Origin: Pomphorhynchus laevis
Lineage: Eukaryota; Acanthocephala; Palaeacanthocephala; Echinorhynchida; Pomphorhynchidae
NCBI GenBank assembly: GCA_012934845.2
Contig: WNNJ02001166.1
Location: 1 to 64,000, forward strand
DNA: 64,000 nt
Direction of reading: 5' to 3'
In this document: positions 1-64,000 of the stretch, piece by piece
Numbering within the stretch: the first letter of the stretch is position 1
Layout: each line of letters starts with the position of its first letter
Notes under the pieces: model-generated
The model's input: only the letters and a program-made list of their open reading frames with translations
The model's database searches: none
Told to the model about the DNA's origin: nothing
Program-made: the position numbers and the translations under genes

Positions 1-22
1 GATATATTTATATATTACATAA

Positions 23-240
23 ATCAGATCAGCTAACTGAGTCTACGTATTCTATACTATATAAATTAAAAATAAAGATAAATAATTAAAAATGATAAAT
101 AATTATATGATATGTTATACAATTTATATTTATATAACGCTTAAATTTAGTATTAAAATTTAAAATTAAAGTCAATTTTTATGAATTACCTGATAAATAA
201 TAGAGGTCATAAGAAGGAACTGCTATCTTATCAGGTATCG
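23..240 (+). repeat. Dispersed repeat family R, copy 1
   Basis: This AT-rich repeat opens with a conserved block (AGCTAACTGAGTCTACGTAT) and further on carries a second block (GTCAATTTTTATGAATT). The same two blocks in the same order recur at about 308, 2008 and 26535; the copy at 18953 clearly shares only the first. All are on the + strand. No coding capacity is visible. It is probably a MITE or SINE-like non-autonomous element. No terminal repeats or target duplication could be fixed by eye. Confidence 0.55.
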
Positions 241-307
241 GCCTTTATTTCTAGCAGCAGGCCAAAAATTTAAAATTATTAAATTTTTTATTGAAAATGT
301 TTCAATA

Positions 308-650
308 AATAAATCAGATCAGCTAACTGAGTCCACTTATTTTATATTATTTATAAATAAAAAATAAAGCTAAATGAAATTTAAAATTTAAATTTAAATA
401 ATAATTAAATAATAATTATATTAATTATTTGATAATTAAATGATTAAATTTAAATTTAATTATTTAATTAATTATTATTTGAATTATTAATTTTAATTAA
501 TTTAAATTATTATTAAAATTAATTTAAAATAAAAGTCAATTTTTATGAATTGACTAATAAATAACAGCCGATGTATAAGAAAAAGGATTATATGTCATCA
601 GAAGGATCTGCTATGCTATCATGTTTCATTCCCTATTTTTCGTCTAAACA
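308..650 (+). repeat. Dispersed repeat family R, copy 2
   Basis: Second copy of the repeat that starts at 23. The opening block is nearly identical (TCCACTTAT replaces TCTACGTAT). The middle is expanded by AT-rich sequence between 360 and 530. The GTCAATTTTTATGAATTGAC block and a following GAAGGATCTGCTATGCTATC segment match copy 1. The stretch from 650 to 1199 holds no feature I can support. It lies upstream of the first recognised NOS1AP-like exon and is probably intron. Confidence 0.5.
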
Positions 651-1199
651 TAGTAGTGAGGCCAACTGCATGCTAATGACGTATTTCCTCTGATGAAATT
701 TGGTTATCTAGTATTGTATTATAATACAAAGTGTATTATTTAAAAATCTTTCGTATATTTTAGTTTTAAGTATAGGTATAGTTTATATACCTTTATTTTA
801 ATACGTAGATTTGAACTGTTTAATTTACCATGAAACATTAGATAATCAAATAGGGTATGATGAAGATGAAAGTTTATGAATAAAAATTCTTAAATAAAAC
901 TTAGAAGTTATAGATCATTTGTAAAACGTTGAGCCAATTATTAAGTTGAATGGGTTAAAAGTTAAATTTAAGTAAGAAGTTGATCCAATTGTAGCGTTGG
1001 TTTTAAATAAAATTAACTAGTTCAGTAGAAGATTAATTTGAGATTAATCTTAAATAAATTAATTTAATTTATCTAAGATTAGTGTTTATTTTATTGTATT
1101 TTATTTTATTATTGTTCATAATAGAATGCTTATTTGATTGTTTGAAAAGCATTACGGTATTTCGATAAATTATAATTCAAATAAGTTACTTTTATTTAG

Positions 1200-4100
1200 T
1201 TCGAATTTAAAAGAAGACGATTTTCAAAGCGAAGAATCAAATTAAAGATTTCCTGCAAAGAAATATTAATATGTGATGAGGTATCGGAATAATTAGTTTT
1301 GATATATATGTCATTTTCTTATAAAGGAATTGAAAGGGTCCGAAAAAGATATGATTTTAATGCGTCATGCTTTATGCAGGTAAAAATGCAGTTTTACTTA
1401 TTTTTTAGATTTTGTTTAGATTTTACATTTTAACTCATTAACAATTTTACATTACTTCAATTTTCTGGTTAACACATTATTTTTTATGTAACTTATTTAT
1501 GCAAGAAATCAAAGTTCATAAATTTTTAAAACATTTATGAAATTTAAAACAAAAGATCACTCCGTGACAATAATCACGTATTTTTAATGTGGTGCTTCAT
1601 TGAATTTTTGGAGCAGGATCAAACAAATTGTAACTTTTGTAAAAAATTTTGTAATTTCAAGTTTTATTTTTTGTAACTTCAAAAGTTGTTAAATTATTGG
1701 AGCTGGATCGAAGAAAAGAGAAAATTCGTTATTGATATTTCTCTAAGCTCTCTTAGCATAATCAGAAAATTACAAAATCAGCTTTAAAATAAACTGAGTT
1801 CCAATTCCATTTCAACAATTAACTAATTAATCTGTGACTTTTGCTGTGTTATTTTTTGTTAGTGCTCATGTAAGCGTGCAGTTGTCATGCATTTGCCACG
1901 TTAAATAAATTATTATTATTTTATACGAGTTAAAAAATAGCATTACATATATCGGAGCAACAGAAGTACCTATCCTGTGCCTTTCTTATGTCTAAAATTA
2001 ACTCCATTAATCAGATCAGATAACTGAGTCTACGTATTTTATACTTTATATAAATCAAAAATAAAGATAACAATAATTAAAGAAGATTTTATATAATTTA
2101 TATTTATATCAAATTAAAATTTTAAATAAAAATCAATTTTTATGTAGTTTTTATGCTTGTAGTTTTTTGAATTAAAACAAGTTTTTTCGAATTTACATAA
2201 AAATATTTATCTGCCATCTTCTTATTACATTTTAAGAGAAAAGTGAGAGAATTCCATGGGAACTCGTTTATATATCAATATGGCAGCCACGAAATAATAG
2301 ACAAAACGATAACTAGTACCGTTTCGTCGTTGTTTTGACTCAAATGTGACAGGTACCTTCCACTACCGGATGCAGATGAGGACCGGTTAACGGCACGAAT
2401 ATGCGCTGGCATTAGTCAGTGCTCTTAGCTAATGATCATTTTGGTGAAGCATGTAATACTTAGATTGATGGAGCATGCCTAGCTCAATGTATATTTTGAC
2501 ATACTCGTGCCGTCTGCCGGTCCTCCTCTGCATCCAGTAGTGGGAGGTAGCTGGCACTGATGAGTCAAAACAATGACGAAACGGTACTAGTTATCGTTTT
2601 GTCGATTCTTTAGTGATTGCCACATTGATATATAAAAAAACTTCAATTTATTGGTTATAGCTATAAGTTAAAATGTTTAATAGAATGAATATTTCATAAA
2701 ATGCGATGATAATTAACTATGAAGTGTATTATTTTCAAACATTCGTATACATTTTATTATCAATCGGTTTTCCGTGGTATGCTAGATTCCGTGATATGCC
2801 AAATTTTTCTATATGAAAAAATATGTGGTACATATATTGTTTGTACCATATTATATATACATATATACGTATTATATATAATATTATATAATAAAACTAA
2901 TAATATAATTTTATAATATTAAAATATTAAATATTAATTATAATATATAACATAAGCCTAATATATGGTACATATTATATGGTATATAATATGTACCATA
3001 TTATAGTACTATGTGCATATCAAAAACTAATACACAATTTAGGGTATATTATGCTTCTCACGATAATGAAAATTCTAAAGTATTCGGGTACTTTGCCGAT
3101 GCCGACCATAAGGCGCAGTTACAATGCAATGTATTTAAGGCAGATCGAGAGGTATCGGTAAAGAGCCAAAGTAAATTAACACTAACATACATATATATCA
3201 AGTCTCAGGCAAATTCGATTGTACAGGAAATCGGTAGATGTTTCGAAATATTCTATTTAGCAAGAATATCAGTAAATCCAAAATGCGAACGAGAGAAAGG
3301 TATATTAACAACAATTTATATTAGTAAATCACGTTTGTATGCAGAATTGCCTTTCAAAAAGAATTTGTCAAATACGTCATCAGGATACGATGAGGACAGT
3401 GATGAGGTAAATACTGTTGATATCTTTATTTACTCTAATAATTTTAAGAAATGTAAATAATTATTCATTTAGAAGATATTGAAATATCAATAATTAAGAT
3501 GTCTTAAAATATAATTTTACTTTCCATAGATAAAATATAATCTGTAATTTTTATTTTATCAATATTTATAAAAAATATTTTTAATCAATGGTTTTATAAT
3601 AGCAGAACAATAATATTTTTATAATAGCAAAGATAATCTAAATATTCCAATGTTTTGAAATTTGAATTCATTTAATTAAGCATATTCTACGACAATGTTT
3701 TAAAATAATTTGCTTTCATAACATTTTATTGTGAATACGATTTTTAATCTATTTTAGTAACTAAATTTAAATTATAAAACGAGCTTTTTGATTCAAATTT
3801 GAATAACTATTTAATAACAATATTTCACTCAGATAATCGTAATTGAAACTGTAATTACAAGCTTTTAAATTAAAAGCTGTAATTTCACTCGAGGCAGAGA
3901 ATATGAGAGGAACAAATTAATATAACAAGAAATAATCTCATGTAATATTCATACACACATTTTTAAAAAGAACCAAAAAACTCAACAAGATAAAAAGTTT
4001 TTTTTAGATTTAATAAATATTTTCGAATTTATAAAATTTATAAATATTATTTAATATTTATTCAATTAATTATAAATAATATTAAATAATTAATTTAATT

Positions 4101-4955
4101 ATTTAATTATTTAATTGTTTAATTATTTAATATATTTTTTATAATATTAATAATATATATGTAATATGATTGTAACGCTAAACAAAACTTGTTGTTAAAC
4201 TATTTGGAACTGTGACTTTACGTTTCATCACTAGATTAAACCACTTCTTTTGTTAATTAAGTAATTGTTCTATTGGTTGAATCCATTTTAAGATTTAATT
4301 AAAAATCATGATTACTTTATTTGGCAAGTGTCAAATTTGATATAAATATATTTTTACATTTTAAGGCTAAACATGATTTGAAATACATATTTAAAAATAT
4401 ACATTTTAAGGCAAAGTGTGGTTTGTAATGTATATAAATGTATAATTAATAAATGTAGATGAAAATAGAACGTTTCTTCCAAACAGTAAATTAATTCCAA
4501 TAGAATGTAAGGTGGCAATTTAGGATCAATGAGAACAATAGCTGTAAAATGTGTAAATGAAATAAATAATAATTAAATAATAATTTTAGAATTATTAAAA
4601 CATGATAAAAAATTATATTACTAGAGTATAATGCATTTTTGATTGTATAAAATTTTGCCAATTGAATGTTTGGATTTTAGGTACTAAAATGCAACCTTGC
4701 AAAGATAATGTTTGTAATTATTAACTTCTATGAAGACTTATCTGACATTTCTCTTATCTTTACTTCTTTGAAGACTTTAAAAATCTTTAGAGATTTTATG
4801 ATATATCTAATGACGTGAATGATATTTGCGAACAACTTCGAAACCTTCAACGGCAAACTACCGTATATCAAAAAGAATTATCGGACGTTCAATGTAGGTT
4901 GCATAAAATCGAAAATACAGCAAATAATGATGCTAGTCAACCTGTATACCTACAG
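1200..4955 (+). CDS. NOS1AP: NOS1AP/CAPON-like PTB adaptor, partial, six exons
   Basis: Exons, in consistent phase: 1200-1280, 1327-1379, 3043-3151, 3203-3299, 3345-3406 and 4791-4955 (189 codons). Every intron is GT-AG. Joined, the first five encode most of a PTB/PID domain: FEFKRRRFSKRRIKLKISC, then a strand ending CRVYYASHD, then QCNVFKADRE, then SQANSIVQEIGRCFEIFYL. This order matches the CAPON family, whose PTB has YEFKAKNIKKKKVSIMVS, YRIFYVSHD, RCNVFKSKKK and SQAMRIVRTVGQAFEV (from memory). The last exon encodes a coiled-coil-like segment (NDVNDICEQLRNLQRQ), consistent with the helical region after the PTB in this family. NOS1AP adaptors link neuronal NO synthase and polarity or dystrophin-associated complexes. 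The introns at 3152-3202 and 3300-3344 are multiples of three without in-frame stops, so one uninterrupted frame runs across them. The PTB start (the FEAKYVGS region) was not found upstream, and exons after 4955 were not found. Identity is well supported; exon borders are by eye. Confidence 0.8.
1862..1925 (+). mobile_element. CR1-A 3' tail fragment in an intron
   Basis: This segment repeats the 3' end of the complete CR1-A element: CATGTAAGCGTGC, then GCATTTGCCACGTTAAATAAAT, then an ATT-rich tail. It is a 5'-truncated insertion of only about 60 bp inside the long intron of the NOS1AP-like gene. Confidence 0.6.
2008..2165 (+). repeat. Dispersed repeat family R, copy 3
   Basis: This copy carries the opening block (AACTGAGTCTACGTATTTTA) and the downstream ATCAATTTTTATG block of family R. 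It lies inside the NOS1AP-like intron, just upstream of the hammerhead foldback. Confidence 0.5.
2312..2403 (-). ncRNA. Decayed hammerhead ribozyme copy (arm 1)
   Basis: Read on the - strand, this is the sister of the hammerhead at 2503-2591. The GAAAC core, the GTC/GAC stem II and the CGTGCC/GGTACT stem III strands remain. The CTGATGA core has become CATTTGA, and the cleavage triplet is GTT with a poorly pairing stem I start. It should be inactive. Confidence 0.55.
2503..2591 (+). ncRNA. Hammerhead ribozyme, type III arrangement
   Basis: All three helices and the full core are visible. The cleavage triplet GTC is at 2512-2514. Stem I follows at once: TGCCGG pairs with CTGGCA (ending at 2556, one G-U), and after an internal loop CCTCC pairs with GGAGG. 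Next come CTGATGA at 2557-2563, stem II GTC/GAC (2564-2566 with 2575-2577) closing the loop AAAACAAT, and GAAA at 2578-2581. Stem III joins 2507-2513 to 2581-2587 as seven contiguous pairs, with three more after one mismatch. Predicted cleavage is between 2514 and 2515. Hammerheads self-cleave RNA; in eukaryotes they occur in satellites, retrozymes, Penelope-like elements and some introns. This one is in sense orientation within the NOS1AP-like intron. The fold is by eye and activity is untested. Confidence 0.8.
3407..4790 (+). other. Long AT-rich intron of the NOS1AP-like gene
   Basis: The donor GTAAAT at 3407 follows a codon-complete exon end, and the next exon starts in phase 0 after TTTAG at 4790. 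The interval is very AT-rich. I see no other exon, RNA gene or recognisable element in it. Confidence 0.45.
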
Positions 4956-5859
4956 GTAAAACACAAGCTTAAATTATCATAGATTTATAATTGCAAAATC
5001 AAGCCATATATAGCTCTTGATTTTATTAAATAAACTTTTTTGATTTTGCTAAGATAAAAATTTTGATTGTCCAGCTATTTTTCATTCAATTTTTGGGACC
5101 TGAGCATCTTTGATAATTCATTCTATTTTACGAATCATAAAATTATATTAATCACACAAATTTATATTTTTGGAATTTCTATTGTTGCTACGACATGCAT
5201 TCAATATATGCTCATCACCTCAACAAAATAAAACGACTTTATGCTGCAATCACATATATAGTCTCATATGTTCAATTAATCAACACGTACACTACATGAT
5301 TGCTTAAATGATTACACTGCATGATTGCTCAAACGGGTCCTTAAGGGACTGATCACATGTGCAAACATAATCATAATACCGTTGTGTTTCCTTAGCATAT
5401 GCTTACAATAGTGCTATCATATGTTATTTCACTTAAAATCAGAAGGAATTCTACTAACACTTTGCGCATACATGTGCGTATTATCAAATTATATTAAACT
5501 GAATATAATTATTAAATAATTATTAAATTATTTAAGATAATTTTCTTTATAACTTTTACCTTATATGCATATAATATACTAAAATAATTGTTCACTGAAT
5601 GTATGAATGACAAATAGAATCATTTATAATTATCAAATTAAGTAAAATATACCCTGTAAAGTATATGATATATGATATTATAGTATTATGATTGATTCTT
5701 TATTAAATAAAAATGTAAGTGTTATAAAATACAAACAAGCAACTATATCTGCTTAATTTGTGTACAACTTCTTTAAATTTGATAAAAAAATAAAAAAATA
5801 TATAATAATAAGGATCATTTGCAGCTGTGAAAAGGTAGGATAAACACTATTCAAGAAAA
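4956..5859. other. AT-rich stretch without a supported gene
   Basis: This stretch starts with the donor GTAAAA of the last recognised NOS1AP-like exon, so the first part is intron. I searched for a further phase-compatible exon and found none I could defend. Nothing else is recognised. Confidence 0.4.
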
Positions 5860-8530
5860 ATTGTTTTACTTAGCTTTGGAGATTGCCAATTTACAACCTT
5901 CTGGATTTTCGACTCTGCTCTTCTAATGATCTAACAGCTTTGAATAGGAACGAAGATGAAAACTTTTCGATTCGAGGTGCTTTCAAGCCAAACTTTTTAT
6001 GACCATACTTACTATGTTTAGTACAGTTAGTATGCCCGAAACAAAGTTTAAATAATTGGGATATAAACTCTATATTACGAGCGAGTTTGGTAAACGCCAT
6101 GTTTAAAACTTCCGCGAGAGTGACTAAATTTTTTCTACAAATGCGCTCTGCGAATTTCTACAAATGCGCTCTACGAATTTTTAACATTTTTTGAAAGTCT
6201 CCTGAGGCTACATTACAAAAAACGGGATATCCATAAACTAGTAATGATCTTACTAATGCAAAATATACAACCTCTAACTGAGTGGGAGAGGCCCCTAATG
6301 CCGAAATGTGCCTTAGCAGATAATGTCGGCTACTGCATTTTATGACGACCTCATCAATATAAAGAGACCAAGACAGGTTAGCGGTAAAATTAATGCCTAG
6401 TGTTCGAAGACTATTAACACGTTTCAGCCCATGATCGACTATCGATGGGCTATGTCGACTCTTTAGGTTGATATGCATAATTTTTGATTTTGATCTATTT
6501 AAGCTCAATAGATTTAGGTCAGTCCATTTAATCAGAGTGTCCAACTCTAGCTTATCGTCTCTATTAGAATTTAAGAAGTTCGACGAACTTACAATTATGA
6601 AGATGTCATTAGCGAATTTCACACATACGCTGGATTGCAGAATAGAATAAAAATCATCAAAGTAGACGGCGAATAAAAACGGCAATAACACGCTTCCTTT
6701 AGGTACTCCGATTGACATTGTATAACTATCTGAAATTATCTCTTTGTAACCTACACGTTGAGTTCTATCTAGTAAATATGAAATATAAAGGCTATCTGCC
6801 AGTATGGGAAGTTGTTTTTAACTAACTTTTTGATTCAAATGTGATGATTGACACAATCGAAGGCTTTTGAAATATCGACCTGAATAATTTGTACTACGGG
6901 ACAGCTTGATGAGTCAATTTCTTTTAGTATTCGTTCATTAATCGCGACAAGGACGTTCGTATCACTGCTGTTAGGTTTGAAAGCAAATTGAGAGTTGGAT
7001 ACCGTATTTATGTATTTATCTAAAAGTCTCTTTTTAAAATACATCTCTAGGACTTATGATATAGCCGGTGCTAGACTTAGGGCCTAAAATTGTCAATTGT
7101 GATAGATAATTTGTCTTTGGGTATCAAGTGAACCATAGACTGTTTTAAGCAACTTGGAACAATTCCCATTCTGAATACGGAATGAATATAATTGAAAGAG
7201 GTTCTGCTAATAAATCAGCTACTTAATGTAGAGCCCATATACGCATACCTGGCCCACATGATTTGTTTTTCCTTATCTTTAATATTGTCGAGTGTACTTT
7301 TAGCGGTGAAATTGTGTCCATAAATTGATCAAAGTTATAAATATTATCATCGAATGCGATGAGTAAGTTTTATTATGCTATGTTAAGATTCCATTTGTTA
7401 AATTAGAATTGATAAGGTTGACTGACGCTTTAAGTATTTCATCCGTGAGTTTATCAAACTCCGATATAAGTGCCTGCTTTTTAATTGCATTTACTCCTTT
7501 CCATAGAGAACCACCACGATTTATGCATAATTGCTTTTTTAAACCAGCACGATTTTGCTATAGGTATTTATTGGACAGTCTATTGTTAATTTGTTTGGTG
7601 GACATTTCAGAATTGCCACTCCGGTAAGCTCGGTCTTTTCGCTTCTGTAATTCCTTGATTAGTGGTGTGATCCACGTTGGATTTCTTGAATTTATACGTA
7701 CCTTTTTACATAGAATAGAACTAGAGAAGTAGTCATTAAGTTTATTGTTGCTAATGTCAAAATTTTCACAAATCCAATTTGAGATGTTGATTGTTAATTC
7801 GCTTACCTTATTCCTTAAGTTAATTAAGTTGTTCGCTTGTTTAAACCATAAAGTTAATTTGCGAACTTCGAAACGCTCTATTTTGTAATTATTTCCAATA
7901 CGTATCGCACAATGGTCTGAATTTCTTAACGATGCACATTTTTAACCTGGTTATAGTAATGTTCTATATTTGTGAAGATTTTATCCAAGATGGCGTTGTT
8001 TCGAGTGTTAAATTTAACTAACTGTAATAATCCGTAATGACAAGCATATGAATCAAGTGGAATCCTATTAAAATAGCCTAATACCATTAGATATTTGCTG
8101 GAATATATTATATTATCTATAATCGTCTCTAATTTTTGTTGAGCTGCTTGCGAGTCGGTGTTCGGTGGGTGATAAGCCAGCATAATTGTACAGGAAAGTT
8201 TCCGATTTTTAACTTTTTTCGAAAACGAAAGAATTAAATATTCGAGATAAGTGGACATAAATCTAGATGTCTCTGTAACTTCACAATCTGAATTATGTCT
8301 TATGTAAGCACACACCACCTCCTTCTCTATCCAGGCGATGCACCGAAAACAATTTGTAACCTGTTATGTTCATATTATCTATTATATGTTCTGAGAACCA
8401 GCTTTCAGTTATTAAAGCAATATCCACGGGTTCGCTGTTGTTGATAATTAATGAAATTTCATATATTTTGTTATACAGACGATTAGCATTGCAATAAAAC
8501 ATAGTAGGATAAGTAAATTTATTAGTCAAT
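5860..8530 (-). mobile_element. Decayed non-LTR retrotransposon (endonuclease plus RT remains)
   Basis: Reading on the - strand from 8529, an APE-type endonuclease start is visible (FYCNANRLYNK, then ITESWFSEH, then a VLGYFN motif near 8075 where GDFN is expected). RT pieces follow: VVQIIQVDISKAFDCVNHHI (6835-6900) and IGVPKGSVLLPF (about 6680-6715, where intact elements have GVPQGS). The catalytic motif reads FANDIFII instead of the usual YADD. Frameshifts and stops separate the pieces. It resembles the element at 27430-30415 and belongs to a CR1-like or related clade. It is not functional. The last C-terminal piece is at 5891-6100. Confidence 0.75.
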
Positions 8531-9149
8531 ATTATTAAAATATTAATTTATAATATATTAATTTATAACTTTATAATATTAATTTATAAGTCAATATTAT
8601 TATAATATTAATTTATTATTATTGAAAAATAGTTTATTCAATAGCGGTTCTCAATGAATGTTTATATGACTTCAACAGTATCACTAAAATCCTCAGAAGA
8701 ACACAAGTACAAAATCGGCATATAAAATCAGTTAAACCACTAAGAAATTTTAGGTTTCAAAAATAAATAGATATATCTCATTAGGTACTCACACAAAAAT
8801 ATTTAGAAACAACTGCCCTAATATGTTGACAACTGGAGTATACACGTCACTCTAAAACGCATAATAATTGAATTATTTAATTCAGATTTTATTTTTTAAC
8901 AACTTAGGTTTGCCAAAGTAAAAGTGCATCTGTGCCTGACAATAAGTTTCATACAAGACTCCCTTACAAAAGGCCGCATCAACAAACTTACATGGCGTTT
9001 GGTGAGGTAAACAATTAATTCAGTAAAGTACATATTTATTATAAAAATAAGATCGAAATTCGTGTTAAAAAACTACAGCTGACTTCATTGTTTGAATGAT
9101 TTTTCATTAACAAAATAATTGTTCTCTATCACCCGAATCTTTCGAATTA

Positions 9150-9410
9150 CTTATCTGTCAATCGCTTTATCCATTTTCACTTGTTATATTATATCGTCAT
9201 GGCTCTTCCCATCCTTCCTCCAAGTTGTTCGATGAACTAGCTGATCTTATTTCTTATTGTTCATTTTCAGCACTCCCACTATTTGTACTAGGTGATTTCA
9301 AAATTCGCTTAGATCGCCCTTCCGATTCAGATTCCATCAAACTTGTAAACATTGTAACCCACAAATATTTAATATTCAATATATTAATTAGTAGGCATGA
9401 AATTTAATTG
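9150..9410 (+). mobile_element. CR1-A endonuclease fragment
   Basis: From about 9196 the + strand encodes a stretch close to the CR1-A endonuclease: LFDELADLISYCSF, then LFVLGDFKIRLDRP. The intact element has FFTELADLLSHCS and LVLGDFNIRLDRP. Both ends are lost. The flanking intervals 8531-9149 and 9411-10230 are AT-rich, with nothing further recognised. Confidence 0.65.
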
Positions 9411-10230
9411 TGTAATCAGGTAGAATGGAAAAGTAGAACAGTTTGTCTATTTAGGATACATAGTTAATGATAACGATCCAGTTAATATTGGATCCTGCGA
9501 ATAAACTGTTAAACTTTTTATAATAAATATGCAATGATTTTAAATGATATTTATTCGATCATTGTTTAAAAATACTATTAACATAAAAGACTTTAACATA
9601 AACTATTAAAAATGATTTAAATAATTTAATGATTTAAACTCTTATTCGTAATCCAAATATGCAAAAACATCATTTACAATTATCTCCACTATGATCTCAA
9701 TTATTTGTCAACTCTTGGTAAAGACTTCTATCTGCTTTGACAAGGGTAAACCTTGTTGATCAGGTGCGTTTTCTTGTTGATCTCGGGCATTTATTAATAT
9801 AAGAGGCGTAAATTAAATCGATTTAAAATTTGATAAATTAAACTATCTCTTATAATTCCGTTTATTTTGAAAAACATAATAATTGTTTAAATTAAGTGCC
9901 TTCTACTCATATTATGCATGTATTTAAAACAAGTATTTTGCATTTTTTCTTTCCTTATACAATATAAACAACTAATATTATATAATTAATTTTATAATTA
10001 TTCATTAACGAGTTTTATTGTTAATTTATATTTAATATTACTCCTCATTATATTATGCTAACGTTTATATTTAAAATTCAATTAACTAATAATTGAAAAT
10101 AAATCTAAAAATGTAATATAAAATATTATATTTATGTCTTAAAAATGTATGTTTGGTTAAAATAATCAAAATTAGTCATTATGTAATGACTACATATTTA
10201 TTTTATTTTACTATTAAACATTTGTTTTGT

Positions 10231-10326
10231 CTCATAATTGACCTAGTAGTCCCATTGATCTAGTAGTACAATAATTGACCATAGTAGTCTCATAATTGAC
10301 CTATTTTCCCATTTTGACCTAGTAGC
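10231..10326 (+). repeat. Imperfect minisatellite, ATTGACCTAGTAGT motif
   Basis: About five imperfect copies of a 17-22 nt unit built on ATAATTGACCTAGTAGTC follow one another. Several are shortened or carry TTT in place of TAG. Confidence 0.5.
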
Positions 10327-10344
10327 GATATCACAAGTTAGAAA

Positions 10345-10420
10345 ACAACTAGTTGAGTGCTGGCTGGGCAGAAGCAATTATCACATGCAAGCTATTCAGA
10401 TGGTTGAATCCTGGTCATTC
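10345..10420 (+). mobile_element. tRNA-like head of a possible SINE
   Basis: TAGTTGAGTGCTGG fits the pol III A-box pattern, and about 40 nt later GGTTGAATCC fits a B box. The sequence between does not give a convincing tRNA cloverleaf, so a tRNA-derived SINE head is more likely than a tRNA gene. The body after 10420 was not matched elsewhere in the window. Confidence 0.35.
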
Positions 10421-10896
10421 ATGTCTAACCTGCATATAATTTAAATGCTGATTATAAACAGTTATTGTGTGCTCTCGATAAAAACTAAAGTTGAAGTGGT
10501 AAATAGTTGGTCAGGTATACACAATCTGGGCGATGACAACGCAGTGCAAATAACACTAGAGTGCATGTGTTCCTCTTCTATTAAAGTTAAGCAATATCTA
10601 ATTTTAGTTAAAAGACATTAAAGATCTGCAGATGTCATTAACTGCATTTGTGAACATACATTTAATTGATTTTGGCAGTGCACAAATATTGAACCCAAAA
10701 TTAAATGTTAAAAGTGATCATATTATAATAAAATAATGGGGAGTTTTAGAGGGAAAGTGCCATACACAAGTACTTTTTACACAAGCACATTTAATCATGA
10801 CTTTGGCAAAATGCACCTTGTATTTTGATATCTGCTGCTATGTGAACAATTATTTTTTATTCTAATTGAAGGAATCGGGAAGACTTAAACTGACTC

Positions 10897-10977
10897 TATG
10901 CAGTTTCGACTTTTGAGTATCATCAGTAGGAGGCTGCTGCACAACTGGATTGAAGTGCAGCACTCCTAGACAGCTCA
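10897..10977 (-). ncRNA. Hammerhead ribozyme on the - strand, one core-adjacent change
   Basis: Read on -, the cleavage triplet GTC (10971-10969) is followed directly by stem I: TAGGAG pairs with CTCCTA (10968-10963 with 10932-10927). After a 2-nt bulge, TGCTGCAC pairs with GTGCAGCA (10962-10955 with 10942-10935). CTGATGA follows at 10926-10920. Stem II is ACT/AGT around CAAA, with a T-C mismatch where the usual G-C pair closes it. GAAA is at 10907-10904. Stem III (10976-10970 with 10904-10897) keeps A-U, C-G, G-C and C-G pairs around a U-U mismatch. The mismatches suggest reduced activity. A transcribed element around it was not identified. Confidence 0.7.
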
Positions 10978-11022
10978 ATATTTATTTATTTTAATTTTTT
11001 TTATTATTTCAAAATAAAAATC

Positions 11023-11659
11023 ATGCGGCTGTATTTTGCTTTTAAGAATGATCAGAAATATTCGCAAACGTCATTTGAATTTGTTAGCAAAAACACATAT
11101 TCATCTAAGTACGAAGAAATGAAGTGTAAGTTAAATATTTCTTCGTTTACGAATACGTTTGTCCTTTTTATAGAGCTATTGATTTGCAATTTAAGCGAAT
11201 TAAATAAATATTGAATAAATAATACAAATCTAATGAATAGACTAATATATGACGGTGTTAGAACGATGATTATTGATTTTTTGAATAACTGCTGCGTAAG
11301 CGTATTATACCTTTGTTATTCAACAAAACAAAGGGACTAACGATAAATTTATGAAAATATGGTAATTATATTTACTATATTAAATATATATAATTAAATA
11401 ACTAATATAAAATTAATTATATATTTATATTAAGAAGTATATAATGAATATATTCAATAATATTTCTATCTAACGTGTACTGTAAAGTGTACACCTCTTG
11501 AAGGTTAATATTTTTAAACTGAATACTAAAGCTTATAATAAATTAAATATTAAGCTTTAATTTATTATACAATACATTTTTGTATTTCTAGTATTGAAGT
11601 TATGGCACTTTAAAGATCAGTTTAAAGAATTCTTAAATGAACTTTGTAAGAATAATTAA
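11023..11659 (+). CDS. Possible small two-exon gene, unrecognised
   Basis: An ATG at 11023 opens a frame that reaches a strong GTAAGT donor at 11126 (exon 11023-11125). A phase-compatible exon begins after TTTCTAG at 11592 and ends in TAA at 11657-11659. The joined product would be about 56 residues, starting MRLYFAFKND and ending KEFLNELCKNN, with no signal peptide or membrane segment. The support is the consensus donor, matching phase and lack of stops. I do not recognise the protein. It could be the 3' part of a longer gene or a chance pairing of splice sites. Confidence 0.3.
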
Positions 11660-12544
11660 TTATCATAAATCTATAAAAATAAAATTTTTGCTTTGTATTA
11701 TATGATAGTATAATATAAAATATATATAATATATTTTATATATTATATATAATATATTTTTTGCTTTGTATTTATATTATATGATATTATATTATTTGGT
11801 TGGATTCCAAAGTTAATTTTAAAAATAAGCGTAATCTTGACAGCGTTTTTATAAGGGCATACCAAATAATTTGACGCTCGATTTAAATAAGTTGCAACTG
11901 TTTTTATACAGCCCTTTTCATTTTATAAAAATTATAAGTGTTCTAAAGGACGCATCATTGATGTGTCCTTTAAGGACACTAAGCGTTTTGTATAAAGAAT
12001 AACAGAATTATTACATAAATGTTTTATATAACAATTTGTTCTTTTCACCTAAAGTTACATGTGGCTTAAATATCCATAATAAAACCTCCAACATCTAGAA
12101 CCACTTCGATAACCCCCAATAGGATCAAGTTAGAGTTAATAAGGAGGTAAGAACTTTAAGATATAGTTATTTTGAATAAAATACTCTTGAAACTCTCAAG
12201 TCATGGATTGTGTAGTATTATCAATAACGATATATTTCCTTTCATTTGTAGATAACATTTTAAATCTTAAAATATAAAATCATTCAGATCACTGGATTTA
12301 AAACTTCCAATTTTTATTTTACATACAATAATTTCTTATAACAAGGATATATTAGTACCCTTCGAGTTTACTACATTAGCATAACACTTCGTAATTTTAG
12401 ATTCATCTAGAAAGATGATCTAGTATAATGATACCAGATCATGTCTTTATAATGTCTTTATAATTTTTATACTTTTTTAAGTAAAGAAATAATATTAAAA
12501 AAGATAAATACAAGATAAAGTTCGTCTTCTATGTAGAGAAAAGT
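11660..12544. other. AT-rich interval with a short direct repeat
   Basis: A TTTTTGCTTTGTATT unit occurs near 11685 and again near 11757, flanking an AT-dinucleotide tract. Nothing else in this stretch could be assigned. Confidence 0.3.
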
Positions 12545-13015
12545 CATTCTTTTAGCAAGACTGGCTGCTACCACCAGCCTACCATGTTCTTGCCCGTTAG
12601 AGCCGTCGCCAGAATCCTGACAGCATTTCCACGTTGGATGGCGATGCTAACGTTTTGGAGGAGGTATGAAGTAGCACGTGAATCCCAGGTAACGTGCTTC
12701 AATCTTTATTCTATCTCCTTAATAAGAGCCAAAGCGGAAGAGCTCAGTAATTCATAAGTCTCCAATCCAAAAGGGCAAAATATGCCGGACATGGTCAAGT
12801 CGGCATATTTCAGCCGTTTGCGCTCTTCTGCATATGAAGCTGCTTCGCCCAATACTCTGGCTGCATTCCTAACATTACTGGCTGCGAGGGTGTCCACGCA
12901 GGTGGCGTCACATCAAACATTTCCCTTCACGCCAAGGGAAAATGGTGACTCCATCAGGACGTCGACTGTCCGATCTGCATACATTGGATGGCTCTAGAAT
13001 GTTTGGGGCGTTGAC
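12545..13015 (-). mobile_element. C-terminal fragment of an RT-type polyprotein
   Basis: On the - strand the remains read RPDGVTIFPL, then CDATCVDTLAASN, then YAEERKRLKYADL, then PFGLETYELL, then SIAIQRGNAVRIL. This order matches the tail of a widespread family of metazoan RT-like proteins (RPDG, W/CDVTC.DT, KY..L, F.P.A.ETLG, ..S.AIQRGNA). At least one frameshift separates the first blocks. The base composition is clearly richer in GC than the flanks. The RT domain proper is absent. Confidence 0.6.
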
Positions 13016-13864
13016 GGTGTTGAGGACTCTGCTTATCACTAAATTTATTTCCGCGTGTCTGAAGAATCTGACTCGAAATTCTGCATGCTAATACGCCATG
13101 CTAATGGTGTCTTTATAAACCAGCTTTATCTTTATCTTCATAAACCAGAGGTGTTATATCTTTCTATCTTACTTCCTTATTTAAATTACTGTTCTGATTA
13201 ATTAGAACTGATGTCATCTTCTTTCGCGTATAATCAATGCTTTTTATAATTCGCCATACCGTCAATGATTAGGATGAATATGTAACATGCCCACTGTAGA
13301 CAATGAGCTTTCACATATTAATTTGATATTAATAAATGAATATTGGCACAAATCTCAAAAACTATTGTATTTTTTCATATGAGAAATCTTTCTTCGTAGT
13401 TTTCTTATTTTCAGACGCAGATTTAAAATTCAATAAATCTTGAAACTCCCCATCCAGGTATCGTTTAAATAATCTTTTAATTGTTCTAAGACAAATTAAG
13501 TAAACATTTCTAATAATGAGACATCTCTTTGTAATAATCAAAAAACATTCAATTATTTTTTTTGTTATGGGCCGCCTGGTTTTCGTCCTAGTGTCTCCAG
13601 TTACATTATCATCCAGTTCTACTCTATATCTTCTTGATTTAATTACATTTTTAGGGGTAATAGATTAAAATATTTACCTAAATAAAAATATAACTATAAA
13701 AATGTAAAGGGTTGTAATTGGCTACTATTTTTGGCTACAATTTGTAATAATCCAAAAAAAACAAGCTGCTTCCACAACTTTTTTACTTATTTGTATCATC
13801 TTATGTAGTGATGTTATAATGTGGTCATATTATGTGGGTTTCATTACATCATAACTGTGGTGAG
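13016..13864. other. Interval without a supported gene
   Basis: AT-rich sequence with no convincing frame, repeat or RNA gene between the RT-tail fragment and the 22-nt tandem repeat. Confidence 0.3.
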
Positions 13865-13930
13865 GAACTACGACCACTAAGGGATGGAACTACGACCACT
13901 AAGGGATGGAACTACGACCACTAAGGGATG
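13865..13930 (+). repeat. Perfect tandem repeat, 3 x 22 nt
   Basis: Three identical, directly adjacent copies of a 22-nt unit built on GAACTACGACCACTAAGGGA, then TG. The absence of differences between copies suggests recent expansion. The interval 13931-14515 has no supported gene. Confidence 0.85.
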
Positions 13931-14644
13931 TAATTCATTAGGGTTGAAAGCACATTAAAGTAACAAAACACATTGCGTCTACAAAAATTTTTGAATGATT
14001 AATTTATTTTTCTGTAAAAATATTTTGGATTAAGTAATGTATTTTGAAATCTCCATATGTGATTTATTCATGTGTCATATAATTGATAACATATGACTGA
14101 CTTTTATTTTAATAATGTGGAATTTTTCTATGTAGATCAGCTAGTGAACGAGGATGACAACGTAGTTCCGGATAAAGCTAGTAAAGAATTTTTGCAATTT
14201 GGTAAAAATTACACAAATTGGAAGTCGATATGCTCAAAATCAAATATCCGCATTGCTGAAAACTCTAAATCATCATTTAATAAACTATTGTACAGTTAAG
14301 TTGTTTAGTTATAGAGATGAGTGTCGTGTACTCTGTGGTTTGTTAAAATTTTCATAAGTTTTTTTCTTGCTAAAATACTGAATTTTGGATTCTGAAAACA
14401 TATGCTAGAGAATAAACCGGCGTTTCTATCATGTTGTAGAATACATACATATTTAGATTCCATGTATGCAATTAACATTTGCGCAATCAAATCTCGTAGA
14501 TCGTTATATAGTTATATTGATAAATAAAAAAGGGTTTTATTAATAACTATATAACCGATAAAAACTTTAAGAAACAAAAACATGCAAAAGACAACTTTAA
14601 ATATAAGCCGTTCACGACGTGTATTTTGAAATCTTCAAATTATA

Positions 14645-16399
14645 TTCACGGCCTCAGGTCCAGAGGGATCTGAGCCCCTCGGCCGCACCAGCGCGCCGCC
14701 CTCTGACTGAACCATTCGGGGTCTCTCACACACCTAAGAGTCCAGTCAAGGCGGACTATGGTTGGTAATCTCGAGATGAGGAGCTTGAGAAACCTTAGTC
14801 TTTGTTCTGGTGGACGTCCTCGTTAAAATAAGACTAATCCCGAGATAGCCCAAGTACTCCAGAGGCGCACTTGGGTTATCCCATTCAATGACAAATGCTG
14901 GGCCCGTTTCAGAGCCCACCTAGCTTTCTTCAGGATACGTTTAAGTCTATCCAGGTCAGCTTTCGCCGACCAATTCACCGTAACGGTGAACCCCAGATAT
15001 TTTACTCGACTCGTGAAGATGGGGAGTGGTTGATGCTGCAAAATTGAGGAGAGTGCAGAGAGTGCTAGTCTCTTAAGTTTCTTTTTGGTGACAGGAACGC
15101 CATGAAAGACTACCACCTGCGATTTAGAGAAATTTAAAATAAGATTGGATGGGGGCAACTGATCTTTTAATCTTAAAAAACGGCTGATGTCAGAGATTAC
15201 ATCTTTGCACCTGCGTCCAGAGAACAAGGCTGTGGTATCATCAGCATATACCACTAGATGTTGATCACGTTTAGAGAAAGTGGGGATCCTTGAGGTACAC
15301 CCGTAATAGGGTAGAACTGACGCGCATCAGGGTCGTCTTCATAGTAGAACCGCTTGGTGTACAACAATATCTCCACCCTGTTAACAATTCTCGCAGGCAA
15401 CCCGAGGGACCTGAGAGAGGAGATAACGAAGGGAATGGAGATCCGGTCAAATGCAGCTGAAAAATCAAGAAAAACAGCCACAGCAAGCTGATGACTATTA
15501 TCCTGACAAAACTGATGCACTTCACCAATTGCTGAATGGACCGAGCGCCCTTTGACAAACCCATGAAAAATCGGTGGGATCAAATTACGCCTACATAAAT
15601 GAACGCGGATTCTACGCGCAAGCGCTTTCTCGTAGATGGATATGAGGGCGTTTTGAATCGAGATGGGCCGCAGATCTTTAGGACAAGTGATTAATCTCTT
15701 TTTAGGTAAAAAAAACTCGACGGCTGATGTTGATTTCCGCTATGTCAGACGGGGAGGCTAATAGCATTGTGATGGAGACCTCCTTTCTCTGAATGTATGT
15801 CAAAAGCTGACAGACAGAGTGGAGAGTGGCGCGTGGGATTTTGAGGTGCCCGGGAGTGGTCCCCAGGAGTTAAGGATATCTGTAACAGATAAGTCCCTAC
15901 TCCTGAAGTCACACCAAGGCGGGATTGGTTGGGGAGATTGAGTGGCTCCATAATTATGTAAGGAAAGTGACTCCTCTAAAACTTTGTCAAGACCTATGCT
16001 ACCAATTTAAACCAAGGCTCTATCCTTCCAGCAGACAAACTTCTCCGTCTTGAAAATCTTCCAGAAGGAAGCCTGAGAAGGGTTTAGGTGAGCAATGCTT
16101 GCTCTATCCTTGCTCAGCTGGAGCCTATATCTAGAGCTCCAATAATCATTCGAGAGGATCTGTCTGGCGGAAACAGAAAGATTGGGAAGGTGTAACATTT
16201 TAGCTAGGACCTTGAGCTTTGTTGGAGTAGGATTGTATATTCGACCTTTATAGGTAGTCGAAAGGATCGCGGTAGCTTGCGATGAGAGGTAGGAATTAAA
16301 TTCGGTCAAACTCTTAATTCCAATTCTGGGGAAGAGTTGGATAGCTGCCTGAAAGAAGACCACTCTAATAGGGTCAAAGTGAAACCTTCTTCTAAACAA
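14645..16399 (-). pseudogene. Jockey-like ORF2, linker and reverse transcriptase, broken
   Basis: The endonuclease-RT linker is readable at 16399-16007. RT blocks follow: AVFLDFSAAFDRISIPF and TGVPQGSPLS (15583-15254), then LVVYADDTTALF (about 15260-15220) and a thumb region ending near 14823. Between PLS and LVVYADD the expected 25-30 residues are missing, so the palm is deleted. A final C-terminal stretch is readable to about 14645. Confidence 0.75.
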
Positions 16400-16479
16400 C
16401 GTATCGTCCTCTAGCCGCCTACGAATTAGGTCATGAGAGGTGGTATGTTGTTAACGCGACTGCTTAGTGCAAATGGGTT

Positions 16480-17091
16480 TCAACAACCACATCTTATGTA
16501 GCAGTAATATGTCGAGGATAGAATTTGTTGTAGAGCAATAAAAGGTGGGGGAGGTAGTTTATGAATAAGATAGTCAATCCTTGCTCTGCGGAGTGCTGCA
16601 TTAATCCAACGACCAGTTCTGTCGTTGAAGTCACCAAGTAACATGTCATAACCGCTCCCCAATATTTGATCCAGGAGGTCACGGTTCTTGTGAATTTCTC
16701 CTGGCCGAATATAGACATTGGCTATGCTTATACGCTTACCGTTCTTACAAAGTGATATAGCTAAACAAGATAGGGCTGGACAAGAGTAGTTTAACAGGAG
16801 GGATGATCTTAAGGAGCTTTTCACTATGGTTAAAAGACCTTGATATGAAGAGGAGTGAGGGGGTATGTAAGGAGTAAAGTGGGTGTATATGTGCTTAGGG
16901 ATAAATCGAGTAATATCCTGGGGGAGACGGATAGACCGCGTCTCCTGAAGGACTATAACATCTGCATCTCTACCATATAGAAGGCTAAGGGCGGAAGCAC
17001 TTCGCAAATTCCACTGAAGGATATTCAGTGAAAAAGGCCCTTGATTACTTCCCATTGCGTAAGTGTTACCGAAGTGGGACACCCTCCACAT
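16480..17091 (-). pseudogene. Jockey-like ORF2, endonuclease part
   Basis: APE-type endonuclease with LNILQWNLRSA near the start, then VIVLQETRS, IANVYIRPG and MLLGDFNDR in the expected order. The frame breaks at 16480, before the SDH-type catalytic block. This domain nicks target DNA to prime reverse transcription. Confidence 0.75.
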
Positions 17092-17119
17092 AGTCGCAAC
17101 TAGAGGCGGAAAGGTCGCC

Positions 17120-18280
17120 TTAACCGCTTCCCGTCACGACAGATGGAGTCGCTTGCCCACGGGCGATATCTTCATTTCCCTCGTTAGCCATAGCCCTGAT
17201 CAAATATTTCCGAGCAAGCTTCAGAGCGGCTATGCTCAGAGCTGACCCGTTTCGTTTCTTAGATTTTAGTGGCTTCTTAATATTGTTGGTCTTGCCAGAA
17301 GGAGGAAAACGGAAATATTCCGCTAATTGACCCACCAATTTTTGGACCAATTTTTCAAGGTGGATCATTGATGCCTGATGCTGCATTTCAAGAAGTTTCA
17401 GGATTTCCGTATCCAGCATCCTTTCTTCTTTCTTGTTAGACGAGACAGCTTCCGCGAAGCTAGCCGGTTTTGATGTCACACTCCTGTGTCTCTTTTGGTA
17501 TGCCTTAAAGATTTTACACTTTTTTGACCATGCGGGGTGCTCACCACCGCAGTTTGCGCAAAATGGCTTACCTTCACACTTCTCAGGATGCATAGCAGTT
17601 GTACCACACACGCCGCACTTATGGAGTAGAGAACAGCCAGTGTACCAATGCCCCCACTGATGACAATTGTTGCAGTGAGGGTACGTTAGTGAGTCGGTTT
17701 CGATTATAGAAAATCTCAAATTATACCCCATGAAAGGATTGCATGTCGAAATCGACAGTTTTAGAGCTTCATCCACCGGGGCATTGCAGAACGCTACGGG
17801 AATGGGAAAGCCTTTTATCCCTTTTATAAAGCGAACGTTAGAGATTTTGTAATCAGTTTCTAGGGCTGATAAATCTTCTTCTGAAATGAATGTGGGCATA
17901 TTATTTATCTTTATTGTTGCCAGGATTGGTTTGGAAGCAATTATACGTTGTTCCGAATGCTCTTTTTTAAAGTAGTTGACGTACGACATTGCCATGTCAG
18001 GAGTGCAGAATGAGATTTTAATCTCAGATTCATAATATTTAATCGCATTGAACAATATCCTTTTTTAAATCGATCGGTAAAGCCTCTTATAAAAAATATT
18101 GAACATGTTCTGTCTTTCCAGAGACACCAAAAGTCTGATAATCACCAGGTTGGATAATTTTGGTACCAAGGGAAGTTCTCCCTCCGGTATATATTCAAAA
18201 GAAGCTAAATCTCCACTTATCTCATTTATTGCATTGGCAGGGAAATTAGTTTTCATTGAGTTCTTTGAACGCTCCGACAT
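17120..18280 (-). pseudogene. Jockey-like ORF1 (gag-like, zinc knuckles), frameshifted
   Basis: The start is at 18280 (MSERSKN). The first frame ends at 18065, and the protein resumes in another frame from about 18060; a run of A residues at the junction is the likely slip. The second part has a region resembling the domain that precedes zinc fingers in Jockey-clade Gag proteins (ATIKINNMPTFISEEDL). Three zinc knuckles follow: CNNCHQWGHWYTGC, CGVCGTTAMHPEKC and CANCGGEHPAWSKKC. Such proteins bind element RNA. The tail is basic (KKPLKSKKRNG). The gene ends 29 nt upstream of the ORF2 ATG. Confidence 0.75.
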
Positions 18281-18327
18281 GCTAAATTTGTATTGATATA
18301 GTTATATCAATATTGTTATATAGTTAT

Positions 18328-18952
18328 TATACACTATCGTTATAGCAATAGTGTATAAAATGTTTTGCAGATCAACGCCCACACGAACATAAATTACTGC
18401 CTTAATAGAAATAATAATTGTGAACAGTGAACAAGTTTTATGAGATGTAAGCCAGATTAAACCATTTTCAATGTCTGCAATTCCTGCGGCAAAGTAAAAA
18501 TCTCCTCCAATTTTTGTCTTTAAAAAGATATAGACTATAATAACGACAACGTACTACTGTATATCGCTTTAGTAATAGAGTGTTTGTAAACCTCCAAATC
18601 AAACTGGATATTCCGTTATTCGAATGGTGTGGTAATGGGTTATGTGATATTATAGGGTGTAATGTTTCGATATTGTGTCATCAGTTGCTATATTGTATAT
18701 AAAGTATAATTAAGAACGAATTATCCAAAAATTACATATAATAGATGCAGTATATGGAGCAATGCGGATATTTTTGATGTCCGGGTCGCGGACTGCACTA
18801 AATATCCAGGATAAAAGGTAAATGATTGCAAAATACCAGTTAATCTATAATGATTAATAAAATTAATGTTATACATGCATTACGTTTGTCAATTATCAAA
18901 TGTATTTGTCGTGCTTTTACATTTGCTAATGTAATAAAATGCTAGATATTAA
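18328..18952. other. Interval without a supported gene
   Basis: No coherent frame or element. A CTGATGA and a GAAAC lie close together on - near 18667-18682, but no stems form (see rejected items). Confidence 0.3.
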
Positions 18953-19200
18953 ATCAGCTAACTGAGTCTACGTATTGTTATATAATTATAAAATAAACAA
19001 AACATAATAATGCTAAATCAAAATTTAATTAATTAAATAAAGAGATCAGTTAAATAATATAAGAGATTAGTTAAATAATACTTGAAAATTTGGATTCTAA
19101 TTTCATACGAATGGCTAAGTCCTTTTTTATTCTTTCTATTAACTGGATGTTAAATTAAAAATTGGTACTTGCATTCAGATTAAATTAAAAATTAATTTAA
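18953..19200 (+). repeat. Dispersed repeat family R, copy 4
   Basis: Starts with AATCAGCTAACTGAGTCTAC and then an AATAAACAAAACATAATAATG segment that is nearly identical to the copy at 26535. Confidence 0.5.
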
Positions 19201-19215
19201 TTAATTATTAAAATA

Positions 19216-19460
19216 TATTTAATAATGCTAACTGGACCTTCATATTTTAGTATGTACTTCACCAGTTTATGGTCAAACGTTTGGATAAAAGCATCAATAT
19301 GACACAATGTCAAAATTTAGAGAATAATAATAATTTTGTTTAAAAAACATATTACAAATTATTTTAGTGACAAATTCTAGCCATGAAGATGTAATGCATA
19401 TGATGTCACCTATACAAGTTATGCTTCAATACGTCAAAGTCATCAAAAAATAATGTTAAC
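19216..19460 (+). repeat. Dispersed repeat, also found at 43.99-44.54 kb
   Basis: The segment AATATGACACAATGTC followed by an AATAATAA run, and later a GTAATGCATATGATGTCACC-like stretch, has counterparts at 43990-44110 and 44375-44540. No coding content. The interval 19461-20019 holds nothing else I can name. Confidence 0.45.
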
Positions 19461-20099
19461 TTTTGTTATCAATTCATTCGATATTACTCGTGATTTATAG
19501 AGGGTTGGCTAATGTACGTATCAACTAAGTGAGGAAATAAGGTTTATAAGAATATTTTATAATAATTAATATATTAGAGTAATTCTGTAATTTGAAAAAA
19601 GAAAAGGGGATAACATGGGGGTGGCAATGAGGGCAGTAATGCATAAGTACTAATTGTAAAGAACTTTAATATCCTCTATTAATTGCGAGAATATGTTTAT
19701 CCTGCTTGATAGGCAAACAGAATTTGCGCTTTTTGTTGTATCGCTGTACCATTTGGTATCAGTCTTAAATTCAAGATGTTTAACGCGATGGTTACCATTC
19801 GTGTAATACCTAAGTACCCGTAGCCATGCGAGCTCTACTGCAGTGTATCAGAATACATATAATCATATAATATAATATATATAATATAATATATAATCAT
19901 ACATATATTGTATAATCATACATATGATTATACAATATATAATCATATATTGGTTGATTATCATGACTGGACGTTCATGTCTAACTAATCTACTAACTAC
20001 GCGTGAAAAATGGATAGATGCTCTGAGAAACCACTTATGGTATTATTCCTTCATTAATTCCAACTCCGTACACCTTTTATCTAACAACATAACATATTT

Positions 20100-20175
20100 A
20101 GCCTGACATATTGGTATTGCTTCGTCCGCTACTGCCGTGAAATTGTACACCCGGACTCATCAGAAGGCTGTGCAC
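20100..20175 (-). ncRNA. Hammerhead core in array unit 1
   Basis: On -, CTGATGA (20163-20157) is followed by stem II GTCCG/CGGAC (20156-20152 with 20128-20124), five perfect pairs. Then comes GAAG where GAAA is expected, then CAATACCAATAT, and GTC at 20107-20105. Stem I can form from AGCC(T)T upstream and AGGCT after GTC, with one bulged T. The GAAA to GAAG change should weaken or abolish cleavage. Confidence 0.6.
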
Positions 20176-20802
20176 CGCTGTAGTTTCCTTTTGAACACTA
20201 TTTGCAATTTCAGATTCGAACCTAGATTCTTTAAATTAGTGGATTTACGCCTTACAGACTAGGCTAACCATCCAGCACAGCTAAAAATTCTTCAGTATTT
20301 AAAACCTTCAATTTAATGAATTTCTGATACCGCATTTCCCAAAATGTATTTTAAACATTATTTCTTTATATTTAGCACTAATGTGATCAGGTGATCATAG
20401 AATCGATGCTGGTGATCTTCCTTTAATGGATTTTTTTCATTTGTTTTGCCAGTTTTGATAGATCACAAAGGTGACTTCGAGTCAGAAACATTTTACGATA
20501 CCATGTCTTTATTACTTGTAACTTATAACATGACAAATTTTAGCCTAACATATTTGTATTGTTTCGACCGCTACCGCTGCAATGGTAACCAGATATATTT
20601 ATAAATATATTTCTTTATATTTATCACTGATGTGATCAGGTGATCATAGAATCGGTGCTGGTGATATCTTGACGAATTATTTCATTTATTTTGTCAATTT
20701 TACTAGATCACATAAGCTGATTTCGCAGCAGAAACGTGCTACTGTATTAATCTCTTATTACTTCCAACTCCATACACCTTTTATCTAACAACATGCCAGA
20801 TT

Positions 20803-20875
20803 TTAGCCTGACATATTGGTATTGTTTCGTCCGCTAATATCGCGCAATGGTACACCCGACTCATCAGAAGGATGT
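20803..20875 (-). ncRNA. Hammerhead core in array unit 3 (complete unit)
   Basis: On -, CTGATGA (20867-20861), stem II GTC/GAC, GAAA (20828-20825), a three-pair stem III (ACA/TGT), and cleavage triplet GTC (20812-20810) are in type I order. Stem II is one base shorter than in unit 1 because a C was lost. Stem I is weak (CCT with AGG around a bulge). A third, half-deleted copy keeps GTCGAAAC and GTT near 20547-20570. Confidence 0.6.
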
Positions 20876-21799
20876 GTACCGCTGTAGTTTCCTTTTAAAC
20901 ACTATTTGCGCTTTCTGATTCGAACATAGGTTATTTCGATTAGTGGATTTACGCCTTACCGACTAGCCTGACCATCCAGTACAGCTAGAAATTATTCTGT
21001 ATATATAAAACCTTCAATTTAATGAATTTCTGATACCGCATTTCCCGAAATGTATTTTAAACATTCTTTCTTTATATTTATCACTGATGTGATCAGGTGA
21101 TCATAGAATCGGTGCTGATTGATTGATTCTTTTATTTTTTCCAATTTTACTAGATCACATAAGGCGATCCACTTCCAACTTCATACACCTTGACTTACAG
21201 CATGTCAGATTTTAGCAACTAAGATGTTAATCATTTAATGATCACATATCGAAAAAAAATATTTTTTCTTTATAAAATACGTATTTTAAAACATAATTGA
21301 TTTCTTAATATAAAGAAAAAATAATTTCCGCAGTTCCTGAGATGCATTTTAAGAATTATTTTTTATTTATCACTGATGTAATCAGGTGATCATAGAATTG
21401 GTGATTGTGATCCTTTAATTGATTCTTTCATTTATTTTGTCAGTTTTGCTAGATCACACAAAGTGATTTCGCAGCAGAAACCAGCTACGGTATTATTGCT
21501 TCATTATATCCTACTCCATGAGGTGTATGTAACATCTTATGTAATGAAGGAATGATACATATGCAACTTCATACACCCTAAGACGTATAGAATTGTATAG
21601 GTATTACAATTGGTATTATCCTTCCTCATTACTTACAATTAAATAATTCTGATAATATTTATTTTATTACTATTCTTAGACCACCAGGAGCTAGTGCTCA
21701 TACGGTAGCATCACAAAATACAAAAAGAACGATAAAAACAGAAAAACTAAAACATGAGGGTTGATATTCACAGTATCTTCTTCGTAAACATTAATTTTG

Positions 21800-22900
21800 A
21801 CTTGGTCCGCACTATTTCAATAGGAAGATTACACCATTCCTTGGTAACTCTGTCCCCCAGGCTGTTAAGCCCTTTCAACCGCCTGCAAACCCGATTAATA
21901 GTGAATTCGTGTCCTAGCGTAAGAGCTTCCGTTCGCAAAGGGAACATAAAATGAATTGGACTTGAGGATCATTAACAGCCCGCCATGTGACAACAAGATC
22001 CTTCACTCTTCGTTTAAGAGACATGGGCTTCATATTTAAGAGCGATAAGCGATCATAAGATGGGAAGTCACCTAAGCGTATAAAGCTAATGGCATTTAAA
22101 CAGAGAAATAAAAATAAACGTTCTTAATTATAATCACTTATTCTACAACTTCCAAATAACAGAATTTTGATTTCATCATGATATGGGACATCGTATTAAT
22201 CGCTCAAAATAGGTTTATAAATACATATTTTAACGATTAAGTAAAAGATTGGAAATAGAAGAGCCTTGAGGCAAACCGGTAATTAGATTGAACTAAAGCG
22301 CATCATGGTAATCTACATAATAGACGCGTTTGGTTGGCATTCATTCGTATTTCCACCCTGTTTTCAACTCTCTTAGACATTCCGAGGTAGCTAAGAGAAG
22401 AAATAACAAAGGAATAAAAATGCGATCAAATGCAGCGGCTACGAAAATGTGGTAACGATTTTTGAGAGAATCGATGCATTTCACAAGCTGCAGAATGTAC
22501 ATATTGTCCACCAGGATTTTCATTAAAATTTGATGGGATTAAATTTGCTTAACAAAGTGATCGCAGATTTTAAGAACAAGTCTTTATTCGTAAATAAAAA
22601 TGAGGAAGTCTTGAATCGAAATGGTATATTTGGACATGTAACTTTGCATTTTTGATAAAAATATTTATCGTGATATATTAGTCTTGGCAATATAGATCGG
22701 ATGGCTAAAAGTATTGTAATGGCGATTTTCACCAGGATGTACCAGTGATCTTCATTCGGATGTCAATCAAAGCTGACAGCCACGAGTAAAGATAGTCAAA
22801 TGGATCTGGAGAAACTTACTAATGGACCCTATGTGCCAAGGATATCAGCTATTGTCAGAAAATCATTATTCAAAATACAAAAGGTTTGAAGTTAGCAATA
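21800..22900 (-). mobile_element. Old, heavily decayed Jockey-like copy
   Basis: Short - strand pieces parallel the element at 14.5-18.3 kb: an RT segment near 22260-22520 (AFDRIFIPL, then a VE-rich helix) and a C-terminal piece near 21830-22050. Stops and frameshifts occur throughout. The interval 22901-23434 has nothing assignable. Confidence 0.5.
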
Positions 22901-23434
22901 CTTCCATATTCTGAGAACAACATGAATCTTAATGATCACTCTAATATTCTTTCGATAATGTTTAGCTAAAGGATTTAAAAATATTGGGATAGTAAGATAT
23001 TTTAACTACTTTACAATTAATTCAGCTGACTCCTTATCATAAGATAACTTGTCGTTATTGGTACGGAAGGTACTGAATTATGATGTGTTTTGATGACTAA
23101 TTTGAAGACAAATTCGATTTTTATCTTCGTTGGTATTTATACTTTACACTTGTGTTTGTAACGAGACTTCGAGTTCATTTTTATTTAGCAAAATACAAAA
23201 GTTATTCACGAAATTATAAAAATTGCATTGAATTTAACTATTTAATCTTGATCTAATTCTTTTAAATTCTTAAATCTAAATTCTAATTTTCTAAATAATC
23301 AATAATGCTTCAAATAAAATATTCGTACAAGTCCTTTGATAAGTTATTAAAATACAAAACACAAATTATTTAAATTGCAATTAAATGGTGACAATATTAA
23401 AAAAGGAACACTTCGTATTTGTAAAATATGTATT

Positions 23435-25717
23435 CTATGAATTGACTCCTAGATGTGTACTGAAAGCGAAGGCAAAACTTATTGTTTTTGTACACCATAC
23501 TTGCTTAAGCACCACGTCTGTAATGTGCTTTCGATCGAAGCAATGTGACCACCGTGAAAGATCGTTGGGTTCAACGCAACCACCTTCTTTGGTTGCAGTG
23601 ATTTCGTCCACAGATGGTATTCGCACTTGTACGTTATTCACACAGCGACGACACTTTAAAGTATCGTGAGTATCACTTACTGTTTCAAGTTTGAGCTTAA
23701 AAAGGTCTCTTAGCTGATCAGTTGAAAAATGCCGTTCAACATCTCCTTCTTCATCCACAACACAACTACTGAGTGCCTTCTTGTGAGCTTGACGCTGAAT
23801 AATCTTCTCCTCAAGAGTACCTGTCGTTACTAGACGATATATCAAGCAAGGCTTGCGTTGACCGTCTCGCCATATTCTGGCCATTGCCTGGTCATCGTTA
23901 GCTGGATTCCAATCAGGATCAAACATCACAAGACGATTGGCACCGATTAAGTTTAGACCGCAACCCCCTGCTTTACTACTTAGCATAAATATAAACAAAT
24001 CACTCGTTAAAGAATTAAAATCGTCTACCAATTTACTTCGCTTTCGCATAGATAACGACCCATCCAGTCGCACATATTTGTATCCTCGTGATTTACAAAG
24101 TGTTTCGAATAGAGATAACGTTTGTGTGAAATTAGAAATCAGGACGACTTTATCATTTGTAGTTGATTTTATAACAGCTAACAATCTATCAAGAACAAGC
24201 ATTTTACCTGACAAAGAAGGATCAAAAACTTTTGGAATTTCTAGTCCTTTGAGGTTGTTATTTATCGCTGTAGATTTACCGTTAACCACTTGCGGTTCTT
24301 TGTCTTTTAAAAGATAAGGATGATTACAAAGATTTCTAAGAAGAGTGATAAATGCCAAAACGGTTGGCTTAGACGATTTATCTAAAATGTCTAGCATTTT
24401 GGTTATTTTTGCAACAATTAATTCGTAGCATTGGATTTGACACATAGTCAGTCTGCAACATACAACAAAAACGCTCTTCTGTGGTAAATATCGTGATAGG
24501 AGAGACTGTGTTCTCCTGATTAAACAACGATTTACAATCGATATTAGTTCATCGAGCATAGATTGACCTTTCGCTCGCTCGTCACTGCTTGCGTGGGACT
24601 CACGACTTCGCAGGATCGGTATTTCATATTTTTTTCTAAATTCTGCTACTGTACCGAGAATTCCGCTGTTGACAAAATGAACTAAACTAAAGTATTCCAA
24701 AAGATCATTTTGAATCGGAGTGCCTGAGAGGAGAATGCGACGTCTTGTCGATAATGCTGAAAGAGACGCGTATGTTTGATTTTCTAGGTTTTTTAGTCTA
24801 TGGCCTTCGTCACATATGACAAGATCAATGCTGGTATCATTAACTAGCAGATCGGAGTGCGAACGAAATGTCTCGTAAGAAATGATAAGAACAGGCTGAA
24901 CTACGCGTTTATTTTGTTGGGCAGTGAACGAAATAAGTTTATTATCGATGTCCTGTTTAGATCCTGATTCTATAGCCATTAAACCTAACCTGTTACCTAA
25001 CCATTTATTGATTTCGTTCGCCCAGTTCTTTACAAGACTACTGGGAGCAACGATCATGGCCTTTGTTGTTGTAGGTTTTGCATCTGGACTTTGTTTTAGC
25101 ATTGTCCAAATAAGTGTAACACATTGCAAAGTTTTCCCTAATCCCATCTCATCTGCCATAATGCAACCATAAGAATTGGCAATCCTTACACCAGTTGCAC
25201 AATCATACATAAATTTAACTCCTTCTCTTTGATGAGGTCGGAGATAGTTAGCTAGCAAGGGATCGACAACCACATGGACCTTGACCTCATCTTGGTTTAA
25301 TTTTAATGAATCTGACTTTGAGATATTATCAGGTTCATATAAAATTAATGCGTTTTCAGCAAACGGATCATGAAGTGGTAGTTTACCTACCGATCTACGC
25401 ATTCCCAAGTTACGACTAGACAGTTCACACTGAACTGATCCATTTTGAAACGGGAATTTAAACGGTTTACTTAACACTGACGATATAAATTGCTCGTGTG
25501 TTGTGTTTCCAAAAGTCGGAAGCATTCGGTTGACATCGAGTATTTTAATTTCTCCATTATTTAGAATGTTATTTTCGGTTTGAATTTTGTTAGTGCCAAA
25601 ACCGCGCTGCAATGGGGGTGTTGGATCATTACAACCTTTGTTCAAAGATTTTTGATGGTCAGAGCAAGAAAATTCTTCTATTGAAAGGCGTCTGCTTGGA
25701 GCTAAGCTTCGACGCAT
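23435..25717 (-). CDS. RAD54L: RAD54-type homologous-recombination ATPase
   Basis: A complete 760-residue frame without introns, close to the 747 residues of human RAD54. The start MRRSLAPS matches the family N-terminus. Motifs in order: VDPLLANYLRPHQREGVKFM (about 151-170), Walker A DEMGLGKTLQ (189-198), DEGH box (303-306), SGTPIQNDLLEYF (331-343), then the second RecA lobe with SNFTQTL, RLDGSLS and SSKAGGCGLNLIGANRLVMF, and finally DPDWNPANDDQAMARIWRDGQ split by family spacing. A C-terminal CRRC and HCFDR zinc-binding region follows. RAD54 is a Swi2/Snf2 dsDNA translocase that acts with RAD51 in the nucleus in strand invasion and chromatin remodelling. All catalytic motifs are present, so it should be functional. 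The lack of introns contrasts with the two split genes in the window. Confidence 0.95.
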   Translation of the reverse strand: MRRSLAPSRRLSIEEFSCSDHQKSLNKGCNDPTPPLQRGFGTNKIQTENNILNNGEIKILDVNRMLPTFGNTTHEQFISSVLSKPFKFPFQNGSVQCELSSRNLGMRRSVGKLPLHDPFAENALILYEPDNISKSDSLKLNQDEVKVHVVVDPLLANYLRPHQREGVKFMYDCATGVRIANSYGCIMADEMGLGKTLQCVTLIWTMLKQSPDAKPTTTKAMIVAPSSLVKNWANEINKWLGNRLGLMAIESGSKQDIDNKLISFTAQQNKRVVQPVLIISYETFRSHSDLLVNDTSIDLVICDEGHRLKNLENQTYASLSALSTRRRILLSGTPIQNDLLEYFSLVHFVNSGILGTVAEFRKKYEIPILRSRESHASSDERAKGQSMLDELISIVNRCLIRRTQSLLSRYLPQKSVFVVCCRLTMCQIQCYELIVAKITKMLDILDKSSKPTVLAFITLLRNLCNHPYLLKDKEPQVVNGKSTAINNNLKGLEIPKVFDPSLSGKMLVLDRLLAVIKSTTNDKVVLISNFTQTLSLFETLCKSRGYKYVRLDGSLSMRKRSKLVDDFNSLTSDLFIFMLSSKAGGCGLNLIGANRLVMFDPDWNPANDDQAMARIWRDGQRKPCLIYRLVTTGTLEEKIIQRQAHKKALSSCVVDEEGDVERHFSTDQLRDLFKLKLETVSDTHDTLKCRRCVNNVQVRIPSVDEITATKEGGCVEPNDLSRWSHCFDRKHITDVVLKQVWCTKTISFAFAFSTHLGVNS

Positions 25718-26304
25718 ATCTTTTAAACAAAATTACGAGAATTAATTAAAAATTAAAAATAAAATTAAAAGGAAACAAAATTACGATTATCAGCCAATTA
25801 AAGATTATGATTATTTATTTAAAACGCGGGCAGGAAACACCATAATTTAGAAACTGTTTATTTAACTTCAGTAGAAGTCGTTAATAAATATAGAAATTTA
25901 TCGAAATTTACGATTCTGAAATTACTGAAAATATTTCAGAATTAATTAATTTTTGTACTGAAATTAAAATACTTGAGCATTAAAAACGTAACAAACACTT
26001 TACATCAAAATATCGAATTACGTTTAATTATATATGTATATATAAGATATAATTATATATCTTATATATATCTTATATCTTATACTCGTTTAGATCAGCA
26101 TTTTCAATCGACGATAGAAAGGTCTCAACGATATGTGCTGCTTCAGTATTTTTGATAAATTCCGAAGTAGGGAATAAAAGTAAGGGCATATATATCTAGA
26201 CAAATAAAAGGTGTACCAGTGTGAGATTAAAGTAACCCAATTATAGCCAACTGATTTTTAAGCTTTATAGAATATGAATTTGTTCATAACTGTTTAAAAA
26301 ATAA
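25718..26304. other. Upstream region of RAD54 and AT-rich spacer
   Basis: The first part is the 5' flank of the RAD54 frame. No clear TATA box or initiator could be fixed. The rest is AT-rich, with a TATATCTTATATAT-type run near 26040-26080 and no gene. Confidence 0.3.
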
Positions 26305-26545
26305 ATCTAAATTATATAAAGATATGAAATATATGTTTCAATACATTGATGATATATGTATATTTAATTCTAATAATTTTTATTCAATAAACGAACAAAT
26401 TTGTCCAGGTAGTTTCATTCTTAGCAAAACAAATATTAATGATAAAGAAAGTATATATCTTGATATGAGCATTAAATTAACATCAATTAAAACTACTTTT
26501 AAGTTATATCGTAAAGATGACATATTTAAATTTACAAATCAAATC
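26305..26545 (+). mobile_element. Penelope-like RT fragment
   Basis: A single frame encodes FQYIDDICIFNSNNFYSI, then a C-P-G turn, IYLDMSIKL and KLYRKDDIFKF. This spacing (YIDD, then IYP.., then YLDL.I, then KLYDKRDDFNF) fits reverse transcriptases of Penelope-like type. The fragment lacks the RT fingers and the GIY-YIG nuclease, and it stops at the start of the family R repeat. Penelope-like elements are known carriers of hammerhead ribozymes, which is relevant to the motifs elsewhere here. The family assignment rests on motif spacing only. Confidence 0.45.
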
Positions 26546-26770
26546 AGCTAAGTGAGTCTACGTATTTAATATAATTATAAAATAAACAAAACATGCTAAT
26601 GCTAAATCAAAATTATTAATTAAAAAATAAAATTAATAATTGTTTTTAGATTTTCTATAATTTAAATCAAGTTATAATAAAAAATTGAAATTTAAAATAA
26701 ACGTCATTTTTATGAATTGACTATGAATTGACAACACGGCACGTCTTCCGCTATCTTCAACTATATCACA
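26535..26770 (+). repeat. Dispersed repeat family R, copy 5
   Basis: Begins AATCAGCTAAGTGAGTCTAC and includes the AATAAACAAAACATGCTAATG segment and the TTTTTATGAATTGACTATG block. It appears to have inserted into the Penelope-like RT fragment. Confidence 0.5.
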
Positions 26771-27014
26771 AATACCGACTATATAGTTCAATTTAAGAAT
26801 ACTATTATCTTACCTAATGAAAAAGATTTACATTGTAGAATATTAATAGGGTCCTTATCAATACAAACGACTCGATGGAAGGAAATAAATAAAATTGGAG
26901 TTTAAAACTCCCTCCATAAAATATTGCTAGAACTATAAAGAATAAACTCAGGGAGGTGCAAAGACGATCACATTTGCCTACGGGTTAGATGATCCCGGGT
27001 TTCTGAGTCTTCGT

Positions 27015-27165
27015 TTCAATGTTATGATTTAAAAAAAGTTAAAAGAAGTTAAAAAAAATTATTTTAACTTCTTTAAAAAAGAAAGTTAAAACTTCTTTAA
27101 ACACTTCTTTAACCTTCTTTTTTAAACTTTTTTTAAAAAGTTTAAAAAAGATCTTAAACATAAAA
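27015..27165. repeat. Cluster of A-rich/T-rich inverted repeats
   Basis: GTTAAAAGAAGTTAAAA and its complement TTTTAACTTCTTT alternate several times, ending in AAACTTTTTTTAAAAAGTTT. The cluster can form strong nested hairpins. It lies just upstream of a decayed retrotransposon. Confidence 0.5.
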
Positions 27166-27429
27166 AAGTTTGAGAGATAATATCATCGATACTTGAAAAG
27201 TTACACAATATTATTACTTAAAACAATATACACAATAGATATATTGTTGACAACGATCAGCAAACTTCAACGATACTACAAACTTATTTTGAACTACAAA
27301 TCAAACAATTTGGATGCAAATTCATCCAAATTGCCACGGGATTTCTCGAGAAACCGTTTATCTGTGGATACTGTGCTGCAAGCAACATTAACAAGAACAA
27401 TGAATTGACAGCCAAAATTAAATAGTTGA

Positions 27430-30415
27430 AATCACAACTAGCTATTATTTGAACATAAACCGATAATATAAAATCACGGCGCTTAACAGCGGTTGATATC
27501 GATTCAAACTCACCTTTTATTATCGCTGATTCTCTTAATCTGCCAGGGCTCCCTTCTCAATCGATAGAGAAAACAATAAAATGGGCGGTAAAGAGAGCCA
27601 TAATTGCATCTTCAAATGTTCCAAAAAATATTATTAGTTATCAATATCTATCCAGAGAATTGGTGACCGATGATAAACGCAGAGAAAACGTCATGATTTC
27701 GGGGTCCGTGCCAATTGTGAATTAAGAGGATTTAATACGCAAAATGGGCCAATCTATCCATTTAAATCTTAGTGACAATGCTTATCTAAAATTAAAGAGA
27801 CTAAGAAAGATTAATGATAACGGTTTGCAACTATTAAGGGTTAAGGTTGGTCAAAATCTAAGATTCTAGTTATTAAAGAAATCGAGACTTCGTCTTACTA
27901 GAAATTATAAAAATATTTACATTCAAGCGGATTTATCGCGTATTGAACGATATTCAAATATTACCTTAAGAGAAAAGCGCCGTTAATTATAGATGAAAAA
28001 CCCAGGAAAGCAGTTCACAATTTACAGGGGTAGAGTGATTACGAAGTTGAGTTCTATGACCTATAGTACAAATGGTGTTGAAGATCTTATGGAAAGCTCA
28101 TGACTAGCATCTCCTGTAGTACATTTGAAACTTAGCGACTTTCATACTTCACCAAATGTTTCGGTTTTGCAGTACCATTTTTGCAATTTCAAATATCCGC
28201 GCATTATGTATTGTAACGTTAGAAGTCTATTCAAAGAAATTAACGACCTGGAGTCCGTTATTTTAACTCGAGAAATAGGCATAGCATTTCTGACAATTAT
28301 GGTTGAATGACAAAACGAGTATATATTGTAATATCCAAGGCTTTCAAACTTTTTATATCAATTGTTCTTGCCGCGTCGGTGGTGGATTATGCATATTTCT
28401 AAAAAAGCTCAAACTTAAATGCTAATGTGATTTCGGAACTCTTGATGTTGATTTGAAAGTCCTAGCTGTAAAATTTTGTAAATGTTCAAAAGGTCGTTCT
28501 TTTAATCTTATGGCACTGTAGATATATCGTCGCCAAGTGGAGATGAATCGAGGTATATCTTGCTCATAAATAATATAATGAGCGATATAACTGCATCTAA
28601 TCCGTAGTATGATAAAAGGGCGCTGCATCTAATCCGATTGAGACAAGGAGTGAAACATAGTTTGGCTTTATATAATTGAGATTCACTGCATGTTTCTGAA
28701 AGAATATAATTATTAACTGGATGTATTGATGCTGTATGCGCATATACACTTCCAATATGAGTTGACGAATCATGATCCTCTTTGGTTAACTCCGCTGGTT
28801 AAATACTTACAGAATCAAAGAGGTAAGGCTTACAAGAAAGATAATCAAAACGTATTTAGTCGGCTCACTACAGAAATTGTACCACCTAAATTTACTTTAT
28901 AAGTCACGAAAATTTGCAAGAGTTTCACAAATCATAAAACGCACAGTGCTTTTCGTAATCTTAGTGAAGACGAATTGGTAATGAGACTTAATGAACTGAA
29001 CAGTGCATTTACCTCATTTGGTGAAGTATCCAAAAAAATATGTACAGACATTATTCCCTCACGTTAATAAAATGTGTTTCTCTTATAGAGATTGACGACT
29101 TGCTGTCCTCACTTAACTCATCGAAAGCATACGGAAATGGTATCAGTTGCTGGCTAGCTAAATTACTAATTATGGAGTTATCCCCTATCGTAGCTTCTAC
29201 TTTCACAAAAAACTTTCAATCAGCCATCTTTCCTTACTGTCTAAAGTCGTCTAAAGTAATACTCTTATCAAAGGATAAAACTGGCCTCCAATTTCGGCCG
29301 ATTCCTTTAATTTCCGTTTTTGGTAATTTGCTTGAATTATGTTTTCGCAAAAGATTTCTAAACACTTACAATGCTGTACAGGGTGATGGTAAATTTGCTT
29401 ATCGACAAAATCGGTCATCACTTAACGCTCTTTTGCTTCGACAAAAAAGATTTATTGACACTTTGGATAGTTCCAATCATGCATCCTAATTCGCATTCAA
29501 ACAGACTTTGAAAGAACATTCGAGAATGTCAATTATGATATTCTATTGAATAACACGGAGATCAGTGATTTCCCTATCTAGTAAGTTGCTCGGGTATCTT
29601 CGTTTCTTTCCGGGCGTAATCAGTTTATTTCATATAACGGATATCGCTCAAATGTGCTTCCGATACTCACAGGAGTGCCTCAAGGCGGTGCTATTTCGCC
29701 AATTTTATTTGCGATATATGTAAAAAAGGATTTATTTTAACGTGGCAAATGCGGTAAACGTGGTAAATGATCTCAGGCCCTCGCTTATTAACTTGTGCCG
29801 AATCAAATTCGCTGACGACTATACGATGATTTTGTCCGTTTCGCATCCTAATCTTATTGAAGAATATGTCAAAATTGAATTAGGCAAGGTCATGGATTGG
29901 TGTCTTGAGAATAAAATTAAATTAAATTTCTCGAAATGTAAAGTAATGCCGTTTTGTCCATCTCACAGATGATCTTTGTATATATCGCATACTTCAGTTC
30001 ATGATATGAATGTTGAGATGGTAAGTAAATTGAAAATACTCGGTATTCTATTTGTCCAAGATCTATCCTGAAATGCTCATATCAACAAATAAGTCAAGTA
30101 ATGCTCTTTGCGGCTATTTCTATTGAGAAGACTAAAAAGAGAGGGTTTGCCTTCTCATTATCTACAGTATGTTTACAAATCGCATATTCAGTCAATCTTG
30201 ACCTATTTTTATCCAATATTTATGGATTGCTCCAAGTATTTGATTTTAAACTTATTGAGGATACATCAACTACCAAGCAAGATTCGCAGTGGCTTTTTTG
30301 TATCGTTGGAAGTAATTATCTCTAACATACACTTGAAGAAAGCGGTGTCTTTACTAAATTTTAAGCCTTTCCTTGATTTTTCTCGTGGAATAGTGCTTTC
30401 AATCATAACTTAAAA
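27430..30415 (+). mobile_element. Decayed non-LTR retrotransposon, ORF1 to RT
   Basis: ORF1 remains between 27660 and 27990 read ENVMISGSVPIVN, then NLSDNAYLKLKRLRKI, then IYIQADLSRIER, typical of CR1-type ORF1 C-termini. An endonuclease start follows at 28200 (IMYCNVRSLFKEIND). RT pieces at 29040-29970 read LLSSLNSSKAYG, ILTGVPQGGAISPILFAI and CRIKFADDYTMIL (FADD instead of YADD). The C-terminus lies at 30101-30413. Many stops are present. It resembles the element at 5860-8530, in the opposite orientation. Confidence 0.7.
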
Positions 30416-31309
30416 CAACAAAACATTGGAGGTACCATTCGTTCGAAAAGAAAAACCAAAAAAAGTTTTTTCCCTCTGATGTTCGTCTTTTGAACTAACT
30501 ATTGTAACATTATGTTTTGTTTTCTCTTCTTTTCGATGTTGAAATTTCTTCTAATATTTTTTATGCGTGTACTTTTTTCTGTTTTTCTTTTTTATCTTCA
30601 TTTCGATTTTGAAATATCTTGCAATATTAATTTTTTATCCATGTACTTTTTTCTAAGCTAATATATTTAGCTATTTCACAAGCTAAAATAGTTGCTTGTT
30701 CTTAAATAAAGGAATTATTATCTATGTTTAGTTTAAATAAGTATACTCAGTTCGCTGATAAGATTCATACGGAAAGGTAACAAGAAACTTTACGACCTTT
30801 CTCAGTTCCTGATACCTGATAATACGGCAGTTTCTTTTAATGTTTTCTCTATCATAATATGTGTTATAATTTAGGACTATATGAGTTGGTTTCTATATGG
30901 GTTAGTTAGTTTAGTCAATGTAAATATAATGGCCATAAGGTTAATGCTGTAAAGTTAATGCCGGTAAGATGTACTTATTTAAATATTCGACGATTATGGA
31001 ATTGCTATGGAATTAAGCTATTTTATTAATAGTTTAATTCGTTACTGCTGCAATTATTTTTAATATGTAACTGCGTCAATTAGACGATCATAATAAGTAT
31101 ATTAAATTTTAATTTGTGTTAATTATTATTAAATATTAATTATTATTGAGTACTAGACAAAGCCGCAAATGGCTCTTCAGTCTGTTCACTGTTGATATAA
31201 AAACTTAAAAAATTGAAGTGTAGAATGTAATATGAAGTGTAAAATGAGACTATGGGAGTCTCATTTTTCGAGGATTTTTACAAGGGGGAAATGTATAGAG
31301 GGTTAGGCG
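30416..31309. other. Interval without a supported gene
   Basis: T-rich sequence with a repeated TATTTTTTATGCGTGTACTT-like stretch near 30555 and 30630. Nothing else is recognised. Confidence 0.3.
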
Positions 31310-31699
31310 ATGTCCACGACAATTTGTAGTTCTAAACTTTATAACATTTGTGGAATATCCTTCAGAGGATTTGACAACTGCCCACGTTGCCAGGAGATCA
31401 AATGTGTCTCATTGAAGATAAACCTAACAATGATAACCTGTTATCATACGAATATGGATTATGAAGGCAAATTCGAGACCCCCCGACGAAGCACTGATGC
31501 AAGATTGGTAATTTCTTTTTTAGTACATAAAAAACAGCTTGAATTAAAGATGTGGAGGAGCCAAAGAACAATAAAGGAGTTTGAAGACAGAAGGATTTAT
31601 TCTCGAGAAGCAATTTTTGATGCAATACAAGGCTTAAACTGCCTTACTGCGAGCAAAGTCAGTATTCAAACGTGCTTTTCTCGTCTTGTGTACTATTAA
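31310..31699 (+). CDS. Unrecognised 129-residue frame
   Basis: Starts MSTTICSSKLYN and includes FDNCPRCQEIKC, then a charged segment (KKQLELKMWRSQRTIKEFEDRR) split by family-neutral residues, ending SRLVYY. I recognise no domain. The charged part could be helical. It is among the longest frames outside mobile elements, but it sits between element fragments and has no splice or promoter evidence. Confidence 0.2.
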   Translation: MSTTICSSKLYNICGISFRGFDNCPRCQEIKCVSLKINLTMITCYHTNMDYEGKFETPRRSTDARLVISFLVHKKQLELKMWRSQRTIKEFEDRRIYSREAIFDAIQGLNCLTASKVSIQTCFSRLVYY

Positions 31700-31784
31700 C
31701 CCAAATCCTTTTGTTCAGACACAATAGTAATTATCTTTCCTCCAATGTGGTAACTATGATCGATCCCGATGCTACCTAACATCA

Positions 31785-32130
31785 TACATACGCATTTACT
31801 ATATTTAACTTTATCTGCGTTGCTTCACTCCATTTGTAAATGCGGTCAAGGTCGTTCTGCAACAGTTTATCGTCAAGTTTACTATCTCTAGTGCACCATA
31901 GTTTCACAACATCGACAAAGGCTAAGCATGGATTTTGGATACGTAATAAGTCATTTAGAAATGTGATAAGAAGAGGATCCAATACAGTCCCCTGTGGGAC
32001 TCCATAATTTACATATCTTGTAGTGGAAATGTGGCTCCCTACTCTATCTCCGTCGAAATGTATATTTTTAAAGGTTTTAAAAAATACAGTCTTCGAACAA
32101 TACGAGTGACATACTTCCTAGTGGCATACT
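31785..32130 (-). mobile_element. Non-LTR RT fragment
   Basis: On - the remains read YGVPQGTVLDPLLITFLNDL, then LAFVDVVKLWCT (a degenerate YADD region), then a thumb start WSEATQIKLNI. Both ends are missing. It is closest to the CR1-B and CR1-C type of RT (GVPQGT.LGPVLF..YINDL). Confidence 0.6.
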
Positions 32131-32518
32131 AATTAAATTTGATCTAAAACAGTGTTGTCAAGTACGGGGTCAGCGATGTATTTCGTGCAACTCGCGGAAG
32201 AAAAATTCGAAATATAATACTACCATCCCCATTTCGTGATATAAAAATTTAATGAGGCCCGCGATATTTTTTGTTCCGAATGCGGCACGCAAGGTCGCTT
32301 AAGTTTGACAGTCCTGATCTAAACGCTAGGCTTTAGATACGTAAATAAAGTATTCACATGCTATAATTACAATATTTTCGACAAACCTTATCTAACAAAA
32401 AAGACAGTTTAAACTATCTTGATACCCTTTAACTACTTACAATCTAAAGTAAATACAATCAGATAAATATTACAAACTGGAACACAAAAATTTTGGTTTC
32501 TTATAAACATACAAGGTC

Positions 32519-32602
32519 ATCAGAAGATAGAAGTAATCAATCAACTAATCAGAAGATAGAAGTAATCAATCAACTAATCAGAAGATAGAAGTAATCAATC
32601 AT
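32519..32602 (+). repeat. 29-nt tandem repeats in the CR1-A leader
   Basis: Two full units and one partial unit of a 29-nt sequence beginning ATCAGAAGATAGAAGTAATC lie 44 nt before the ORF1 ATG. Tandem 5' monomers act as promoters in some non-LTR families, so this may be the internal promoter. That role is inference. Confidence 0.8.
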
Positions 32603-32645
32603 ACAACGAGGAAAATAAAATCACGAATCAAACGACTATATACAA

Positions 32646-34043
32646 ATGGGTCGGAAAAAACAAAAGTCTCAAGTTCCCAACCATGTTGCGTCCAACACCG
32701 ATGTTAGAGATGTTTCCAATGGATCTGAACAACAAGTCCTTTGCTCAAACAATGATTGTCACACGTGGGTAAGTATTTGGACTTCAGAATCCCAGGCATC
32801 TTGCCTTGCAGACAACGAATTCTACTGTGGCTACTGTTCGGCTAAGATGATAAATACGATGAAGAGTGAAATAGAGAATCTCAAGACAAATATATTGAAA
32901 CTATCTGGCAATGCAGCGATGTCCACACATGCCTCTTCGTATTATAATAAGTCTCAACCTCGATGCCCAATTCTCCCGCATTCGATTGCCTCTAAGAATG
33001 CCAAATCTCCCATCTCTTCTACAGGTATTACTATACATCCTTCAATTTTGCCCAATCAATCAGCTCAATCTTCTGATGTTACTGTCATTGACCATTTGCA
33101 ACCCAGTATTTCTTTTGTCGTATCAGATAAATCACCTTACATTTCTACCCCTCATTGCGTTTCTACGTCATCATCAGATAATCCATTATCAGATAATCTG
33201 AAGGAGCCGCAAATTGTATCGCAGCAAGATGGATTTTGTCGAGTTTATGATAAATCTACCGATACAGTGACGGAGCCGCAAATTGTTACAACTAATGTAT
33301 GTTCACTCCCCGACACCCCACGTCCCGTCCTTCCTGTCTCGTTTCTCAATAACTTGCATCCATCAATCAAAATCACCTCCACCAGCCTCCACTATCCTTC
33401 CACTCATAACCTTTCCTCACATCGCTTGCCACCCGCTTTATTATCATTATCCTCTATGTCTCCCGTCGTCAAACCAAATCCCTCCAAATCATCAACTGCC
33501 AGCTCTTCTATCGTGATCTCACCTACTCACGTCAGTCGTCCTCCTTTACGGAAGCGCTTTGCTTCTCGCGATCGTTGCGTCATTGTTACTAATATCACGC
33601 CTTCTAACTCCTTATCTCCACAAGCACGTCTGGACCACGATGTTTCCGCCTTCAGATCCATCCTCTCGTCTATTGTTCCTGCGGATAAACCATCCTTTTT
33701 CAAGGACATTTCTCCAGTCGCATTCATCCGTCTAAACAAATCTTCTCAATCTAATCCTTCCCAGCCCCCTCTCCTAAAAATTGTTTTCAAGCATCGCTCT
33801 CACGCGTCTTCTGTCCTCTCTCAACGATTCAAACTCATGTCATCTTCAACCACTCGAATTTTCCCCGATCGCGCCCCTTCCGAAATCGCTCAAATCTCTT
33901 CAGCCCGCATCGAAAAACGTCGTCGCGAGGAAAACGGCGAAACTTCACTCGCCATCCGAAACATAGACGGAAATTTTCAAATTGTCCACACCCGTCCAAA
34001 AATTCGATGGCGCTCCATCTCTCCTATGTGTCTTCTCCACTAG
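32646..34043 (+). CDS. CR1-A ORF1 protein (PHD-like finger)
   Basis: 465 residues. A basic start (MGRKKQKSQ) leads into a PHD-like zinc finger at about 33-62: CSNNDCHTW, then C-L-A-D, then FYCGYC. A coiled-coil-like stretch follows (MINTMKSEIENLKTNILKL). A long Ser/Pro-rich region of about 200 residues comes next, and a conserved C-terminal block: RDRCVIVTNI, SIVPADKPSFFKDI, then RIFPDRAPSEIAQ. The ORF1 proteins of CR1-B and CR1-C share this plan. Such proteins bind element RNA and act as chaperones. The ORF overlaps ORF2 by 37 nt in another frame. Confidence 0.85.
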   Translation: MGRKKQKSQVPNHVASNTDVRDVSNGSEQQVLCSNNDCHTWVSIWTSESQASCLADNEFYCGYCSAKMINTMKSEIENLKTNILKLSGNAAMSTHASSYYNKSQPRCPILPHSIASKNAKSPISSTGITIHPSILPNQSAQSSDVTVIDHLQPSISFVVSDKSPYISTPHCVSTSSSDNPLSDNLKEPQIVSQQDGFCRVYDKSTDTVTEPQIVTTNVCSLPDTPRPVLPVSFLNNLHPSIKITSTSLHYPSTHNLSSHRLPPALLSLSSMSPVVKPNPSKSSTASSSIVISPTHVSRPPLRKRFASRDRCVIVTNITPSNSLSPQARLDHDVSAFRSILSSIVPADKPSFFKDISPVAFIRLNKSSQSNPSQPPLLKIVFKHRSHASSVLSQRFKLMSSSTTRIFPDRAPSEIAQISSARIEKRRREENGETSLAIRNIDGNFQIVHTRPKIRWRSISPMCLLH

Positions 34044-36904
34044 TCTCTTTCGCCACAGCACACGGTTTCCGCCTCGGTCTCCTCAACACTAGATCTATTC
34101 TCAATAAATCCGATCTTATCCTCAACCTATTCACCAAGCAATCCATCGATCTCTTCTGCCTCACCGAATCCTGGCACTCAGATTCCGACGACCTCTCCAT
34201 TCGCCGTCTGCTCTCTGCCGGTTGCTCCCTAGTCGAATCCGCCCGCCCCCTCAGCTCATGCCCTTCTAAATCCTCTAATCATGGCGGCATCGTCGCATTC
34301 GCGCGTCACCCAGCGTCTCTTCGCAAAATCAATCCCCCTTTCAGTCCTTGCTCTTTTGAATTGCTCACTTGTCGTTATTCTAACCCGATCACTCTAGATC
34401 TCGCCATTGTATACCGTCCTGGTTCATCAGCTCCTACAGCCTTATTTTTTACCGAACTCGCTGACCTCCTTTCTCATTGTTCTTTGTCCTCAATCCCTTC
34501 ACTCGTTCTAGGCGACTTCAATATCCGCCTAGACCGCCCCTCTTCCACAGATTCCATCCGCTTCATCAACATTCTATCCAACTACAATTACAAACTAATC
34601 TCCACTGCCCCCACACATATACTTGGCGGGGCACTCGACATCATCGCTGTCCCCGATCATTTTGCTGCCCACACCTCACTGTCCATCTCTGATCCTGGTC
34701 TATCCGATCACTTTCTTATCACCCTTGATCTCGCTCGCAACCACACCCCTCCTCACACACCTACAATCCTACGTCGCCCTTGGAGAAATCTTGACCTTTC
34801 CCTTCTCCGCTCTGCCTTACTCAAATCGTCTCTATCATTACCCACAATAACATATTCATCTCCTCACGATCTCGCCTTTCTTTTCGACTCTGAACTCACA
34901 TCCACTCTCGATATTCTCTTGCCCTTCAAGTCTCACCCACACCGTCGCTTGCACCGTGCCCCATGGTTTGACATCCAATGCCTACTCTCAAAGCGTCGAC
35001 TCCGCCATGCTTTTCGAGTCTATCACCGCTCTCTCAGACGCGATTTCCGCTCGATCACTCCGTCTTTCCGTGATTCCTATCTTGCTCTTCGCCGGTCTCA
35101 TCTCAACCTACTACGTACCAAATGCAACTCCTTCTGGCAGCATAAAATAATCACTTCATTCAACTCTAAGACTCTCTGGCATACTTTTAACTCAATCCTG
35201 GCTCGTTCCTCTACGCCTTGCAACATCAATGCTAATGATTATTCGTCATTTCTCCAGACTAAAGTATCCACGCTGCTCTCTCACACCCCGGTCTCCATCC
35301 TATCCCACTCTGCCCAGTCTACTCTCATCCTTCCCGAACTCTTTCATCTTCTCCCTGTATCACCTACAGAAGTATCATCTGTCCTCATGTCCTTGCCCAA
35401 CAAAACCTCACCTGCCGATCCCCTGCCTACCCACATATTAAAATCTATATGCTCATCGATATCCCCATTTCTCACAACCTTGTTTAACTCGTCCATCCGC
35501 AGTCGTATCTTCCCTTCACACTGGAAATCCGCAATCGTTCGTCCCCTCCTTAAGAAACAATCGCTCGACCCCTCCCTTCCTTCTAGCTATCGCCCCATTT
35601 CACTACTCCCTACTCTTTCTAAGCTCTTAGAACGCCTCATCTTAATACAAATCAACGCTTATCTCTCCTCATCCAATCTGTACCCTCCTTTCCAATCCGC
35701 TTTCCGCTCTAATCACTCGACAGAAATCGCATGCATAAAAGTGTACAACGACTTACTCATTTCTCGAGACAAGGCTCTATATAGTGTTCTCATCTCCCTG
35801 GACCTCTCCTCCGCATTCGACATTGTCGACCACTCCGTCCTCCTTTCTCGCCTTCGTTATGATTACGGCTTTTCTTCCTCCTCCGTAGCTTGGTTCGCCT
35901 CATATCTATCCGACCGTTCCTTTCGCGTCTGTTCTAATTCATCATCCTCCCCTCCCATCCCTATTTTTTGCGGGGTTCCACAAGGTTCAGTCCTAGGTCC
36001 CCTGCTTTTCTCTCTTTTGCTTGGCGATCTCTCTCCATTTATCAAACCTTACTCCTTTAACGTCATGCAATACGCCGATGACATTCTAATCTATGCTCAT
36101 GCACCCGCACATCGCATACACGACATCGCCATTTCTGCCTCCAACTGTCTCTCTTCTATCTACAAGCGTCTCTCCAATCTCCATCTCGTTCTAAACGCCG
36201 AAAAGTCCAAAATAATGTGGATCCTTCCCCGTAAACCAAGCATATCTCCTCCCATTGTATCTTTTGCCTCATCGATCATCCCTGTAGTCCACAATCTCAC
36301 TTTCTTAGGCTTCCATTTCGATGATCACCTTTCCCTTAAACCCTTCGTCCGTGACAAGGTCCGCTCGTCTAACTTAATTCTTCGTGACATCCGCCGTATC
36401 CGCCCCCTTATCGACTTCCGTTCTTGTATGTCTCTTCTTTCATCGCTTCTTTTTCCTAAAATCGATTACTGCCTTAGCCTTTTCGCCAATTCTCCAAAAT
36501 CCATCATCCTACCCCTACAACGAATAATCAACACCGCCGTTCGAGTGCTCTTTCGCCTCCGTCGCTTCGACCACACATCCACATATTTTGCCCAACTCTC
36601 CTGGCCCACCATCCACATCCGCATCAAACTCCGCCTTCTTCTCATTACTTTTCGTCTCATCGCTGTCGGCTCCCCATCGTTCATCAACCTTCCTTTCTTA
36701 GACGATACTCGCCCCACCTCGCTATCGCTTCGTTCCTGTCATACCCTCTTACTCCACGTTCCTAATTACTCCAACAACTACGGTCTCCGATCCTTCCTCG
36801 TCGCCGCCTCACTCGCCTGGAATCAACTCCCTCTCGACGTCCGCCGCGCTCCCTCTTTTATCACATTCAAACACCTCCTCCGTTCACACCTTCTCGACGC
36901 CTGA
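34007..36904 (+). CDS. CR1-A ORF2: endonuclease-reverse transcriptase
   Basis: 965 residues, uninterrupted. The APE endonuclease occupies about residues 20-240, with LLNTRSI, LTESWHSDSDD, AIVYRPG, LVLGDFNIRLD and LSDHFLI. The RT occupies about 480-760, with SSYRPISLLPTLSKLLE, ISLDLSSAFDIVDHSVL, CGVPQGSVLGPLLFSLLL, the catalytic MQYADDILIY, and LNAEKSKIMW. A thumb and a tail with SPSFINLPFLDDTRP follow. It nicks target DNA and reverse-transcribes the element RNA. All catalytic residues are present, so activity is possible. The start ATG lies inside the end of ORF1, implying reinitiation or a similar mechanism. Confidence 0.92.
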   Translation: MALHLSYVSSPLVSFATAHGFRLGLLNTRSILNKSDLILNLFTKQSIDLFCLTESWHSDSDDLSIRRLLSAGCSLVESARPLSSCPSKSSNHGGIVAFARHPASLRKINPPFSPCSFELLTCRYSNPITLDLAIVYRPGSSAPTALFFTELADLLSHCSLSSIPSLVLGDFNIRLDRPSSTDSIRFINILSNYNYKLISTAPTHILGGALDIIAVPDHFAAHTSLSISDPGLSDHFLITLDLARNHTPPHTPTILRRPWRNLDLSLLRSALLKSSLSLPTITYSSPHDLAFLFDSELTSTLDILLPFKSHPHRRLHRAPWFDIQCLLSKRRLRHAFRVYHRSLRRDFRSITPSFRDSYLALRRSHLNLLRTKCNSFWQHKIITSFNSKTLWHTFNSILARSSTPCNINANDYSSFLQTKVSTLLSHTPVSILSHSAQSTLILPELFHLLPVSPTEVSSVLMSLPNKTSPADPLPTHILKSICSSISPFLTTLFNSSIRSRIFPSHWKSAIVRPLLKKQSLDPSLPSSYRPISLLPTLSKLLERLILIQINAYLSSSNLYPPFQSAFRSNHSTEIACIKVYNDLLISRDKALYSVLISLDLSSAFDIVDHSVLLSRLRYDYGFSSSSVAWFASYLSDRSFRVCSNSSSSPPIPIFCGVPQGSVLGPLLFSLLLGDLSPFIKPYSFNVMQYADDILIYAHAPAHRIHDIAISASNCLSSIYKRLSNLHLVLNAEKSKIMWILPRKPSISPPIVSFASSIIPVVHNLTFLGFHFDDHLSLKPFVRDKVRSSNLILRDIRRIRPLIDFRSCMSLLSSLLFPKIDYCLSLFANSPKSIILPLQRIINTAVRVLFRLRRFDHTSTYFAQLSWPTIHIRIKLRLLLITFRLIAVGSPSFINLPFLDDTRPTSLSLRSCHTLLLHVPNYSNNYGLRSFLVAASLAWNQLPLDVRRAPSFITFKHLLRSHLLDA

Positions 36905-37124
36905 TTCACAGTTTTGTTTTTGTTGTGGTCATGTAAGCGTGCGCTGGCACGCATTTGCCACTTTAAAATAAATCTTTTTTTTTACAAAAGAATGACATTG
37001 ACTAATTTAAAGCAATAAACAAAGAATTTCCGTAACTTAAATTGTATTAAAATTATTGCTTACTACTATCACCAACGAGATTTCTTATCCATAGATAGAT
37101 CATTATTACACTTGCGTAGAATGA

Positions 37125-37400
37125 ACATCATAATAGATGTAACTAATGGATGTAACGTCGAATCGTGATACATACGTTCTGAGTTCTAATCCGATCAGCA
37201 CCAGTATACGGAGTAAGCAGATTATAAGGGTCGAAACGTGAAATGTAGGTCCGGATCAGCAGCTGATGAGATTCACCAGGCTAATTAGTAGCGTCCTGTA
37301 GTGTCACGAAAATAGGAACAATACCTGTGAGGATAATATCGTGCCACAATCAGAAGAATTTCAGCTCATAGATACAATCAAGTTAAATTAAAATCATTCA
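37125..37400 (+). mobile_element. tRNA-headed SINE, copy 1
   Basis: The head keeps a B box (GAGTTCTAATCC) and ends in ATCAGCACCAG. The body continues with GGGTCGAAACGTGAAATGTA, then CAGCAGCTGATGAGATTCAC, and ends GTGCCACAATCAGAAG. It matches copy 2 (37535) at roughly 80% over about 215 bp. A weak, circularly permuted hammerhead-like core is discussed in the findings. Confidence 0.65.
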
Positions 37401-37534
37401 TTGCAAGTGGCAGCATGAAAAACTGTGTTCCGGCTAGCGGATCACACAAATAGGTAGGTTTCTAATAAATCGTTAGAATACGATCCCCTACCGAAAGTAA
37501 TATACATCAATGTATATCTACACCACTGGAGCAG

Positions 37535-37770
37535 CCAGCCTAGTAGATGTAGCGTTGAATCGCGATACAGACGTCCTAAGTTCCAATCCAATCAGCACCA
37601 GTGTACGGAGTAAGCAGATAATAAGGGTCGAAACGTGAAATGTAGGTCTGGGTCAGCAGCTGATGAGACTCACCCGGACTGATTAGTAGTGTCCTGTTGT
37701 ATCAAGAATAGGAACAGTGTAACTGTTAGGATAATGTCGTGCCACAATCAGAATAAAACATCAAAGTTCA
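37535..37770 (+). mobile_element. tRNA-headed SINE, copy 2
   Basis: The better-preserved head reads CAGCCTAGTAGATGTAGCG (A box) and AGTTCCAATCC (B box), about 30 nt apart, then ATCAGCACCA. This is a tRNA-like promoter region. The body parallels copy 1 and ends GTGCCACAATCAGAAT. The copies are in direct orientation, 412 bp apart. Confidence 0.7.
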
Positions 37771-38440
37771 AATATTCATTATTTAACATGGGCCCGTGAG
37801 GACATGGATATGTGCCTGGTTTGGCATTGATTCCAACGTCCCCAACACCCTCTTCGAAGTAGAGTTCAATTACGCGGTTCAAATGTTCTTCGAGGGCATT
37901 CATGACTAATGCTTTCCTCATGAAGAGGCATAAACACCAGGCAGCATTCTATATATCTTCATCAAACCAAGATATAGAACCGAATTATTCTCGCAATATT
38001 CAAAGTCGCTACGTATGCCCAGTCATCCTATGTGTGACGACAAACTTCAACAACGATAAACGCGTTTAGCTATTACGGAACTCATCAGTACCGTGACTTC
38101 AACAATCATCCATAGGCACCTTAACACACGCTTGAACAGTGTTTAAAGCTCGAAAAACAGAACTACCCTTAATCTGAATCATCAGAGCAACATATTATAT
38201 ATAATATGAATATATATTGGATTTTTTACGAAAGCATAAAAGTTTGATTCGAGGTGACTCTCTATCTTCTTATATTAGAACGTCACTCCAGTGACGAATA
38301 TGTCTATGCAACATATTGATGTGCGTGGCTTTCGATTATATAAAAGCCTAATGTCCTTGTTTAAACAAAAGTTTAAGTTTGATTTAGAGTTTAATTTTTG
38401 GACCCACGATTAGTTTTAGCAAACCGGTTTATACTACGCC
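37771..38440. other. Interval without a supported gene
   Basis: No convincing frame or element. A TATATAAAAG stretch near 38336 resembles a TATA box but is followed by no supported gene. Confidence 0.3.
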
Positions 38441-38503
38441 GTTCAGCAATCTCTAGTTACTGTAAGACTCTAGAGATTGCTGAACTACAAGTGAAACTTG
38501 TAG
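38441..38503. repeat. Two adjacent perfect hairpins
   Basis: GTTCAGCAATCTCTAG (38441-38456) pairs perfectly with CTAGAGATTGCTGAAC (38470-38485) around a 13-nt loop. It is followed at once by CTACAAG-TGAAA-CTTGTAG (38485-38503). Both stems are perfect, which suggests either recent origin or constraint. The interval 38504-39589 has nothing else I can support. Confidence 0.7.
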
Positions 38504-39702
38504 AAACTACGAAACCTATTTTGCTCATTAGACATTTATTTGGCTTTTATAAAGTGATTTATATTGACCATTTACAAGTTCTGCGTTACTGTTGTCTTAT
38601 TAGTTCAGCTCAGATATATTTTTGCATCAGAGTATATCATGTATAAATACATTAACTTCATTAGGTTATTTTCACGCGGGCATTAAATTATTATTTTATA
38701 ATATGAAATAATTTTATTTTTACCGTTTTATCTTCTTTAGTTATCATATATGCAACATTCTTACGGTTACGTTGATGGCATAATCAAATCGCTTTCTACG
38801 GATTGCAAAGCGATCCATAGATCGCTACGAGCGATCCTCAAATCGCTCCGGAAGATCCACAATTCGCTCAGATATGTCCACTTAAACGTCATCTCTGCAT
38901 AAAATGTGGTTTATTATGTTTCAAATTTAATAATAAGATATTTTAAAAAATATAATTTAAACTTGAGTTTTGAAACCAGCATGCACCACAATAAAATAGG
39001 TGGTCCAAACAATTTTTTGGTGTTGAATGCGGGTTCATTCGAAAATATAAATTTGTGTGATTCTTCAACTAAAAAATATCTATGTATTTTGCATAAAAAT
39101 AAATTGATATAATTAACACAACACATTCATTAAACATTAATTAAGACAGCTAACAAATGCAATATAAAGTTGCTAAAGTATCATTTCTATATTTAATTGT
39201 ATGCTTTAATATAATATAAAAATTTAATATAATATCTTTTAAATGCTTTAATATACTTTCATATTCTTTAAAATGCTACCAACTGCTAGCTATTCTTGAA
39301 TTTCTTAAAATCTAGCAGGAATGATTTTATAGGTATAATCAACAAATAATATTTATGTAAATCACACACCAAAGAATCCCTGTAGAGGAAAATAATATCG
39401 ACATTTTCGATGTCCGGATGGAAGACGTCATAAAATATCAAATCATTTCAACGAATTATAGAAGACATTAAAAATATATTTTAGTTAAAATAATTGTTTT
39501 TGCTTTGATAATTTTTAAAATCAACGCATTAATTATGAATAATAAAAAATAATAAATGACTGCTATTGAATAAAATGAATTTAACATTTTAATTATTATT
39601 ATCAATAGACAACAAAGTGAGCAGCAAGGCTCATTACAAGTTGCGTCACAATCAGAAAAAGTAAATGTAGAAAATGAAAATGTAGAGTGTACTTTCTATT
39701 GT

Positions 39703-41289
39703 TCATATGTTCTCTGACTCGATCTTCGTCTTCAAGAAGGGATCTTCCTCCAGATTTCGTTTAAAAGAAGCCAGATTCGAGGATGCTACTGTTGTGTCAG
39801 CAAGGTGGTTCCAAGTATTAACGATTCGTTGGAAGTATAGGGATGTTCGTTTGTAGCGTAATCGTTGTGTTTTTAGCATGAACTGATGACCACGAAGTGA
39901 GGTTATATCGCGCGTATGCATTAGCGATCTGAGTGGATGGCGATTGTCGTGTAAAATCTGCCAGGCTAGGCACAGGTCCGCCTTGTCGCGTAGATACTGA
40001 AGCGATCTCATTCCCAAACTCGAGAGCCGATCTTGATATTCCATATGTCTAACCGCTTTTACCATTTTAGTTGCTGATCGGAATACAGACTCTAGATTAT
40101 AACGTTCTCGTAAGGTGATTGGGTAACAAGCTGGCGAAGCATATAGGAGGATGCTCAAAATAAGTGCTTGTGAGATTGTTTTAAAGCATGAGATGTCAAT
40201 ATGAACAAGAGCTCGGCGAATCAGGCCGATGACTCTTCTCACTTTGGAACATGTAGTGTCAGTATGTAAACGTGTCGATAAGTTAGAACATACATAAACA
40301 CCTAAATCCCTGTATGAGTTCGTCCTAAGAATAACACTGTTGTTTATATGATAAATATGAGCTGACTCGGCCGGACGTCTTGATATACAAATGTAGGCAC
40401 ACTTTTTCAAATTGAATTTTAACCCGTTCAAAATCGACCAGTCATTTATGGTGTTAATATCATACTGCAAGATGTCAACATCTGAGTCCAAGAATATGGG
40501 GCGCCAAATTTTTAAATCATCAGCATAAAGAACACACTCAGATCTAAGTTTAGGAATGAGGTCGTTAATGTATATGCTGAAAAGAACTGGACCGAGTATA
40601 GTTCCCTGAGGTACTCCAAGATTTGTAGGGAAGCGATCAGATAATTCGTCGTTTACCCTTACGAAGCAATGACGGTCAGACAGAAATTCAATAATCCAGC
40701 GAACTAAACACTCATCAAGGTTGATATTACGCAGTTTTTGAATTAAATTAGCATGAAGGACTGTATCAAATGCCTTAGAGAAGTCGAAGAAGATGGCGTC
40801 AACCGGAATACCAGAATCATAATATCTGGTCCAGCTATCGTGTGATAACAACAAATTCGTTAGCGTTGAATGATTTTTTCGAAAACCATGTTGTTCAGGG
40901 GCTAGAATATGGTTCGTTTCTAGGTGAGTGGTGACTTTTCGCAGAAGTAAGCGTTCCAGTACGCGACAGCAGACACATGTGAGGCTAATCGGTCTGTAGT
41001 TACAGATGTCAGAACGAGACCCCTGTTTTAATATTGGGCAGATAATAGAGCGCTTCCAGTCTGAGGGAATCTTTCCTAGCACAAGTGTTGCACAGAAGAT
41101 ATTATATAGAGGTAGGTATATGATGTCAGCTAGGTTGCGAAGATATGCTGACGGCAATAGATCCGGACCAGCACTTAATGTGCATTTCAGACGGGACAAC
41201 TCGCTGTACACTAAGTCAGGTCTAATGAAGTTATCAAGGTCAGAAGTAGTATTAGCTACCAAACAATACAAACTGTCAGTTTGGAGCAT
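39703..41289 (-). CDS. CR1-B ORF2, reverse transcriptase half
   Basis: 528 residues covering the whole RT: LKCTLSAGPDLLPSAYL, NYRPISLTCVCCRVLERLLL, IFFDFSKAFDTVLHANLI, LGVPQGTILGPVLFSIYIND, catalytic LYADDLKIW, FNLKKCAYICI and a C-terminal tail (LRGHQFMLKTQRLRYKRTSL). All catalytic residues are present. It overlaps the endonuclease frame by 14 nt in a different frame, so either one indel or ribosomal frameshifting separates the halves. An indel is the simpler reading. Confidence 0.88.
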   Translation of the reverse strand: MLQTDSLYCLVANTTSDLDNFIRPDLVYSELSRLKCTLSAGPDLLPSAYLRNLADIIYLPLYNIFCATLVLGKIPSDWKRSIICPILKQGSRSDICNYRPISLTCVCCRVLERLLLRKVTTHLETNHILAPEQHGFRKNHSTLTNLLLSHDSWTRYYDSGIPVDAIFFDFSKAFDTVLHANLIQKLRNINLDECLVRWIIEFLSDRHCFVRVNDELSDRFPTNLGVPQGTILGPVLFSIYINDLIPKLRSECVLYADDLKIWRPIFLDSDVDILQYDINTINDWSILNGLKFNLKKCAYICISRRPAESAHIYHINNSVILRTNSYRDLGVYVCSNLSTRLHTDTTCSKVRRVIGLIRRALVHIDISCFKTISQALILSILLYASPACYPITLRERYNLESVFRSATKMVKAVRHMEYQDRLSSLGMRSLQYLRDKADLCLAWQILHDNRHPLRSLMHTRDITSLRGHQFMLKTQRLRYKRTSLYFQRIVNTWNHLADTTVASSNLASFKRNLEEDPFLKTKIESENI

Positions 41290-42664
41290 TCAGTGACGAA
41301 TTCAGCGATGTTAAGTGTGTGCCGAATACATTCGCAATTTCCTTTGAGTCCAATACCAAATAACCTTGGCTATCGAGAATAGAGGAGAACGTGTTAGCTA
41401 TACGTTTTCTTGATGAAATGTATTTGAAGAGTGAGCCAGGATCACGACGACATCGTTGGGATAAATTCTTTTCAAAGATTACTCTCGTACGTCTCTTCAA
41501 GGATGTTACCCTGTTTCTATACTGTCGGTATTGCTCAAAACTAGAGTTACCTGCTTTATAATTACAATATGCCTTGCGTCGTCGAGCCAGTGCTTGTTTG
41601 AGTTCTCGATTAAACCAACGAGGAGATAAGCCGACGTCAGTTTGACGTACAATTGGAGCGTAGCGGGTAAGTATTGAATACAAGGTGTCTTTGAAAAACA
41701 GCCAGGCGGAATCAATACCCACAGTATAAGCATCAGGCCACGAAACGGTAGAAAGGAACTCCTTTATTTTGTTGTAGTCGGCTTTAAAAGGGTTGAATCT
41801 ATTAACAAAGGAATTATATATAGGGATACTAATTCCAAGATCTATTAATAAGGTGACATGATCAGAACAACCAACTGGATCCAAGTGATTAACGCTAGTG
41901 ACAATATGTCCTGGAGCAGACAAAACCAGATCAAGAAGAGAACGAGACGTAGAAGATATTCTGGTAAATCCATTGACATGTTGGGTAAGGTATAGATCAT
42001 TGATTGTTTGAAGTAACACAATCGAACCAAAGTCAGACGGCGAATTAAAACTGTATGTATTCCAATCTATTGTAGGCATGTTAAAGTCACCAACAACCAA
42101 TATTGGCTTATTAGGGTCCGATAGCTGGTATAAACGTTGCACGATGCTATCAGTGCATGAAGTAGGGCTGCGGTAAACGACTACAAGTATCAAGGAGAAT
42201 GGCCGGTATAATCTGACCGCTAAAAGTTCGTTTGAAGTTAGGGGGTCGTTAAAAGTTTCTACGACACGGAACTTTATTGTGTCACGTATATATAGTAATA
42301 TACCACCACCCTGTTTAGCTATTCTATCGCTGCGGCACGCATTATATCCTTTCAACAAAATTTCATTATCGGAGATAGAAGGGTTTAGCCACGATTCCGT
42401 AAAAGCTGCAATTATCGGTTGATGGTCGTGAATCAGTAATCCAATCTCATCAATTTTATTTAACACACTACGCACATTAGAGTATAGAATTTGGTGGGAA
42501 GCTTTGTTTATTGTACATCTAGATGACGAACTCTTTTGAGTTCCCGACTTGAACAAGGCAATAGAGTTTCTTATGAAATTTTGGTAGATGCACTCTGTAG
42601 GCATGCGGTCGGCGTCGGAGCACGCTGGGAAGCAATATTTGCTTTGTTCAAAAGACCTTGCCAA
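41276..42664 (-). CDS. CR1-B ORF2, endonuclease half
   Basis: 462 residues. The APE endonuclease has ILYSNVRSVLNKIDE, AAFTESWLNPSISD, GGGILLYIRD, LVVVYRSPTSC, ILVVGDFNMPTIDW, LLDLVLSA and CSDHVTLL in order. A linker follows (SPRWFNRELKQALARRRKAY, then CRRDPGSLFKYISSR). The frame ends at 41276, just before the RT fingers, where the RT frame takes over. Confidence 0.85.
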   Translation of the reverse strand: MARSFEQSKYCFPACSDADRMPTECIYQNFIRNSIALFKSGTQKSSSSRCTINKASHQILYSNVRSVLNKIDEIGLLIHDHQPIIAAFTESWLNPSISDNEILLKGYNACRSDRIAKQGGGILLYIRDTIKFRVVETFNDPLTSNELLAVRLYRPFSLILVVVYRSPTSCTDSIVQRLYQLSDPNKPILVVGDFNMPTIDWNTYSFNSPSDFGSIVLLQTINDLYLTQHVNGFTRISSTSRSLLDLVLSAPGHIVTSVNHLDPVGCSDHVTLLIDLGISIPIYNSFVNRFNPFKADYNKIKEFLSTVSWPDAYTVGIDSAWLFFKDTLYSILTRYAPIVRQTDVGLSPRWFNRELKQALARRRKAYCNYKAGNSSFEQYRQYRNRVTSLKRRTRVIFEKNLSQRCRRDPGSLFKYISSRKRIANTFSSILDSQGYLVLDSKEIANVFGTHLTSLNSSLNAPN

Positions 42665-43872
42665 CGGATGTGGAGGCGCCGCCGCACTACCTGAAAATTC
42701 TGAATTGTTAGGTTGTTTTCACCATGTGCCAGTCTTTGAGCTAGTTCCGATTTTGCCATTGATAAACGTGTACGATCAGCGGGGTCCAGGTCTCTAAGAA
42801 TACGGGTGCCGGAACCTTTCAGGTGAAATGAGTTACGATGTATGAGCTGCACAATTTCACATGAAGTAAACACAATTTTGAGGAGGCGTGGTCGATCGTT
42901 GACGGACGAAGGAGCACGACCTAGCCGGAAGACAGCTTTGAGACGCATATCTCTCACAGCTTCACAAGATGATGATCCATTTAAGACAGTCGTTAGAATG
43001 GATCTGACATGTATTAAGTCATCATCAAGTCTGGCCTGATTGTTTAGGGCATCGGACTCCTTAATGTTAGCAATTAAAATGCATTTGTTTCTATCACAAA
43101 CAGCATTTGAACGGGGTCTGTTTGAGCAACCAGTACTATGTACAAGGGTACGATTGTGCTTTTCGTGAAAATCATTAATACAATCTACCTTAACAGGTTG
43201 CGTGTTATGAGATAGTTGGTTTATACGAATTGCGGGAGTTTGCGATCTATCAAATGACCGGGTATGCAAAGTTTTGTCGTTGTTTATAGCCGTTTCAGTC
43301 ATATAACTGGTCGGTCGTATTACAAGAGGCACACCATTGTTAACCGAAACCGTCTGTTCGCCAATATTCTTAGACATATTTTGATCTCTTCCGGGAATGT
43401 CATCACAAAAAATCGATTGGTTGCAAACAGTATGTCGAACAGTATCATTTGATTGGCTTGTAGAACGATTTGGAACATGACGTGACACTGAGTCTAGCTG
43501 GGCATATGAACTATTTGGTGATGGTAGCCTGTTACCCGTTAGCAACGAACATACTTGTCTCTGAAGTTCGAGAACGTTTGTCTGTAAAGTAGCTGCGCAA
43601 AATCCACAAATAAAATCTTTATCAAGGAAATTGACAGGTAGTTGACGTGGTATCCACACAGTGGTCCAAACAGGACATTGTGAATTAGAACATTTAATGT
43701 CACGGTGACTACTTCCGTCTGTAGATGATATGTCCTGGGAGATATCAACAGAATTGGCCTGCAAGGCTTGCTCGTCTTTGGACCGACTTTCATGTTGTCT
43801 TACTGAACGCTCACTGTCATCATCTCGCTTAGAAGGAACAACAGCTGCTTTACGTGGTCGACCTCTTGTCAT
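42571..43872 (-). CDS. CR1-B ORF1 protein (PHD-like finger)
   Basis: 433 residues starting MTRGRPRKAAVV, an AT-hook-like basic start. A PHD-like finger follows: CSNSQCPVWTTVW, then FLDKDFICGFC, then a coiled-coil-like helix (LQTNVLELQRQVCSLL). The C-terminal conserved block includes NKCILIANI, then LIHVRSILTTVL, then FRLGRAPSSVNDRPRLLKI, then TRILRDLDPADRTRL. It is homologous to the ORF1 proteins of CR1-A and CR1-C. It overlaps the ORF2 start by 94 nt. Confidence 0.85.
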   Translation of the reverse strand: MTRGRPRKAAVVPSKRDDDSERSVRQHESRSKDEQALQANSVDISQDISSTDGSSHRDIKCSNSQCPVWTTVWIPRQLPVNFLDKDFICGFCAATLQTNVLELQRQVCSLLTGNRLPSPNSSYAQLDSVSRHVPNRSTSQSNDTVRHTVCNQSIFCDDIPGRDQNMSKNIGEQTVSVNNGVPLVIRPTSYMTETAINNDKTLHTRSFDRSQTPAIRINQLSHNTQPVKVDCINDFHEKHNRTLVHSTGCSNRPRSNAVCDRNKCILIANIKESDALNNQARLDDDLIHVRSILTTVLNGSSSCEAVRDMRLKAVFRLGRAPSSVNDRPRLLKIVFTSCEIVQLIHRNSFHLKGSGTRILRDLDPADRTRLSMAKSELAQRLAHGENNLTIQNFQVVRRRLHIRWQGLLNKANIASQRAPTPTACLQSASTKIS

Positions 43873-43989
43873 TTGTAATTTCGTTCCTCGTTGTTTTGTG
43901 TTCCTCGTTTGTATTTACTTTAGATCTCAAATGTAAGTAGTTTATTAAGCAGCCAAGAAAGTTCAAATTAAATTTTAATTATTAAATGC

Positions 43990-44540
43990 CTTCTTAAATT
44001 ATGCTAATGGGACCGTATTTTTTCTAATATCGACCGTTTGGATTAAAAACATTCAAATTTTATCAAAATTTTGAGAAACAAAAATAATAAAAAAATAATT
44101 TTTATCATAAATTTATTATGTTAACTTTTACTAGATATACTTTTTATGAACAATTTTCTAGTGATGAGGTATTTAACGTTTCACGTTCTAATATGCACTA
44201 CACATTTTTATTTTTAATTTTTAATTTTTTTCTAAAAAAATTAAATATCTCGAAAGATGATTATCCTCAGTCGAAATCCGAAAAAGCACGTATGTATCTT
44301 ACTAATCCCTTCCGTTATGCAATACATGAGAACATGAAAAAGGGGATATTAAAATAAACACTACGCAAAAAACATCAATATGACACAATATCAGAATTTT
44401 GAGAAAATAATAATAATAAAATAATAAAATTATTTTTTTAATAAATACCAGTTGTGAATATACAATGCGTTAGCCGAGAAGCTGTTTTGACTAGTCATAA
44501 AAATAAAATGCATTGTGTTGCATCTATACAAATTATGTTA
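43990..44540 (+). repeat. Repeat region related to 19216-19460
   Basis: Two segments (43990-44110 and 44375-44540) share blocks such as ATCAATATGACACAATATCA with 19216-19460. The region between encodes no protein I recognise. The interval 44541-45056 contains AAAAATAATATTTTTATAAT, also found near 53530, and nothing else. Confidence 0.4.
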
Positions 44541-45056
44541 CAATCACTAAAGGCCTTTGTTCTCCTACTGCTATATTCGAATTTTTAACCCAAAAATAAT
44601 ATTTTTATAATTTTCGTATCCCTATTCAAAAATCATTCCATAGTTCATTATTATATAGAAAACGCGTCCTTTCATCCGATAATAATCTCGACAACTGATG
44701 ACATTGGGAAAGCAGCCGACCTTGCATTTGGAAAGATCCCAACCATAATGTCACTGGAAAGAAAGACATCGTATTCAAATTGCATAACCAAGATTCGTTG
44801 CAAAATATCAACAACGATCGCTAAGTGTGTGTCAATGACGCTGCGTGCTAAAAGAAGAACTTCCCCAAGAAAAGATCAACAAACCGGCGAAGATCCCAAG
44901 GAATACTGACAATAATCAGTTCCTTAGCCAGGATGTTGATAAACTGTGATTTGTAATGATAATTTGTAACCGTGAGGAAACCATAAACAATATGTATATT
45001 TGAAATGGGTTGAATTTCCGCTGTATATTATGTTTTTGAAAAAAAATATTATTATT

Positions 45057-45140
45057 AAAAAATTATATAGACAACACAGTGAGTCAAAGACTCTTTACAA
45101 ATTGCATCACAGGAAATCAAAGTAAAACTTCACATATGGC
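45057..45140 (-). mobile_element. CR1-B 3' tail fragment
   Basis: ATAGACAACACAGTGAGTCA, then CTTTACAAATTGCATCACA, preceded by ATTATTATT. This is the CR1-B family 3' tail read from the + strand, severely 5'-truncated. Confidence 0.6.
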
Positions 45141-45274
45141 AATCGATTATCTTGGTTAAATCTTTACCCAACTCCAATTCTACATCATGCGGGGTACTCA
45201 TTATTTACTGCACTAAACATAAAAAGGCTTATAATAAACAACAAATACTTCATATTTTTTAATAATACAAATCT

Positions 45275-45500
45275 ATTTAACGTGGCAAATGCGTGCCAGC
45301 TGCACGCTTTCAAGTCCACTGAAAAATGAAAAAGTCAAGCAGATAAATTTTTAAATGGAATCGGATTTGGCGTTTGAAGCACGACAGGGAAGTTGATTGG
45401 CGTATATGAATGGGCAGATGATTCCACGATATAGGAGCAGAGACAACGAAGGAGCGGCAGCCAAAAATATTGGCTTCCGCTTTCTTTGTATTTTACTCAA
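45275..45500 (-). mobile_element. CR1-A 3' fragment
   Basis: Begins on + with ATTTAACGTGGCAAATGCG and the complement of the CR1-A 3' hairpin (GCGTGC-AGCTG-GCACGC). A short piece of the ORF2 C-terminal region follows. Confidence 0.6.
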
Positions 45501-45547
45501 TAATAAAATTTAATTCCTAAATTGGTTTAATTCCTATATACTATTAA

Positions 45548-46065
45548 TTTAACTTATTATTATATAGACAACACAGGGAGCCAAAAACTCTTTACAAGTT
45601 GCATCACAAGAAATCGAAGTAAAACTTCACAGATCGCAATTAATTATCTTGCCTAAATATTTATCCAATTCCAGCTTGAACGAATGAATATTGCGAGAGT
45701 TAACAGCGTATCGGAAGGCTGATTCTGTACCGGTATAACTCTCTGTGCAAAAAGTGAGATACGGATGTGGCATAGACGTAGTGTTTTAATCATTAAGGAA
45801 TGTTCGCGTAGTGAGGGCTGATCTTGCAATCTCAACAAGTGACGCAATGGATTATTCTTAGTATGTAAAATATGCCATACGAGGCACACATCAGCACGAA
45901 TTCGTATGAAACTAAGAATATGTATTTTTAGATACCCAAGTCTATCCATATATTCCAAATGTCTGACAGTACGGACAAATCTCGTGGAGGAGCGATAAAC
46001 ATTTTCTAGGCGATTACATTCTTCCTTAGTAATAAGGTAACAGCATTGTGAAGCATATAAAAGTC
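45548..46065 (-). mobile_element. CR1-B 3' fragment with the RT C-terminus
   Basis: The 3' tail at 45548-45640 is followed on - by the RT C-terminal region: RTVRHLEYMDRLGYL-like sequence, then RADVCLVWHILHTKNNPLRH, then SLREHSLMIKTLRLC. The same region in CR1-B reads DLCLAWQILHDNRHPLRSL and LRGHQFMLKTQRL. The 5' part is lost. Confidence 0.65.
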
Positions 46066-46067
46066 AT

Positions 46068-46305
46068 TCCACCATTTATTATATAGCTTTAATTATGTTT
46101 TCTTACTGAGTTTATTTAATAGGTAAAATCAACCTTTAGATCCATATATTTTACAAGACAATTGCTTAAGGATGTAGTTAATGGTACGCTAAAATCCCAT
46201 TTGGTGTTGGAAACCGCTAGTAGATCAAATATTCAATGTTTTCATCTTTTAATTGTATTTTTGCTCTTTTTTCTAGTGAAGAGATTTGCTAGGTAGATAA
46301 TCGAG
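46068..46305 (+). repeat. Duplicated segment, copy at 53685-53930
   Basis: About 240 bp matching 53685-53930 in the same orientation. Shared landmarks are ATTCCACCATTTATTATATA, AATAGGTAAAATC and TTGTATTTTTGCTCTTTTTT. It is non-coding and lies next to CR1-B or CR1-A fragments in both places. Confidence 0.6.
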
Positions 46306-46317
46306 TGTTAATAATAA

Positions 46318-46900
46318 TTTATTTAAAGTGGCAAATGCGTGCCGGCTGCACGCTTAAAAGTCCACTAAATAACAAAAAACATAGCAAAAGTCATACAGAT
46401 AAATTAGTTAAATTTTTAATTGGGATTGGATTTAGCGTTTGAATCACTGCATTGAAGTTGTTGGCGTGTTTGAATGGGCAGATGATTTCACGAAAGAGAA
46501 GCAGTCAAAAGGAAGAAGCGGAAATTAAAAAAGGTAGAGTAGTTTGGGACATGTAACAAAGGGAATTACGGGAATGCAAAGAACAGTAAACAGGATGAGA
46601 ATTGTCGAGAACAGGAAAATTGAGAAATGAAGGGGTATGAAAAGTTACAAGGGGAATATTATTCTTCGCATTTATCAATGCGAAGAATACGAATTTGAAC
46701 ACGAAAATAAATGGTAGGCAAATCGAGAGAAGCAAGATCATGGGATTTATGATCAAAACGACGAAAACGGGGAGAATTCGGACGACTGCGTTGACGATGC
46801 GTTGTAGGGGAAGAAGAGTGAATTTAGATGAGTTGGAAAATAGACTAAGACAGTAATCAAATATTCGAATTTTTAACTGGTTAAAAGTTCTTGGTAATAA
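46318..46900 (-). mobile_element. CR1-A 3' fragment with the RT C-terminus
   Basis: The 3' hairpin tail at 46318-46360 is followed on - by a frame ending at 46505. It corresponds to the CR1-A thumb and tail: FDYCLSLFSNSSKFTLLPLQ, then PSFLNFPVLDNSHP (intact element: IDYCLSLFANSPKS and PSFINLPFLDDTRP). Confidence 0.65.
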
Positions 46901-47264
46901 ATAATTACATACGTACATCTAAGAAATAATGCATACAATTTTGGATTAATTATATGAGTTGAAGAAAATTTAACAGCTTAAACACACAAGGATATTAGTG
47001 GGATGACTTAAGAAAACAGCTATGACAGAAACCAACCGTGTATAACAACAAGTACAGTGATCGACATACAATTGCAGCGTCTGGACCACAATCAACTGCG
47101 ACAACAGTAAGTCTGAAGAAGACTTACTCTGATGATTTCGTGCTAACAAACTAAATCATAATCCCCCTAAGTACTTATAAACGTTCAACACGTCCACTAA
47201 AACTATCCCCGTCGTTTTCGATGTCATCAACTCACTGATCATGTCACCATATATACTTCCATCA

Positions 47265-47715
47265 CATGTCATATTCACTCCAGGACACCCTTGTCCCGTC
47301 CCTCCTGTCTTGTTTCTCAATAACCTACATCTTTCAATCAAAATCACCTCCACCAACCTGCACGATTCTTCCACTCATAACCTCTCCGCACATAGCTTGC
47401 CACCCTTAATATTATCCATATCCCCTTTGTATTCTGCTGTCGAACCTACTCCCTTCATAACCTCAACTCCTAGCTCTCCTAACAAGACCTCATCCACTCA
47501 CGTCGATCGTCCTCCTTCACGAAAACGCTTTTCTTATCACGATCGTTGCGTCATCGTCAACAATATCACTCCTTCCACCTTCTCTCGACCACGATGTTTC
47601 CACCTTCAGATCCATCATCTTGTCTCTTGTTCCTGCTGATAGCCTATCTTTTTTCAACGACATCTCTCATATCGAATTCATCCGCCTAAACAAATCTTCT
47701 CAATCTAATCCTTCT
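47265..47715 (+). mobile_element. CR1-A copy 2, 5' part (interrupted by CR1-C)
   Basis: Corresponds to the CR1-A ORF1 Ser/Pro-rich and C-terminal regions (CPVPPVLFLNNLHLSIKITS; RKRFSYHDRCVIVNNI). It is broken by CR1-C after CTAATCCTTCT at 47715. The element resumes at 51577. Confidence 0.75.
47669..47715 (+). repeat. 47-bp target-site duplication, left copy
   Basis: The 47 bases ending ...TCAATCTAATCCTTCT are repeated exactly at 51577-51623, directly flanking CR1-C. The first 2-4 bases (ATAT) could partly belong to the element's AT tail, so the true length is 43-47 bp. Confidence 0.85.
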
Positions 47716-47974
47716 TGAGCTTAAAAAAAGTTTGAGATAAAATAACATACAATCTAAAGTAAATACAATATACATCCACAAAACAATAAAAATAAACTGC
47801 CACCATAAAAGTTGTTGATTAAAGTTACTTACAATACATTAAATCGACTATACACATCGACTATACAACTACTACTTACAAGCTACTACTTACAATACAC
47901 AACTACTTACAAGCAAGCCCAACGAACACACAAGCTTAAACACACAATTATTCGATTACAACGAGCGAAGCGAG

Positions 47975-49484
47975 TTGACACAACAATCGATAGCAAGAAC
48001 AAAGAAGACAGAAACGAAAAAATGCTTAGCAAGTCAGCAGATTAACGGTACCCGCAATCAGACTGTACCAAAATTAGCAAACCCCTCCTCTGGGTATCAG
48101 CAACGCGAGGTCTCTTGCAGCAGATCTGGATGCGAAATATGGACAACTGTCAACGTTACATCTTGTCTGACGAAATCGCTACTGTCTATGGATTTTGTTT
48201 GTGGGTTCTGTGCCTCCGAATTGCTCTCCTTGTTGTTCAAGGGTCATTGTGACGAGCAAGTATCAATAAATACTTTAAAGAGGAACGCAGATTCAAACAG
48301 TCACAACGATGGGGAAGATCATAGTATTAACGAACCAGAACGGAGTTCAGAAGCGTTCAGACAGTCAAGCAGCTCGTCGTCAGGGGATTGATGATGTTTC
48401 GGCCACTCCAAAATCATCTGAGATAGGAATTAATAATGCTATTCATGTATTCAATCATTCTCTCACGCAGCAGTCGAAGTTAGAACTGAACGATCGTTCA
48501 ATCATACCCTTCAATAACAATTCAACTCAATGCTTCGTTAGGGATGCATTGCATGAGACTAATGTGATGGATTACTCCTTCAAACAACTTCCTGTTTTGG
48601 ATTCTATTGTTCATCCCCATATATTGGACTCGAGCAGCGTCGGTCTTGATGTAGATGACAAATGTTCCGCCCTCAAGCATGCGAATGTTTATTTGTCAAC
48701 TCCTGTTAACACCTCCTCGGGCAGTGATTGTTCTCAAAACTGTCCTCTAGGTAGTGATTGTAGTGAGCGTCCTTGTGCTTACCCGCAGCTACTGCATCCC
48801 CGCTGCAGTTTATGTGTTGCTCTAGTAGCCCCGTTAATTGAGAGCGTTAAGGATCTTGCAAAGGCTAGTCAGATTATAGTTAGGCCAATAGATAATCTAC
48901 GACAAATAGTAAGCCTTTTAAATAATAAACAACATGCAGTGATTCCTCCAAATCATCGACAGCCATCGATTACCCCTGAGACTCATTCTTCATTAGTTCC
49001 GTCTGCTAGCCCTAAATAATTTAGCTCTAGACAATTTAACTCCAGAAGAGAGTTAAACGTTATCGTCAGCGGTGTTGAAGAATCTCTCAGTAACAATCCC
49101 CAAAGTAGACTGGATGACGATATTATGCATCTTCGCGCAGTGTTTTCTAAGATTTTTCTCCAGTGCGATGTGGATGTTGCGAAGTGTCTTAAAGTTCGAA
49201 GAATTTTTCGTCTAGGCAAGAAACTTTCAGATAGACCTAGACTTCTAAAAGTTGTTCTAGACTCAAAAGATCATGTTGACTTCCTACTCAAGCATGCATT
49301 TAGATTATCGCGCTCTGATTTTCATATACTCCGTGATTTATCTCCTGCAGATCGTTTGAGAAGACACGAGGCTTTCAACGAGCTGCATCGACGGCTGGAA
49401 AGTGGTGAGGGCAACCTATGTGTACGGAATTTTCGGGTGGTCAAGTGGCGTCCGACTGTCCGGTGGCATCCCTTACTTCTGTAG
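47975..49484 (+). pseudogene. CR1-C ORF1, frameshifted
   Basis: The PHD-like finger frame (CSRSGCEIWTTVNV, then FVCGFC) runs 47975-48391. The protein continues in another frame at 48309-49019. After a stop it resumes at 49020-49484 with VIVSGVEESL, FRLGKKLSDRPRLLKVVL and FHILRDLSPADRLRR. It overlaps ORF2 by 67 nt, as in the sister elements. Confidence 0.75.
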
Positions 49485-50407
49485 AGTCAGACCTCTTTAG
49501 TAGTGATGGTTCGTGTGTAGGAAAACTAGTAGACTTCGATAGTGTCACCGAGCGTGTCAAATTTTCCCATTATACGAACATTTTTGTCGGTTATTCAAAT
49601 GTTCGTAGTCTCCTGGCTCAGTTCTCGGAAATTAAATTCATAGTTGCTTCGAAACGTTTTGATGTATTTTGTATAACCGAAACATGGCTACATTCTGACA
49701 TTTCGGATGACTGTGTTGCCATCCCTAACTATTTTCTAATACGTTCGGATCGCTCATGTGGTAAACGTGGAGGTGGGGTAGCCGCCTATGTGCGAAATAG
49801 TCTCCTGGTATCGAATATCTCGGCTTTTCGCGACGATATTGGTTATTCCTTTGAAGGTCTTGCTTTTACACTGGGAAATGGTCAACGATCCCGATTCTGC
49901 GTCCTTTACCGTTCTCCGTCCTATGAATTAAGATTTGACTCTCTTAAATCACATTTGCTGAGTTTATCTTCGTATCCTCTGATTTTGCTCCTGGGTGACT
50001 TCAATATCCCCCAAATAGACTGGAAAAATAGTCATTCACGACCAATTCACGGAATTGGGAAAGTACTGAGTGACTTTCTGATACTCGAGATGCTACTAGT
50101 TCAACATATTAAAGAACCTACTTGTGTGACAGGGACGCCTTCTATACTCGATTTGGTCTTTACTAAGTGTTTGGGTGACGTTTCAGGTGTTCGTTATGAC
50201 GCACCAATTGGCAATAGCGATCACTGTGTACTCTCTATGCGGCTGTCGCTGTTCAACAGAGCCTCACAAAACTCTAATTTTAAAAAACGTTGTTGGGTAG
50301 GTGTTGATGCTAGTCAACTAGCTGCAAGCTTCCCAAAAGGTATCTGTGATAGTCTTCGTATCCACTTCGGTTTGGAGGTTCCTGTAGCCTTTGATGTCCG
50401 ATCCTGA
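49418..50407 (+). pseudogene. CR1-C ORF2, endonuclease
   Basis: Endonuclease blocks GYSNVRSLLAQFSE, FCITETWLHSDISDD, RGGGVAAYVRN, FCVLYRSPSY, LLLGDFNIPQIDW, ILDLVF and GNSDHCVLS are all present. After a short tail the frame ends at 50407, where an internal deletion joins it to the RT. Confidence 0.8.
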
Positions 50408-51430
50408 AGCCTTTGATAGGGTACCACACGACGGCATAGTGTCTTTACTGTATCACTATGGACTTCATTCATATATTTGTGAGTGGGTCAGGGAATTTCT
50501 ATCGAATAGGTCTTTCCGAGTTTGTGTGGGGGGGGCGTGTTTTCTTATTCGGTAAATATTAATTCTGGCGTACCGCAGGGATCAGTCCTTGGCCCACTGC
50601 TCTTTATAATCTTCATTAATGATCTGCTACTCCGCCTATCATGCTCTCATCTAGCGTTTGCAGACGATCTAAAGATTTGGTCGATCATTATAAGTCCTGC
50701 TGATCGAGTATCGTTACAAAATGATCTAAACTCCCTGATCAAGTGGTGCGATTCTACCGGACTACGGTTGAATGTTGATAAATGTGTCCTCATGCAACTA
50801 GGTCGCCCTATTAAAACTCTAAGGTACTTTATTGGAGATATGGTCTTAAAGGAAGTGTCTCATCATAAGGATTTAGGGATTATTGTCCATAGATCCTTGA
50901 AAACAAAGTTGAACACCGACTTCTTTTTAGGTAAAGCTACTAGGGCGTTATATTGTATTAAAAATGCATTCCTCAGGTTAAGCTGTCACATGTTCAAGAG
51001 GTTATTCATCTCCATCGTCAGGCCACACTTGGAGTACTGCATTCAGGCTTGTTTCCCTGTCACTAAGCAAGAACTATTAGACCTGGAGTCTATTCTTAGG
51101 CGCGGATCGAGGCTCTGTATTGGCTTAAGTGATATTGACTATTATGTACGTCTAAGTCGTATTAGGATGTTGTCGATACGTGAGAGGTTCATATCCTTGG
51201 AAATGCTATGTATATGGCATATGTCGAATGATATGGTAGGTTATCCCACCGATGTAATCACTAGGCGGGTAGATCAGTTGCGGGGACATAGCAGAGTCTT
51301 GTATAAATTTGGATTTGGCAGATTACCAAAAGTGTATAGACTCTCAAGGAGAGGAATTAACATGTGGAATTCGTTGCCTGAGGAAGTCGTTGCAGCCCCC
51401 AGTTTGAGAACGTTTAAATCACGATGCTAG
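50408..51430 (+). pseudogene. CR1-C ORF2, RT lacking the fingers
   Basis: Sequence resumes directly at the AFD motif (PEAFDRVPHDGIVSLLYHYG). The linker and RT fingers present in CR1-B are gone, about 0.7-0.8 kb. A run of eight G near 50526 shifts the frame. After it come NSGVPQGSVLGPLLFIIFIN, catalytic FADDLKIW, LNVDKCVLMQL and a tail with LRGHSRVLYKFGFGRL to the stop at 51430. Confidence 0.8.
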
Positions 51431-51576
51431 AAATGGATACATGAACAATGCCGCCATTCAACACTACAACTGGAATACCCTAATTAGCTACGTTGACTGA
51501 CCATTTGCTTTTGTTTTATTTTTTTGGACTCTGCCTGAATAGCCTTTTGGCTTTGGTATGTATTGGATTAATAATA

Positions 51577-53525
51577 ATATCGAATTCATCCGCCTAAACA
51601 AATCTTCTCAATCTAATCCTTCTCACCCCTCTCCTGAAAATTGTTTTTAAGCATCGCTGTCACGCGTCCTGTCCTTTTCAACGATTAAATCTCATGTCCT
51701 CTTCAGCCACTCGCATTTCCCCAATCGCACCTCCACCGAAATCGCTCAACTTTTTTGCCCACATCTAAAAACGCCGTCGCAAAGAAAACGGCGAAGTATG
51801 TCTCCCGATCCGACACATTGACGAAAATTTTCAAGTTGTCCACACCCGCCCCGGAATTTATGGCGTTCTATTTTCCCTATGTGCATTCTTCGCTAGCCCC
51901 TATCACCATCACACATGGTTTCCGTATCGGCATTCTCAAAATTAGATACAATATAGTGAAAGAATGAATGTCCTTGCCCAACAAAACATCACCAGCCGAT
52001 CCCCTGCACACCGCCATACCTAAATCCATATGCTCATCGATATCCCCTTTCCCCATCTCATTGTTTAACTCGTCCATCCGAAGTTGTATCTTCCCTTCAC
52101 ACTGGAAATCCGCCAACGTTCGTCCCCTCCTAAATAAATAATCGCTCTACCCTCGCTTCTAGCTATTGCCACATTTCACTACTCCCTACTCTTTCCAAGC
52201 TCTTAGAGTGCCCTATCTTAATACAGATCAACGTTTATCTCTCTTCATCCAATCTTTTCCCTCCTCTCCTATACGCTTTCCGCTCTAATCATTCAACAGA
52301 AATCGCCTGCATGCAAGTTTACAACGACTTACTCATTTCTCGTGACACGGCTCTATATAGTGTTCTCATCTCCCTCGACATCTCCTCCGCCTTCGACATT
52401 GTCTACCACTCCGTCCTCCTTTCTCGCCTTCGTTATGATTACGGATTTTCTTCCTCCCCGTAGCATGGTTTGACTCATATCTATCCGACCGTACCTTTCG
52501 CGCATGTTCTAATTCATCGTCATCCCATTCCTATTTTCTTCGGGGTCCTTGAAAGTTCAGTCTTTGGTTTTCTGTTTTTCTCTCTTATGCTTGGCGATCT
52601 CTCTCCATTTACCAAACTTTATTCCTTTAACGTCATGCAATATGCCGATGTAATACTCATATATGATCATGCACCCACCAATTGCATACACGATATTTGA
52701 ATTTCTGCCTCCGACGGTATTTCTTCTATTTACAAACGTGTCTCCATATTCATCTCGTTCTAAGCCCTCGACAATTCCAAAATAATGTGGATCTTCGCCC
52801 ATCAACCTCATATATCTCCTCCCCCTGTTTCTTTTGCCTCATCAATCATCCCATAGTCCATTATCTCACTTTCTTAGGCTAATATTTCGATCATCACATT
52901 CCCCTTAAACCGTTCGCCTGTGACAAGGTCCGCTCGTCTGACTTAATTCGCTATGACATCCGCCGTATCCGCCTCATCGACTTCCGTTCCTGTATGTCTC
53001 TACTTTCATCGCGTCTCTTCCTTAAAATCGATTACTGTCTCAGCCCTTTCGCAAATTCTCCAAAATCTATTATCTTATTCCTACAACGCATCACAAATTC
53101 CGCCGTTCGAGTGCTCCCACGTCTCCATCGCCTCGACCACACATCTTGCCCAACTCGCCTGCCCCGCCATCCACATCCGCATCCAACTTCGCCTTCTTAT
53201 CGTAACTTTTCGTTTTATCGTTTTCGACTTCCCATCATTCATCAACCTTCCTTTCTTAGAGGACACTCGCCCCACTCGCTATCCCTGCGTTCCCGTCATT
53301 CTTACTCCATGTTCCCAATTACTCTAACCACTACGGTCTCCGATCCTTCATCGTCGCCGCCCCCTCGCCTGGAATCAACTCGAACTCGATGTCCGCCGCG
53401 CCCCTCCTTTATCACATTCAAGCACTTCCTCCGTTCACACCTTCTCGACACGTAATTTACATTTTTTGTTTTGTTGTGGTCATGTAAGCGTGCGCTGGCA
53501 TGCATTTGCCACGTTAAAATAAATC
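51577..53525 (+). mobile_element. CR1-A copy 2, 3' part, internally deleted
   Basis: Resumes CR1-A copy 2 with the duplicated target sequence (51577-51623). ORF1 end and ORF2 start are readable to about 51955. It then jumps to the RT region (SLPNKTSPADPL, matching CR1-A near 35390), so about 1.3 kb of endonuclease is missing. RT blocks with frameshifts follow (YADVILIY for YADDILIY, FFGVLESSVF for CGVPQGSVL). The 3' hairpin tail is intact at 53470-53525. Confidence 0.75.
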
Positions 53526-53684
53526 ATTCTTTAACTCAAAAATAATATTTTTATAATTCGTAAATTCTGAATAACTATACACAGAAGCGTCTTGGGATAA
53601 AAGTTTCATATATAAAAATAACTACTGTTATTTTTACATTAAAGTGTCACCTAAAGTTGTGTAGCCCTAAGCCATATTCTAAAG

Positions 53685-53930
53685 TTATTCCACAATTTAT
53701 TATATAACTATAATAATTTTTTATTACTGAGCTTATTCAATAGGTAAAATCCATCTTTATATCCATGTATTTTACACGACAATCGCTTAAGATTCTTGTT
53801 TGGTACGCTGAATTCCACTTGCTGTTAGAAACCGTTAGTAGATTAAATGTTCAATTTTTCATTCTTTTATTGTATTTTTGCTCTTTTTTCGTAGTGAAGA
53901 GTTTGTTAGTGACGAGGTTCGTAGTGAATA
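53685..53930 (+). repeat. Duplicated segment, copy at 46068-46305
   Basis: Partner of the segment at 46068. It sits exactly between the end of CR1-A copy 2 and the start of CR1-A copy 3. Confidence 0.6.
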
Positions 53931-53934
53931 GGTT

Positions 53935-56200
53935 GTTTCCTTCTCGCGATCGTTGCGGCATCGTCACTAATATCACTCTTTCCACCTCCTAATCTCCACA
54001 AGCACGTCTCGACCATGATGTTTCCGCCTTCAGAACAAATCTCGATCTAATCCTTCTAAGCCCCCACTCCTGAAAATTGTTTTCAAGCATCACTCTCACG
54101 TGTCCTCTGTCGTCTCTCAACGATTTAAACTATGCCATTTTCAACCATTCGAATTTTCCCGATCGCACCCCTTCCGAAATTGCTCAACTCTCTTCTGCCC
54201 GCATCGAAAAACGCTGTCGCTAAGCAAACGTCGAAACATCTCTCTCCATCCGAAACAGACGGAAATTTTCAATTTGTCCACACCCGCCCCAAAATTCGAT
54301 TGCGATCCATATTCCCTATGTGTCTTATCCGTTAGACCCTTTAACCACCACACATGGTTTCCGCCTCGGCCTCCTCAACCCTAGATATATTCTCAATATA
54401 TCCGATCTTATCCTCAACCTATTCACCAAGCAATCCATCGATCTCTTCTGCCTCACCGAATCCTGGCACTCAGATTCTGATGACCTCTCTATTCGCCGTC
54501 TGCTCTCCGCCGTTTGCTCACTAGTTAAATCTGCCCGCCCTCTTAGCTCTTTCCCCTCTAAATTCTCTAATCATGACGGTATTGTCGCGTTCGCTTGTCA
54601 CCCCCGCTTCTCTTCGCAAAATCACTCCCCATTTCAGTCCTTGTTATTTTGAATTGATCACTTGTCGTTCTTAGAGCCCGATCATTCTAGATATCGCCAT
54701 TGTATACCGTCCTGTTTCATCAGCTCTTACCTCCTTATTTTTACCGAACTCGCGGACCTACTTTCTCATTGTTTTTTGTCCTCAATCCTTTCACTCGTTC
54801 TAGGCGACTTCAACATCCGCCTTGACCGCCCCTCTTCCACTAATTCCATCCGGTTCATCAACATTCTATCAAACTACAATTACAAACTCATCTCCACTGC
54901 CCCCGCACATATCCTTGGCGGGGCACTCGACATCATCGCTGTCCTCGATCGTTTTGCTGCCTACACCTCACTGTCCATCCCTGATCCTGGTCTATCCGAT
55001 CACTTTCTCATCACCATTGATCTCACTTCCAACCACTGCCCGTTTCCCACACCTACCATCCTACGTTGCTCTTGGAGCAAACTTGACCTCCCCCTTCTCC
55101 ACACTGCCTTACTTAAATCGTATATATCTTCTCACACAATAATATCATCCTCTCCTCATGATCTTGCCTTTCTTTTCGACTCTGAACTCATCCACTCTTG
55201 ATCTTCTCTTGCCCTTCAAGCCTCACTATCACCGTCGCTTGCACCGTGATCCATGGTTTGACATCAAATGCCTACTATCATAGCGTCGACTCCGTTATGC
55301 TTTACGAGTCTATCAACGCTCTCTCAGACGTGATATCTGCTCGCTCACTCCGTCTCTCCGTGATTCCTATCTTGCTCTTCACCGGTCTCATCTCCAGCTA
55401 CTACGTACCAAATGCAACTCCTTCTAGCAGCATAAAATCAAAACTTCATTAAACTTCAAGTCTCTCTGGCATACTTTAACTCAATCCTTGCTCGATTCTC
55501 TTCGCCTTGCAACATCAATTCCCATGATTATTCGTCATTTCTCCAGACCAAAGTATCCACGTTGCTCTCTCACAACCCCGTGACAAGTAGACGAAGGTAA
55601 ACCATTTGACGTGATAAGATCTGCTCGTCTAACTTTATTCTCCGTGACATCAGCCGTATCTCTCTATATCGACTTTCGTTCTTGTATGTATCTTTGTTAA
55701 TCGCTTCTTTTTCCTAAAATCGATTACTGCCTAAGCCTTTTCGCCAATTCTCTAAAATCCATCATCCTACCCTTACAGCGCATCATCAACCCCGCCGTTC
55801 GAGTGCTCCTACATCTCCGTCGTTTTGATCACGCATTTACATATCTTGCTCAAGTCTCCTGGCCTACGATCTACATCCGCACAACTCAGCCTTCTTATCT
55901 TAACTTTTCGTTTCATCGCTGTCGGCTCCCCATCGTTCATCCACCTCCCTTTCTTAGACGACACTCGCACCACCTCTCTATCACTGCGTTCCTGTAATTC
56001 CCTCTTACTCTACGTTCCCAATTACTCTAACAAGTACAGTCTCCGATCCTTCCTCGTTGGCGCCGCAGTCGCCTGGAATCAGCTCCCACTCGACGTCCGT
56101 CGCGCTCCCTCCTTTATTGAATTCAAATTCTGCCTTCGCACCCACCTCCTCAAACATGATTTAGATTTTTTGTTTTTGTTGTGGTCATGTAAGCATGCGC
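53935..56200 (+). mobile_element. CR1-A copy 3, lacking the RT core
   Basis: ORF1 end from about 53935 (SRDRCGIVTNI) and endonuclease blocks at 54320-55200 (LTESWHSDSDD, LVLGDFNIRLD, LSDHFLI) are readable with several frameshifts. Near 55580 the sequence jumps to the CR1-A position near 36340, losing about 1 kb that holds the whole RT palm. The C-terminal region follows (PSFIHLPFLDDTRT). The 3' tail stops inside the hairpin (GTGGTCATGTAAGCATGCGC) near 56198, about 135 bp before the POLA2 ATG. Confidence 0.75.
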
Positions 56201-56334
56201 TTGAAATATATGCACTTGAAAGAAATTTATGTACTCTTGGGGTAAAAAATGCACAAGATCCAAAATATTTTATTAAATACTTTACAATATTTATTAAATA
56301 CCGCCTTATCATTTGTTTTATCGTATGTTTTCTG

Positions 56335-59300
56335 ATGGACGAGCTTATCGAAGAATTATCAACTTTTGGAATTTTGATTCAAAATTCGGCCATATCTCAA
56401 TGTAAGTAAAATTAAAAATTAAAATTGTTTTTTTTAAATCGTATACTTTTATGAAATGCTATGAAATTTGTAAATATGTCAAAAACTGTTTTGCAATTTG
56501 AAATTATCGAATAGATCAGTGATATAAAGATACTTCCAATACAAATATTTAATTGTTTCTATCTAATAAATTAAGAAATTCACAGATATTTGACTTGCAC
56601 ATTCACAGACATTTGACTTGCATAGCTGATTATACCAGATCTGGTATAATCAGTTATATCGTAGGTATTATAATTACCTACGATACATATTTTGAGTGCA
56701 TACTGAAAATAAAAATTTAGTAAAGTACTAATTATGAAATTAATTTATTTAAACTATCGGTTAATTATATAATTTATTAATTATCAGAAGTTTGACATCT
56801 CTGAATGATACTAAATTTGCACGAACTTTTAATCGCTTAGCTCTGTTATTCATTAGTAAATCTTATTAAATGCGCTTATGAAATCTAATTAGGACTGAGT
56901 AGCTTAGTTATATAATAGTCATATGTCAATGCATTTCTTTCGTTCATATCACAAAACAGATATCATTTTGTGTTTTTAACCATCATAAACCAATTTTGCT
57001 CCTGTGTTTACAACATAGGCCAATCGATGCTTGACAGATACAATCCTCAACTTGTCTTAAACAATATTGTTGCAGATTCTATCAAACAAAACACGACTTC
57101 GATAAGCACTGCTATCCTCGAAGATGTAGACAAACAGGTCTGTTGATGTTATTCAAATTCGAGTTTTCGGACTCAATAACTGTATTTGTATGAAAGTACT
57201 AATTTTTAGAATTAATGCACGATAGAATAATATTATTTATTAATTATTTATATATATTTTATTTATAATATTAAATAATAGCTCTCGAAATATTAAAATA
57301 AAATGGTGTTTTATTAATCTTGAAAACTTGAAAATTAAATATACAGTTTAGCAATTTTTTATTTCTTTGTTATACATTAATTACATTAATTGTATTAATA
57401 TATTTGTGATATGCATTAATATGGTTATATATTTGTAATTACATATATTTAATGAGTATTTAATATATGTATTAAATATTTAATATATTATAAAAATATA
57501 TTAAAAATATATTTAATATATTTTATTTAATTACATATATTTAAATTTGCCTTTGCATATAAAGGCAAATTTACTGTTTAAAAATTCCAAAGTGAATGTG
57601 TTTAATGAAGTTATGCACTGAGTTTATTATTTAGAGAAATAAAATAAAAAAATCACTGCTTCAAAGTCCAATTATATTTATCGACTATAAAATTTGTAAT
57701 TTAATTTTTTATATGGTAAAAAATGAAAATTGTAACATCTCGCATGTATATAGATATTGTCTACACAATTTCTTATATTGCAATATTACAATGGTTTTCT
57801 TATATTGCAATATTACAATTATATTACAATGATTTAGTTATATTTATTTATGATTTAGTGATAATTGTAGTAAATTATTGTTATGTACATTATAAACAAA
57901 ATAATAGACGTCACGCAATAATGATAAAGTTTAACGTTAATCATATAAATTTGAAAATTTTCAGATAATTGACATTATCTGAACAAATATTATCCGATTT
58001 TTAATTATTGTTTATTTGATTTTATTGTATAAGGATATCTGATTATTTTTTGGTAAACATGCATTTAATTTTTCTATTTCTCAGTTTTTAAAAAAAACTA
58101 CTGAGAAATCTTATATTTTATTAAATTTATTAATTTATTATATTTTAAAATATATATTATATTTTAAATTATAAAATATTATATTAATATTATAATAATA
58201 TTAAAATATAATAATATTTAATATATTAATTAGAATATTATATTTTATAAATTTTATATTTTAATTTTAAAATTTTATATTTCGAAATTAAATTCGTGTT
58301 TAATTTCCATTTTATTAATTCATTAATTACATTGATTTTATTCGAAAATTCTTAGTAATTTTTATAACATTAAAATTATTGCTTTAAAATGAAATTAATT
58401 ACACAATTTCATTATTTTAAGAGGCTAATCCGATTATAAACAAAATAGTAGGCAAAGGACCACCATGATAAAGTTCAAGGTTGACTATAATCAAAAATTT
58501 GAAATTTTAGGATAAAAATATTTTAAGATATAGAGTTAGTCCCTATTGGTAGCTCCGAATGATCAGCAAATATTTTATTAAACATAATTGGCTAAATTAA
58601 AAATAATGCAGGGATAAAATGTAAATCTGATTTAAGTCCGATTAATTATGGAATTAATAACTACCATATAATAATAAATGCGAAATGTAAAAGTAAATTT
58701 GTGCTTTGTTGATACTGCTCCTAAATTTCAATAAAATGAGAACGCACCTATTAAAATTAATATTTTGAAAATTACTGTTTTTTAAGTAAGTCAATAATAT
58801 TTTTTGAAGGAAGATTTCCAAATATTTTAATATTTTGTTATATTAAATTATAAATACTCAACAAGTACTATACTCAACAAATACTTATAATACAAATATA
58901 TAATACAAATACTTGTATTACAATAATATATTACAATAATTTAGTTATATATTTGTAAGTACATATATTTAATTATATATTACATATATATTTAATATTT
59001 TGTTATATTAAATTATAAATACTCAACAAATACTTAAATATTATAATATTATAATAAATAATAATTAATAATATTGTATTAATTAATAAAATAATTTTAT
59101 TTCTTTTTAATTTTATTGATTATATTTTGCAAACTATTTATTTTTTATTTTTATATTTATTAAGTAATTTATTATCGCAAATTATTTTATATATTTATTT
59201 TAATTATTTTATTTCATTTATTTTATTTAAAGTAATTTATAAAACAAATTGCTTTTATAAGAAATTTGTTCACTGGAAATAATTAATTAAATACATAATT

Positions 59301-62300
59301 AATTTACAAATTAAATTATAATAATTAAATATATCTTACAATAATTTAATTATTTGCAAAACCGTTTAACATTTTTGGTGCTTATTTTAGTTAAAAGCAA
59401 AACTGCAAAAGCTGCAACGACGTCAGGCTGATAGCAATGTTCGTAAAGCCCAAATTTCAACTCCTATTAAAGAATCAAAGTTATTTACCAATTTATTTAA
59501 TTGTTTACTTATTGTTTTTACTGTATTAAGGCTGAACTTAGACAATGGCAATATCGAATCATTTAAAAAGCTTTTGATTTTAAACGATCACGTGAAATTA
59601 GATTCTAACTCTCAAACTGATATCGAAGTCTTTATTAATGATATTGGGCGTATGTACATGAAAGTAAACTGTCACAGAAGATCTGCAGGTATAACCTTTT
59701 AATAAAATGCTATTTTTCATTTTATCAGATATTATTAGCAATTGACCAAGCTATAACTGACATGGAAGACAGATTCCTATCGCAATCAAAAGATCACATT
59801 ATTCACGATATTCGTTTCAAATACAGGGTTGTTATATTAATATTTGTGTATATAATTCTGTAAAATTTTAATCGGTACAAATTTAAATTATTTATATTAA
59901 AAATTAAATTTTTTTATTTTTTAATGCAAAATTGAATTGTTTACTGACGTTTTTTTAAATGGTTCACAGGCAAGCATTGAAACATTGAATTATAATTAAT
60001 TAATAATTTTTAATTTTATAAATTTTATAATGCAGAGAATTTTATTAAAGAACTATACCAAAGCCTTTTGGTTTTGGTATAGTTTTTTTCTCATTTTAAT
60101 TAAATATACAATCAAAATATATTATGTAAAGAAAATATTATAAAATATTAAAAGATAGATATAATATATTAAATATAATATAATATGATATATAATATAA
60201 TATTATATATTATAATAAAATATATTATATTAAAAATATTATACGAAAAAATTAATATCACACAAGCCATAAATTGTTTTTACATTTAAAAAATCTAAAT
60301 TTTTCTTTTAGATTAGATTATATTTTATTACAGCAGCTTTGATATTTAAAGTGATTTCTACATACGAATATAACTTAAAAAAATTATTACTTTAAAATAT
60401 TAAGTGTGGCTTTTTAAGATTATAAGTTCACGTTTTAATAAATGCAAACAAATATTATTTATTAATTAATAAATAATTAATAAATACTTAATTATGTTTT
60501 GATAATAATTAATGTACATTTGAGTTAACAATTTAAATTAATAATTAATGATTGATTTAATAATTAATATTATTTCAAATTAATAATTACAAGCAAAATT
60601 ACAAAAGCAGCATCGACGTCAGGCTGATAGTATTGTTCTTAAAGTCCAAATTTCAACTCTTATTGATGAATCAATGTAATTTACCAATTCGTTATTGACT
60701 ACAAATCGTTTTTATTGTGTTTATTAAGACTGAATTTTATTATTAATTAATAATTAATGTAAAGAAACGGGTAGCGAATAAAATATAGCGTTGAATAAAC
60801 ATTATTTTGGATTATGTATCTGCTTTGATTTTGTATTTTTGAATCTTTAGACTTTAAACAACTTTAATTAGCCCTTTCTTGAGCTAGGGAATTTTAAATT
60901 TCGAAATGTAAAAGTTGTCATTAAGTGACAACTTTTATTAAATGGGAAGTCAGAAAACTACTTTCAAATACAACTTAAAGATAAAGAGTAAATTTTATAA
61001 TTCTTATTTTAAAATCGCTATACAAAGACAAATAATAATTAAAAATTAAAAATTAATTATTAATTAATAATTAAAAAGTATTTATTAATAAGTATTAATT
61101 AATATAAAATTATATCATATAATTATATATACACATTCAGTCAACTGTGTTAAATACTCACAAATGCTGTCTTATTAGATCTAATGTCGAACGCGCTGTT
61201 TAATACTCAAATACTTACAAATGCTAGTCACGAATGTCGATGACGAGGATGTCTGATGGTATCTTTTATTTTCTAAGTTAATAATACCTAATTAAGCTAC
61301 TTTAAATTTAATTGATTCTAATTAAAGAATTATTATCCTAAAAATGCTAATTATAAAAATATATTTAAAAATGCTAATTATTAATTTATTAAGGAAATGA
61401 GAAAATTTGTGTCAAATAATTTTTTAATAATTAATTTTTTTAATTAATTAATAATTAATAATTATTAATTATAAATCATTATTATAATTCTATATTAAGA
61501 ATTAGAATTATTTAATAGATTTGATAGATTCTAATTAAAAAATTATTATCCTAATTTAGGAGCCTGTGTACGTATGCGGTCAGCTTTATTACAACCAAGG
61601 CTACGATGATATTGGACCGTTGTATATGCGCAGTTCATTACGAAGCAGTTCTGCCAAATCAATTGAAATTTCATTAGATGATTGTAAAGATTATTCTGTG
61701 TTTCCTGGACAGGTAAATTACAGTATTTTTTATTTTGCAACTGCATTACTTTAATTAGATTGTTGTTGCTTACGGACGTAATTTTGAAGATAGGCGATTT
61801 AAAGTCAAAGAATTTTGTAAGGTATGTTTAAATTATTCCGAAATTTAGAAATTTTCAATTTATATACAATTCACTTCAACATTATTCGTTTTACATAAAT
61901 TATTAATACAGGAATTTTCTATTAAATTGTAGTGGAATTTTTTAGTTTTTGCAAATAATTTTGTAATTTTACATTTGCTCTTCTGATTTTGCTTTAAATA
62001 TTAAATTATATTTAAAATAATAATTAATTATTATTTTAATGTTTATCATAAATCGTCTAAGGTTTGTGGAAATATCACCTTGAATTTTGCAAATTACATC
62101 ATTAGAACTTCATTTAAGCTCTACCAGTTATTTGCTCTAATAAGCGATTTGCGGCATTATCCAATCCTGACAATGCAGTGATTACCATCAACAAAAACCT
62201 TGATAAACTCGCTAACCATATTTTCTCCTGGAAGTGAATATGCATTTGCTTCTTACGCTTCCACTTAAATTTCCTATCTCATTCGTTGCTTCTTACGCTT

Positions 62301-64000
62301 ACTGCATTTTACATTTTCTCCCTTTATTGTACGCACATGCATTTTGTGCGATGAGATAATAAGTGGATATTTAAAGGATATTGCCCTAGTTAAAATATAA
62401 AGTAAAGTTTGAGTTTAAAATTTTGATATTAAAAATAAACATTTAGTTAAAGACTAAGTGGTTTTTGGGGAAAGAGAAAAGCTACTTTGTTTTATCCTAG
62501 AGTCGATATCCTTATACATTAAAATATCAGATAAACTATAATTCGATCTTACTCTCTTTTTCCATCTCAAAGCTACTTATCATGTCGAAAATCAAAGTTG
62601 AGAGGCTCACTCAGTTACTGCGGAAGTCTGTAGTGCATTTATTTTATTAGATGTTTTAAACACTTTATAAAAAAGAGTCTATTAGTCTGTTTTATTAAAT
62701 GCTTTAAACGTATCCTTCTTAAGAATTAGAAATGTATTATCCTGTTGAATTATCAGGCGCTTCGAATCGGCTTGTGGCATTCGAAGGTTTATTAAAGCAT
62801 TTGAAGATTTTTTTTTCAAAATCCGCTATCTGATACCTAAACCTGTAGCTGTCATATTACGTAATATGTTTAATAAAAGCATTATAGTCTTCTACACAAT
62901 TTATCTTAATGTTTTTTTTTAAGATTAAACCATCAGTGCTATTTTCGATGAAACATGTAATACACGATACTCATATGATAATTGCCTGTGGTCCATATCT
63001 TGTATTAAATGACAGAGACACATTCTCATCTTTAAAAAGTTTGCTAACCTATGCGATTTACGTACAACCCAGCAGTCTTATATTAGTATTTTCAACTTTA
63101 TTGTTTTCTTGATATTATTTACATTTCTAGATTAGATTGGGCCCTTTATTGATGATAATATTAACCCAAATGATGGATGCTTTAATATGATAATGTCTGA
63201 ATTTGTAGCGTTACTTAATCAAGCTTATGATAATGGGTACGTTTTTTCATTATCAACATTTGCTTATTGTTAATAATTTTTGATCTAAACAAATACCAAG
63301 GCACCATGCAAAAACCAAAAAGTGAATGGTTCCGTATTTATGACATTTGAAAACATGTAGCTTGGTATTGCTGATATAACATATAAATAAATATCACAGT
63401 TGCGATATCATATTATATATGATATACGATATTATAAATCATAGTTGAGATAGAACAGAGGGTGGATGAATAAACATCAATTGAAATTTATTTGTAAAAT
63501 GTTTCGTATGGACAAATCTTGCAGTGTGCTGAAAGCTTGCACATTATATCTAGGAGAAATTGAGCCAGAAATAATTGAGGCAGGCTGAAAAGAGAGTACA
63601 GTACGACTAGTACCAGTTGCATAAGTACTTGTAGAAAGCATGATCATCCACATTAAGAATCGATATATTTCGAGGAAATAAATAAATTCAATTATTTATT
63701 AAATTATTTATTAATTATTTATTAATCGATTATTTATATCACTATATATCAATTATTTGTTACAATTTCATATTGAGTAAAATACAATTAAGTGAATAAA
63801 TTTTTTTTTGAAATAATTAAATAATAAGTTTTTATTTTTGAAACAATAATTAATTTTATATAAATTATTTAATCAAAAATTTTTTCTAATAAAACTTAAT
63901 ATGTTTAACTTGATTATAAATCTTTTTTAATCGTTTTATCATTTTAATATCTCCTACTTTATGTTCTTCGTTTTTTAGATTGACATCAAAGATTATACTA
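56335..64000 (+). CDS. POLA2: DNA polymerase alpha-primase subunit B (POLA2), 5' part
   Basis: Ten exons in consistent phase: 56335-56401, 57019-57137, 59391-59479, 59531-59688, 59739-59827, 61560-61712, 61759-61821, 62924-63085, 63136-63236 and 63979 onward (341 codons; the gene runs off the window). The N-terminus MDELIEELSTFGI matches the family start (LAEELQIFGL). Exons 6-10 carry the OB and phosphoesterase-like region: EPVYVCGQL, CKDYSVFPGQ, IVVAYGRN, MIIACGPYLVLND, LILIGPFIDDN and LTSKIIL, in family order (EPVTLLGQI, KEYSLFPGQ, LVACGPYTTSD, ILFGPFLD). The B subunit tethers the polymerase-primase in the replisome. The donor after exon 5 (GTTGTT at 59828) is poor, and about ten residues before EPV are missing, so a short exon may be unseen. 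Short introns are 46-51 nt. Confidence 0.88.
56579..56685. repeat. Tandem duplication, perfect palindrome and hairpin in POLA2 intron 1
   Basis: A 24-nt near-duplicate (CACAGATATTTGACTTGCA and CACAGACATTTGACTTGCA) precedes a perfect 28-bp palindrome at 56626-56653 (CTGATTATACCAGA and its complement). A hairpin follows, with TATCGTAGGTA (56657-56667) pairing with TACCTACGATA (56675-56685). Confidence 0.75.
57543..57572. repeat. Perfect 12-bp inverted repeat in POLA2 intron 2
   Basis: AAATTTGCCTTT and AAAGGCAAATTT flank a 6-nt loop. No associated element is recognised. Confidence 0.7.
57892..58525 (+). repeat. Diverged direct repeats in POLA2 intron 2
   Basis: About 80 bp beginning ATAAACAAAATAATAGACG (57892-57970) recurs in diverged form at 58438-58520 (ATAAACAAAATAGTAGGC). 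The shared middle is ATGATAAAGTTTAACGTTAA versus ATGATAAAGTTCAAGGTTGA. The remainder of the intron (to 59390) is extremely AT-rich, with nothing else assignable. Confidence 0.45.
60588..60740 (+). pseudogene. Duplicate of POLA2 exon 3 inside intron 5
   Basis: About 150 bp match 59389-59540 at roughly 80%, covering all of exon 3, the following mini-intron and the start of exon 4. The exon-3 frame stays open in the copy (KLQKQHRRQADSIVLKVQIS against KLQKLQRRQADSNVRKAQIS), and a GTAATT donor is present at the equivalent place. The TTTTAG acceptor is replaced by TTACAAG, and the exon 4 part reaches a stop. It is probably a dead exon duplication rather than an alternative exon. Confidence 0.65.

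Follow-up and report, generated by a model that had tools for sequence, protein, structure and literature searches.

Animal retrozymes are defined as tandem units of about 300 bp with type I hammerhead ribozymes. Penelope-like elements (PLEs) have been named as strong candidates for moving them (Cervera and de la Pena 2020, PMC7229834), given that both carry type I hammerheads, come in tandem copies and occur together (PMC7229834). Rotifer PLEs have head-to-head inverted pLTRs, one of which may bear an optional 31-bp tail (PMC3846280), as well as palindromes at the pLTR 5' end and target duplications of 8–10 bp (PMC3846280). Type III hammerheads occur mostly in plants (PMC7229834, PMC7761336), and scattered cases have been reported from bacteria, dipterans, termites and HDV-like RNAs (PMC7936874). 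Type III hammerhead elements in insects have also been mentioned, with reference to earlier work and to a paper in preparation (PMC7761336). The published draft genome of the acanthocephalan Pomphorhynchus laevis comprises about 260 Mb and is about 63% repetitive (PMC7310846), with PLEs making up about 15% of the TE content (PMC7943196).

We analysed a stretch of 64,000 nucleotides of P. laevis DNA (contig WNNJ02001166.1, positions 1 to 64,000; hereafter the window), in which a hammerhead motif of type III is part of a dispersed repeat. We consider it probable (roughly 0.7) that the hammerhead serves as processing ribozyme to a tandem retroelement of about 300 bp that is non-autonomous, an animal retrozyme of unusual type III form that is moved by PLE machinery. 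Judged by its sequence, the family appears to combine an animal retrozyme body with a type III ribozyme and PLE-like ends, which is new as far as the literature examined goes. A limited search found no literature on hammerhead ribozymes in Acanthocephala, and no description of a type III retrozyme in animals was found in the literature examined; an earlier description is possible. The finding bears on the question of what mobilises animal retrozymes and how such elements spread in animals.

The P. laevis family resembles metazoan non-LTR retrozymes in its low-GC tandem units of about 300 bp with a hammerhead, present both dispersed and in arrays (PMC7229834), and in target duplications of more than 4 bp where these are present (PMC7229834). 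The tandem units of 150–450 bp, the low GC content and the dispersed distribution of metazoan retrozymes were all found. Unlike in metazoan retrozymes (PMC7229834), the hammerhead is of type III rather than type I and has a bulged, extended stem I, and the insertion ends carry a PLE-like tail. Because of its hammerhead type, we regard the family as a retrozyme variant and not as a standard member. The type III hammerhead and its masking in the full unit are shared with plant LTR retrozymes (PMC4918200; described in PMC7229834), from which the family differs by a unit of about 300 instead of about 700 bp, by its low GC content and by its animal host (PMC7229834), and also by target duplications of 9–16 bp compared with 4 bp (PMC7229834). 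The predicted P. laevis circle would block the ribozyme, and such blocking is reported for plant but not for most animal retrozymes (PMC7229834).

Tandem and head-to-head repeats are likewise found in PLE pLTRs with minimal type I hammerheads (PMC3846280, PMC11167929, PMC7761336), as are the tail on one pLTR, the 5' palindrome, the target duplications and the placement of the hammerhead within the repeat (PMC3846280, PMC11167929, PMC7761336). In contrast to these PLEs (PMC3846280, PMC11167929, PMC7761336), no RT/GIY-YIG ORF was seen with the P. laevis units in the loci examined, and the hammerhead is a three-stem type III. The extended type III hammerheads of toad and termite HDV-like RNAs and of termite and dipteran genomes (PMC7936874) also come from animals, and share a long stem I composed of a short stem, an internal loop and an extra hairpin (PMC7936874). 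Their stem II has 6 pairs, whereas that of P. laevis has 4–5 (PMC7936874), and they occur as isolated motifs or in viral-like circRNA instead of in a tandem element (PMC7936874). The GCCR/YGGC pairing between loop I and loop II of HDV-like hammerheads was not seen by eye in the P. laevis alignments.

A hammerhead motif within an intron

The first-pass annotation had described a type III hammerhead with an intact core at 2503–2591 (+), and this description held: all core bases are present, the motif folds when taken alone, and random sequence yielded no match of equal quality. CUGANGA, GAAA, a UH at the cleavage site and three stems were found as expected for the hammerhead family, with stems I and II closed and stem III open, as in type III. 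In hammerhead numbering, U16.1 and C17 correspond to 2513–2514, CUGAUGA to 2557–2563, and GAA with A15.1 to 2578–2581. Cleavage is predicted after C17, between 2514 and 2515 (+), from the core layout and this numbering. In the fold of 2500–2594, the 5' strand of stem III (2507–2513) pairs with 2581–2587, the GAA, A15.1 and the 3' strand together occupying 2578–2587, and outer pairs of the same stem join 2503–2505 with 2589–2591. Stem I (2515–2556) has 6 pairs and, in the window copy, a 7th (U-G), followed by a bulged 10-pair extension and a loop. Downstream of the CUGAUGA core (2557–2563), stem II (2564–2577) comprises the 4 pairs GUCA/UGAC and the 6-nt loop AAACAA. The three-stem layout described earlier therefore stands, but stem II has 4 pairs instead of 3, and the extension of stem I is a bulged 10-pair structure and not one of 5 pairs.

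When 2500–2594 (95 nt) was folded alone, mean pair probabilities were 0.972 for stem III, 0.961 for stem I and 0.948 for stem II, and a 106-nt piece around the motif had a folding z of -3.61. In 4.32 Gb of one strand of random sequence, generated from a first-order model of the window sequence, a type III descriptor gave 76 loose matches and none with stems as long as those of the window. On this sequence evidence, the window motif looks like a real self-cleaving RNA.

A search with the Infernal/Rfam hammerhead models had been proposed as a check, and the absence of a significant match had been set in advance as counting against the motif. None was found: the whole window gave no match at the gathering score, and the sensitive mode on 2000–3100 produced nothing beyond an HH9 match out of register (18 bits, E 0.23). 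The models (E up to 1) also found no hammerhead in L088, L092 and L033, which all hold intact copies, and they likewise missed the hammerhead-like motifs of PLEs. As intact relatives and PLE motifs are missed too, and as membership of the hammerhead family is not defined by matching a database model, we do not treat the result as decisive; it reflects the models more than the window motif.

The element lies in an intron at 1380–3042 (+). The downstream exon alone matched the Pfam PTB/PID family with an E of 6.3e-5, and joining the upstream and downstream exons, with 1380–3042 removed, lowered this to 8.3e-9. Since the PID match improves on splicing, there is good support for the intron and for a PTB-domain gene on the + strand. 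The hammerhead had been reported in sense orientation within a NOS1AP-like intron; the intron, the sense strand and the PTB domain are borne out, whereas for an identity beyond the PTB domain a PDB search gave only a weak match to an LDL receptor adaptor (E 0.024). The window also contains a RAD54 frame, which is 100% identical to a P. laevis protein.

The element spans about 2204–2640, as delimited by nhmmer and by matches to the 305-nt ring on which units were mapped. An inverted partial unit (ring 1–200) at 2204–2403 (-), identified by ring mapping, nhmmer and alignment, forms the left arm of a foldback and contains a broken hammerhead with altered cleavage triplet and CUGAUGA. A direct partial unit (from ring 204 across the 305/1 junction as far as about 140) follows at 2398–2640 (+), and an imperfect palindrome at 2403–2422 (+), with the majority form GCGCTGGCATTAGCCAGTGC, lies near its 5' start, as seen from the sequence, the unit alignment and the insertion starts. 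The foldback arms, 2267–2403 and 2500–2636, are 86% complementary, and the family is dispersed, which confirms the earlier view that the motif sits in a small foldback and is not a conserved single-copy motif. As part of our preferred reading, and with the same probability, the window element would be one insertion made of a partial inverted and a partial direct unit, with an intact core that is masked by the foldback.

Long inverted arms are also in keeping with a DNA foldback or MITE element in which the motif arose by chance, a reading to which we attach next to no weight in view of the tandem units, the unequal ends and the random-sequence control. A host regulatory ribozyme that cuts the pre-mRNA of the PTB gene would fit the sense orientation and the intact core within the intron, but the motif is a member of a multi-copy element and is masked by the foldback, making this explanation highly improbable. 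The conservation of the motif follows from its membership of a dispersed element family, and not from the gene in which it lies.

A dispersed family of tandem units

The assembly searched comprises 249,390,268 bases. It contains at least 162 BLAST matches to the window element (40 of 1428 first-look candidates scored). A 31-base core had 76 exact matches in the genome and 509 matches at up to 3 mismatches, and the reversed control gave 0 in both searches. The core pattern CTGATGAGTC-N8-GACGAAAC, with 8 free bases, had 1,566 exact matches, again with 0 for the reversed control, and no match to the 31-mer was found in the viral sequence collection. An animal family whose core is matched exactly more than 1,500 times breaks the usual pairing of ribozyme type with host.

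We mapped 26 places on the ring, namely 25 loci and the window. Inverted and direct copies occur together, as head-to-head pairs, in 16 of these, and neighbouring same-strand units lie 297–310 bp apart, in head-to-tail arrays, in 12 (21 units); the remaining places hold single or partial copies. A second subfamily, B, is distinguished by the loop ATTGTGAT (40 of 1825 candidates scored, nearly all of them 98% alike over about 115 bp), and one of its arrays, at C196:243986-247041, has 11 listed cores at a spacing of 299–306 bp. At G000:C490:67002-68851, hammerhead copies are partly about 453 bp apart, corresponding to about 1.5 units. The window itself contains a 22-bp tandem repeat of three perfect copies at 13864–13930.

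Comparison of the majority A unit with one B unit showed that the hammerhead is 90% identical (70/78, 0 gap columns), and the rest of the unit 60% identical (123/205, 35 gap columns). When stretches of about 500 bp from three loci of subfamily C were compared with the A profile, the match was confined to some 79 bp that cover the hammerhead. Among 54 copies, the 11 core positions diverge from the majority in 5.4% of cells (32/594), compared with 10.6% for stems, 9.0% for loops and 9.1% for the sequence 3' of the motif; the core level was reached by 30 of 1000 random position sets.

Covariation was weaker. Within subfamily A, where 39 of the 40 references were aligned (L032:870-964, a near-duplicate of 361-455, being left out), the pairs do not covary (89.0% paired against 89.2% after shuffling), and RNAalifold returned no consensus structure for the subfamily A copies. 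This is as expected of copies that decay after insertion. An alignment between subfamilies contained 7 chosen A copies, 5 B and 3 C (14 distinct rows); the D-like copy L089, with a compensated stem II and, by eye, degenerate stems I and III, was left out. Here, pair-keeping changes on both sides occurred in 5 cells against 1.4 in shuffles, a level reached by 5 of 500. Pairs with change on both sides were not raised (2 against 1.2 expected; 175 of 500 shuffles), and neither were the covariation score (144 of 500) and the pair types (488 of 500). In total, one of five measures was raised and the other four were not. Conservation, more than covariation, marks the ribozyme in these alignments as an apparently kept module.

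Insertion ends and Penelope-like elements

The 40 outer 3' insertion ends are clustered on the ring, with 18 at 126–143, 19 at 160–200 and 3 elsewhere. One near end (126–143) is combined with one far end (160 or beyond) in 13 of 16 two-ended loci, leaving a tail of about 40 bp on one side; L044, L050 and L027 are the exceptions. At even odds this corresponds to a binomial p of 0.01, for end classes that were set after seeing the ends and for ends taken from BLAST. Direct repeats of at least 9 bp were found on the two sides of 6 among 24 insertions, whereas 552 mismatched pairs of flanks gave a rate of 1.3%; 18 of the 24 have no 9-bp direct repeat. These 24 loci exclude L023, a duplicate of L035, and L032, whose array reaches the contig end. 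Where found, target duplications are 9–16 bp long. In 5 of the 26 places (L035 and L023 being near-duplicates) the unit starts at ring 204–208, at the palindrome. The head-to-head inverted copy, the tail, the palindrome and the target duplications together reproduce the layout of PLE pLTRs.

Head-to-tail arrays with a near-constant period could also stem from a satellite DNA that spread through unequal exchange and carried the hammerhead along as a passenger. Dispersed insertions with target duplications (L041, L034, L049 and L035), the clustered 3' ends and the better conservation of the hammerhead than of the rest of the unit argue against this, and we judge it very unlikely. A LINE 5'-UTR ribozyme, comparable to the HDV-like ribozymes in R2, was considered since L035 and L049 have a LINE ORF1 after the unit. 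We dropped this reading, which now seems barely credible: these are only 2 mapped loci, the LINE pieces at L011 and L052 are placed elsewhere, and L023/L024 share the unit and 172 bp of 3' flank with L035 without the LINE. Long LINE-like frames, named by eye, occur in the window at 32619–36904, 39703–43914 and 48279–51430, one of them open over 1049 aa.

The genome is rich in potential PLE partners, with 14,691 first-look PLE RT candidates (150 scored), open frames of up to 908 aa and at least 75 GIY-YIG matches. No type III unit was found within 1.5 kb of the best 20 of the 75 listed GIY-YIG matches. Among 14 further RT loci, a type III fragment was seen in L077 only, as an insertion. None of the loci examined had an RT/GIY-YIG ORF bounded by type III units, and no autonomous partner was found among them. 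We therefore read the unit as non-autonomous and as using PLE enzymes, on the grounds of its PLE-like ends, the abundance of PLE genes and the lack of type III units at the 20 GIY-YIG loci. As the retrozyme-like insertions themselves bear PLE-like ends, and open PLE frames are numerous in the genome, this link is testable in vitro. A GIY-YIG frame beside L048 and an RT near L039 were rejected as partners, as their layout is not common to the other loci examined. In L077:1142-1570, a subfamily B fragment lies inside a PLE RT; judged by eye, about 148 bp of the RT itself are directly duplicated on either side of the fragment.

Alternatively, the unit may be the pLTR of an autonomous PLE that has a type III in place of a type I hammerhead, the short arrays being solo or tandem pLTRs. 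The tail, the palindrome and the head-to-head layout would all agree with this. Furthermore, of 51 subfamily C places, 5 have one of the 150 listed matches to a PLE piece within 3 kb. Even spread would give 0.18, an expectation that is too low since repeats cluster. C66, from which the query itself was taken, and C2484 each hold two of these places and C1685 holds one; the 51 places are those of 52 rows at up to 1 mismatch, one row with an A-type loop being left out. The A-type, however, lies within 3 kb of the same piece at only 1 of 76 places (0.27 expected), and no coding element bounded by units was seen. Moreover, at 9 of the 20 GIY-YIG loci (L056, L058, L060, L061, L062, L063, L065, L066 and L069) there are minimal hammerhead-like motifs of a different kind, which fall into two sorts and are separate from the type III family. 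By eye, we assign these motifs to the known type I of PLEs, although our own type I descriptor did not flag them. For the family as a whole we find the pLTR explanation unlikely, but subfamily C may itself be a PLE repeat, and its units at C66 may be the terminal repeat of a local PLE. At G000:C66:10500-13700 (L090, L094), subfamily C units are seen by eye among apparent truncated PLE RT pieces.

Competing folds and a proposed mechanism

The hammerhead fold depends on the amount of flanking sequence. It forms in the isolated 2500–2594, but in 2490–2610, with 10 nt more upstream and 16 nt more downstream, it is already displaced by another fold. In that piece a 12-pair hairpin at 2575–2603 (+) competes with the hammerhead core once the downstream sequence is added. 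Over the whole window element the pairing probability of the hammerhead is 0, because the inverted arms pair with each other: the foldback reaches -222.5 kcal/mol, compared with -138.2 with the hammerhead enforced, and is thus about 84 kcal/mol more stable. These models suggest that the window copy is probably silent, its ribozyme buried by the inverted arms. Cleavage of the host pre-mRNA at the window site, which the first-pass annotation had proposed, is not supported by these values and would be unlikely at equilibrium; co-transcriptional folding could differ.

In a single full A unit, the hammerhead is also buried at equilibrium. With 50–120 nt upstream, transcripts that end 31–38 nt past the start of CUGAUGA favour it, and those that end 60 nt or more past this point do not. 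If the upstream part is 200 nt long, even the 31–38 nt ends leave stem III at just 0.02–0.60. In the B unit the one combination that forms the hammerhead is 50 nt of upstream with 31 nt of downstream sequence, and stem III stays at or below 0.34 with 70–200 nt upstream. Shuffled flanks at full length also buried stem III (P at or below 0.01), in 2 of 100 cases for A and 23 of 100 for B, and in two shorter contexts they did so in 18–28 of 100 (A) and 37–49 of 100 (B). As shuffled flanks bury the hammerhead too, the modelling hints at best faintly that masking is a selected switch.

The motif, the family, the arrays and the insertion structure are evident from the sequence, and the following steps would connect them under a type III animal retrozyme moved by PLEs. 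Transcripts of an array would self-cleave at each unit, ideally during RNA synthesis. The resulting monomers of 300 nt, probably circularised, or else uncut multimers, would serve as template; the cleaved linear RNA is not obviously the template, as the insertions end elsewhere than at the cleavage site. A PLE RT with its GIY-YIG endonuclease would then reverse-transcribe the template into target DNA. Such insertion would leave units in tandem, a partial copy that is inverted and placed head to head, a duplicated target and the tail of about 40 bp on one side. Masking in vivo would presumably follow the folds described above.

A more tentative suggestion, and one that we would not favour over its negation, is that a type III (plant-type) hammerhead lineage entered the Penelope world in acanthocephalans. 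It would be a modular ribozyme that persisted as the remainder of the unit changed (A, B and C), and that drives retrozymes integrated by PLEs, some of them possibly the pLTR of an autonomous PLE. Its fold would permit cutting briefly during transcription and then lock the circle.

Two further near-perfect hairpins, one at 2962–3002 of the window and one at L033:800-928, scored far below the cut-offs of miRNA models and were taken as chance structures.
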